Shown here: positions 1-42,014 of the stretch, piece by piece
How positions within the stretch are numbered: the first letter of the stretch is position 1
Layout: every line of letters starts with the position of its first letter
Source of the DNA: Candidatus Saganbacteria bacterium
GTDB lineage: Bacteria; Margulisbacteria; WOR-1; O2-12-FULL-45-9
Direction: 5' to 3'
DNA: 42,014 bases
NCBI GenBank assembly: GCA_016219705.1
Contig: JACRKQ010000078.1
Location: 1 to 42,014 of the forward strand
Made by a program: the position numbers and the translations under genes
The notes under the pieces: model-generated
Seen by the model: only the letters and a program-made list of their open reading frames with translations
The model's database searches: none
What the model was told of the DNA's origin: nothing

Positions 1-52
1 GATCTTTTTCGGTTATCTCGCGCCCGCGTGATTTTAGAATCACTTTGCTCAT
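1..52 (-). CDS. 5' end of a truncated CDS running off the left edge (N-term MSKVILKSRGREITEKD)
   Basis: ATG on the minus strand at 52 with an open frame to the window edge; too short to identify. Confidence 0.3.
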   Translation of the reverse strand, partial: MSKVILKSRGREITEKD

Positions 53-113
53 GGATATATTTGTAGCACATTTTTTGCGTGGACGCCAGCACTTTTTTTG
101 AAAGGAGGTTTGA

Positions 114-185
114 ATGTCTTTTTACCGAGCTAAACTATTACAATTAATCCAACCATTGATTACTGCCTTGGACAAAAATCGTTAA
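114..185 (+). CDS. possible 23-aa small protein MSFYRAKLLQLIQPLITALDKNR
   Basis: Strong Shine-Dalgarno AAAGGAGG at 101-108, 5 nt before an ATG at 114; stop TAA at 183-185; below the ORF track size cutoff. Confidence 0.35.
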   Translation: MSFYRAKLLQLIQPLITALDKNR

Positions 186-225
186 TTGGCCTGACCGTAA
201 CACGTTCCTTTCCCCTCTTCCGGCA

Positions 226-258
226 TTGACAATCAACTGATAATAGTTTACAATTATC
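226..258 (+). promoter_or_regulatory. sigma70-type promoter (TTGACA-17 bp-TACAAT) overlapped by an imperfect 20-bp palindrome, candidate ArsR operator
   Basis: TTGACA 226-231, TACAAT 249-254, 17-bp spacer; GATAATAGT-TT-ACAATTATC at 239-258 (8 of 9 bp match between arms). Confidence 0.6.
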
Positions 259-264
259 GCAACC

Positions 265-591
265 ATGAAACAGTTAAACGAAATGCACGCGGAAGTCTGC
301 AAAACTCTGGCCAACCCCAAACGAATTGAAATAATCAACCTGCTGGGGAATAAGGAACTTCCAGTTTCAAAGCTTTTGCAAAAAACAGGCCTCTTAAAAG
401 CCAATCTTTCCCAGCATTTATCCGTCATGCGCACTAAAGGGATTATAAAAGCCCGTAAAGAAGGATTAACGGTTTATTATCGCATCGCTAATCTGAAAAT
501 TATTAAAGCGTGCGATTTAATGCGGGAAGTTTTGTTTGAATTAACCAATAAGAAACAGGCGGATCTAAACAAATGGAAAAAGAAGCAGTAG
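265..591 (+). CDS. ArsR/SmtB-family winged-helix transcriptional regulator
   Basis: Protein MKQLNEMHAEVCKTLANPKRIEIINLL...LSQHLSVMRTKGIIKARKEGLTVYYRIA is a typical ArsR HTH and wing. Confidence 0.9.
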   Translation: MKQLNEMHAEVCKTLANPKRIEIINLLGNKELPVSKLLQKTGLLKANLSQHLSVMRTKGIIKARKEGLTVYYRIANLKIIKACDLMREVLFELTNKKQADLNKWKKKQ

Positions 592-980
592 CTAATATTG
601 CCAGGCAATTATATCTTGAAGAGGGTTATAGCTGTTCAACCAGCCTGCTCCTCGCGTTAAAAAAAGCCGGGATAGATATTCCCGACTCTATAATTTTATC
701 TGTGGCCGGACTTAGAAGCGGGATCGGGGGAGCGGGCTGCGTCTGCGGGGCATTAATGGCTTCGGTCTTAACAGTTGGCTATTTGTATGGCAAAACTGAT
801 GAGAAGAAAGCCAGTAAACTATCGGCAAATCTACATAATAAATTCAAAGAACAATTCAAAAGCACCTGTTGCCGGGTTTTAACTAGAAAATACAGCGATT
901 TTAAAAGCCTGGAAAGAAAAGAACATTGCGCTGGATTAGTAGAGTTTATGATTTTAGAACTGCAAAAAATAGAGGGGTAA
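573..980 (+). CDS. C_GCAxxG_C_C family redox protein
   Basis: Contains YSCSTSLLLAL and GIGGAGCVCGALMASVLTVGYLYG plus distal CC and C residues typical of this family; 19-bp overlap with the upstream regulator. Confidence 0.75.
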   Translation: MEKEAVANIARQLYLEEGYSCSTSLLLALKKAGIDIPDSIILSVAGLRSGIGGAGCVCGALMASVLTVGYLYGKTDEKKASKLSANLHNKFKEQFKSTCCRVLTRKYSDFKSLERKEHCAGLVEFMILELQKIEG

Positions 981-983
981 AAG

Positions 984-2132
984 ATGGGCAAAACTATTTT
1001 GATTTTGGGTGGCGGAGCCGGCGGTCTGGTAGCGGCAAACAAGCTGCGCAAGAAATTAAATGATGAGCATAAAATTGTCCTGATCGACCAAAATGATTTT
1101 CAACTGTACTACCCTTCCCTGTTTTGGATCCTTGAGGGAACCAGGACGTCGGAACAGATCTCAAAAAAGCTCAATGGCATTAGTAAAAAAGGGATCGAAT
1201 TTCATCAAGAAAAAATCACAAAAATAGATGTTATAACCAAGCAAGTTGAAGCAGGAGAAAACATCCATTCTTATGACTATCTGATTATCGCCCTGGGAGC
1301 CAAGCTGAATTATGAGGCCGTTCCAGGAATAGGCCCGAAAAACTGCCTCTATGTTCTCCCAGGGATTTTAAATCTCCGTGAGCAATTGAAAACTTTTTCT
1401 GGTGGAAAAGTTTATCTGGTGGTTTCCAGTGTTCCTTTTCGCTGCCCCGCGGCTCCTTATGAGGCGGCTCTACTTTTAGACGATTATTTCAGGCAGAGAG
1501 GAATAAGAGATAAAGTCGATCTTCGGCTTTTTACCGCGGAGGCCCAGCCTATGCCTGTTGCTGGACCTAAGATTGGCACATTGGTGAGAAAAATAATCGA
1601 GGGCCAGGGAGTAAAATATCATCCAACAGTAAAGTTAGCATCAGTTGATAATCAAAATAGAAAAATATTTTTTGACAATGGAGATAATTTCGATTTCGAT
1701 CTACTGGCAATCGTTCCTCCTCATAATGCTCCAGAAGCGGTAAGAGATGCCGGGCTGCTGGGAGATAATGGTTGGGTCTTGGTTAATCCTGCTATAATGG
1801 AAACAAAATATCCGGAGGTCTTTGCGATTGGGGATATTACCGGTATCAAGCTTCCCAGCGGGAAACCTTTGCCCAAAGCCGGCGTTTTTGCGCATTTTGA
1901 GGCCGAGGTTGTAGCCGAGAGAATCGCCGCCGAGATCGAAGGAAAAAAACCGGTTGCGAAGTTTACTGGCTGGGGCTCTTGCTTTCTTGAGATTGGCGGC
2001 GGTAAAGCAGGCCTGGCTTTTGGTAATTTCTATGCGAATCCCGATCCTAAAGTTATTATGTTGCCGCCAATGAAGCTTTGGCATTGGGTAAAAATCATTT
2101 TTGAAAAATGGTGGTTTTGGAAATGGTTTTAG
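984..2132 (+). CDS. FAD/NAD(P)-dependent oxidoreductase, sulfide:quinone oxidoreductase-like
   Basis: N-terminal dinucleotide fold ILGGGAGGLVAANKL; VPFRCPAAPYEAA and GWGSCFLEIGGGKAG cysteine contexts; FAIGDITGI FAD motif; Trp/Phe-rich C-terminal tail. Confidence 0.8.
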   Translation: MGKTILILGGGAGGLVAANKLRKKLNDEHKIVLIDQNDFQLYYPSLFWILEGTRTSEQISKKLNGISKKGIEFHQEKITKIDVITKQVEAGENIHSYDYLIIALGAKLNYEAVPGIGPKNCLYVLPGILNLREQLKTFSGGKVYLVVSSVPFRCPAAPYEAALLLDDYFRQRGIRDKVDLRLFTAEAQPMPVAGPKIGTLVRKIIEGQGVKYHPTVKLASVDNQNRKIFFDNGDNFDFDLLAIVPPHNAPEAVRDAGLLGDNGWVLVNPAIMETKYPEVFAIGDITGIKLPSGKPLPKAGVFAHFEAEVVAERIAAEIEGKKPVAKFTGWGSCFLEIGGGKAGLAFGNFYANPDPKVIMLPPMKLWHWVKIIFEKWWFWKWF

Positions 2133-2161
2133 CTGTAATAATGATTTTTTGTCGCGGTGAC

Positions 2162-3544
2162 CTAATATAACGCCAGCTCAAACACCAGCGCCTGCCGCGT
2201 GTGCGGTTTTAAGCTCGCCACAATTCGTCCATAGGGATCGATGATCGCGGTCAGACCGGAATTTCCCGCCTGCACAAAATAGCGACGATTTTCGATCGCC
2301 CGGAAAATTCCCGCATTAAGATGAAAATAAATCGCCGACGAATCGGCAAACCAGGCGTCATTGGTGACCAGCAAAATAAAATCTGTCTCCGGCTTGACCC
2401 TCGCCTTCATGACATCAGGAAAAATCGACTCAAAACAGATGGCCGCCGCGAGATTAAAAGGCCCGAATTTTAGCGGTTGGGGCGGCTGGTCGCAGCTGAA
2501 TTCTTCGTCAAAATAGCCTGTCTTTTTTAACCAAGGATAAAGCAGCGGACGCAGCGGCAGATATTCGCCGAAAGGGACGAGACGCTGTTTATCATAACGC
2601 GCCGCCACCCGCCCGTCCGGTGAAATTACCGCCAGAGAATTATACGCTTTACTGCCCATGGAATAAGGCATCCCCAGAACCAGCCAAGCGTGAGACTGCC
2701 TGGCTAAATTTTGCAAACGGCTAAAAATTTGCGGATCATTCAAAGCAAAGGTAAAAATAGCGGTCTCCGGCCAGACAATAATAGCCGGCTGTTCCGCCGT
2801 AACCTGCAAGGTCAATTGCTCGTGTAGGGCGATGATCTCTTGTATCTTAGCCGGATTCATCCGATCCCTCTGGTCGACATTGGTCTGCAGGAGGGCGATC
2901 TTAATTGCTTTGGCCGTAACGGGAGGCTTTTGGTTGAGGACAAAATTACCGTAAGCCACACTCATTGAAACCAAGAGAATCGCAACAATTAAAAAATGCC
3001 AATTGCGCCGGTTAAGCCAAAAGTAGAACAAAGCGGCATTAAATAATATCACCAGGAAACTTACGCCGTAAACCGAAACCAAATTAGCAATCTGAATTAG
3101 CGATAAAATAGAGACCTGGGAATAACCGACGTCGCCAGCGGTCAGGCCTAAAGGACCGAAAGCGCGCAGCCATTCAATCATTACCCAAATCAGCGCCGCC
3201 AGTAAAGGGAAAAGACGCGTCTGCAATTTCATTAGCCAATAACCTGCCCAGCAGAATAAGACAAAAAATAAAGTCTGGAAAATCGTCAGCGCCAGCCAGC
3301 CTAAAATAATCCAGGCGCCGGCAAAACGCCATAGGGTAAAAAGCCAGAACAAGTTTAAGACAAAAAATGTCCCGCCAAAATTTATCCCGCACCAGACGGC
3401 TTGAGATTGGCTCCTGGCTTTATTCAGGGCAAAAAAAAGCGGCAGCATAGCGGCCCAGGCCAACCAGAAAAAATTAAATTTTGGAAAAGATAAGGCTAAA
3501 AGCAAACCGGAGAAAATCGGCAAAATCCAGGATTGAATCCCCAT
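2162..3544 (-). CDS. lnt: apolipoprotein N-acyltransferase
   Basis: Polytopic N-terminus; nitrilase-type motifs VWPETAIF, FGEYLPLRPLLYPWLKK, AAICFESIFPD; start taken at MGIQSW. Confidence 0.9.
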   Translation of the reverse strand: MGIQSWILPIFSGLLLALSFPKFNFFWLAWAAMLPLFFALNKARSQSQAVWCGINFGGTFFVLNLFWLFTLWRFAGAWIILGWLALTIFQTLFFVLFCWAGYWLMKLQTRLFPLLAALIWVMIEWLRAFGPLGLTAGDVGYSQVSILSLIQIANLVSVYGVSFLVILFNAALFYFWLNRRNWHFLIVAILLVSMSVAYGNFVLNQKPPVTAKAIKIALLQTNVDQRDRMNPAKIQEIIALHEQLTLQVTAEQPAIIVWPETAIFTFALNDPQIFSRLQNLARQSHAWLVLGMPYSMGSKAYNSLAVISPDGRVAARYDKQRLVPFGEYLPLRPLLYPWLKKTGYFDEEFSCDQPPQPLKFGPFNLAAAICFESIFPDVMKARVKPETDFILLVTNDAWFADSSAIYFHLNAGIFRAIENRRYFVQAGNSGLTAIIDPYGRIVASLKPHTRQALVFELALY

Positions 3545-3546
3545 GA

Positions 3547-4314
3547 TTATTGAACCGCCACCCGGCACTCAATGACATCCTGATTGGCCGGCAGAGCGTC
3601 ATTGCTCTCGTCATTAACTGTCACAATGGAACCGGCGATTTTACTGATCCGGTTCCCTGTCGAAGGAAGATGGTCCGCCGGCTCTTTGGGCGCTCCCACC
3701 GGCCAGGGGACTGTGACAAAATCAAAATATATATAATCGGGAAGAGCCGCAAAGACCCGGTTGAGACGGAAAGAAAAATGGAGTTTGGTCGTTGCCTCCC
3801 CACCCTCCGCCAGCGCCTCCCTCGTCAGCGCCTGATTCAAACTAAACGGGCCTTTCGCTAGGAAATAACCGTTAGCGTCTAAAACAACATAACCAGACCA
3901 GGTGGTAAAGAAACGGCTGAAATAGGCTTCGCGGGAGCCGATTTGCGGCGTCATATCCGGTTCGATAAATTCCGGGGTGGCGGAAATTAAATAAGGTTCG
4001 GGCAGCGGCAGCTGGTAACTGCCATTGTCGCTTAAAACAAGGAAATAGCGCGTGTTGGCAAGATCAACCGTACCCCGCAGGGTGACATCCACAATTATCT
4101 GGTCGCCATAGGCAACGATCGGGGTAACTGTGCGCGCACAGCCCGTCAACAAAATGACAAATGTCAAATAAATCAAGAAAAATCCTAATTTCCTAAATCC
4201 TAAATCCGAATGATGCCTCCTTGTTCGGATTTTCGGATTTCGGATTTGATTGGATGATTTATTATGATTTTGAATTTGTTTAGAGTTTAGAATTTCGAAT
4301 TTAGAGTTTATCAT
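3547..4314 (-). CDS. putative lipoprotein of unknown function
   Basis: Hydrophobic segment FLIYLTFVILLTGC with lipobox LTGC; lies between lptD-like and lnt; N-terminal ~45 aa are low-complexity repeat translation and the start is uncertain. Confidence 0.6.
   Translation of the reverse strand: MINSKFEILNSKQIQNHNKSSNQIRNPKIRTRRHHSDLGFRKLGFFLIYLTFVILLTGCARTVTPIVAYGDQIIVDVTLRGTVDLANTRYFLVLSDNGSYQLPLPEPYLISATPEFIEPDMTPQIGSREAYFSRFFTTWSGYVVLDANGYFLAKGPFSLNQALTREALAEGGEATTKLHFSFRLNRVFAALPDYIYFDFVTVPWPVGAPKEPADHLPSTGNRISKIAGSIVTVNDESNDALPANQDVIECRVAVQ
4153..4300. repeat. AT-rich inverted-repeat element spanning the N-terminal codons of the lipoprotein gene
   Basis: AATGACAAATGTCAAATAAATC (4153-4174, 19/22 identical to 18601-18622) plus opposed AAATCCGAA/TTCGGATTT words. 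Confidence 0.7.
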
Positions 4315-4315
4315 T

Positions 4316-6589
4316 TTAGTATCGTTGTACCGCCCCTTCCGGCTTTAATTCACGCAAGCTTTTTTCCAAAGTGTCAAAATAAAAACCGCGGCCGCTTGAT
4401 ACTCCAACCGGCTCATCCGGCAAGGCGTTCAGGCTCATGGTAAAACTAAATTCTTTCCGGTAATCGTTATACGTGTAAATCAAACGCCAGCAATGCAGTT
4501 CTTTGACCGCCATTATATCACGCACTTTAAATTCTTTGGTGTTAGTATCAAGTATCTGGTTGAAGATCAAATGCCATTGGTTTGGCTCCCCGGCCAGGAT
4601 AAAAAGATCATGGTTAAAACTCGCGGCTTTTAGGTCCCCATTATTTAAATCAGAAACAGCGGAAAAGCGGGTGGTTAAAAAATTAAACGGCGTCAGGGCG
4701 AGATTATTAATAAAGTCGCGGTATTGCCGCTGTTCTATGCTCCAGCCGGTGCTGGCATCCCAGGTCAGCCATTTTGCCGGCCGCAGCATCAAGCCGCCCA
4801 TGACATCAGACCATTGGCGCGCTTGCCAATTATAGCCGCTGTCAATTGTCAGGCGAAAGCGGTCGAGATAATAAAAAATTAATCTATCAGAGGCGTTATG
4901 ATAACGACTGCCTAATTGGTCAAAAAGAAAAGGTGAATTACCGTCGCTGATCGCTTTTTGGTAACTGATTTCATGGCGAAAAGAACTTCCCAGATCAGTC
5001 TGCAAGCGCAGGCTTTCGCGGTAATTATAGAGCGCGTCTCCAGGCCCGTAAAGGATTTGGTCGAGTCCAGCTCCCATCCCCAAAATCGTCCCAAAGCCTA
5101 AAGAAAAACTGCGGTCCAAGTCCAGCGCCGCCTGGTAGCGCTGGGTGGAGAAATTTCGATTGCCGGCCAGTTCGGGGACAAAACGCACTTCACGATAAAA
5201 ACCATATTTGAGGCGGGGCTGCAGCCGGAAAATTTTCAGGTCGAGCGCATCAGGGGAAATTTCCAGTTCCGGTTGTTTTTCCAAGTACTGATAATTATTA
5301 TCGCCGGTATAAGCATCGCCATCTAAATCTAAATACCAATTTTCGTTTATCCGCCAGGAAAAATTTTTTCCCCGCCCGCTTAACTCCACCACCGGCTCCA
5401 GCCGTTGGTCGCCAATCATTCCCTCCCCCGCCACATTATTATAATAATTAGCCCGGGTATCGAAATTAATCCCGGACCACAGGAGGCGATGGTGGCTGAA
5501 ACGTTGTGATGACCGGAGCCAATTCGGCGCTTTAGTCAAATATTCATAATTAAAATTATAATTTGTCGCCGTGTCGCCGCGCGCTTGAGCCAGATCAAGA
5601 TTATATCTTTTATAAAAGGCCTGCCGGTCATCAAAGGTATTAAGGTTCAGGTCGAGCCTGGCCTGATCGCGGTACTGCAGGCCCAAACCGAATTCTGTCT
5701 GGTCTTTCCGACTGTAAGGGATAAGGTAAGTTGCCGTATATCTATGGTTAAAGTTCAATTTTGTCCAGGGAGTAATCTGTTTGCTGTGACTGATCCGGCT
5801 GACCCAATCTGTCAGCTTAGTATCCTGCTCATCGAGATGATAGAGATAAAGGGCCCCCGCCCCCAACCCCAATAAATCATAATTCAACTGTGTTCCCTGG
5901 CCAAAACCCTTTTTCTCCATCAGATCAAGGTAAAGAATGCCCAGGGGATACCCCCAGGTCGATTTGAGATAATCGCCTTCTGTCTCATTATGGCCAAAAG
6001 ACCAGTTGCGTTTTTCTTTTTGACCTAAATCATAGTAGAGCAGCGGCAGCCATAAGACCGGTACAGCGCCGACATAAAGGGTGGAATTATAGCCTAAAAC
6101 TTTATCATCAGGATAATATTCCACTCTGTCCGCCAGTAAATAATAATGGGGCGTAGTCCTTTCACATGTCGACAAAGACCCTTTTTGTCCCAGCAATTTT
6201 TTTTTCTGATCATTAAGGCTGGCCGCCGTCAAAAACAGGGGCCCGCGCATACGTTTAGGATTCGTCCGGGCGCGAAAATCGGTAAAATTAGCCTTTTGGT
6301 TGTCAATGTTATAAATAAGGGCGGCGGCATTTGCCTTATACTGGCTGTCCAGCAAGCGGACGTGCCCGTCTGCTGTCGCAATATTGGTCGCCGAATCCAT
6401 AACCAGATGGTCGGCAAAGATTGTGGCCTCTTTAAATTTTACTTCAACCGAGCCAGTAGCTTCGATAATCGACGTCCCTTCAATAAACTTGAGCTTGTCG
6501 GCTTTAAGATTAACAGGGATCTCTTCCGCCCATAACGCCAGCGATAAAGAAAATAGACAAAAGATCACCGCGGCCGTCTGCCTGTTCAT
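4316..6589 (-). CDS. lptD: LptD/OstA-like LPS assembly outer-membrane protein
   Basis: Signal peptide followed by OstA-like VNLKADKLKFIEGTSIIEATGSVEVKFKEATIFADHLVMD, LptD-like YYLLADRVEYYPDDKVLGYNSTLYVGAVPVLWLPLLYYD and a long beta-strand-rich C-terminus. Confidence 0.85.
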   Translation of the reverse strand: MNRQTAAVIFCLFSLSLALWAEEIPVNLKADKLKFIEGTSIIEATGSVEVKFKEATIFADHLVMDSATNIATADGHVRLLDSQYKANAAALIYNIDNQKANFTDFRARTNPKRMRGPLFLTAASLNDQKKKLLGQKGSLSTCERTTPHYYLLADRVEYYPDDKVLGYNSTLYVGAVPVLWLPLLYYDLGQKEKRNWSFGHNETEGDYLKSTWGYPLGILYLDLMEKKGFGQGTQLNYDLLGLGAGALYLYHLDEQDTKLTDWVSRISHSKQITPWTKLNFNHRYTATYLIPYSRKDQTEFGLGLQYRDQARLDLNLNTFDDRQAFYKRYNLDLAQARGDTATNYNFNYEYLTKAPNWLRSSQRFSHHRLLWSGINFDTRANYYNNVAGEGMIGDQRLEPVVELSGRGKNFSWRINENWYLDLDGDAYTGDNNYQYLEKQPELEISPDALDLKIFRLQPRLKYGFYREVRFVPELAGNRNFSTQRYQAALDLDRSFSLGFGTILGMGAGLDQILYGPGDALYNYRESLRLQTDLGSSFRHEISYQKAISDGNSPFLFDQLGSRYHNASDRLIFYYLDRFRLTIDSGYNWQARQWSDVMGGLMLRPAKWLTWDASTGWSIEQRQYRDFINNLALTPFNFLTTRFSAVSDLNNGDLKAASFNHDLFILAGEPNQWHLIFNQILDTNTKEFKVRDIMAVKELHCWRLIYTYNDYRKEFSFTMSLNALPDEPVGVSSGRGFYFDTLEKSLRELKPEGAVQRY

Positions 6590-8994
6590 GCCGCTTTAGC
6601 TGGCGGCTGTTTAAATCGCAAACGGTCTTCAAAAATTTCCGCCAGGATGCCAAACTTCCCCGGCTGACGGTAGAGCTCTAAAGCCCGGCGGATATTTTTT
6701 TGGGCATAAAAAGCATCGCCGAGATTGAGACAGATCGCTGGATTCTCCGGATCAACAGCATAAGCTTTTTCTAATTCCTGGACGGCCGGTCCGGGCTGCG
6801 CCAGCAGAAGGGTTACCAATCCTAAATTATTGTGTAAAACGGCAGCGGACGGCTCAATCTTTAGCGCTTCTTCCAATCTTACTTTTGCTTCCCGCAATTT
6901 TCCGTCGGAAACCAGACAAACCGCGAGATTATTCAAAGCGGTCGCGAACCCGACATCCAGTTGGACCGCCAGCTGGAATTCTTCCAGCGCCGCAGAAACC
7001 ATCCCTTTTAAGTAGAAATCAAAACCGGCTGCGTTATGATTATGGCCAAAAGACAGGCTCACATCTTCTTTTCGGCTGATTTTATTGTTCTGCGCTTCTC
7101 TGCCCCAAAAAACCACAATCTTTTTGCTCTCCGGCTGCGACATAGCCATTATCAAGGCTTTGGTTTGCATACTTTTTAAGCTGGCGCTTTTAAGATATTT
7201 CACCCGCCGCCGCAGATCGGCAAAGTCGATATCTTCCTGGAGCAGTTCTTCGTAAATTTTTAGCGCCGGACTAGCCAGCCCCTGCGCTTCATAAACTGTC
7301 CCGAGGTTAAAACGGATCTGGCGCCCCAATTCCGCTTGTTCCGGCGGCAAAAGGTCCAGCCCGCGACTGAATTGCGCCGCCGCTAAATCATAGCGTCCTT
7401 CACTGCGGTAAAGACAACCTAAAAGGCCAACGACCGATAATATTTTTGACTCATCTTTGGCCGCCGCCTGCAATTCTCTGATCGCCGCCTCCGCCTGGCG
7501 TTGTTGTAAAAATAATTTGGCCAGGTCAAGATGTAAAGATTGTTTCCAGGGGTCAGCGGCAATCTTGTTTCTGGCCTGTTCAACTGCCGCCGCCAGCTCG
7601 CGCTCTTTGGCCGCCTGATAGCCTGCCTGGGCTTGCAGATTAAAGGGATCAAGCGCCAAAGCCTGCGCTAAAACACCGACCGCCTTGCGGTCCAATTTAA
7701 GTTGAAAGTAGGCGTCACCTAACAGGCTGTAAGCCGCGGCAAAATTTTTGTCGTCAGCAATAAGATTCTCCGCCTCTACCGCCGCCTTCTGCGCGTCATC
7801 AGCCGCCAGGTGCGCCCGACCCAGAATGAGGCGGGCCTGCCTGCCGACCGTGCTTGCCGGCAGGCAGGTAGGCATGGCCGCCAATAATTGCGGCTGGTTC
7901 TTAATAATTTCGCGGCAGCGCTTGATAACAGTCTCCGCCGTCTCCGGATCAGCCCGGAGCATAAATTCATATTGGTCCAGAACTTCATCAAGCCGGCCCC
8001 GGCTTAAATATATTTCGGCCAGGTAAGTGCGGGCCAGCAGCTGTTCGGGACACTCTGCCAGTATCTCCTGATAACCGGCCATGACCGCGTCAAAAAATTC
8101 TGGTTTGTTCTTCCCAACAATTGTTGGGTTGACCAGATCATGATATAGTTCGATCGCTTCACTGAAATTTCCCTGGCGCCGCAAAACTTCCGCCAGGGCC
8201 AAAGTTGCTTGAGGATGTCCGGGATAACTGCGCAGCAGCCCGCGCAGTTTGGTTAATATGCTGTCCAGCTTCAAGCGGTCAAGGCGGATAATCTCCAAAT
8301 ATTTGGCGACAGCCAATTCCGGCTTCAGCGAACGAAGATAGACATTAGCCAGGATCTCACGGATAAAAACATTTCCCTCTTCTTTTCCTAAAAGACCCTC
8401 AAGCCGCTGGATCACTTCCCGGCTGACTTCGGGATCGTCAGAAAACATCGCCTGGAATTTTTCAGCGGCATAATTGTATAACTCCGTGCGCGTGTATAAT
8501 TCACCGAGAGTCCGCAGGATCTGTTTATCGTTCGGTTTATAAATTAAAGCTTCGTTATAAAATTTTATGGCGTCATTCAACCGGCCTTTTTCGAGATAAG
8601 CGTTGGCCAGGATTTCCACCAGTGAAACATCTTTGAGACCAGTGCCGAGTGAACGCTCCAGGAGGGCGATGACCGCATCGACATCTCCCTGCTTAATAAA
8701 TATCCTGCCCAGGACATTATAAATTTCTACATTTTGGGGATCGATTTCCAACGCTTCTTCCAATTCCGCAATGGCGTGTTCAAGCTCCCCCTGATTCAAG
8801 ACGAAACCGGCCAGAGAGAGCCGCGGCCCGATTACTTGCGGCTGTCGGGCAATGGCTTTTTCATAATCAACTAAAACATCGGCCAATAATCCCGGCTGTA
8901 ATTCTACCGCCTGGCAATAATGATTTTTCGCCTGCAGGAATTGGCCTTCGTCTAAATAATGGCGCGCGCGCGCCTTTACACCGGAACCACTCAT
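6586..8994 (-). CDS. tetratricopeptide-repeat protein
   Basis: Many TPR units (e.g. EIYNVLGRIFIKQGDVDAVIALLERSL, AVLHNNLGLVTLLLAQPGPAVQELEKAYAVDP); ATGA overlap with the downstream lptD-like gene. Confidence 0.9.
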   Translation of the reverse strand: MSGSGVKARARHYLDEGQFLQAKNHYCQAVELQPGLLADVLVDYEKAIARQPQVIGPRLSLAGFVLNQGELEHAIAELEEALEIDPQNVEIYNVLGRIFIKQGDVDAVIALLERSLGTGLKDVSLVEILANAYLEKGRLNDAIKFYNEALIYKPNDKQILRTLGELYTRTELYNYAAEKFQAMFSDDPEVSREVIQRLEGLLGKEEGNVFIREILANVYLRSLKPELAVAKYLEIIRLDRLKLDSILTKLRGLLRSYPGHPQATLALAEVLRRQGNFSEAIELYHDLVNPTIVGKNKPEFFDAVMAGYQEILAECPEQLLARTYLAEIYLSRGRLDEVLDQYEFMLRADPETAETVIKRCREIIKNQPQLLAAMPTCLPASTVGRQARLILGRAHLAADDAQKAAVEAENLIADDKNFAAAYSLLGDAYFQLKLDRKAVGVLAQALALDPFNLQAQAGYQAAKERELAAAVEQARNKIAADPWKQSLHLDLAKLFLQQRQAEAAIRELQAAAKDESKILSVVGLLGCLYRSEGRYDLAAAQFSRGLDLLPPEQAELGRQIRFNLGTVYEAQGLASPALKIYEELLQEDIDFADLRRRVKYLKSASLKSMQTKALIMAMSQPESKKIVVFWGREAQNNKISRKEDVSLSFGHNHNAAGFDFYLKGMVSAALEEFQLAVQLDVGFATALNNLAVCLVSDGKLREAKVRLEEALKIEPSAAVLHNNLGLVTLLLAQPGPAVQELEKAYAVDPENPAICLNLGDAFYAQKNIRRALELYRQPGKFGILAEIFEDRLRFKQPPAKAA
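7836..7868. repeat. perfect 11-bp inverted repeat CCTGCCTGCCG/CGGCAGGCAGG with 11-nt loop inside the TPR CDS
   Basis: Arms 7836-7846 and 7858-7868; encodes PTCLPASTVGRQAR within the TPR protein. Confidence 0.85.
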
Positions 8995-10068
8995 CTAGTT
9001 CCTCCCCTCCCGCCAGAGCAAAAATCCGCCGATCGCGGCAAAAACCAGCTGCGGCGTAAATGCCGCCGTGGCCGGCGGCAGCAGGCCACCCTTGCCCAGT
9101 GAACGAAAAACCGAAGCGAAAACGTAAAAAGTAAACATAAAAACAATCGTCACCAGCAGCCCCCAGGTGCGTCCCGAGCGCGGCGACGGCAGGGAAAAAG
9201 GGATGCCGATTAAAGCAAAGACAAAACAGGTCATGGGGATGGAATATTTCATCAGCAATTCTGTTTGAAAAGCATACGTCGATCCGCCGCCTTTGCCTAA
9301 CATTTGGATCATCTTCTTTAACTCATTGCTGTCCATGTCCTGGGAGGTCTTATCCTGGGTGTACCCCAGGAGATCGTCCGCCACATTAAGGTTTAAATCG
9401 CTGAATCCCGCTTCATATTTTAAGTAGCCGCGTTCATCATAATTATGGATTATCCCTTGGAAAAGATGCCAGACACGCCCCTCAAAGCTGGCCTGCTGGG
9501 CGAGAATCAATCGCGGAAAATGTTCATCGGTTACTTCGTAAACCATGATATTTTCCATCGTCTTATTTTTAAGATTAACGTGTTTGACGTAATAATAGCG
9601 ATTGTAAGCGTCTTTAAAGAAAATATTATCTTTAACTTCCGGCAGCGGCTGTTTGTAAATGATCTGGCGGATAATGTTGGTGGAAATAAAATTCGCCTGG
9701 GGAACAATCTCTTCATTAATATAATATGAGGCCAGGCTGACCAAGGCGCCTATAATGATAATGGGCAGCGTGATCCGGAAAAGGGAGATGCCGGAAGTGC
9801 GCAAAGCAATAATTTCGTTGTCCCGGGCCAGGCGCCCCAAAGCCATGGCTGTGGCAAATAAGGTGGAGACAGGAAAAGTCATGACTAAGATGGAAGGTAG
9901 TTTATAAATTAATAATTTGAGCAGGGCCCAAAGCGGAACCCCTTTATTGATAATGAGATCGGCCATGGTAAACAGCAAATCCACCGTCATGACCATGATA
10001 AACCCCACCACCCCAATCAAAAAGGGTCCCGCTATTTCACGACAAATATAACGATCCAGAACCTTCAT
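8995..10068 (-). CDS. LptF/LptG family LPS export permease
   Basis: MKVLDRYICREIAGPFLIGVVGFIMVMTVDLLF...IALRTSGISLFRI...GIPFSLPSPRSGRTWG. Confidence 0.9.
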   Translation of the reverse strand: MKVLDRYICREIAGPFLIGVVGFIMVMTVDLLFTMADLIINKGVPLWALLKLLIYKLPSILVMTFPVSTLFATAMALGRLARDNEIIALRTSGISLFRITLPIIIIGALVSLASYYINEEIVPQANFISTNIIRQIIYKQPLPEVKDNIFFKDAYNRYYYVKHVNLKNKTMENIMVYEVTDEHFPRLILAQQASFEGRVWHLFQGIIHNYDERGYLKYEAGFSDLNLNVADDLLGYTQDKTSQDMDSNELKKMIQMLGKGGGSTYAFQTELLMKYSIPMTCFVFALIGIPFSLPSPRSGRTWGLLVTIVFMFTFYVFASVFRSLGKGGLLPPATAAFTPQLVFAAIGGFLLWREGRN

Positions 10069-10259
10069 TCAGCATCGCGGCGGCGTTTTACTTCACGCCT
10101 GACAGCCATTTCTTTGGCTTTACGCCGGCGCTGCGACGGTTTTTCATAAAATTCATGCTTCTTGACCTCGTCTAAAACACCTTCATAGCGTAACTTTGTC
10201 TTCAATTTACGCAGGGCCTTTTCGAGACTCTCCCCTTTTTTGATCTCTATACTTGGCAT
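10065..10259 (-). CDS. rpsU: 30S ribosomal protein bS21
   Basis: MPSIEIKKGESLEKALRKLKTKLRYEGVLDEVKKHEFYEKPSQRRRKAKEM is bS21-like. Confidence 0.92.
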   Translation of the reverse strand: MPSIEIKKGESLEKALRKLKTKLRYEGVLDEVKKHEFYEKPSQRRRKAKEMAVRREVKRRRDAE

Positions 10260-10274
10260 AACTACCTCCTTTAC

Positions 10275-10952
10275 TTATTCTTTCTTTTCGTGTTCATATT
10301 CGAGACAGCACATCAAACGGCCGCAAATTCCCGCCGTTTTCGTCGGTGAGATTGGCAAGCCTTGGTCTTTGACCATTCTTACCGTCACATGCCGCGGCTT
10401 ATCCAGCCAAATGGAACAGCATAAGCCCCGACCGCACGGGCCCAGACCTCCTATCATCCGCGCTTCATCACGGGGAGAAATCTGGCGCAGGTCAACCCGC
10501 GCTCCCAGACTTGCGGCGATGTCGCGGGTCAAGTCGCGCAAGTTTTTCTCTTTGTCCCCGTCTTTTTGTTTGTAGTAAATAACAGCTCGCGCCGTATCAA
10601 AGAGATATTCGACCGCGATAATTTTAATTTTTAATTCATGCTCTTTGGCTTTCTCGGCCGCCGTCTGCAGCGCTTTAGCTTCTAATCCCGGCAGGGAACT
10701 GATTTTTTCTAAATCCTGCGGCGTGGCATAGCGCAGAACTTTTTTTAATTTCACATCATGGGAAACAGCCCTGGGCAACCCCCGCGGGAATTCCTGAATT
10801 TCTCCGGACTCTATCCCGCGGTCAGTCTGGACGATCACCGGCGCCCCGACTTTAATCGACCCTTCTTTATAGCCGATAATCGGGCAGAGGCGTTCAAATT
10901 TGCGCAGCTTGATGGCCAGGTTCTGCTTATCCGGTTCTTCCGCCATGCTCAA
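10275..10952 (-). CDS. PSP1-domain protein, RicT/YaaT-like
   Basis: IGGLGPCGRGLCCSIWL...KTAGICGRLMCCLEYEH cysteine motif typical of RicT/PSP1 proteins. Confidence 0.9.
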   Translation of the reverse strand: MSMAEEPDKQNLAIKLRKFERLCPIIGYKEGSIKVGAPVIVQTDRGIESGEIQEFPRGLPRAVSHDVKLKKVLRYATPQDLEKISSLPGLEAKALQTAAEKAKEHELKIKIIAVEYLFDTARAVIYYKQKDGDKEKNLRDLTRDIAASLGARVDLRQISPRDEARMIGGLGPCGRGLCCSIWLDKPRHVTVRMVKDQGLPISPTKTAGICGRLMCCLEYEHEKKE

Positions 10953-11640
10953 CTCCTAATCGCAGGCACATGACATCCAAAGCTAATTTTGGATTCGCCC
11001 GCCGTTTAATAAACCGTAAGGTATTTAAAACCGCTTGGGCCCCCTTCGCGTCAACCAGCTTGTGCCGCAGATACGACGCTAAATCGTAAAGCAGCGGCTC
11101 TAATTGCTCTTTTTCCTTCTCCAGCCGTAAAGAGAGGAAAAGACGCTCGGCGGCCGGCTTATATTTAATCGTTGTCAATAATTCATAAAACGGCGCCAAC
11201 TCCGCTTTCGGCCGCCATTCAATATTATTCTCGCAAAAAACCAGCTTCTGGCAGCGGGAGAGGATGGTTTTTGGCAATTTATCTTCCCGCTCCGACAAGA
11301 GGAGAAAAACAACCCCCGGCGCTGGTTCCTCTAAAGTCTTAAGCATAGCTGCGGCCGCTTCATCGGTCAGCTTGTCCGCCTGTTCAATAATGACTGTCAA
11401 ATAGCGGCTGATCGTCGGGCCAAAAGCCACCCATTGCCGCAATTCCCGGACCTGCTCAATTTTAAGGCTGGCCCCGTTGGGCGTGAGGCTGACGCGATCC
11501 TGTTTTTTGCAACCCAGGAGATCCGCGAAACGCTCGGCCGCCGCGACTTTTCCCACCCCGGGCGGCCCGACAAATAAATAAGCTCCGGCTACCCGGTCGC
11601 TTTCAGCAATCCCTTCAAGGATAGCGGCAATGCGCGACAT
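10927..11640 (-). CDS. holB: DNA polymerase III delta prime subunit-like AAA+ protein
   Basis: Walker A FVGPPGVGK; IEQADKLTDEAAAAMLKTLEEPAPGVVFLLLSEREDKLPKTILSRCQKL. Confidence 0.85.
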   Translation of the reverse strand: MSRIAAILEGIAESDRVAGAYLFVGPPGVGKVAAAERFADLLGCKKQDRVSLTPNGASLKIEQVRELRQWVAFGPTISRYLTVIIEQADKLTDEAAAAMLKTLEEPAPGVVFLLLSEREDKLPKTILSRCQKLVFCENNIEWRPKAELAPFYELLTTIKYKPAAERLFLSLRLEKEKEQLEPLLYDLASYLRHKLVDAKGAQAVLNTLRFIKRRANPKLALDVMCLRLGVEHGGRTG

Positions 11641-11666
11641 CTTGAATTAATTATAACATGTTTATC

Positions 11667-11688
11667 CATAGTCCGGCGGCAGAATTTT
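11667..11688. repeat. 21-bp direct repeat, copy 1 (CATAGTCCGGCGGCAGAATTT)
   Basis: Identical to 12436-12456; located just beyond the 3' end of the GT2 gene. Confidence 0.9.
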
Positions 11689-12430
11689 AACCTGCGGGCT
11701 GGAACTGCGCAAAGGCTTTTATTTTCAGCTTATGAAGTAAAAATTTCAGGCAAACGGCTAACGTTGCCAAACCATATTTTGAACTGCGCCAGAAGTTTAT
11801 TTCCGAGGCTTCGGGAAAATAGCGGCAGGGAACAGGGATCTCCCCAATGCGAAAACCAAAGGCTGCAACCTGGGCTAAAACCTCCGAATCAAAAACAAAA
11901 TCGTTGGAATTAAGCTTAAAGGGAATAGTCTCTAAAGCTCGCCGGCTAAAAGCCCGATAACCGGTATGACATTCAGAAAGTTTAAAATCAAAAATAAAAT
12001 TTTCCACCAGCGTTAAAAACCGATTCGACAAATATTTATAGATCGGCATCCCGCCAGCCAGCGTCCCCCTTGTCCCGCCAAGAATCCGCGAGCCCAGCAT
12101 CACATCTTTCTGCCTTTCCAGGATCGGGGCAATTAAATCGGGAATTTTGGCGGCATCATACTGCCAATCGGGGTGCAGCATGACAATAATATCCGCACCA
12201 AGATCAAGCGCCGCCTGATAAAGCATCTTCTGGTTGCCGCCATAACCTAAATTTTGCGGAGTACGCAGGACCTTGATCCCTAATGATCTGGCAATGGCCG
12301 CTGTATTATCCGTAGAACAATCATCACCCAAAAGCGCTTGCGCGTTTAGCGACGCTGGAATATCCTGAAAAGTTTTCGCTAGCGTTTTTTCGGCATTATA
12401 CGCCGGCATAACGATGATGATTTTAGTCAT
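11687..12430 (-). CDS. glycosyltransferase family 2 (dolichol-phosphate-mannosyltransferase-like)
   Basis: MTKIIIVMPAYNAEKTL...LGDDCSTDNTAAIA...LHPDWQYD. Confidence 0.9.
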   Translation of the reverse strand: MTKIIIVMPAYNAEKTLAKTFQDIPASLNAQALLGDDCSTDNTAAIARSLGIKVLRTPQNLGYGGNQKMLYQAALDLGADIIVMLHPDWQYDAAKIPDLIAPILERQKDVMLGSRILGGTRGTLAGGMPIYKYLSNRFLTLVENFIFDFKLSECHTGYRAFSRRALETIPFKLNSNDFVFDSEVLAQVAAFGFRIGEIPVPCRYFPEASEINFWRSSKYGLATLAVCLKFLLHKLKIKAFAQFQPAG

Positions 12431-14854
12431 TCATTCATAGTCCGGCGGCAGAATTTCTTTTAATTTTATATCGTCAAAATAGGCTGTCCCTGTGTTCGGC
12501 ATTCCAAAATATCCCAACCGACATTGCACTTTCAAACAGGTCTGATTGGAATCAGTGCGACCAATGACCTCCACATAACGCCAAGCTTGGCTGCCGGAAA
12601 GGACTTCCGTACGAAAAACAGAATCATCAACATTTATACACGCCCCCTGTCCGGAGGGTCCGACTCCACTGGTTTTTATCCAACCCGAGAGATGATAATA
12701 AGTTCGCGGTTTAACTAAAACTTCTTGAACCCAACGTGAATCTGCTTTTCCAAGATGAATATTAACGGCCGCCTTGAAACCGGATTTTCTATCAATATTT
12801 TCGGTTTTGTTAACGCAGATATTAGCTTTTTCCTGCCATTTTTCTATCCGCCAATCTTCAGGTTGATCATCCTTTATATTCTCAAACCCGCCATTTTTGA
12901 GCAAATTGGGCTGGCGAGCTTCAAAAACTTGGCGTGCCGTTTGCCTGGATTGATAACTGCGCAAGATTCGGCTCGCTGCCGCCGCATTTAAACCATGCCA
13001 AAGGTGACGGTCAGAAACAATGTAAGCGTCCCCTTGAGGCGGATGAACTAAAAGTTGTAGACCATACCAATTTTGGGCAGAATTAATTTGCTTGATTGCA
13101 AAAGAATGAATCCCGGCCGCAAAATACCGTTTCTCACTCAAATATTGGTTATCAATTTTAAAATTGTTTGTCCCCGAACCACTTAATTCAAAACGATAAT
13201 CACCGCTTTGCGGCAAAAAAATCTGGCCGGAAATTTCCAAAACAAATGGACCGGACACCGGCAAGCTTTCTCCCAATAAATTACGGAAATAAGTTCGCGC
13301 GCCAGGGAAATAAATCATCGATAAGCGGCCGCTATTTTGGACCTGCTGTCCAATTCCATCGTATAATGTGTAAAGCGCTCCCGCCTGGCTATCTGTTTTT
13401 ACCGCCTGGCGTTTAAGGATAACAACATCTTTTTCGCGATATATTTCTTTAAACCATGATGAACTTTGCAAAAAGCGGACAATACGCCGCTCATCCAAGC
13501 CGCAGTGGTTCCCCAGCGCCAGTCCGATATAATCTACGTGGTCTTTAACTGTCGGCAAAGGATTGATTTCTCCCCAGTACGAAGCTTGGAAAGGAGTGGG
13601 AAAAAGGTATAGCTCCCGACGATGGCTGACCTGGGGGAAAAGAGAATAGGAAACGCTGGCCTTGGCCGTTGCGGGGATCAAAGCCAAACCAGCTCGGCGC
13701 GCCGCCATGCCTGGGTCAGAAAGATGTTTAATTCCGGCCGGGATACGGGCCAATGAGGCGTGGCTTAAAAGTTGATTTTGGCGCAATGTTTGCATTGAGA
13801 GTAAAATGATAATAGATATCAGCGCCCATGTTTTATATTTAAATGCGCCTAACCAGCGGCTAATCGCAGCCAGGGATTCTATCAAAGCAAAAAAAATAAC
13901 GACAATTAATACATAATTATAATGAAAATTTACCGACATAAAATATCCGCATCGACTCAAAACATTTATGGCCAAAGACGGCAGCCCCAAAAATAGCGCT
14001 GGCGGGCTCAATAAAGGCAAATATAATACTGGAGCTAAAAGCTGCTGATAATAACGCAAGGCGTCTGGACTGGTAAAACTTGTCCAATAGTAATTAAAAT
14101 TAAAAATATTATTGGCATAATCACCGAACCAATGAGAATAGACAAACGGCTTGGCGGGCGAAAATGGGCTCAAACCATTGGCCAAAGGCATTATCACTCT
14201 CATGCATAAAAGATAATAAAGCAATCCCAGCAGTATAATAACTAGTCCCCGACGGTATTCTTTCATAAACAACAGCATATATATTCCCATAACCAAAACC
14301 ACAATGCTCATCTCTTCTTTTCCAATCATGGCCAGCGCCACACTGCCATAAAACCAGGGCCAATTCTTTTGGAACATAAAATGCAGGGCAAAAGCGAAAG
14401 GGAATATAATTAAGGCTTCGGGATGAAAATTTTCTAAATTCATGTTTTGCAGGGCAGGATAATAAAGCAGAAACAGTCCGATTAAAAATGCCAGCCAAGC
14501 ATTATTTAATTTAGCCCGCGCTTGAAAAAAAACAGGCACAGCAGTCAAGCCAAGAAAAAACGCCTGGGCAATATACAGCATATTGACGCTATCCCAAAGC
14601 CAAAAAAGCGGCGCCAGCAAGAAACAATAACCGGAAACATGAAAGCTGAAAAGATGAGAATTACCAAGAGAAGTAATGGCCCCAAAACCGCGGCTGATTA
14701 ACCAGATTATCTGATCATATTGGCCAACATCATGACAACCAGGATTAAAATTTAGCTGATCTAAAATAGAAAAAATAGAAAAACTAACCGCATAAAAGCC
14801 AATGGCCAGGCACAGGCAATAAAAAGGGAGTTGAGGCCAAAGCCGCTTCATCAA
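12431..14854 (-). CDS. DUF2079-like polytopic membrane protein with C-terminal PA14-like and carbohydrate-binding-like domains
   Basis: N-terminal QLNFNPGCHDVGQYDQIIWLISRGFG and multiple TM segments; FLPQSGDYRFELSGSGTNNFKIDNQYL (PA14-like); LLKNGGFENIKDDQPEDWRIEKW...YYHLSGWIKTSG...YFDDIKL (CBM-like). Confidence 0.75.
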   Translation of the reverse strand: MMKRLWPQLPFYCLCLAIGFYAVSFSIFSILDQLNFNPGCHDVGQYDQIIWLISRGFGAITSLGNSHLFSFHVSGYCFLLAPLFWLWDSVNMLYIAQAFFLGLTAVPVFFQARAKLNNAWLAFLIGLFLLYYPALQNMNLENFHPEALIIFPFAFALHFMFQKNWPWFYGSVALAMIGKEEMSIVVLVMGIYMLLFMKEYRRGLVIILLGLLYYLLCMRVIMPLANGLSPFSPAKPFVYSHWFGDYANNIFNFNYYWTSFTSPDALRYYQQLLAPVLYLPLLSPPALFLGLPSLAINVLSRCGYFMSVNFHYNYVLIVVIFFALIESLAAISRWLGAFKYKTWALISIIILLSMQTLRQNQLLSHASLARIPAGIKHLSDPGMAARRAGLALIPATAKASVSYSLFPQVSHRRELYLFPTPFQASYWGEINPLPTVKDHVDYIGLALGNHCGLDERRIVRFLQSSSWFKEIYREKDVVILKRQAVKTDSQAGALYTLYDGIGQQVQNSGRLSMIYFPGARTYFRNLLGESLPVSGPFVLEISGQIFLPQSGDYRFELSGSGTNNFKIDNQYLSEKRYFAAGIHSFAIKQINSAQNWYGLQLLVHPPQGDAYIVSDRHLWHGLNAAAASRILRSYQSRQTARQVFEARQPNLLKNGGFENIKDDQPEDWRIEKWQEKANICVNKTENIDRKSGFKAAVNIHLGKADSRWVQEVLVKPRTYYHLSGWIKTSGVGPSGQGACINVDDSVFRTEVLSGSQAWRYVEVIGRTDSNQTCLKVQCRLGYFGMPNTGTAYFDDIKLKEILPPDYE
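12436..12456. repeat. 21-bp direct repeat, copy 2 (CATAGTCCGGCGGCAGAATTT)
   Basis: Overlaps the last codons (EILPPDYE) of the DUF2079-like gene; identical to 11667-11687. Confidence 0.9.
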
Positions 14855-15786
14855 AGCCCAATCTTCCTGCTAACAATATACAGCGGCCGCGCTTTGACCT
14901 CATCAAACACCCGACTTAAATATTCTCCGATTACGCCTAAGAAGATCAATTGCACACCGCCCAGAAAGAGAACAGCCACTAAAACAGATGTCCAACCAGG
15001 AATAGTCTGACTGGTAAATAAATGAACACAAATCGCATATATAATGTAGAGAAAAGAACTAAAGCTGCCCAACAAGCCAAGATAGGTCGCCAGCCGCAGG
15101 GGAAAAGGCGAAAAAGAGGCGAGGCCGTCAACCGCAAAGGCCAGCATCTTGGAAAAAGAATATTTGGTCCGGCCGGAAAAACGGGCCGCCGCTTGATAAG
15201 GAATATGCTCCTGTTTATAGCCAACCCAGCTGATCAGGCCGCGCAGGAAACGGGAACGCTCTTTCATCTCTTTTAAAGTTTCCACCACTTTGCGATCCAG
15301 CAGGCGATAATCAGCCGCATTGGCCGGCAAATTAATCTTGGTCAACCGAGCCATTAACCAGTAAAAAAAGTCAGCGGCGACCTTTTTAAAGATCCCCGCT
15401 CCGACAGTATCTTGACGGACAGAATTAACAATTTCCGCCCCATTTTGCCAGGCGCGAACTAATTCCGGAATCAATTCTGGCGGATGTTGGAGATCAGCAT
15501 CAAGGGTAATAACCGCCTCGCCATGAGCCGCATCCAACCCGGCGGTTAGCGCCAGCATGTGACCAAAATTGCGGGAAAAGCTTAAGGCTCTTACCTGTTG
15601 ATCATTTTTCGCTAATTCAGAAATGAAAGCCCAGGAATTATCCGTGCTACCATCATCAACAAAAATTATTTCATATGAGACACCAAGCGGTTTTAAGACA
15701 GCGCCCAGACGATCATAAAGAACAAACAAATTGGCTACTTCGTTGAAAACGGGAATGACTAGGGAGAGTTTAGGCTTTACGTCCAT
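14851..15786 (-). CDS. glycosyltransferase family 2, GtrB-like (polyprenyl-phosphate sugar transferase)
   Basis: LSLVIPVFNEVANL...FVDDGSTDNSW...SFSRNFGHMLALTAGLDAAHGEAVITLDADLQHPPELIPEL; two C-terminal TM segments. Confidence 0.92.
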   Translation of the reverse strand: MDVKPKLSLVIPVFNEVANLFVLYDRLGAVLKPLGVSYEIIFVDDGSTDNSWAFISELAKNDQQVRALSFSRNFGHMLALTAGLDAAHGEAVITLDADLQHPPELIPELVRAWQNGAEIVNSVRQDTVGAGIFKKVAADFFYWLMARLTKINLPANAADYRLLDRKVVETLKEMKERSRFLRGLISWVGYKQEHIPYQAAARFSGRTKYSFSKMLAFAVDGLASFSPFPLRLATYLGLLGSFSSFLYIIYAICVHLFTSQTIPGWTSVLVAVLFLGGVQLIFLGVIGEYLSRVFDEVKARPLYIVSRKIGL

Positions 15787-17824
15787 TTTTCAGCCAAATT
15801 ATAGCAGAGATAGCGAGGATTGATAAGCCCAGCCAGCTAAGAGCTTCCCCAACCCGGTTGTAAACCGACTTGCCAAAAGAGAGTCTGACATCCGGCTGAT
15901 TCGGATAAACTAGCATAAATGACGGCGAGACAAGATAAATTTTGTCCGCCCCCACCACCTGCCAGTTGGGATGATAAGAGATTTTTATCAAATGCGGATA
16001 GCCGACTAAATTGGTATGGAAATCAAGCGCTTCAGTCTCCAGCGTCTCCGAAATATCTGATTTGGGAGAAATTATTTTTTCCCGCGGCAGATTTTGTAAA
16101 TTATCCGCTTGCAGCTTGATTTTTTGTTCATCTACCAGCTGGGGGTTGGCCAGATAAACTAGCGGGATATCAACTAAATTATTATCTTTAAACCAATCAA
16201 AAAAATCTTTTTTCCATTGTTTGGTGGTGAAAAGGACCGGTTGATATTGCGGGGCCACGACATAATGGCCGTCATTATTGGTTAGACGATAAATCTCATA
16301 TTCGCCAAATTGGGCCTCTTTTTTCAGCCAGGGCAACTGGCTCGCCTGCCCTTTGGCCTCGGGACTGCGAACAATATACTGGGTGATATTAAATAATTGC
16401 AAATGTTTTTCCGCGTTGGCCAGATTCAAGCTGGTGTAAGAATATTGAGGAAACGGCCCGGAACAAACCTTGGAAATCTCGGACTGAATGTAAAACACAA
16501 AAGGCGAACTGATTGACGATTGCATATACAAGCCTTCCAGGGTATTGCGCCTGGCCCAATAAGATAAATTTTCAAAGGCCCGTTCCGAACCAAAAATATT
16601 TGTCGTCGGCGAATGTTCGTAAACCACCCGGCCAGCTGTCGTTTCTTGCAAATGACTGATGATCTGCTGCCAGAGCGGCCAAGAACTTTTTTGTTCGAAG
16701 CCTTCATAGTTCCATTTGATCCAGCCTTTAATAAAGGTAACCTGCGGCAGCACCCACAGCAAGACGGCCAGCATAACAATAACCGGCACTAATTCCCACG
16801 ACTTCCAGCGATTCAGAAAAGAGGTAAAAAGAAGCGCCGCCATTATCGTCAAGAAGAGTTGAATAAAAGGGAGCAGGCGAATATCTAAAAGTCCGATATG
16901 GGGCCCGGCTAAATAAAGGACGAAACAAAAAACCATAAAATACAGAAAATAATGGATGCGCCGATCTGTCCGCTGCCAAAACAGCGCCGCCAGACCAGCC
17001 AGCATAAAAGGTATCAGGATCAAAGGAGTCACTTCTAGGATAGAACTGATTCCCCAACGGGTGACGTAACTGGTAACGTACGGGGTATTGGCGTAAAAAG
17101 GAATTAGCCAGAAAGCTAATAATAAAAATGCCAGGCCAAAAACTCGGACCAAATAAAACAAATTCCGCCAAAAATCACGGCGCGTAAAAAGAAAAAAAGA
17201 GGCGATTACGCCCGAAAGAATCAGCGCATAGCCGTGACTAAAGCCGATAAGCATTACTAATAATGCATTGGCAATAATATGTTTCTTCTCTTCAATCCCT
17301 TGATAAATCGTGCCAAAGAAGAGAACTAGCAGCGCTAAACCAAAACTATACGAATATTCTCCCGCCAGCGTACTAGGAATATTCCCCCCCCACATTGAAT
17401 TGGCCTGCATAAAAAGAAAAGGGAGCGTAAAAATTGCCGCAATAATCGGCAGCGGAAATTTGCAGCGCAGACAGCGCAACATCCAGTAAGCGCAAACTGG
17501 CAGAAGAAAAGTTCCTAATATAGTGATTAATTTAAAAGCGATTTGGAGCGGAATGATAAAACTAAGCAAGGCGCCTATAACAAAAGTAATGGGAAAATAA
17601 TAATAAAACATAGGAAAACCGGCATAGTTCCCCATCTCCCACCCCATAATCTGACCATGAGGAAAAAGAACCTCTTTCATAAAAAACAGAGTTGGAAAAT
17701 GGGAGACCGTATCGCCCCCGGTCGTCGTGGTCAAAGAAAAAAGATACTTCGGTTCAAAGAATGAGAGCAGAAAGAGAAAAATAAAACCAAAGATGACAAG
17801 ATCTATAATCCGCTGCGGTTTCAC
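15770..17824 (-). CDS. large polytopic membrane protein (GT-C/YfhO-like topology)
   Basis: About 10 or more hydrophobic segments then a soluble domain and final TM; start at GTG 17824 gives a GTGA overlap with the upstream gene. Confidence 0.65.
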   Translation of the reverse strand: MKPQRIIDLVIFGFIFLFLLSFFEPKYLFSLTTTTGGDTVSHFPTLFFMKEVLFPHGQIMGWEMGNYAGFPMFYYYFPITFVIGALLSFIIPLQIAFKLITILGTFLLPVCAYWMLRCLRCKFPLPIIAAIFTLPFLFMQANSMWGGNIPSTLAGEYSYSFGLALLVLFFGTIYQGIEEKKHIIANALLVMLIGFSHGYALILSGVIASFFLFTRRDFWRNLFYLVRVFGLAFLLLAFWLIPFYANTPYVTSYVTRWGISSILEVTPLILIPFMLAGLAALFWQRTDRRIHYFLYFMVFCFVLYLAGPHIGLLDIRLLPFIQLFLTIMAALLFTSFLNRWKSWELVPVIVMLAVLLWVLPQVTFIKGWIKWNYEGFEQKSSWPLWQQIISHLQETTAGRVVYEHSPTTNIFGSERAFENLSYWARRNTLEGLYMQSSISSPFVFYIQSEISKVCSGPFPQYSYTSLNLANAEKHLQLFNITQYIVRSPEAKGQASQLPWLKKEAQFGEYEIYRLTNNDGHYVVAPQYQPVLFTTKQWKKDFFDWFKDNNLVDIPLVYLANPQLVDEQKIKLQADNLQNLPREKIISPKSDISETLETEALDFHTNLVGYPHLIKISYHPNWQVVGADKIYLVSPSFMLVYPNQPDVRLSFGKSVYNRVGEALSWLGLSILAISAIIWLKNGRKA

Positions 17825-18684
17825 TTTTTCGTTTTCACCCAGCCGAACTGGATGGCCATAAACACAATAAGCAAAATTGCCAATAAGAAAAACCAATTGG
17901 CATAATTAAGGCCCAGAAAATTGCGCGTTTCAAAAATTTTCAGCAGTCCCGGCGCCAAGCTGGTCTGGTGACTCCCCTGCTGATCATACTCCATAACCGC
18001 AAAAACCTGATAATTACTACCGCTTAAAGCCGACAGGTTCTCGATCGGGAAATGGACAGCGCTCACCCCGCGGGGAGGCACAGTCACTATCTGTTTATCC
18101 ACAGTAACCCGTAACTCCCGGGGCGTAATCAGGCCAACCAAGACTTTTATCTCCTGATTAGATAAATTTTTGACCGCCAATTTTGTTTCTCCAGTCTGCC
18201 AAAATCCGGCTGAAGCCAAACGGCCAAAAATGTTGCCCGGCACGTCATCAGCCTTATAAGCAATGGCCTGGACAGTTAAAGCAGAAAAGGGATATTGGTT
18301 GGCATCAGTATAATACATGGTCAAAATGAGGGGATAAATCCCTGGTTTGTCCTTATTCAGCGCAAATTCTGTGACCGCATTATAAGTTTGATTGATCCCG
18401 ACTTCCGCAGCTTTCTCTCCTAAAAACCGTTTGTCCAGAGCCTTGATTTCGGCCTGCACATTATGCGCCGCCTCGTCGCCCTTATTAACCACGCTGACCA
18501 GGACTTTTAGACGATCTCCATCGATTTTCGCGTTCAAATCTGTTTTCAAACTTATGAAGGAAGCATTAGCTGATGTCACTAAGACAAATGGCAAAATCCC
18601 AATGACAAAACCCAAATAAATCGGAAAGATACTAAATTGGGGAAACATTTTTCTGATTGGAATTTTTTTTGATTTATTTGTCAT
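17821..18684 (-). CDS. exported protein of unknown function with C-terminal membrane anchor
   Basis: Start MTNKSKKIPIRKMF ~8 nt after the glyS stop; signal sequence ending VLVTSANA; Ig/CARDB-like beta domains; C-terminal TM WFFLLAILLIVFMAIQFGW. Confidence 0.65.
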   Translation of the reverse strand: MTNKSKKIPIRKMFPQFSIFPIYLGFVIGILPFVLVTSANASFISLKTDLNAKIDGDRLKVLVSVVNKGDEAAHNVQAEIKALDKRFLGEKAAEVGINQTYNAVTEFALNKDKPGIYPLILTMYYTDANQYPFSALTVQAIAYKADDVPGNIFGRLASAGFWQTGETKLAVKNLSNQEIKVLVGLITPRELRVTVDKQIVTVPPRGVSAVHFPIENLSALSGSNYQVFAVMEYDQQGSHQTSLAPGLLKIFETRNFLGLNYANWFFLLAILLIVFMAIQFGWVKTKK

Positions 18685-18699
18685 TTGTAATTTGTCATT
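18601..18699. repeat. AT-rich inverted-repeat element spanning the start and signal-peptide codons of the 17821-18684 gene
   Basis: AATGACAAAACCCAAATAAATC (18601-18622) opposed to GATTTATTTGTCATTTGTAATTTGTCATT (18671-18699). Confidence 0.7.
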
Positions 18700-20824
18700 T
18701 TTGCAGCACCACCTTTTGAAAATCGGCAATCTGACGATAGAGTTTGTCTAAAGCTTTTAATAAAGCTAAACGATTTGACTTTACTCTGGGATTTTCATGC
18801 ATGACTAAGACTTTGACAAAAAAGGCCTCGACTGGTTCCGTCAATTTGGCCAGCGCCCGCAGCGCCGCCAGCCAATCTTCATTCTTCGTCGCCTCGCTGA
18901 TCGCCCAGTTAGCGCTCATGTACTCTTTAAATAATTTTTTTTCTTCCGGTTCAATCAGGTCGGCTTCAATTGGCGTATCGTAAGCGGCCTCTTCGGCCAG
19001 GCGGCTGATCCGGTCAGCCGAACGGACAATGCCTGCGAAACAAGATTCATCGACCACCGAAGTTAAAACAGCTGCTTTGGTAGCGCAATCTAAAATATCA
19101 TTGCAATCTGACAACGCTGCGTCGACAAGATCGTAACGCCGACCGGCTTCCAGAAGCATCGGCCGCAGCCTGCCGGCAATAAATTCCAGCAATTGTTTTT
19201 TAATGCGCGCAAAATCCTGATAACCAATCTCCCCTTTTTCGAAGAGATACGCCAAAAAAACCGGTTCATAAAGTTTGTAGCTGTATTCGATCAATTCATC
19301 CAGCAAGAGGTCAAGCTTCTTGTCAAGAATAATCTTGATAATGCCATTGGCCGCGCGGCGCAAACCGTAAGGATCCGCCGAGCCGGTTGGCAGCGCTCCG
19401 AGGCTAAAACAACCGACGAGAGAATCAATCCGGTCAGCCAGCGCGACCACGGTCCCGGTTAGTGTTTGCGGCAACTTATCGTCAGAAAAACGGGGCAAAT
19501 AATGTTCGTAAATGCCCTGCGCCACCTGCGGATCATCTTTGGCCAACAGAGCGTATTCCCGCCCCATCATTCCCTGCAATTCAGGAAACTCGTAAACCAT
19601 TTTTGTCGTCAGGTCAACCTTGCATAATTGGGCGACGCGCCGGGCAATCAGGATATCATCTTCCGATAATTTCAACCGTTTTCCCAACCATTCCGAAAGT
19701 TTGACCAGCCGTTCCGTCTTATGGGCTAATGTTCCCAATTTTTCAAAATAACCGACTTTTTCCAGTTCGGACTGGCGCCTGGTCAAGGGAACTTTTTGGT
19801 CTTCTTCAAAAAAGAATTTAGCGTCTGATAACCTGGCCGACAAAACTTTTTCATTGCCAGCCGCCACCGTCTCATAAGCGCAGCCATCGGTTACGAAGAC
19901 AAACCTGGCCTGGAGTTTTCCCGCCGCATTAACCACAGGAAAATATTTCTGGTTTTTTTTCATTGACGTAATCAGAACATCCTGCGGAATTCCCAAAAAA
20001 TCCGGATTAAACTCGCCAATGTAAGTTTGCGGCTGTTCGACCAGAAAGGTCACTTCATCCAGCAAAACAGGATCTACAATTGTCTGGGCATGACTTTTTG
20101 CCGCCACGCTCTCAACCTGGTGTTTGATCAACATTTTTCTGATCGCTGGATCGACTACCACCCCGTGCTTGGCTAAAGTCTTTTCATAGAGAGACAAATC
20201 CGCTTCGCTGACAATAATTTCTTCAGCCGTTTTCTTCCCCCGCCCTTTGCCGCCAACATAGCGATGACCGCAAGTTGTCTTGCTCGATTTAATCCCCGCC
20301 AGTTCAAAGTTGACAACCTGGCCGCCGTATAAAGCCAGGAACCAGTGAATCGGCCGAATAAATTTAAAATCAATCGTTCCCCAGCGCATGGCCAGCGGCT
20401 GATAAAGAGCGGTAATAATTTCCGGCAGTAACTTTTCCAGCACAGTTTCCGTCGGCTGACCATGCCGCGTCACCTGCGCAAAAATATAATCGTTTTTGCC
20501 CGCCGGTTTAACAATCAGATCGGCCGCCGTCAGCCCCTGACTTTTCGCAAACCCTAAAGCCGCCTGTGTTGGTTGACCTGCTTTGTCAAACGCCCGATCA
20601 GCTGGCGGACCTTTTATCTCTTCTGATAGATCCGGCTGACGCTCTATCAGCCCTTCAATGTAAAGAGCGAGGCGACGACCGGTTCCCAAAGTTTTAATTT
20701 CTTTGTAGGTTAACCGTTCATTGAGAAGTTTTTCCGCAGCCTTCTCTCCCAGGTCCTTGAGAAAACCAGGCATAAAGCGGGCCGGAATCTCTTCACAACC
20801 GATTTCAAGCAGGACGTTCGACAT
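18695..20824 (-). CDS. glyS: glycyl-tRNA synthetase beta subunit
   Basis: [25 protein letters not shown]...[22 protein letters not shown]...[12 protein letters not shown]. Confidence 0.97.
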
Positions 20825-21656
20825 AAATTTGTGCGCACCTTCTGGCCATTTTACGGATCCGTAAAATATAGGCCATCCTTTCTGTTACTGCTACCGCTCC
20901 CCTCGCATCAAGAATATTAAACGCGTGAGAGCATTTTAAAACGTAATCATAAGCCGGCAAAACCAGTTGCCGATCAATCAGACGATAAGCTTCTTTTTCG
21001 TAGCTGTGAAACAAATTGGTTAAGGTTTCAATATCCGCAATTTCAAAATTATATTTGGAATGTTCTTGTTCTTGAAAGAGATAAATATCGCCGTATTTGA
21101 CCCCTTTGGTCCATTCAATATCATAAACGCTGTCGACTTTCTGGATAAACATCGCGATCCGTTCCAGACCGTAAGTCAGTTCGACCGCCACCGGATTACA
21201 GGGAAAGCCGCCGCACTCCTGAAAATAGGTGAATTGGGTAATCTCCATCCCCTCCGCCCAGATTTCCCACCCCGTCCCCCAAGCGCCCAGAGTCGGCGAT
21301 TCCCAATTATCTTCCACAAAGCGGACATCATGTTTAGCCGGTTCAATACCGAGGCAACGAAGTGAGTCGAGGTACAGCTCTTGAGATTCTAATGGTGATG
21401 GCTTGAGAATAACTTGATATTGGAAATAGTGAAACAGACGGTTGGGATTTTCGCCGTAGCGACCATCGGTCGGCCGGCGGACCGGATCAATGTAAGCGAC
21501 ACTCCACGGTTTTGGCCCCAGCACGCCGAAAAAAGTGGCTGGCGACATGGTGGCTGCTCCTTTTTCCAGATCGTAGGGCTGACGAATAATACAGCCTTGC
21601 TCGGCCCAGTAATTGTTTAATTTCTCGATAATTTGTTGGAAAGATAGGGCTTTCAT
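20805..21656 (-). CDS. glyQ: glycyl-tRNA synthetase alpha subunit
   Basis: [70 protein letters not shown]. Confidence 0.98.
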
Positions 21657-21931
21657 TGAGACTTCAAAAATCTCCTTATATCGTCATGATTACCAATCAA
21701 AATAAAGAAGACTGTATTATCTTTAAGTAAAAACAAGATTCTTTCCTGCAGTGAAACCCTGATTTCCCAGTAATCTTGCCTTAAATTTTTTAATCCCAGT
21801 CCGCGTGAAATCAGCCTGGTGTCATAAAAATTTTTTAATTCTTCAATCGCTTCAAAAACAACCTTCTGTTGTTGGGGATGTAATTTTTTAAAAATCCTAT
21901 TAAAAGAGGGTAAAAAATTAAAAAGCATCAT
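21653..21931 (-). CDS. RelE/ParE-superfamily toxin-like protein
   Basis: [26 protein letters not shown]...[45 protein letters not shown]. Confidence 0.75.
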
Positions 21932-22164
21932 TTCATCATGCTTTTAAGGTGTTTTTGCGCCTTTTCCCAACTATCAAAGGTCTTGCCTTTTTGTTTGGAA
22001 AGCTTCTCGATTTTCTTCCATTCTTCTTCGGTAAATTCTTCATCCGGAGAAACCCAAAGCCATTTAATGTAATCCAAGGCTTCCACTTTCTTTAGACCAG
22101 GTAATTTACTAAAATAAAACATTAACTCTTTTGTGTCTTTTTTTGTTGCCTTCACCAATTTCAC
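21928..22164 (-). CDS. putative antitoxin partner of the RelE-like protein
   Basis: Small charged 78-aa ORF with ATGA overlap to the toxin-like gene. Confidence 0.6.
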   Translation of the reverse strand: MKLVKATKKDTKELMFYFSKLPGLKKVEALDYIKWLWVSPDEEFTEEEWKKIEKLSKQKGKTFDSWEKAQKHLKSMMK

Positions 22165-22203
22165 CTTCCTATTTTAAACCCTGGTGTTAATTTTATCACA
22201 AGC

Positions 22204-23466
22204 CTATTGAAAAGTTAAATATAACATCGTCCCCGACATGGCGATAAAGAAGACAATCGTGATCCAGACCAGGATATTATAAAATTTCGTGTTCGCATGT
22301 TTGCCCATCAACTTTTTATCATTGATTAAAATTAATATCGCCACAAAAATTATCGGCAGAATGATTGTGTTCAACGCCTGTGATGCCGTCAGGATAAAAA
22401 TCATCGGCAAATTGGGGATAAAAACCAGCAAAGTGCAAACCAACAGGCAAAAACCGATAATTGAATAAAAAATCGGCGCTTCGCGAAAAGAAGCGTTAAC
22501 TTTTCTTTCCGTACCCAAAACTTCCGTGATCGCATAAGCCGTCGCTATCGTGATGACCCCCGCGCCCAAAAGCGCTGCGTTTAGCAGCCCCCAGGCAAAA
22601 AGGTGTTTAGCTAGCGGCCCCAGCAATGGCTCGAGCGCCCAGGCCGCCTCTACCGCCGTCTCAATCCTGATCCCTTTGACAAATAGTGTCGCCGCCGCCG
22701 AAATAATAATGAAATAAGCGACAAAATCAGTCCAAACAACCCCCATAAAAACGTCAACTTTAGCTGATTTTAAGTTTTCTTTCCCGATGCCTTTATCGAC
22801 AAAATACGACTGGATAAAAAATTGTCCCCAAACTGTTAAAGTTGTACCAATTAAGGCCGTAGCGGTAAAAAGAAAATTGCGGTTAAACTGCATGGTGGGA
22901 ATAAGACTGCCATAGACCATCGCCGGCACATCGGGCCTGGCAATAAAACCATTGATGAGATAACAAAAAAATAAAATTGCCGAAGTTAGAAAAACGTTTT
23001 GGACAAAGTTAAAATTGCCGCGGAGAATCACCGTCCAGAGAAAGAGGACACAAGCCGGAACAAAGAAGAGCCGGGGAATGTGATAAATATCAGCTACTGA
23101 GGCCACACCAGCCACATCAGCTAAAATATTGGAAAAATTGGCAATGGCAGCGATCAAAACCAGAAAAACCGCAATTTTGAGACCAAAACGCTCACGGATC
23201 AAATCACCCAGGCCTTTGCCGGTAACAACACCAAGCCTGGCCCCCATTTCCTGCGTGATGTAAAGCATGAAGGTAATAAGGATAAGGATCCAGAGCATCT
23301 GGTAACCGAAGTGCGCACCGGCCACAGAATAAGTCGCCACACCGCCGGCATCATTATCAGCGGTGCCGCAAATGATACCGGGGCCGGCTACAGCCAAAAA
23401 GGCAATTAACCTGATTTTCCAGTAGCCTGGTTTTTTTGAGGTAAAAAATTCTCGTACGAATGACAT
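22204..23466 (-). CDS. NRAMP/SLC11-like divalent metal transporter with non-canonical motifs
   Basis: KIRLIAFLAVAGPGIICGTADNDAGGVATYSVAGAHFGYQMLW...TQEMGARLGVVTGKGLGDLIRERFG. Confidence 0.85.
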   Translation of the reverse strand: MSFVREFFTSKKPGYWKIRLIAFLAVAGPGIICGTADNDAGGVATYSVAGAHFGYQMLWILILITFMLYITQEMGARLGVVTGKGLGDLIRERFGLKIAVFLVLIAAIANFSNILADVAGVASVADIYHIPRLFFVPACVLFLWTVILRGNFNFVQNVFLTSAILFFCYLINGFIARPDVPAMVYGSLIPTMQFNRNFLFTATALIGTTLTVWGQFFIQSYFVDKGIGKENLKSAKVDVFMGVVWTDFVAYFIIISAAATLFVKGIRIETAVEAAWALEPLLGPLAKHLFAWGLLNAALLGAGVITIATAYAITEVLGTERKVNASFREAPIFYSIIGFCLLVCTLLVFIPNLPMIFILTASQALNTIILPIIFVAILILINDKKLMGKHANTKFYNILVWITIVFFIAMSGTMLYLTFQ

Positions 23467-23548
23467 AAAAGCACCTAATTACTATTATTTGAATTTAACA
23501 CGGGGCATAAACGATTGCAAGATGTTTTTTTGTAAATAATTTTTAAAG

Positions 23549-23563
23549 AATCGGGGCGAGAGG
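23549..23563. repeat. 15-bp inverted copy of the tRNA-Pro 3' end (AATCGGGGCGAGAGG)
   Basis: Reverse complement of CCTCTCGCCCCGATT at 24298-24312. Confidence 0.7.
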
Positions 23564-23630
23564 CTTTGCAGTGAACCTGTCAAACTGCTATAATATTATT
23601 GTAATCTTTTGGAAATAATTTGCATCTTTT

Positions 23631-23966
23631 GTGGGATTTATGGGAAATGAAAGTTTGGCTTTTCTTAAGAAGATTATTAAAAGTTATCGTAAAAGGCTCC
23701 TCTTTACCCTGCACGCTGTAAAGCAAATGGATCTGCCGGAAAGACTGATTACCAGCAAAGAAGTGCGGTCGGTAATTGAGCAAAAAGAAGTGCTTGAATA
23801 TTACCTTGACGATCCACGCGGTGCCAGTTGTCTCATGCGAGGAAAAACAGATCAAAATAGAATTATTCATGTTCTTTGTTCGCCAAAAATAGAGGCCTTG
23901 GTAATCGTAACCGCTTATGTCCCTTATCCCGAAGAGTGGAAAGAAAATTTTAGAGTAAGGAGATAG
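23631..23966 (+). CDS. DUF4258-domain protein (toxin-like)
   Basis: LLFTLHAVKQMDLPERLITSKEVRSVIEQKEVLEYYLDDPRGASCLMRGKT...HVLCSPKIEALVIVTAYVP. Confidence 0.75.
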   Translation: MGFMGNESLAFLKKIIKSYRKRLLFTLHAVKQMDLPERLITSKEVRSVIEQKEVLEYYLDDPRGASCLMRGKTDQNRIIHVLCSPKIEALVIVTAYVPYPEEWKENFRVRR

Positions 23967-23972
23967 ATATAA

Positions 23973-24203
23973 ATGAAATGTCATTATTGTCAGGGAAAAA
24001 TGAAAAAAGGTAAAATAACTTATACCATTGATCGCAAAGGCTATCATTTTCTCATGCATGATGTTGCCGCCTGGGTTTGTGAACAATGCGGTGAGCAACT
24101 TTTTGAAGAGAAAGAAGTTGAATCGATTCAAGGCCTGATCAAAGTCCTTGATTCTCAAACCAGGAAAATTTCAACCCTAAAACTCCATCCGGTTCGGAGT
24201 TGA
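23973..24203 (+). CDS. YgiT-type zinc finger protein (MqsA-N-like antitoxin)
   Basis: MKCHYCQGKMKKGKITYTIDRKGYHFLMHDVAAWVCEQCGEQLFEEKEVE; CxxC...CxxC. Confidence 0.85.
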   Translation: MKCHYCQGKMKKGKITYTIDRKGYHFLMHDVAAWVCEQCGEQLFEEKEVESIQGLIKVLDSQTRKISTLKLHPVRS

Positions 24204-24236
24204 TACTGCAATAAACCTGTGCAATTAAACTAAAAT

Positions 24237-24310
<74 letters not shown>

Positions 24311-24324
24311 TTTTATCTATTGTA

Positions 24325-24930
24325 TCATCTTCCGAGATATTTTTTAACCGATTCGACAGAGGTTAATTCCTCGCCCGCCAGCAGGCGCTGAATATCCCGA
24401 CGGTGGGTATAGACCAACAGAAGAAAGGCCAGTATCCCCCAGATGACATATTCCAGCCGAAAACCCAAGACGGCCATAAAAATCGGGATTAAAGCTGATA
24501 TCACCAAAGTAGACGGAATAAAGTAACGGCTAACGAGAATCGTTAAAATCCAGAGAAGAAAAATCGCCGCCCCAAAAATCGGATCGAACGCTAAAAGCAC
24601 GCCGCCCATCGTCGCCACCGCCTTTCCCCCTTTAAAATTAAGAAAGAGAGGGAAAACATGCCCCAACATGACAACTACCCCTGCAACCACCACTAGCCAA
24701 GGCTCACCAAAGAAACGCTGGACCAGGAAAACCGGCACAAAGCCTTTCGCCACATCGCCAAGCAAGGCCAGCGCACCCATCAGCGGCCCGCCGACGACAA
24801 AAGCATTGGTCGCGCCGACATTCTTTGTCCCTTTCTCCCGCACATCTTGGCCTTTCATCTTGGGAAAAATGTGGCTGAAGGGAATGGAACCCAGCAAATA
24901 AGAGACGATGATTACTAAAATTAATTTCAT
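24325..24930 (-). CDS. plsY: glycerol-3-phosphate acyltransferase PlsY
   Basis: YLLGSIPFSHIF...GTKNVGATNAFVVGGPLMG...LGHVFPLFLNFKGGKAVATMGGVLLA. Confidence 0.95.
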   Translation of the reverse strand: MKLILVIIVSYLLGSIPFSHIFPKMKGQDVREKGTKNVGATNAFVVGGPLMGALALLGDVAKGFVPVFLVQRFFGEPWLVVVAGVVVMLGHVFPLFLNFKGGKAVATMGGVLLAFDPIFGAAIFLLWILTILVSRYFIPSTLVISALIPIFMAVLGFRLEYVIWGILAFLLLVYTHRRDIQRLLAGEELTSVESVKKYLGR

Positions 24931-24943
24931 AAACAATTCAAAT

Positions 24944-25047
24944 GGTTAAGGTTACGAAGCCCGTATCGTTGATGGGTTACGGTTAAGTAAAAAATACCTT
25001 TACCATAACCGAAATACGAAACGGGCATCGTTACCATTACCCTAACC
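24944..25047. repeat. imperfect long inverted repeat between lysC and plsY
   Basis: GGTTAAGGTTACGAAGCCCGTATCGTT... opposed to ...GAAACGGGCATCGTTACCATTACCCTAACC. Confidence 0.6.
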
Positions 25048-25053
25048 GAATAA

Positions 25054-26301
25054 TTAAGCAACTTTCTCTAGCCCAAAAGCCGCATGCAGCACTTGAACCG
25101 CTTTTTTGCCCAGTTCTTTTTTGACGACGCAGGAAATTTTAATCTCCGACGTGGTAATCATTTGAATATTAATTTTTTCTTGTGCCAGGGTCTCAAACAT
25201 TTTAGCCGCAGTCCCCGGCTGGCTAACCATGCCGATCCCGACCAAAGAGACTTTACAAACATCAGCATCGGAAACAACTTTAGACGCGTTTAACGCTTTG
25301 GCAATTTGTTCGGTTATATCCAAAGCTTTCTTAACGTCAGGCCGGTCAACAGTAAAAGCCATGTCCGCTGCCGATCCGTCGGAATGAATAGATTGCACAA
25401 TCATATCAACGTTAATTTTAGCTAACGCTAGAGCGCCAAAGATTTTTGCCGCGGTTCCCGGTTGATCTGGAACGTTAAGTAAGCCGATTTTGGCAATATT
25501 TTCATCCAAAGCAATTCCTCTCACCGCTGCCTGTTTTTCCATTTTACTGCCTCCCATTTTTTCAATTTGGCTCGCCGACATAATGTATGTCCCCTCATCC
25601 GGCTTCTGGCTGTGCCGCAGATGAATCACCATATTATAAATGCTGGCGCACTCCACCGAGCGAGGATGAAGCACCTGCGCGCCCAGGCTGGCCAACTCTA
25701 ACATCTCTTCATAAGAAATATATTTTAATTTTTTCGCGTTGGGCACAATTCGCGGGTCCGCGGTATAGACGCCATCAACATCCGTATAAATATCGCAAAC
25801 GTCGGCCTTTAACGCGGCCGCCACCGCCACCGCCGAAGTATCAGACCCTCCCCGACCGATAGTAATAATATCCCCTTTGCTATCAACACCTTGAAAACCA
25901 GTAATGACCACAACTTTACCGGCTTTTAATTCTTTTTTCAGCCGATCTAATTTAATCTCTTTGATGCGGGCTTTTCTGTAAATATCTTCGGTGACAACTC
26001 CCGCTTGCCCGCCGGTTAAAGAGATGGCCGGACAGCCGATTGATTGTAAGGCCATGGCCAGCAGTGAGGCCGAAACTTGTTCTCCGGTGGAGACTAACAT
26101 ATCGTATTCGCGCGGATCAGGATCGGTCGTCACTTGATGCATCAATTCAATTAATTCGTCTGTCGTATGCCCCATTGCAGAAACAACGACAACGACACTA
26201 TTACCTGCGTCGCGAACAGACTTGACTCTCGCCGCGACATTTTTGATCTTTTCCGGGGTGCCGACGGATGTGCCGCCGTATTTGTGGACAATTAAAGCCA
26301 T
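25054..26301 (-). CDS. lysC: aspartate kinase with ACT domains
   Basis: MALIVHKYGGTSVGTPEKI...VVVVSAMGHTTDELI...TGFQGVDSKGDIITIGRGGSDTSAVAVAAAL. Confidence 0.97.
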   Translation of the reverse strand: MALIVHKYGGTSVGTPEKIKNVAARVKSVRDAGNSVVVVVSAMGHTTDELIELMHQVTTDPDPREYDMLVSTGEQVSASLLAMALQSIGCPAISLTGGQAGVVTEDIYRKARIKEIKLDRLKKELKAGKVVVITGFQGVDSKGDIITIGRGGSDTSAVAVAAALKADVCDIYTDVDGVYTADPRIVPNAKKLKYISYEEMLELASLGAQVLHPRSVECASIYNMVIHLRHSQKPDEGTYIMSASQIEKMGGSKMEKQAAVRGIALDENIAKIGLLNVPDQPGTAAKIFGALALAKINVDMIVQSIHSDGSAADMAFTVDRPDVKKALDITEQIAKALNASKVVSDADVCKVSLVGIGMVSQPGTAAKMFETLAQEKINIQMITTSEIKISCVVKKELGKKAVQVLHAAFGLEKVA

Positions 26302-26461
26302 AAGATATTATAGCATCTTAAAAGCGGTTACGGCAAAAAACTCGAGCTATCTTAAGCTCCCTTATCTTTACTTTAAAACAATAAAATGCGTGAAATTTAT
26401 TCCAATCTTTGCGGATAAATACTTAAGAATTTTTTGACCCAATAAAAGGAGCGCAATAATA

Positions 26462-28252
26462 ATGTCGGGAAGAGCCTTTGTCGAGTTTGGTCCGCCATAT
26501 TTTTCTAAGAGAACACTCCGGAAACTCGTTCCTGTTGGCCAGCGTGCATTAAGTTTGCCACAACTGCACAATGTAGTAAGATATGGAGATCCAATTGTTA
26601 TTGGCAGAGCGGCAACGGAGCCAAGTGATTCACAACAAGCGATACAAACGGCTGTCGCTAGCAGAAAAGCAGTTTATGGCGTGACAACCGGATTTGGTTC
26701 ATTAAGAGATTTTGCCGTTGCTCCAGAAGATGCGGCGAGACTTCAACAAAATATTATTGACAGTCATGATGTTAATTTAGGCAACCTTCTTTCCTTAGAT
26801 GTTGTCAGGGCTATGCAGGTCGTCCGACTCGAAGCTTTGGCGCAAGGACACTCCGGCGTATCTCCCCAAACTCTCCACGCTCTGGCCCAAATAATTAACG
26901 CCGGGATAACTCCGATTATTGGTGAATGGGGCTCCGTCGGGGCAAGCGGCGATTTAGCGCCCTTAGCGGCTTTAGCCAGAGTCTTGACCGGAGATTCAAG
27001 AAAGCAGGTAAGTTATAGAGAGGAAATAATGGATGCCGCCACTGCCTTAGAAAGGGCGGGAATAGCAGCTATCATCCTCGGTCCAAAAGAAGGTTTAGCT
27101 CTCACCAACGGGACATCGTTAATGGCCGCGTATCTCGCCACCAATCTCTGGAATATCTTTAGCCTGCTGCAAAACGCGTTATTAATTAATAATGTGGTTT
27201 TCGAAGCGCTATTGGCAACGGATGCGGCCTTGATTCCGGGCATTCAAGATCTCCGCGGACAGGTTGGCCAATGCGAGATTGCAAAAGTACAAAGAGCCCT
27301 TTTGTCTGCGCCACATGGAGATAACCCGTTTACCAATCGCAGAAAAGTTCAGGATGATTATAGCCTTAGGTGCACGCCTCAAATCTTGGGCGGTTTTTGG
27401 AATGCAATAAAACATTCGGCTGATATCTGCTCCAGAGAAATAAATGCCGTCACCGATAACCCCTTATTTGTTGAGGGACACTGGGTTTCTGGGGGGAACT
27501 TTCACGGCATGCCCATTGCTTTAGCTCTTGATTATTTAGCCATCGGGCTCTCCACTTCGATCGGCAATCTTTTTGCCGCGCAAGCCGCTTCATTGATTGA
27601 TGTTCGTCATAATAATGGTCTTGCTCCGTGCTTAATTTATCCCGGCGCCAATATTGGTTTGGAATCTTCTCACATGATCGTTCAATATTTAATGGCTGCC
27701 ATAGCTGCCGATCTGCGGAGATTAGCCGCCCCAGCTTCAGTTCACAGCCTCGCCACCTGCGGTAATGCAGAAGACATCGTCAGTATGGGTCCCAACGCCG
27801 GTCGAAAATTACAAGAAGCTATCCAAAGAGCTTTCCAATTAGAAACGGCTCATTTGGGTCTGGCCATCCAAGCTCTGCTCTGCCGCAAAGAATTAATACG
27901 CGCAAGATTGCAAGCTGTCATTGATGAACTTAAGAAAAATGATTCGGCCAGACCAATAGAATTGCTGGGGCAAGACCCGGTATACGGTTATCTTGTAGAC
28001 ATTGAAATTTTTATTGCTGGACAAAGCATCAAGCTTGGCGATTATTTGCGCTCAGCAAAAAAAGTCCCTCATCTGCAGGCTAGTGCGGCTACGGAAAAAG
28101 CGCTGGCAATAATTCTTGCAAAAGTTGGCGACCAATTACCGTTAAGAACAGATGCTCAAGCCGATTTCCCCCAACTTTTTAAAAAATTAGCTCCTTTACT
28201 TTTGCAAGGAGATCTTATTAAAGCAGTTGAAACAGCGGCTAATTCGCTGTAG
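26462..28252 (+). CDS. MIO-dependent aromatic amino-acid ammonia-lyase, histidine ammonia-lyase-like
   Basis: MIO motif GSVGASGDLAPLAAL; YGVTTGFGSL; NPFTNRRKVQDDYSLRCTPQILGGFW; NAVTDNPLF; SHM; SD AAAGGAG upstream. Confidence 0.9.
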   Translation: MSGRAFVEFGPPYFSKRTLRKLVPVGQRALSLPQLHNVVRYGDPIVIGRAATEPSDSQQAIQTAVASRKAVYGVTTGFGSLRDFAVAPEDAARLQQNIIDSHDVNLGNLLSLDVVRAMQVVRLEALAQGHSGVSPQTLHALAQIINAGITPIIGEWGSVGASGDLAPLAALARVLTGDSRKQVSYREEIMDAATALERAGIAAIILGPKEGLALTNGTSLMAAYLATNLWNIFSLLQNALLINNVVFEALLATDAALIPGIQDLRGQVGQCEIAKVQRALLSAPHGDNPFTNRRKVQDDYSLRCTPQILGGFWNAIKHSADICSREINAVTDNPLFVEGHWVSGGNFHGMPIALALDYLAIGLSTSIGNLFAAQAASLIDVRHNNGLAPCLIYPGANIGLESSHMIVQYLMAAIAADLRRLAAPASVHSLATCGNAEDIVSMGPNAGRKLQEAIQRAFQLETAHLGLAIQALLCRKELIRARLQAVIDELKKNDSARPIELLGQDPVYGYLVDIEIFIAGQSIKLGDYLRSAKKVPHLQASAATEKALAIILAKVGDQLPLRTDAQADFPQLFKKLAPLLLQGDLIKAVETAANSL

Positions 28253-28946
28253 GTTTGATCAGCTCTTTCATCTCGGCTTCTGATAATGGAGCATATTCAC
28301 CGGGATTTAAAGTTCCGAGCTTAATTTTGCCAACCCGGAGACGCTTTAAATATGTAACGCGGTTGCCGACGGCTTCCACCATCCGTCGGATCTGGCGGTT
28401 TTTCCCTTCACGCAAAACTATGCGGAATGCTTTAGGTTCAACTAGAACTATTTTCGTCGGTAAAGTCTGTTCTCCATCAAGCATCATCCCCTGCTCCAGC
28501 GCTACCAACATCTTAGCCTGCATCGGTCGCTGAACATGGACTACATATTCTTTTTCGTGTTCATAGCGCGGATGCATCAGCTGGTTGGAAACTTCTCCAT
28601 CATTGGTCAAAATCAATAACCCTTCTGATTCTTTATCAAGACGACCAACAGAATAGAGACGAAAAGGAATATTCTTCATCAAATCGATTACCGTCTTTTC
28701 GTGCGCATCAGAACAGGCGCTCACGATTCCAACCGGCTTGAAAATTTTATAATAAACTTTTTTTTCCTGTTTGATCGGCGGACTGCCAGTGACGGTCACC
28801 TGGTCTTTGTCGGGATCAATTTTCGTTCCCAACTCTGTCACAACTTTTCCATTTACTTTCACCTGACCAGCGCGAATCATCGCTTCCGCCTGGCGTCGCG
28901 ACGCAATTCCACATTGCGCCATGTGTTTCTGCAATCTAATTTCCAT
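28239..28946 (-). CDS. RsuA/RluB-family pseudouridine synthase
   Basis: S4-like N-terminus RLQKHMAQCGIASRRQAEAMIRAGQVKVNGKVV; YSVGRLDKESEGLLILTNDGE. Confidence 0.95.
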   Translation of the reverse strand: MEIRLQKHMAQCGIASRRQAEAMIRAGQVKVNGKVVTELGTKIDPDKDQVTVTGSPPIKQEKKVYYKIFKPVGIVSACSDAHEKTVIDLMKNIPFRLYSVGRLDKESEGLLILTNDGEVSNQLMHPRYEHEKEYVVHVQRPMQAKMLVALEQGMMLDGEQTLPTKIVLVEPKAFRIVLREGKNRQIRRMVEAVGNRVTYLKRLRVGKIKLGTLNPGEYAPLSEAEMKELIKPTAN

Positions 28947-29601
28947 GTTTGAATTCCCTGATGTTCGGTTGATGAGAATATTGGGGGACCAAAGTCAATA
29001 AATCAGCCTTCTCCCCCGACTTGATCAAGTCTAACCCGATTCTCGCGACATTGATACCGTAAGGATGAGAATGGATTTCAGGAGCAAAATGATAATTAGT
29101 CGAGATTAATTTTTCTTTCAATAGAACAGTATTACCAACCAGATGAATCTCTCCGCTTATTTTGGAAAACTTATCAACTATTTGGCTGATCGGCAAAATA
29201 ATATCGGCAGTTAAACGCTTCAATTTTCCCTGGTCAGCTCCAAACAGAGCAAAATTAAAATCATCTGACTTCGCATCCAAAACAACAGCAATTGTTCCGG
29301 AAATATCAATTAAATTATAGGCAATAGCTTCAAGCGTTGATACCCCGACCAGAGGAACATTTAAAGTTTGGGCCAAAGTCTTGGCAGTAGATAATCCGCC
29401 ACGCAGACCAGAATATGAACCCGGACCTTGGGCTACCGCAATCGCTTCAATCTGTTCAGGCGTGATCCCCGCTTCTTGCACATAGAAAAGCAATTTTTCG
29501 GCGTGGAGGTCAGCAATGGTCGTTTCAGCCAAAAGCTGCCCATCGTCGATTAAACCGACGCTGATTATTTTAGTCGCGCTGCTAAGGCCTAAGATTTTCA
29601 C
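28936..29601 (-). CDS. tsaB: tRNA t6A biosynthesis protein TsaB
   Basis: LGLSSATKIISVGLIDDGQ...IAVAQGPGSYSGLRGGLSTAKTLAQTLNVPLVGVSTLEA. Confidence 0.93.
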   Translation of the reverse strand: MKILGLSSATKIISVGLIDDGQLLAETTIADLHAEKLLFYVQEAGITPEQIEAIAVAQGPGSYSGLRGGLSTAKTLAQTLNVPLVGVSTLEAIAYNLIDISGTIAVVLDAKSDDFNFALFGADQGKLKRLTADIILPISQIVDKFSKISGEIHLVGNTVLLKEKLISTNYHFAPEIHSHPYGINVARIGLDLIKSGEKADLLTLVPQYSHQPNIREFKHGN

Positions 29602-29607
29602 TCTGGT

Positions 29608-29844
29608 TTATTTCTTGCCAATTTCGTATAGAAAATCGGGGGATAAATCGGCACCATTCTCCCAAACTATAGTGTCAATATCAGGATTAACTGTGACTTT
29701 TTTAAAATAATTAATGTTTTTCAATGGCTCAAAAATCTCTCCATCTAAAAATGGCTCTAGATCAACCGTTTTTATTGTGCGATCCTCAAAGGTTATCGCC
29801 AGCATATAACCAGAAAGATATTTGACGTTTCTTACAAAATGCAT
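29608..29844 (-). CDS. DUF2442-domain protein
   Basis: RNVKYLSGYMLAITFEDRTIKTVDLEPFLDGEIFEPLKNINYFKKVTVNPDIDTIVWENGADLSPDFLYE. Confidence 0.85.
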   Translation of the reverse strand: MHFVRNVKYLSGYMLAITFEDRTIKTVDLEPFLDGEIFEPLKNINYFKKVTVNPDIDTIVWENGADLSPDFLYEIGKK

Positions 29845-29853
29845 GTTGTTTTT

Positions 29854-30114
29854 CTACTCCAATGGCTCAATTTTATTTAATGGTTTGCCTTCTCTGGCTA
29901 ATTCCCAATTCTTCAATAGCTCTTCCCGATGTTCAAAAGTCCATTCTAAAATAAAAGTAATTACCCTTTTAGGTAATTTTCCTTCAATAAGTTTTAAGTC
30001 GTTAATCGAAAAAACGCCGACCATATCCCCGTATTTGGCGTGAAAATGCGGTGGCTGATGTTCTCGATAATACATCGCTATAACTATCCCTAAAAATCGG
30101 CATATTTCTGGCAT
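29854..30114 (-). CDS. DUF4160-domain protein
   Basis: MPEICRFLGIVIAMYYREHQPPHFHAKYGD. Confidence 0.88.
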   Translation of the reverse strand: MPEICRFLGIVIAMYYREHQPPHFHAKYGDMVGVFSINDLKLIEGKLPKRVITFILEWTFEHREELLKNWELAREGKPLNKIEPLE

Positions 30115-30151
30115 TTTATCGTTAACTCCTCTCTTGAGAGTATCTATTATA

Positions 30152-30601
30152 TCACACAGTTAACCGCGCTGTTAAATCCGAGGATACACATATTTCTCTC
30201 TCATTATCTCCTAAAATTTTAAGTGAAATTTCATGCATTTGAGCAGGTTTAAGCTCTCCCAATTTCTCCGCCCATTCTATGACGCAAACTCCACCCCGCT
30301 GAAAATATTCTGTAATACCCAAGTTCTCAATCTCCACTTCTTGATTTAAGCGATAAAGATCAATATGAAAAAGAGGCAGACGTCCTGCATACTCATTGAT
30401 AATTATAAACGTCGGTGAAGCAACAAAGTCTTTGACGTCCAAACCTCGCGCAATCCCTTGAGTTAAAGTGGTTTTGCCAGCTCCCAGATCTCCATGCAGA
30501 GCAATAATATCGTTAGCTTCAAGAACCACTCCGAGCTTTTTACCTAAGGCAAATGTTTCTTCCGTAGACTTTAAATGATAAAGAATTCCTTCATTAGTCA
30601 T
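30152..30601 (-). CDS. tsaE: tRNA t6A biosynthesis ATPase TsaE
   Basis: IALHGDLGAGKTTLTQGIARGL...SPTFIIINEYAGRLPLFHIDLYRL. Confidence 0.95.
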   Translation of the reverse strand: MTNEGILYHLKSTEETFALGKKLGVVLEANDIIALHGDLGAGKTTLTQGIARGLDVKDFVASPTFIIINEYAGRLPLFHIDLYRLNQEVEIENLGITEYFQRGGVCVIEWAEKLGELKPAQMHEISLKILGDNEREICVSSDLTARLTV

Positions 30602-30621
30602 TAGGCATTAGGAATTAGTTA

Positions 30622-31257
30622 TTACCATTTTTCATAGTCATCATACCCGCCGCCCTTAATTTCTTTGAAACCGGGCAGCTCATCATCATATTTCTCGCCG
30701 GCTTCGGTTTTGCGCTCCTCATAAAGGGCTTCAATGGTCTTCTCCATGATCGGATGCAGAGCATTGGGCGCGATTTCCCGCAGGGGCCGCAAGACAAACA
30801 TCCGCTCGTGCAGCAGAGGATGCGGGATCTGCAGTTTCTCGTCGGAAACAATCTCATCGCCATAAAGCAGGATATCAATGTCTATCGTGCGCGGCCCCCA
30901 CTCCAGCTCCCGCTCCCGGCCTAAGGTTGTTTCAATTTCCTGGCAGACATCAAGCAATTGGTGCGGTGGTAAACTCGTCTTGATCATAACAGCCGAATTA
31001 ATAAACGGCGGCTGGTTTGCGCCGCCTTCCGCTTCCGTCTCGATATTTGATGAATGCTTAACAACCTGGATGCGGGGATTTTTTTCCAGCAGAAAATTAG
31101 CCTGCTCAATATATTCTTCCCGATCTCCGACATTGGAACCCAAACTTAAATAAACCGTCACCAAGCCCTTTTTAATCGCCGATTTCGCGGTCCGGATTTT
31201 TTTCTTCGATTGCACCGCTTGCTTATTGTTTTTTTTCGCTTTGACCTTTTTCGTCAT
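30622..31257 (-). CDS. folK: 2-amino-4-hydroxy-6-hydroxymethyldihydropteridine pyrophosphokinase
   Basis: VYLSLGSNVGDREEYI...FINSAVMIKTSLPPHQLL...EWGPRTIDIDILLYGDE...IPHPLLHERMFVLRPL. Confidence 0.95.
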   Translation of the reverse strand: MTKKVKAKKNNKQAVQSKKKIRTAKSAIKKGLVTVYLSLGSNVGDREEYIEQANFLLEKNPRIQVVKHSSNIETEAEGGANQPPFINSAVMIKTSLPPHQLLDVCQEIETTLGRERELEWGPRTIDIDILLYGDEIVSDEKLQIPHPLLHERMFVLRPLREIAPNALHPIMEKTIEALYEERKTEAGEKYDDELPGFKEIKGGGYDDYEKW

Positions 31258-32458
31258 GATTTTTCCTCCTTACAATTGCGTCTGTCATTTTAGCCGCCAG
31301 AATCATTTTTTCCACGTCATGAACACGAACAAAATCAGCGCCCTGGGCAATCGCCAAAGCGATTGTCGCCGCCGTTCCTTCGGCTCTCCCAGCCACCGGC
31401 AGCTCCAAAACAGCGCCGATAAAAGATTTATTGGAAGTCCCGACTAAAATCGGCCGGCCTAAAATTTTTAATTCTTTTAAACGGGCTAAAATTATCAGGT
31501 TGTGATCAACTGTTTTCCCGAAACCAATGCCCGGATCAAGAATAATTTTGTCCAAAAGTATACCAGCCTTAGCGGCAATTGCAAGCCCCCCGTCAAGCTG
31601 GCCGATAATTTCCCCCATCACATCATCATAAACCGGGGCGGCCTGCATAGTTTGCGGGGTGCCTCGCATGTGCATTAAACATAAGGCCGCTCCCGCTTGC
31701 GCCGCCACATCAGCCATGGCCGGATCGCCTCGCAAACCGGTAACATCATTGATCATTGCCGCCCCGCTCTTTAATGCCGCCTGCGCCACGGCCGCCTTGC
31801 TGGTATCAACCGAAATTAGCGCCTTAGTTTCTTGCGCCAATTGTCTTATAACCGGTAAAATTCGACGTTTTTCCTCCGCCGCTTCAACCGGCGGCGCACC
31901 CGGCCGCGTCGATTCTCCGCCGATATCGATAATATCCGCGCCGGCCGCTAATATTTTTTTTGCCTGGTCAACCGCCGCTTCTGGAGAAAAAAATTGACCG
32001 CCGTTGGAAAAAGAATCAGGAGTAACATTGACGACGCCCATAATGTAGGTCTTCCGGCCAAAGATGAATTCGCGATCTCTGATCTTTAATGGGGAGGGGA
32101 TTGCGTCGAATTGCTTTAATCTTCGGCTTAATTCCGCGGCAATCTGGGGCAATCCAAATTGGTGTGATGCTAATTTTTCAATCAACTGGTTGAAATGCCG
32201 CAATTGGCCAAAGATCAAGAGATCAGTCGCCGCCACCGAGTGATCGATTGCGCCATAAGCGGTCGCCGCTTCCGCGCCAAAAGAGAGCATCTCCTGTTTA
32301 ATGATGTTGGCCGCAACCGGACGTAAATCTTTTAATTTAACAAGACGAAATACGGCCTTCGGCGCCATCAAGCGGACACCGGCCGGATCAACCCCGATGG
32401 CGGATAATTCAGCCCTAGCCTCTTCCAGATTATTGATTGCAATAATGCGCGCGGTCAT
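31223..32458 (-). CDS. folP: dihydropteroate synthase with N-terminal extension
   Basis: IMGVVNVTPDSFSNGG...DIIDIGGESTRPGAPPV...ALISVDTSKAAVAQAALKSGAAMINDVTG. Confidence 0.96.
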   Translation of the reverse strand: MTARIIAINNLEEARAELSAIGVDPAGVRLMAPKAVFRLVKLKDLRPVAANIIKQEMLSFGAEAATAYGAIDHSVAATDLLIFGQLRHFNQLIEKLASHQFGLPQIAAELSRRLKQFDAIPSPLKIRDREFIFGRKTYIMGVVNVTPDSFSNGGQFFSPEAAVDQAKKILAAGADIIDIGGESTRPGAPPVEAAEEKRRILPVIRQLAQETKALISVDTSKAAVAQAALKSGAAMINDVTGLRGDPAMADVAAQAGAALCLMHMRGTPQTMQAAPVYDDVMGEIIGQLDGGLAIAAKAGILLDKIILDPGIGFGKTVDHNLIILARLKELKILGRPILVGTSNKSFIGAVLELPVAGRAEGTAATIALAIAQGADFVRVHDVEKMILAAKMTDAIVRRKNHDEKGQSEKKQ

Positions 32459-33828
32459 AGCAGTTCAAATTTGACGATTTTCTTAGTGTTCTTGGTGATT
32501 TTAGCGCGATCATCAAGGCGCCAGCCGGCCAGCCAGATGATTCGGCCGTTGCTCTCGACAATCGCAATCGCTCCCCGCAAGCCCTGGGGAATTTTTTCAT
32601 CGACGAAAAAATCCTGCAGTTTTTTTGAGCCCTTCATGCCGAAAGGGACAAAGCGGTCCCCTTCCCCTCGACTGCGAACAATGATATTTTTTCCCAGGCT
32701 GGCATAGTCGACAAAAGCCACATTGGGATCTGCAGTTAGTTCGGCTGTTGAGGCCCACTCAATTTTGATCTTCTTGTTAAGTTCTTTGATGGTGACTTCG
32801 CCGGGAACCGTCGTAGTATAAAAGAAAGCTTGATCTTCCGGCTCTTCCGGTTTTTGTTTGCTGATTATTATCTCGCGGCCATTGCCGGCGGCATAAATCT
32901 GGCCGGGCAAATGCAGTTCCCAGCGTTCGGTTGACTCAAGTTTTTCCAGGATATCCTGAATATGCTTAAATGTCAGATCAAGCAAATCCCCTTTTACCTT
33001 CTCTATTGCCTTGCGTAAAAGATGCCCCTGGACCGGCCCTTCCCGCTCCTTGATCGCTTTCAGGTTAAGTTTGATTTCATTTTCACTCCCGGAAATATAG
33101 GTCTCAACCAAAGATTCCTGCGCTTTGCCGTCAATATATTCTTGATCATCCGTCAGCAGAAGGATCGTCTGCAAAATAATTTCTTTAATGTTTAAATTAT
33201 ATATTTTTAATTGCGGGATAAGTTTCAACCGAACGCGGTTGCGCGTAAACCGGGATTCGTAATTGGTATGGTCGCTGCGTGGAACCAATTTTAAAGAGTC
33301 GACGTATTCATTAATTTCCCGCCGCCAGACTTTAATCAGCGGCCGGATAATTTTGCCGCGTACCGGCGGGATGCCGCACAATCCCTTCAGCCCCGAGCCG
33401 CGCAGAAGACGCATCAGGAAGGTCTCGACATTATCATCGGCCGTGTGGCCGACGGCAATCTTATTGGCCCCAACCTGGTTGGCGGCCCGATCATAAAAGG
33501 CGTAACGGGCCCGGCGGGCCGCGTCTTCTAAGCCGATTTTTTCTTCTTTAGCGAAAGATTGGACGTCGAAAGATTCGACAATGGCCTGCAGTCCTAATTT
33601 CTGCGCGACCGCTTGAACAAAACGGACGTCGAGATCCGCGTCGCCTTTTCTGATCATGTGGTTAAGATGGGCGATGTGGATTGCGATCCCCAGCTCTTTT
33701 TGATATTCAGCCAGTAAATGAAGCAGGGCCAGAGAATCTGCGCCGCCAGAGACAGCGATTAATACACTGTCGCCGGAAGCGAGCATTTTATACTCTTTGA
33801 TCGTTTCCAAAAATGTTTCTTTAATCAT
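32455..33828 (-). CDS. tilS: tRNA(Ile)-lysidine synthase
   Basis: VLIAVSGGADSLALLHLL PP-loop; IAVGHTADDNVETFLMRLLRGSGLKGLCGIPP; C-terminal substrate-binding domain; start taken at MIKETF. Confidence 0.95.
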   Translation of the reverse strand: MIKETFLETIKEYKMLASGDSVLIAVSGGADSLALLHLLAEYQKELGIAIHIAHLNHMIRKGDADLDVRFVQAVAQKLGLQAIVESFDVQSFAKEEKIGLEDAARRARYAFYDRAANQVGANKIAVGHTADDNVETFLMRLLRGSGLKGLCGIPPVRGKIIRPLIKVWRREINEYVDSLKLVPRSDHTNYESRFTRNRVRLKLIPQLKIYNLNIKEIILQTILLLTDDQEYIDGKAQESLVETYISGSENEIKLNLKAIKEREGPVQGHLLRKAIEKVKGDLLDLTFKHIQDILEKLESTERWELHLPGQIYAAGNGREIIISKQKPEEPEDQAFFYTTTVPGEVTIKELNKKIKIEWASTAELTADPNVAFVDYASLGKNIIVRSRGEGDRFVPFGMKGSKKLQDFFVDEKIPQGLRGAIAIVESNGRIIWLAGWRLDDRAKITKNTKKIVKFELL

Positions 33829-33835
33829 AAATAAA

Positions 33836-34144
33836 TTAATGGGGGATTTTAAAAATCTGGCCGTAAAAAGCGCGGTAAGCGCAATAGACGGCGTAACCAC
33901 CCAGAGCCAAAACTGTCAGACGCTCCAGCCAAATTAAAATTGGGATATAACTGAACCCCCAAACCAGGTCAACAAGCAAGCGCACAGCAAAGAAAATCAC
34001 AAAGAACCAGCACCAGAGAACCAAGGCTTGGCCCCCATGAAAACCGACATAATCTTTTTTGCGCCAATCGGTTAAGGCGATATAAAGCGCCGGAATGCCG
34101 AAAAGATACGCCGCCGCAACTAGAAAATTATTTTTAATATGCAT
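33836..34144 (-). CDS. small polytopic membrane protein (DUF4870-like)
   Basis: MHIKNNFLVAAAYLFGIPALYIAL...VGFHGGQALVLWCWFFVIFFAVRLLVDLVWGF. Confidence 0.55.
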   Translation of the reverse strand: MHIKNNFLVAAAYLFGIPALYIALTDWRKKDYVGFHGGQALVLWCWFFVIFFAVRLLVDLVWGFSYIPILIWLERLTVLALGGYAVYCAYRAFYGQIFKIPH

Positions 34145-34222
34145 GATTATTTTACTGACGCAAAATTTATTGTCGGGAGCCAGAATCTCCCGATGCTCCA
34201 TTTATTAATAAAAAAATCGGGA

Positions 34223-34259
34223 TCCCGTTGTTACCACATTATTATAATGAGCAACGGGA
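34223..34259. repeat. hairpin TCCCGTTG...CAACGGGA flanking the tRNA-Met cluster
   Basis: 8-bp perfect arms 34223-34230 and 34252-34259; preceded by ATCGGGA. Confidence 0.75.
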
Positions 34260-34262
34260 GAA

Positions 34263-34291
34263 CTGGCGACCTAGGGCTTATGAGTCCCTCG
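34263..34291 (-). pseudogene. tRNA-Met fragment: anticodon arm and variable region only
   Basis: 22 nt CCTAGGGCTTATGAGTCCCTCG (34270-34291) identical to 34339-34360 in the intact tRNA. Confidence 0.8.
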
Positions 34292-34310
34292 TCCCGATGT
34301 GTTAGTCGAA

Positions 34311-34386
34311 TTGCCGGGAGTCGGGATTGAACCGACGGCCTAGGGCTTATGAGTCCCTCGCTCTAGCCAACTGAGCTATCCCGGCA
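34311..34386 (-). tRNA. tRNA with CAT anticodon, most likely elongator Met
   Basis: Minus strand TGCCGGGATAGCTCAGTTGGCTAGAGCGAGGGACTCATAAGCCCTAGGCCGTCGGTTCAATCCCGACTCCCGGCAA; 7-bp acceptor; anticodon loop CTCATAA. Confidence 0.85.
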
Positions 34387-34403
34387 ATTCGACGGTATCG
34401 GGA

Positions 34404-34446
34404 TCCCGACGATTCCATAATTATTATACATTAATGAACGTCGGGA
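34404..34446. repeat. hairpin TCCCGACG...CGTCGGGA flanking the tRNA-Met cluster
   Basis: 8-bp perfect arms 34404-34411 and 34439-34446; preceded by ATCGGGA. Confidence 0.75.
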
Positions 34447-34470
34447 CTCTAACCAACTGAGCTATCCCGA
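34447..34470 (-). pseudogene. tRNA-Met fragment: 5' acceptor strand and D-arm only
   Basis: Minus strand TCGGGATAGCTCAGTTGGTTAGAG, 22/24 identical to the 5' part of the intact tRNA at 34361-34384. Confidence 0.8.
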
Positions 34471-34571
34471 CATATCTTTTGCCGAGTATTTTAGGATATC
34501 ATAAGCTTAAAATATTTGCAATAATCGCAAGGCAATGTTAAAATTAGCCCAAACACGGAGGTGCTCATTTG

Positions 34572-34988
34572 ATGGACAGCATCAAAATTGCCGTTATCGA
34601 CGATGAAGAAGGCGTGCGTGAATCTTTTAAAATGATCTTGAAGATTAAGGATTATGACGTCGAGACCTTTGAAACCGGCGAAGTCGCGGTTGACGGCATC
34701 CAAAAAGACGCTTTTGACCTGGCTTTTGTCGACTACAAACTCCCCGGCATTGACGGCATTGAAGTCTTGCGCCGTCTGAAGCAGAAAGACCCCAACCTGG
34801 AAGTCGTAATCGTCACCGCCTACGCCTCCGAACAATCACACGCCAATGCCATCACCCTGGGCGCGCTGGAATACCTGCGCAAACCTTTTTTAATGGAAGA
34901 GATTTATGAATTGGTGGAGCGCGCTTTAAGAAAACGCCGTGCAAAATCTATTCAGAAAAAGGGCGGAAATTTGGGGCCAGTTCATTAA
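34572..34988 (+). CDS. stand-alone response-regulator receiver protein
   Basis: IKIAVIDDEEGVRESFKMIL...DLAFVDYKLPGIDGIEVLRRLKQ...VVIVTAYAS...LGALEYLRKPF. Confidence 0.92.
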   Translation: MDSIKIAVIDDEEGVRESFKMILKIKDYDVETFETGEVAVDGIQKDAFDLAFVDYKLPGIDGIEVLRRLKQKDPNLEVVIVTAYASEQSHANAITLGALEYLRKPFLMEEIYELVERALRKRRAKSIQKKGGNLGPVH

Positions 34989-35039
34989 ACCCCTCTCGCT
35001 TGGTTCTGCGCCGGATGTAATTGAGCGGGCCAAAGAGGG

Positions 35040-36038
35040 CTAATTATTTAAGTGCTGATCTATTGTCTGAAGTCCTGTTGTAAAGGTTACAGCTTCAATC
35101 CGATTCGCAACACAAGCTACCTGATCATAAGTACTGTTCAGCATGGCGTTGGGACCATAATCACAAACAGCCAAAGCCGCCGCGCCAACAGCCATTTTTA
35201 GAGCGGCACGTAATATTCCTCCCCCTTCGTGGGTTTGTAAACTACCGAAATCATCTCTTAGCTCTTTAGCCAGATAGCCGAACAACCCGCCGCCGATAGT
35301 ATCGCCAGCCCCCGTAGTATCAACTATATCATCTCTTTTAACAACAGCAGGAATAAATATAAATTCCCGTGATCTGGTTACGGCAAAAAGTCCCTTTGGT
35401 CCGCATTTAACGACCACTAACTGCAGCGCTGGATTTTCCGCAAAAAGTTTTCCAATTGCGGAAGAGATCAATAATTCATGGGTGAAAGCCAAAATTTCCC
35501 TATCATTGAGTAAGACAGTTTGTACTTTGTTTGCCAACTGATGCAAGACAGTTTTCTCATCTGGTCGTTCAATAAGAAATTGGAGCGTATCAAAGCCGGT
35601 AAAGGAGAACGGAAACTGTTCCGCAGTCTGCAATTGCAATCTCGGTTCCCAGCTACCTAAATAAACCAAAGGCATGCTATCTCTTAATTCTGGGGGTACA
35701 ATGACGCTCCGCTGCGCAACATTAGTCTGATACGAGACATTCACAACATAATTGTCATCATCATAAAAAGCAGTAAAGACATCGCAAGGATGTTCATCAT
35801 CAACCATGAAGAGTCGGCTATCAATTAGAACTCCACGATCTCGTAAAATTTGCAAAGTTCCATTGGGATAATCATGACCAATGGTGCCAATTAAGGCAAC
35901 GTGTTCAGGCCAAAACAGTGAAGCCACAGCTGCCGCATGAGTTCCCGCGCCTACCGGCACCTCAATTGCCTTCCCAGTATGTCTGGGGTGAAACAAACGA
36001 TCTTTTACGGCAAAGTGAGCCGCAATTGCCAAATACAT
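35040..36038 (-). CDS. PfkB-family carbohydrate/nucleoside kinase
   Basis: VPVGAGTHAAAVASLFWPEHVALIGTIGHDYPNG; C-terminal signature DIVDTTGAGDTIGGGLFGYL. Confidence 0.88.
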   Translation of the reverse strand: MYLAIAAHFAVKDRLFHPRHTGKAIEVPVGAGTHAAAVASLFWPEHVALIGTIGHDYPNGTLQILRDRGVLIDSRLFMVDDEHPCDVFTAFYDDDNYVVNVSYQTNVAQRSVIVPPELRDSMPLVYLGSWEPRLQLQTAEQFPFSFTGFDTLQFLIERPDEKTVLHQLANKVQTVLLNDREILAFTHELLISSAIGKLFAENPALQLVVVKCGPKGLFAVTRSREFIFIPAVVKRDDIVDTTGAGDTIGGGLFGYLAKELRDDFGSLQTHEGGGILRAALKMAVGAAALAVCDYGPNAMLNSTYDQVACVANRIEAVTFTTGLQTIDQHLNN

Positions 36039-37204
36039 TTATACAATTTTTCCTTTGTATAGAAGACCTACTCCTTGCTGAACTCGAGGGAGATCGGCGA
36101 AGTCTTTTAGTTCATAAAAACACATCTCTGCTGGCAGCCGGCCAAACACAGGTTTAACAGTGTGAGTAATGTGTCCCATCACAAAAGCCGCCTGGCCAGC
36201 GTTATGAGTAATAACGCTATTCCCAATAATTCTAACGGGCACCGGTTTTATTTCTGGTAGGGGGACAAGGCGGCTCAATGTGTGACTATCAAGCGCCGCC
36301 AGTATCTCCAGTGTCGAAGCGGCCAAAAAATCCCGAACACTCATCCCGCATAACATTGCAGGTAACTGGTCAATTCTAAATAACATTAGATTTGTATTTT
36401 TGAGAGACATTCCCTCTTTAATTTCCTGCGGGAGGGCATCTTTTTCCATTAACCTGGGGACTCCATCTAAAAAGACCGGGCCACCACCACCAGCGGAAGC
36501 ATCAACCAGCACACAAAGATAATCATATCCTCCTTGAACAAAGGCTCCAATCATTTCCGGGTTAATGACGCCGCCCAAATCTTCCCCATTGTTTACCATC
36601 AACACCTTCACTCCCCGCTCAAGCCAGGTCTTTAGCCGCCCATTAATAACTGATGTAAATAGCGACATTAATTGTCCCAACGGCTTCTTACTTACTTTGC
36701 CTTCAGCATCAAAGAAAAGATCGCCAGGGATTGAATCGCCTAATTCTTCTCTGGCTGCTCCCATAATAGCCTCATTGACTGAAATTCCCATTCGCGCCAT
36801 TTTTTCTTTAAATTTTTTTGAACCGGCAATTTGATCCGCCGTGGGCACCCACCGAGGCAAACCAAATTTAGGATAAACAGTCACATTTAAATCGGATTCC
36901 AATTTATGATTGGTCACAACATCGGCAACACAGCTATCAATATAATGAAAGTTGTCTTCGTTAGTACAAATATCTGTCAGAATAAGACCGTAATTTCTTC
37001 CTGCCCAAGCAGTTTCCACCCAACGCGAGCAAATCTTTCAATATTAAACCAGACTGTTGTTGGCTTAGAAACACTTACTATTGCTCTATATAAATTAGTT
37101 GCGTTAATTCTATCCATACCATGCTTCCTTACTCCTTTAATTATTATCGCCTCTTCCACAGAAAACTTCACACATTTTGAAACTACTGAGAAATTGAAAG
37201 CCAC
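36039..37204 (-). pseudogene. UDPGP-family (UTP-glucose-1-phosphate uridylyltransferase-like) protein, split by a frameshift near 37019
   Basis: GQLMSLFTSVINGRLKTWLERGVKVLMVNNGEDLGGVINPEMIG...MSLKNTNLMLFRIDQLP resembles UGPase ANSDNLGA.VD and FNTNNLWVNL blocks; the N-terminal part (36977-37204) lies in another frame. Confidence 0.55.
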
Positions 37205-37278
37205 TGGCTCTTTGTTTGTCGTTGCTAAATGAGGTTATGCTATACTATTTAAGTATCTATAAATAATCCGGGATATCT

Positions 37279-38046
37279 ATGTACATTGATACTCATGCTC
37301 ACCTAACTTTTCCAGAGTTTAAATCCGACCTGCCGGAAGTGCTTGAGCGGGCCAAAGCGGCACAGCTGACGTCTATCGTTAACATTGCGCTTGATGAAGA
37401 AGCATTAGTCTCTTCTCTGCAAATCGCGGCCGCCTACCCTAACTATATTTACACCGCCTATGGTCTGCATCCTCATGACGCCACTACCTGGCAGGAGAAG
37501 ATTGCCGATGACATTAAAAAATTAGCGGCGGAGAAAAAAATTGTCGCGGTGGGCGAAATCGGTCTGGATTATCACTATAATCTCTCCCCTCCCGATCAAC
37601 AAAAACAGGTCTTTAGACGAGTGCTTCAACTAGCTCAAGAAGTTAATTTACCAACTATCATCCATTCCCGTGAATCGACCAAAGACATGCTGACGATCTT
37701 GCACGAGGAAAATCAGGGGAAATTAAGAGGTGTTTTACACTGTTTTTCCGGAGATATGGAATTAGGTAGACAGGCACTGGAAATGGGACTGATGATCTCC
37801 TTTACTGCAACTGTCACCTTTCCCAAAGCCACAATCGTTCGCGCGGCCGCTAAAGAAATACCTTTGGAAAAAATAATGATCGAAACCGATTGCCCCTTCT
37901 TATCCCCGCAAGGTAAAAGAGGCCAGAGAAATGAACCATCATACGTTGTGACCGTGGCCGAAGCCATTGCTAAAGAGAAAAACTTGACGACGGAAGAAGT
38001 GGCGGCGGCAACAAGTCAAAATGCCAGAGCATTTTTTGGTATTTAG
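37279..38046 (+). CDS. tatD: TatD-family metal-dependent hydrolase
   Basis: MYIDTHAHLTFPEFKSDLPEVLERA...VAVGEIGLDYHYNLSP...PTIIHSRE...IETDCPFLSPQGKRGQRNEPSYV. Confidence 0.95.
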   Translation: MYIDTHAHLTFPEFKSDLPEVLERAKAAQLTSIVNIALDEEALVSSLQIAAAYPNYIYTAYGLHPHDATTWQEKIADDIKKLAAEKKIVAVGEIGLDYHYNLSPPDQQKQVFRRVLQLAQEVNLPTIIHSRESTKDMLTILHEENQGKLRGVLHCFSGDMELGRQALEMGLMISFTATVTFPKATIVRAAAKEIPLEKIMIETDCPFLSPQGKRGQRNEPSYVVTVAEAIAKEKNLTTEEVAAATSQNARAFFGI

Positions 38047-38199
38047 ATTATTATCCTGACTATTGACTAACAAAAAGCCTACTTAAAAACCCTTCCATCC
38101 TCTCCGGCCCCATGCCAATATCATATGCTAAGTTATTATCGCCCCCCCTCGCAAAGTTTGCAGGTTAATTTTAAAATTCCATAGTGCTATAATAAACTC

Positions 38200-38958
38200 A
38201 TGTCTGAATACATCAGCAAAATTAAAGAGTGCGATCAGCTAAAAAAAGAACTGGAAACTTTTTGCCTCTTCCCCGCACCAGTCCTCAAACAGCTTAAAGA
38301 GTATTATAAAATCAACCTGACCTATACCAGCAACGCCATTGAAGGTAATTCCTTGACTGAATCAGAAACGAAAGTCGTGATTGAAGACGGGATAACCATT
38401 GGCGGCAAGCCGCTGCGAGATCATCTGGAAGCCCTGGGACATGCCAGGGCATACGATTTCATCTACGATCTAGCCAGCAATAAAAAGACGATAATTGAAG
38501 CTGATATATTAAAAATGCATCAACTATTTTACGAAAAAATTGATGAAAACAATGCGGGTAAATATCGTCAGGTCCCGGTCTTTGTTTCCGGCACCGATTT
38601 TGTCTTTCCCGCTCCAACGATTGTTCCCGGTTTAATGACAGGCTTCGTCCATGAGATTTCTACTAATCAGGAAAAGCTTCATCCACTGGAGTTTGCCGCC
38701 TGGCTCCATCTGCAATTCGTTAATATTCACCCTTTTGTTGACGGCAATGGCCGAGTAGCCCGGCTTTTAATGAATCTGGCTCTGCTACAATCTGGTTACG
38801 TGATTACGATTATTCCACCAATAATCCGGGCTGATTATATTGCCATAATCAGAGAGAGCCAAAGAACCGGTAATAAAAAAACCTTTTACGACTTCATGTC
38901 CAATCAGGTCTGGGAAGCATTACAAGAACAACTGCGCTTAATAAAGGGGGCAAAGTAG
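38200..38958 (+). CDS. Fic-domain protein (putative AMPylator)
   Basis: Fic motif HPFVDGNGRVARLLMN; alpha-inh-like SNAIEGNSLT; YRQVPVFVSGTDFVFPAP. Confidence 0.93.
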   Translation: MSEYISKIKECDQLKKELETFCLFPAPVLKQLKEYYKINLTYTSNAIEGNSLTESETKVVIEDGITIGGKPLRDHLEALGHARAYDFIYDLASNKKTIIEADILKMHQLFYEKIDENNAGKYRQVPVFVSGTDFVFPAPTIVPGLMTGFVHEISTNQEKLHPLEFAAWLHLQFVNIHPFVDGNGRVARLLMNLALLQSGYVITIIPPIIRADYIAIIRESQRTGNKKTFYDFMSNQVWEALQEQLRLIKGAK

Positions 38959-38961
38959 CTC

Positions 38962-39537
38962 TTATTGTTTCCAAACGTGATTATTATCCGCATCTTTGAG
39001 CAGCGGATGAACTTTATCGCGTTCTGATAGAATTGGCTGCCCGCCAATTAATTCCAATGGCCATTTGATCTCCACATCCGGATCATTCCAGACAATCGCC
39101 TTATCACAGGTCGGATTATATAGGTTGGTACATTTATAATAGACATGGGTATCTTCTTTTAACGATAAAAAGCCGTGAGCAAAACCAGGCGGAAAATAGA
39201 GCATTTTCATGTTTTCTTCAGAGAGTATTTCACCATACCATTGGCCAAACGTTGGGGAACCTTTTCTTATATCAACCCCAACATCAAAAATCTTTCCTTT
39301 AAAGCAGCGGACTAATTTCCCCATCGCGCTGGGATTATTTTGATAATGCAAACCCCGCAGAACGCCCTTTTTGGACAGGCTGTGATTATCCTGCGCCATT
39401 GGGTCAGGCAACCCATTATCACTAAAGTCTTTTTGATTATATGATTCCATAAAGAAACCACGATCGTCGTGAAAGGCCTTTGGTTCAATGATCAAAATAC
39501 CGGCTATTGATCCTTTGGAAAACTTAAAAAACCCCAC
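38962..39537 (-). CDS. rfbC: dTDP-4-dehydrorhamnose 3,5-epimerase
   Basis: IEPKAFHDDRGFFMESYNQKDF...QDNHSLSKKGVLRGLHYQ...GKIFDVGVDIRKGSPTFGQW...PPGFAHGFLSL. Confidence 0.96.
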   Translation of the reverse strand: MGFFKFSKGSIAGILIIEPKAFHDDRGFFMESYNQKDFSDNGLPDPMAQDNHSLSKKGVLRGLHYQNNPSAMGKLVRCFKGKIFDVGVDIRKGSPTFGQWYGEILSEENMKMLYFPPGFAHGFLSLKEDTHVYYKCTNLYNPTCDKAIVWNDPDVEIKWPLELIGGQPILSERDKVHPLLKDADNNHVWKQ

Positions 39538-40203
39538 TTAAATCCTCCCCATTAGCAACAATAAACCTACAATAACTAAAAGCAGTCCAAAAATCAAGTG
39601 GAGCCAACGCAGATATTTTTCCAGCTTTTTGATTAGAGCCAAACTTGTTCCCAATGTTAAACTCAATAAAAAGAGAGGCAATCCTAATCCAAAAGAAAAT
39701 GAGATCAACATAAAAGTTGCAGGAATCATCCCTCCAGCCTGGCTCGCTAAGGTTAATATCGCCGCCAGGATTGGACCAATACACGGGGTCCAACCTAAAG
39801 CAAAAACCATCCCCACGAAAAAACTCCCCAAATAACCCGCCGGCTTATGGACGATTGTAAAACGTTTCTCCTCATCTAACCAGGGCAAACGAATAATGCC
39901 CGTTAAATAAACGCCTAATAAAATGATAAAAATACTTCCGGCAATTCTTACCCAAGTTTTAAAAGGATAAAACCAATCCCCGACCAGACTAATAGCAACT
40001 CCGAACAGAGTAAAAATCAAGGTAAAACCCAGGATGAAGGCCAAAGAATGAATAATGGTTTTTAGACGCAGATGTTTTAACTCGATCAAAGATAATCCGG
40101 TGATGTAAATCAAGTACGCGGGAACTAAAGGTAAAAAGCAAGGGGAAAAAAAGGCTAACACGCCTCCGGTAAAAGCGATAAAAATATTAAGAGGCTGATT
40201 CAT
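39538..40203 (-). CDS. ccdA: CcdA-like cytochrome c biogenesis/thiol transport membrane protein
   Basis: FTGGVLAFFSPCFLPLVPAYLIYITG...GMVFALGWTPCIGPILAAIL. Confidence 0.93.
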   Translation of the reverse strand: MNQPLNIFIAFTGGVLAFFSPCFLPLVPAYLIYITGLSLIELKHLRLKTIIHSLAFILGFTLIFTLFGVAISLVGDWFYPFKTWVRIAGSIFIILLGVYLTGIIRLPWLDEEKRFTIVHKPAGYLGSFFVGMVFALGWTPCIGPILAAILTLASQAGGMIPATFMLISFSFGLGLPLFLLSLTLGTSLALIKKLEKYLRWLHLIFGLLLVIVGLLLLMGRI

Positions 40204-40694
40204 TTAAGTAACGGTTTTAACTCCTCCCACGTCCACTCCCTGGCGCCAGTGACACGTTGTATGATTTTACCGTCTTGATCGATAATAAGCGTCAGAGGAA
40301 TAAAATTCGCCCGATACTGATCAGCCACTCGCCCAGATATATCAAGCAAGACGGGAAAAGTATAATCATTTTGCCTGATAAAATTAACAACTTTAGATTG
40401 AGACTGCTTAATGTTAACCGTGAGCAGAATAAACTTGTCCTTATCCGCCAGTTCATAAAGTTTTTGGAAAGCCGGCATCTCCGAACGGCAGGGAGGACAC
40501 CACGAGGCCCAGAAATTGAGCAACATAAGCTTGCCTTTATATTGCGACAAAGTTTGATTCTTCCCGTTCAGATCTCGAAGAGTAAAATCGATCGCTTTTT
40601 GTGCGGATAGAGCTCCATTAGGCGCCGGCGACATTGTCCAAGCAGCGTTAATGAAAATTAAAGAGGCCAATAGCGTTAAAATTAAATTTTTCAT
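40200..40694 (-). CDS. TlpA/ResA-like thiol-disulfide oxidoreductase
   Basis: Signal peptide; FTLRDLNGKNQTLSQYKGKLMLLNFWASWCPPCRSEMPAF. Confidence 0.95.
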   Translation of the reverse strand: MKNLILTLLASLIFINAAWTMSPAPNGALSAQKAIDFTLRDLNGKNQTLSQYKGKLMLLNFWASWCPPCRSEMPAFQKLYELADKDKFILLTVNIKQSQSKVVNFIRQNDYTFPVLLDISGRVADQYRANFIPLTLIIDQDGKIIQRVTGAREWTWEELKPLLK

Positions 40695-40773
40695 AATTTT
40701 TATTATTATATCTTATCATAAAAACCCTGCAATTTCTCGATTAAATTAACGATCATTTATGGAAGGGGGCGCC

Positions 40774-42014
40774 TTGTCCTTAAGAGTTGCGAATAATTCA
40801 CCAAATTTAGTCAATGAACAGCGGCTTCGACAGAACCTGATATGGCAGAGGCGCAATGCATTCATGCAGGCTGCCAGATGTCAATGTCAGACGCAAAGAT
40901 ATAATGTCGATCGCCTTGGTCATGTAAAAATTGAGAGCCTGATTGCTACTCCTGCTGATTTTATTCGTTACACCAGCGTAATTTTCGAAGTTTTGCCTGC
41001 TTTCGGGAAAGCGTATCGACATAGTAGCGCCACACTAGCCTATTTTGTCAACAAATACGGCCTTGAGACCCTCCCCCATTTTGGTCGTGAAGCAAAAAGA
41101 ATCGGCAAAGAAGCCTTTTACTTTTCAGAGAAAGGTGTTTGTGCCCTCGAAGCTAAAATCCAACATTGCCAACCAATCAGAGACGCCTTTGGACTCTCTT
41201 TTTTTCTAGAATTGGATGAAGAATTCGAAGCGGTTACAACAGCGAGCAAATATTTTGATGATATTTGTGAAGTCACGGGCAAAAACGCTGATGAATTTTT
41301 AGCGGCCATGCGGACTTTTAGAAGAATCTCTGATCACCGACAAAAATTAATGGAAGCCTGTAAAGAAGAAGCGTCTCGCCCGCGCCATCTCTGGTGAATC
41401 ACATTTGATCAAGAGAGCTTAATTGCTAATCTTTTCGGCATTGCTGACAATCGCCGCCTAGTCAAAAAAATTGGCCTCCCCGCTATTGAAAAAGCAATCA
41501 GCGGTCTCCCCGCCCGACCTTAATGTGCAACCGGGGATGCGCTTTCTCGTAGGCCGCTATTTTTCACATTACTGGCCTTCTCATCTCACCTAATCACATC
41601 TGAAGCTAATTTGGAAAAGGCAGTAGCTTTGGCTTCGCAACCTTTGCCTCCGCCATGAAAGATGTCAAAAATAAAGAGCCGATTTTAAACGCGTTTACAT
41701 TTTTATCGAGAATCGCTCTCCAATCCCCGAAAGCGCTGGCCGGGCTCGCTGTTGAACTGTACCGCCAATTTCAGGACAAAGCCCAATTTCCCCATCATGG
41801 CCTCCCTGTAATTTCACCCTTCTTGAGGTCAATTCCTCAATTGCGCGACTTGGCCAACGTTTTAGAAACTATTTTGGCAGACTTCAGCGCTTCTTAATCC
41901 CCGGCAGCGATATCGTTCTCGATAGCTGCGGGACTGGCGCCGGCGAAGAAAAGATCGTTAATGTAGCCAACGCTATCGGCATGATGTTTCCCGACAGCAG
42001 AGTTCATGCGCCCA
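40774..42014 (+). pseudogene. multiply disrupted large ORF of unknown function ending in a possible methyltransferase-like motif
   Basis: SD GGAAGGGGG then TTG at 40774; open to TGA 41395; coding-like sequence continues in frame 1 through TAA 41521, then in frame 3 (41619-~41800), then in another frame to DIVLDSCGTGAGEEKIVNVANAIG. Confidence 0.55.

Follow-up and report, generated by a model that had tools for sequence, protein, structure and literature searches.

Essential single-copy tRNA genes are usually taken as vertically inherited. Tyrosine-integrase genomic islands, as documented by Islander, integrate in tRNA and tmRNA genes (PMC4383910); in such tDNA islands a tRNA gene is split, an intact one is restored and a displaced fragment is left behind. 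The locus described here has all these features, but one of its inserts carries a whole tRNA in a hairpin and has the two halves of the old gene on either side. No integrase gene is present in the inserts, which hairpins and one tRNA fill between them. SegB of phages T4 and T6, a free-standing GIY-YIG nuclease, is encoded beside tRNA genes and cuts inside them at the motif RAWTSGAAC (PMC13096335), the reverse complement of which, GTTCSAWTY, is T-loop sequence by our own reading of the motif. SegB is a phage protein, while the genes considered here are bacterial and accompany both a replacement tRNA and a 5' fragment of the former tRNA; the copy in our window has no nuclease.

REP/REPIN sequences with their RAYT transposases (PMC3733652) also are short palindromes arranged as inverted pairs and present in many copies, but the family found here inserts precisely in tRNA loops and can carry a tRNA. 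Neither the GTAG nor the CGTC tag of REP/REPIN was found at the element ends, where TCCCG/CGGGA directly adjoins the target. Rickettsia palindromic elements (PMC3767692) are inserted inside genes as well; however, they have been described inside protein genes, whereas the present elements disrupt tRNA genes and may supply a substitute. Group I introns of bacterial tRNA genes share with our elements the insertion in tRNA genes, but there is no ribozyme match in the window: RF00005, the tRNA covariance model, was the sole match of the Rfam search, which returned no intron family, no ribozyme and no hairpin-pair family. Judging from its sequence, the window element would work like a target-restoring tDNA island and like a homing element, yet without an integrase or a nuclease. 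We found no description of this architecture in the literature searched, which leaves out most subscription papers, and nothing relevant on Saganbacteria or on tRNA together with GIY-YIG and Omnitrophota.

The interrupted tRNA-Met gene of the window

The window is the whole of the 42,014 nt stretch analysed (contig JACRKQ010000078.1 of GCA_016219705.1). Its host is an uncultured WOR-1/Saganbacteria-type bacterium, and the assembly is a fragmented, 87%-complete metagenome bin of 94 contigs. Genomes compared are given G-numbers (G000 being the window's own) and loci L-numbers; class-wide counts refer to 31 genomes and order-wide hairpin-pair counts to 19.

A tRNA-Met gene on the minus strand is split into three pieces by two insertions, each of which is one pair of hairpins with TCCCG...CGGGA ends. 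A promoter-like TTGCAA-17 bp-TATCCT sequence (34493..34521) lies just upstream of this outer gene. Piece 1 (34447..34472) comprises the acceptor 5' strand and the D-arm and is broken after nt 26 of the gene by element 1, which consists of hairpin A1 (TCCCGACG...CGTCGGGA, 34404..34446), which belongs to a family with repeated copies in most of the order's genomes, and hairpin B1 (TCCCGAT...ATCGGGA, 34292..34403). The loop of B1 holds an intact tRNA-Met(CAT), located at 34312..34385 by Infernal and at 34311-34386 by ARAGORN. Piece 2 (34260..34291) extends from the anticodon arm through the variable loop and the T-stem 5' strand to TTC. There, in the T-loop (GTTC^GATT), the gene is broken again by element 2, made of hairpins A2 (TCCCGTTG...CAACGGGA, 34223..34259) and B2 (TCCCGAT...ATCGGGA, 34188..34222). 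Piece 3 (34171..34187) contains the rest of the T-arm and the acceptor 3' strand, GATTCTGGCTCCCGACA. The inserts are 155 and 72 bp long, and hairpins and tRNA account for all of both. Joined, the three pieces read TGTCGGGA...TCCCGACA without the loss of any base and are called tRNA-Met(cat) by ARAGORN, so they represent one interrupted gene and not two independent half copies.

The initial annotation of this DNA had placed the intact tRNA, the partial copies and the hairpins correctly. It described two half copies, which exist as pieces 1 and 2, but missed piece 3 and hence the single gene that all three form; the two hairpins it reported are real, each being one member of a pair (A1+B1 and A2+B2). 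The outward extension of the inner acceptor stem is there too, with 8 bp (GTCGAATT/AATTCGAC) instead of the 7 given, and it is on this extension that the inner tRNA sits in the B1 loop. The covariance-model search proposed at that stage returned one intact tRNA-Met with 66 bits against a gathering threshold of 29 (RF00005), and ARAGORN and Rfam together recognise only this one intact tRNA, tRNA-Met(CAT), in the segment.

Three observations indicate that the hairpins are not a product of chance. The window contains 8 matches to the TCCCG-N-CGGGA pattern where 1.2 are expected, the 302-nt strand of the locus folds with -130.3 kcal/mol (z = -8.2 relative to shuffled sequences), and the hairpin-pair pattern TCCCG-N20-45-CGGGATCCCG is found in 16 of the 19 genomes of the order, with no hits for the reversed-pattern control. 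The fold of the whole transcript places the arms of the outer tRNA together.

The promoter and both flanks of the locus are those of the outer gene. Relatives have one unbroken tRNA-Met at the same place, between a response regulator gene and small membrane protein/TilS genes, and a single tRNA-Met was found at this locus in every relative examined except G003. A similar TTGCAA...TATnCT precedes the lone tRNA-Met of relatives such as G001 and G006 and also the G003 locus, and AATAAATTTTGCG, which directly follows piece 3, recurs in G006 behind its single tRNA. The relatives thus preserve the empty site, which bears out the earlier suggestion of an intact tRNA unit inserted into another tRNA and gives no support to that of a degenerating tandem array; nor does the lossless joining of the outer pieces.

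No elongator tRNA-Met other than the inner gene was found in the 87%-complete assembly (the 14 lowest-scoring tRNA matches were not individually read); the two other CAT tRNAs look, by their sequence features, like initiator tRNA-Met and tRNA-Ile2. Inner and outer tRNA-Met differ at 10 of 74 positions, with compensated changes in the stems, and the inner one has a single difference from the tRNA-Met of G012, G017 and G023. tRNA-Met differences do not track families well enough to point to a donor of the inner gene.

Nested tRNA genes and hairpin pairs in other genomes

The window is one of five cases in which an intact tRNA with the same anticodon as the outer gene is placed inside hairpin B, the others being tRNA-Val in G009, tRNA-Lys in G004 and G012 and tRNA-Leu at the Omnitrophota locus L225; B1-like hairpins are present in all of them. 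These four further cases again agree with insertion of one tRNA unit into another, and both partial tRNA copies and hairpins, which the initial annotation had proposed to look for in related genomes, do recur there. It had also considered that relatives might have ordinary tandem tRNA genes with varied deletion endpoints, and for the nested cases this is not what we see. In G003 (Met) and G008 (Val) the 5' part of the outer gene is lost, and these loci look like decayed nested versions at later stages. Once joined, the pieces of the outer Met, Val and Lys genes give well-formed tRNAs. The outer Leu gene of Omnitrophota has a T-stem mismatch, so some of the outer genes may be plain old duplicates.

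The history of the interrupted gene is clearest for tRNA-Lys. When joined, the outer tRNA-Lys of G012 matches the unbroken gene of G010, a congener, letter for letter, and that of G004 has one difference from the gene of G006. In contrast, the inner allele type (GCACC...GGTGC with the flanks ACCAAATAT/ATATTTGGT) is common to two genomes of different families, G004 and G012, with 89% identity over about 244 nt including the flanks. G013, G016 and G011 have this allele type as their resident tRNA-Lys. For Lys, this sequence comparison establishes the outer gene as the native allele and the inner one as an allele common across families; therefore, the insertion into the old gene was recent and precise, and the inner allele is of outside origin. 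The inner tRNA seems to have come in as a replacement, with no base lost at the insertion. Compensatory differences between the outer Lys genes of G004 and G012 could be mistaken for selection on the outer gene, but each of these is simply the native allele of its own clade.

Insertions are not confined to nested cases. T-loop insertions exactly at GGTTC^R gave 37 hits in 12 of the 31 genomes of the class and none for the reversed-pattern control, and other sites include the D-loop, the D-stem/anticodon junction and the anticodon loop. In G017, G012 and G004 (L085, L090 and L141) the tmRNA gene has behind it a partial 3' copy whose T-loop contains a hairpin pair. An intact tRNA of the same isotype adjoins most of the interrupted genes examined, and partial tRNA copies are common in these genomes. 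A scan of named genomes placed the hairpin family in WOR-1/Saganbacteria/Margulisiibacteriota; many Omnitrophota T-loop insertions are among the matches listed, which include chance hits in GC-rich genomes. At two Omnitrophota loci, L187 and L222, the unit consisting of the 3' tRNA part with a hairpin pair in its T-loop is tandemly duplicated, and a group I intron (RF00028, 107 bits) lies close by, at 720-904 of L222. The viral collection contained a single exact match to the T-loop insertion pattern (L411, an IMG/VR contig).

The second hairpin of a pair is approximately the reverse complement of the first, which makes the pair a palindrome of palindromes. The arms vary between copies yet remain paired: base pairs 6, 7 and 8 are kept in 51, 48 and 37 of 54 copies, against shuffled means of 23, 36 and 21, respectively. 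The stem covariation noticed in the initial annotation is therefore real, but it belongs to a dispersed repeat family and not to a private structured RNA. Three hairpin pairs of G000 and most of those retrieved from G002 lie outside tRNA genes, so tRNA targeting is a preference of only a part of the family. A shorter hairpin pair, TCCCGCCTCC...GCGGGATCCCGCAAAGCGGGA, was observed at three non-tRNA places of G000 (L005, L009 and L010 on C37, C60 and C94), adjoining CATTTG/CATTCG-type repeats.

The Y1 transposase domain PF01797 is encoded in 21 of the 31 genomes, including G000. RAYT/Y1 mobilisation is probably not general in the family: Y1 was not found in G013, G009, G003 and G001, all of which have hairpin pairs, though several of these genomes are incomplete.

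GIY-YIG nucleases beside tRNA genes

Small GIY-YIG genes are associated with tRNA genes in this class: 51 of 77 are located within 300 bp of a tRNA, compared to none of the 20 Y1 transposase controls (P = 2e-8). In 22 of the 25 motif-resolved pairs the nuclease gene has a 5' fragment of the same tRNA upstream, giving the order 5' fragment-nuclease-intact tRNA; at L335 the nuclease reading frame ends within the intact tRNA. The nuclease, the replacement tRNA and hairpin pairs occur together at L153 (Asp), L335 (Pro), L336 and L338, the last of which, the Lys locus of G011, carries the same mobile Lys allele type as described above. We infer that the nuclease drives insertion.

No GIY-YIG gene was found at the window locus, and a motif search of the Omnitrophota T-loop sites found almost none, which is the weak point of a nuclease-driven origin. 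The window's own genome does have a nuclease version at initiator tRNA-Met (L398, G000:C40:10600-13200). At this locus the GIY-YIG gene lies directly upstream of the initiator tRNA-Met and is itself preceded by a 5' tRNA fragment whose D-loop contains a repeated GACCCTACGGGTCTTC palindrome. At L361 and L395, dead tRNA-Leu fragments upstream of GIY-YIG genes have a different palindrome, CCTGCCTGCCGGCAGGCAGG, in their D-loop.

Origin of the interrupted genes

We consider it probable that the native tRNA-Met gene was broken by a mobile hairpin-pair element which brought a complete replacement tRNA with the same anticodon. The element would have entered the native gene with the full replacement tRNA in the loop of its second hairpin, precisely, with no base lost and none duplicated. 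Such an insertion would inactivate the old gene. Its promoter would now drive the carried tRNA, which would supply the lost function, and the outer gene would be left to decay; the T-loop of this broken gene also contains a second hairpin pair, which is empty. The element presumably moves as DNA. Small GIY-YIG homing nucleases that cut the T-, D- or anticodon arms of tRNA genes may create the entry sites, or may have done so formerly, with the window element being a nuclease-free passenger of their system. On the sequences at hand, the elements are best read as tRNA-targeting and self-rescuing, the window holding a version free of nuclease.

A more general reading, which we put forward tentatively and hold to be possible rather than probable, is that of a bacterial self-rescuing tRNA homing system, where tRNA genes of the recipient are cut by a GIY-YIG nuclease and each destroyed gene is replaced by a different allele of the same tRNA. 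This allele would arrive on the incoming DNA, which consists either of nuclease and tRNA or of a hairpin pair enclosing a tRNA in its loop. If true, native tRNA genes would be swapped over time for foreign ones across families and phyla, and the system would be nature's equivalent of a gene drive that includes a rescue copy. The loci suggest that tRNA genes in at least two phyla have repeatedly been broken and replaced by mobile DNA bearing its own substitute. This would account for odd tRNA phylogenies, for tRNA fragments beside intact genes and for the tendency of small GIY-YIG genes to cluster at tRNAs, and it raises the question of whether the old allele is cut by these nucleases and the new one spared.

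Alternatively, REP/MITE-like palindromes preferring tRNA-like DNA hairpins could insert opportunistically and be tolerated only in redundant tRNA copies, so that they are seen in pseudo-tRNAs beside intact copies that arose by ordinary duplication or transfer. Several different palindromes in loops of dead tRNA fragments (e.g., CCTGCCTGCCGGCAGGCAGG), the hairpin pairs outside tRNAs and the abundance of partial tRNA copies fit this scenario, but we regard it as unlikely: the intact same-anticodon tRNA inside a hairpin (Met, Val, Lys and Leu) would be left unexplained, and so would the inner allele and flanks common to G004 and G012 together with the unbroken gene of G010. Because the outer pieces join so well, split-tRNA and intron readings were taken up first. 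Were the hairpin pairs introns removed from the transcript, the outer tRNA would be functional and the locus would make two tRNA-Met, as could be expected from the well formed joined Met, Val and Lys genes, from insert ends lying exactly at the junction and from the fold that gathers the outer arms. These readings lost weight in view of the intact same-isotype copies adjoining most interrupted genes examined, the loss of outer 5' parts in G003 and G008, and the identity of the G012 outer gene with the unbroken G010 gene, which reflects youth and not selection. In addition, Rfam gave no intron match here, though it recognised the group I intron in L222. To our knowledge, bacteria have no splicing enzyme for such junctions, and altogether we find introns quite improbable.

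It is still harder to see the locus as the remnant of a tyrosine-integrase island, whose integration regenerates the tRNA gene and leaves a displaced fragment. An intact regenerated tRNA beside such a fragment is indeed the hallmark of tDNA islands (PMC4383910), but the 155 and 72 bp inserts contain no protein gene, a whole tRNA is carried and not its 3' part alone, no part of the outer gene is missing on either side of the insert, and the nuclease of the fuller versions is of the GIY-YIG type; this origin is highly improbable. An assembly artefact might be suspected in a metagenome bin fragmented into 94 contigs, tRNAs being repetitive sequences. We find it barely credible, since the same architecture recurs in independent genomes of two phyla, and versions with hairpins and with the nuclease are also present in the one-contig genome G010 (matching record MEUD01000001, titled curated complete).
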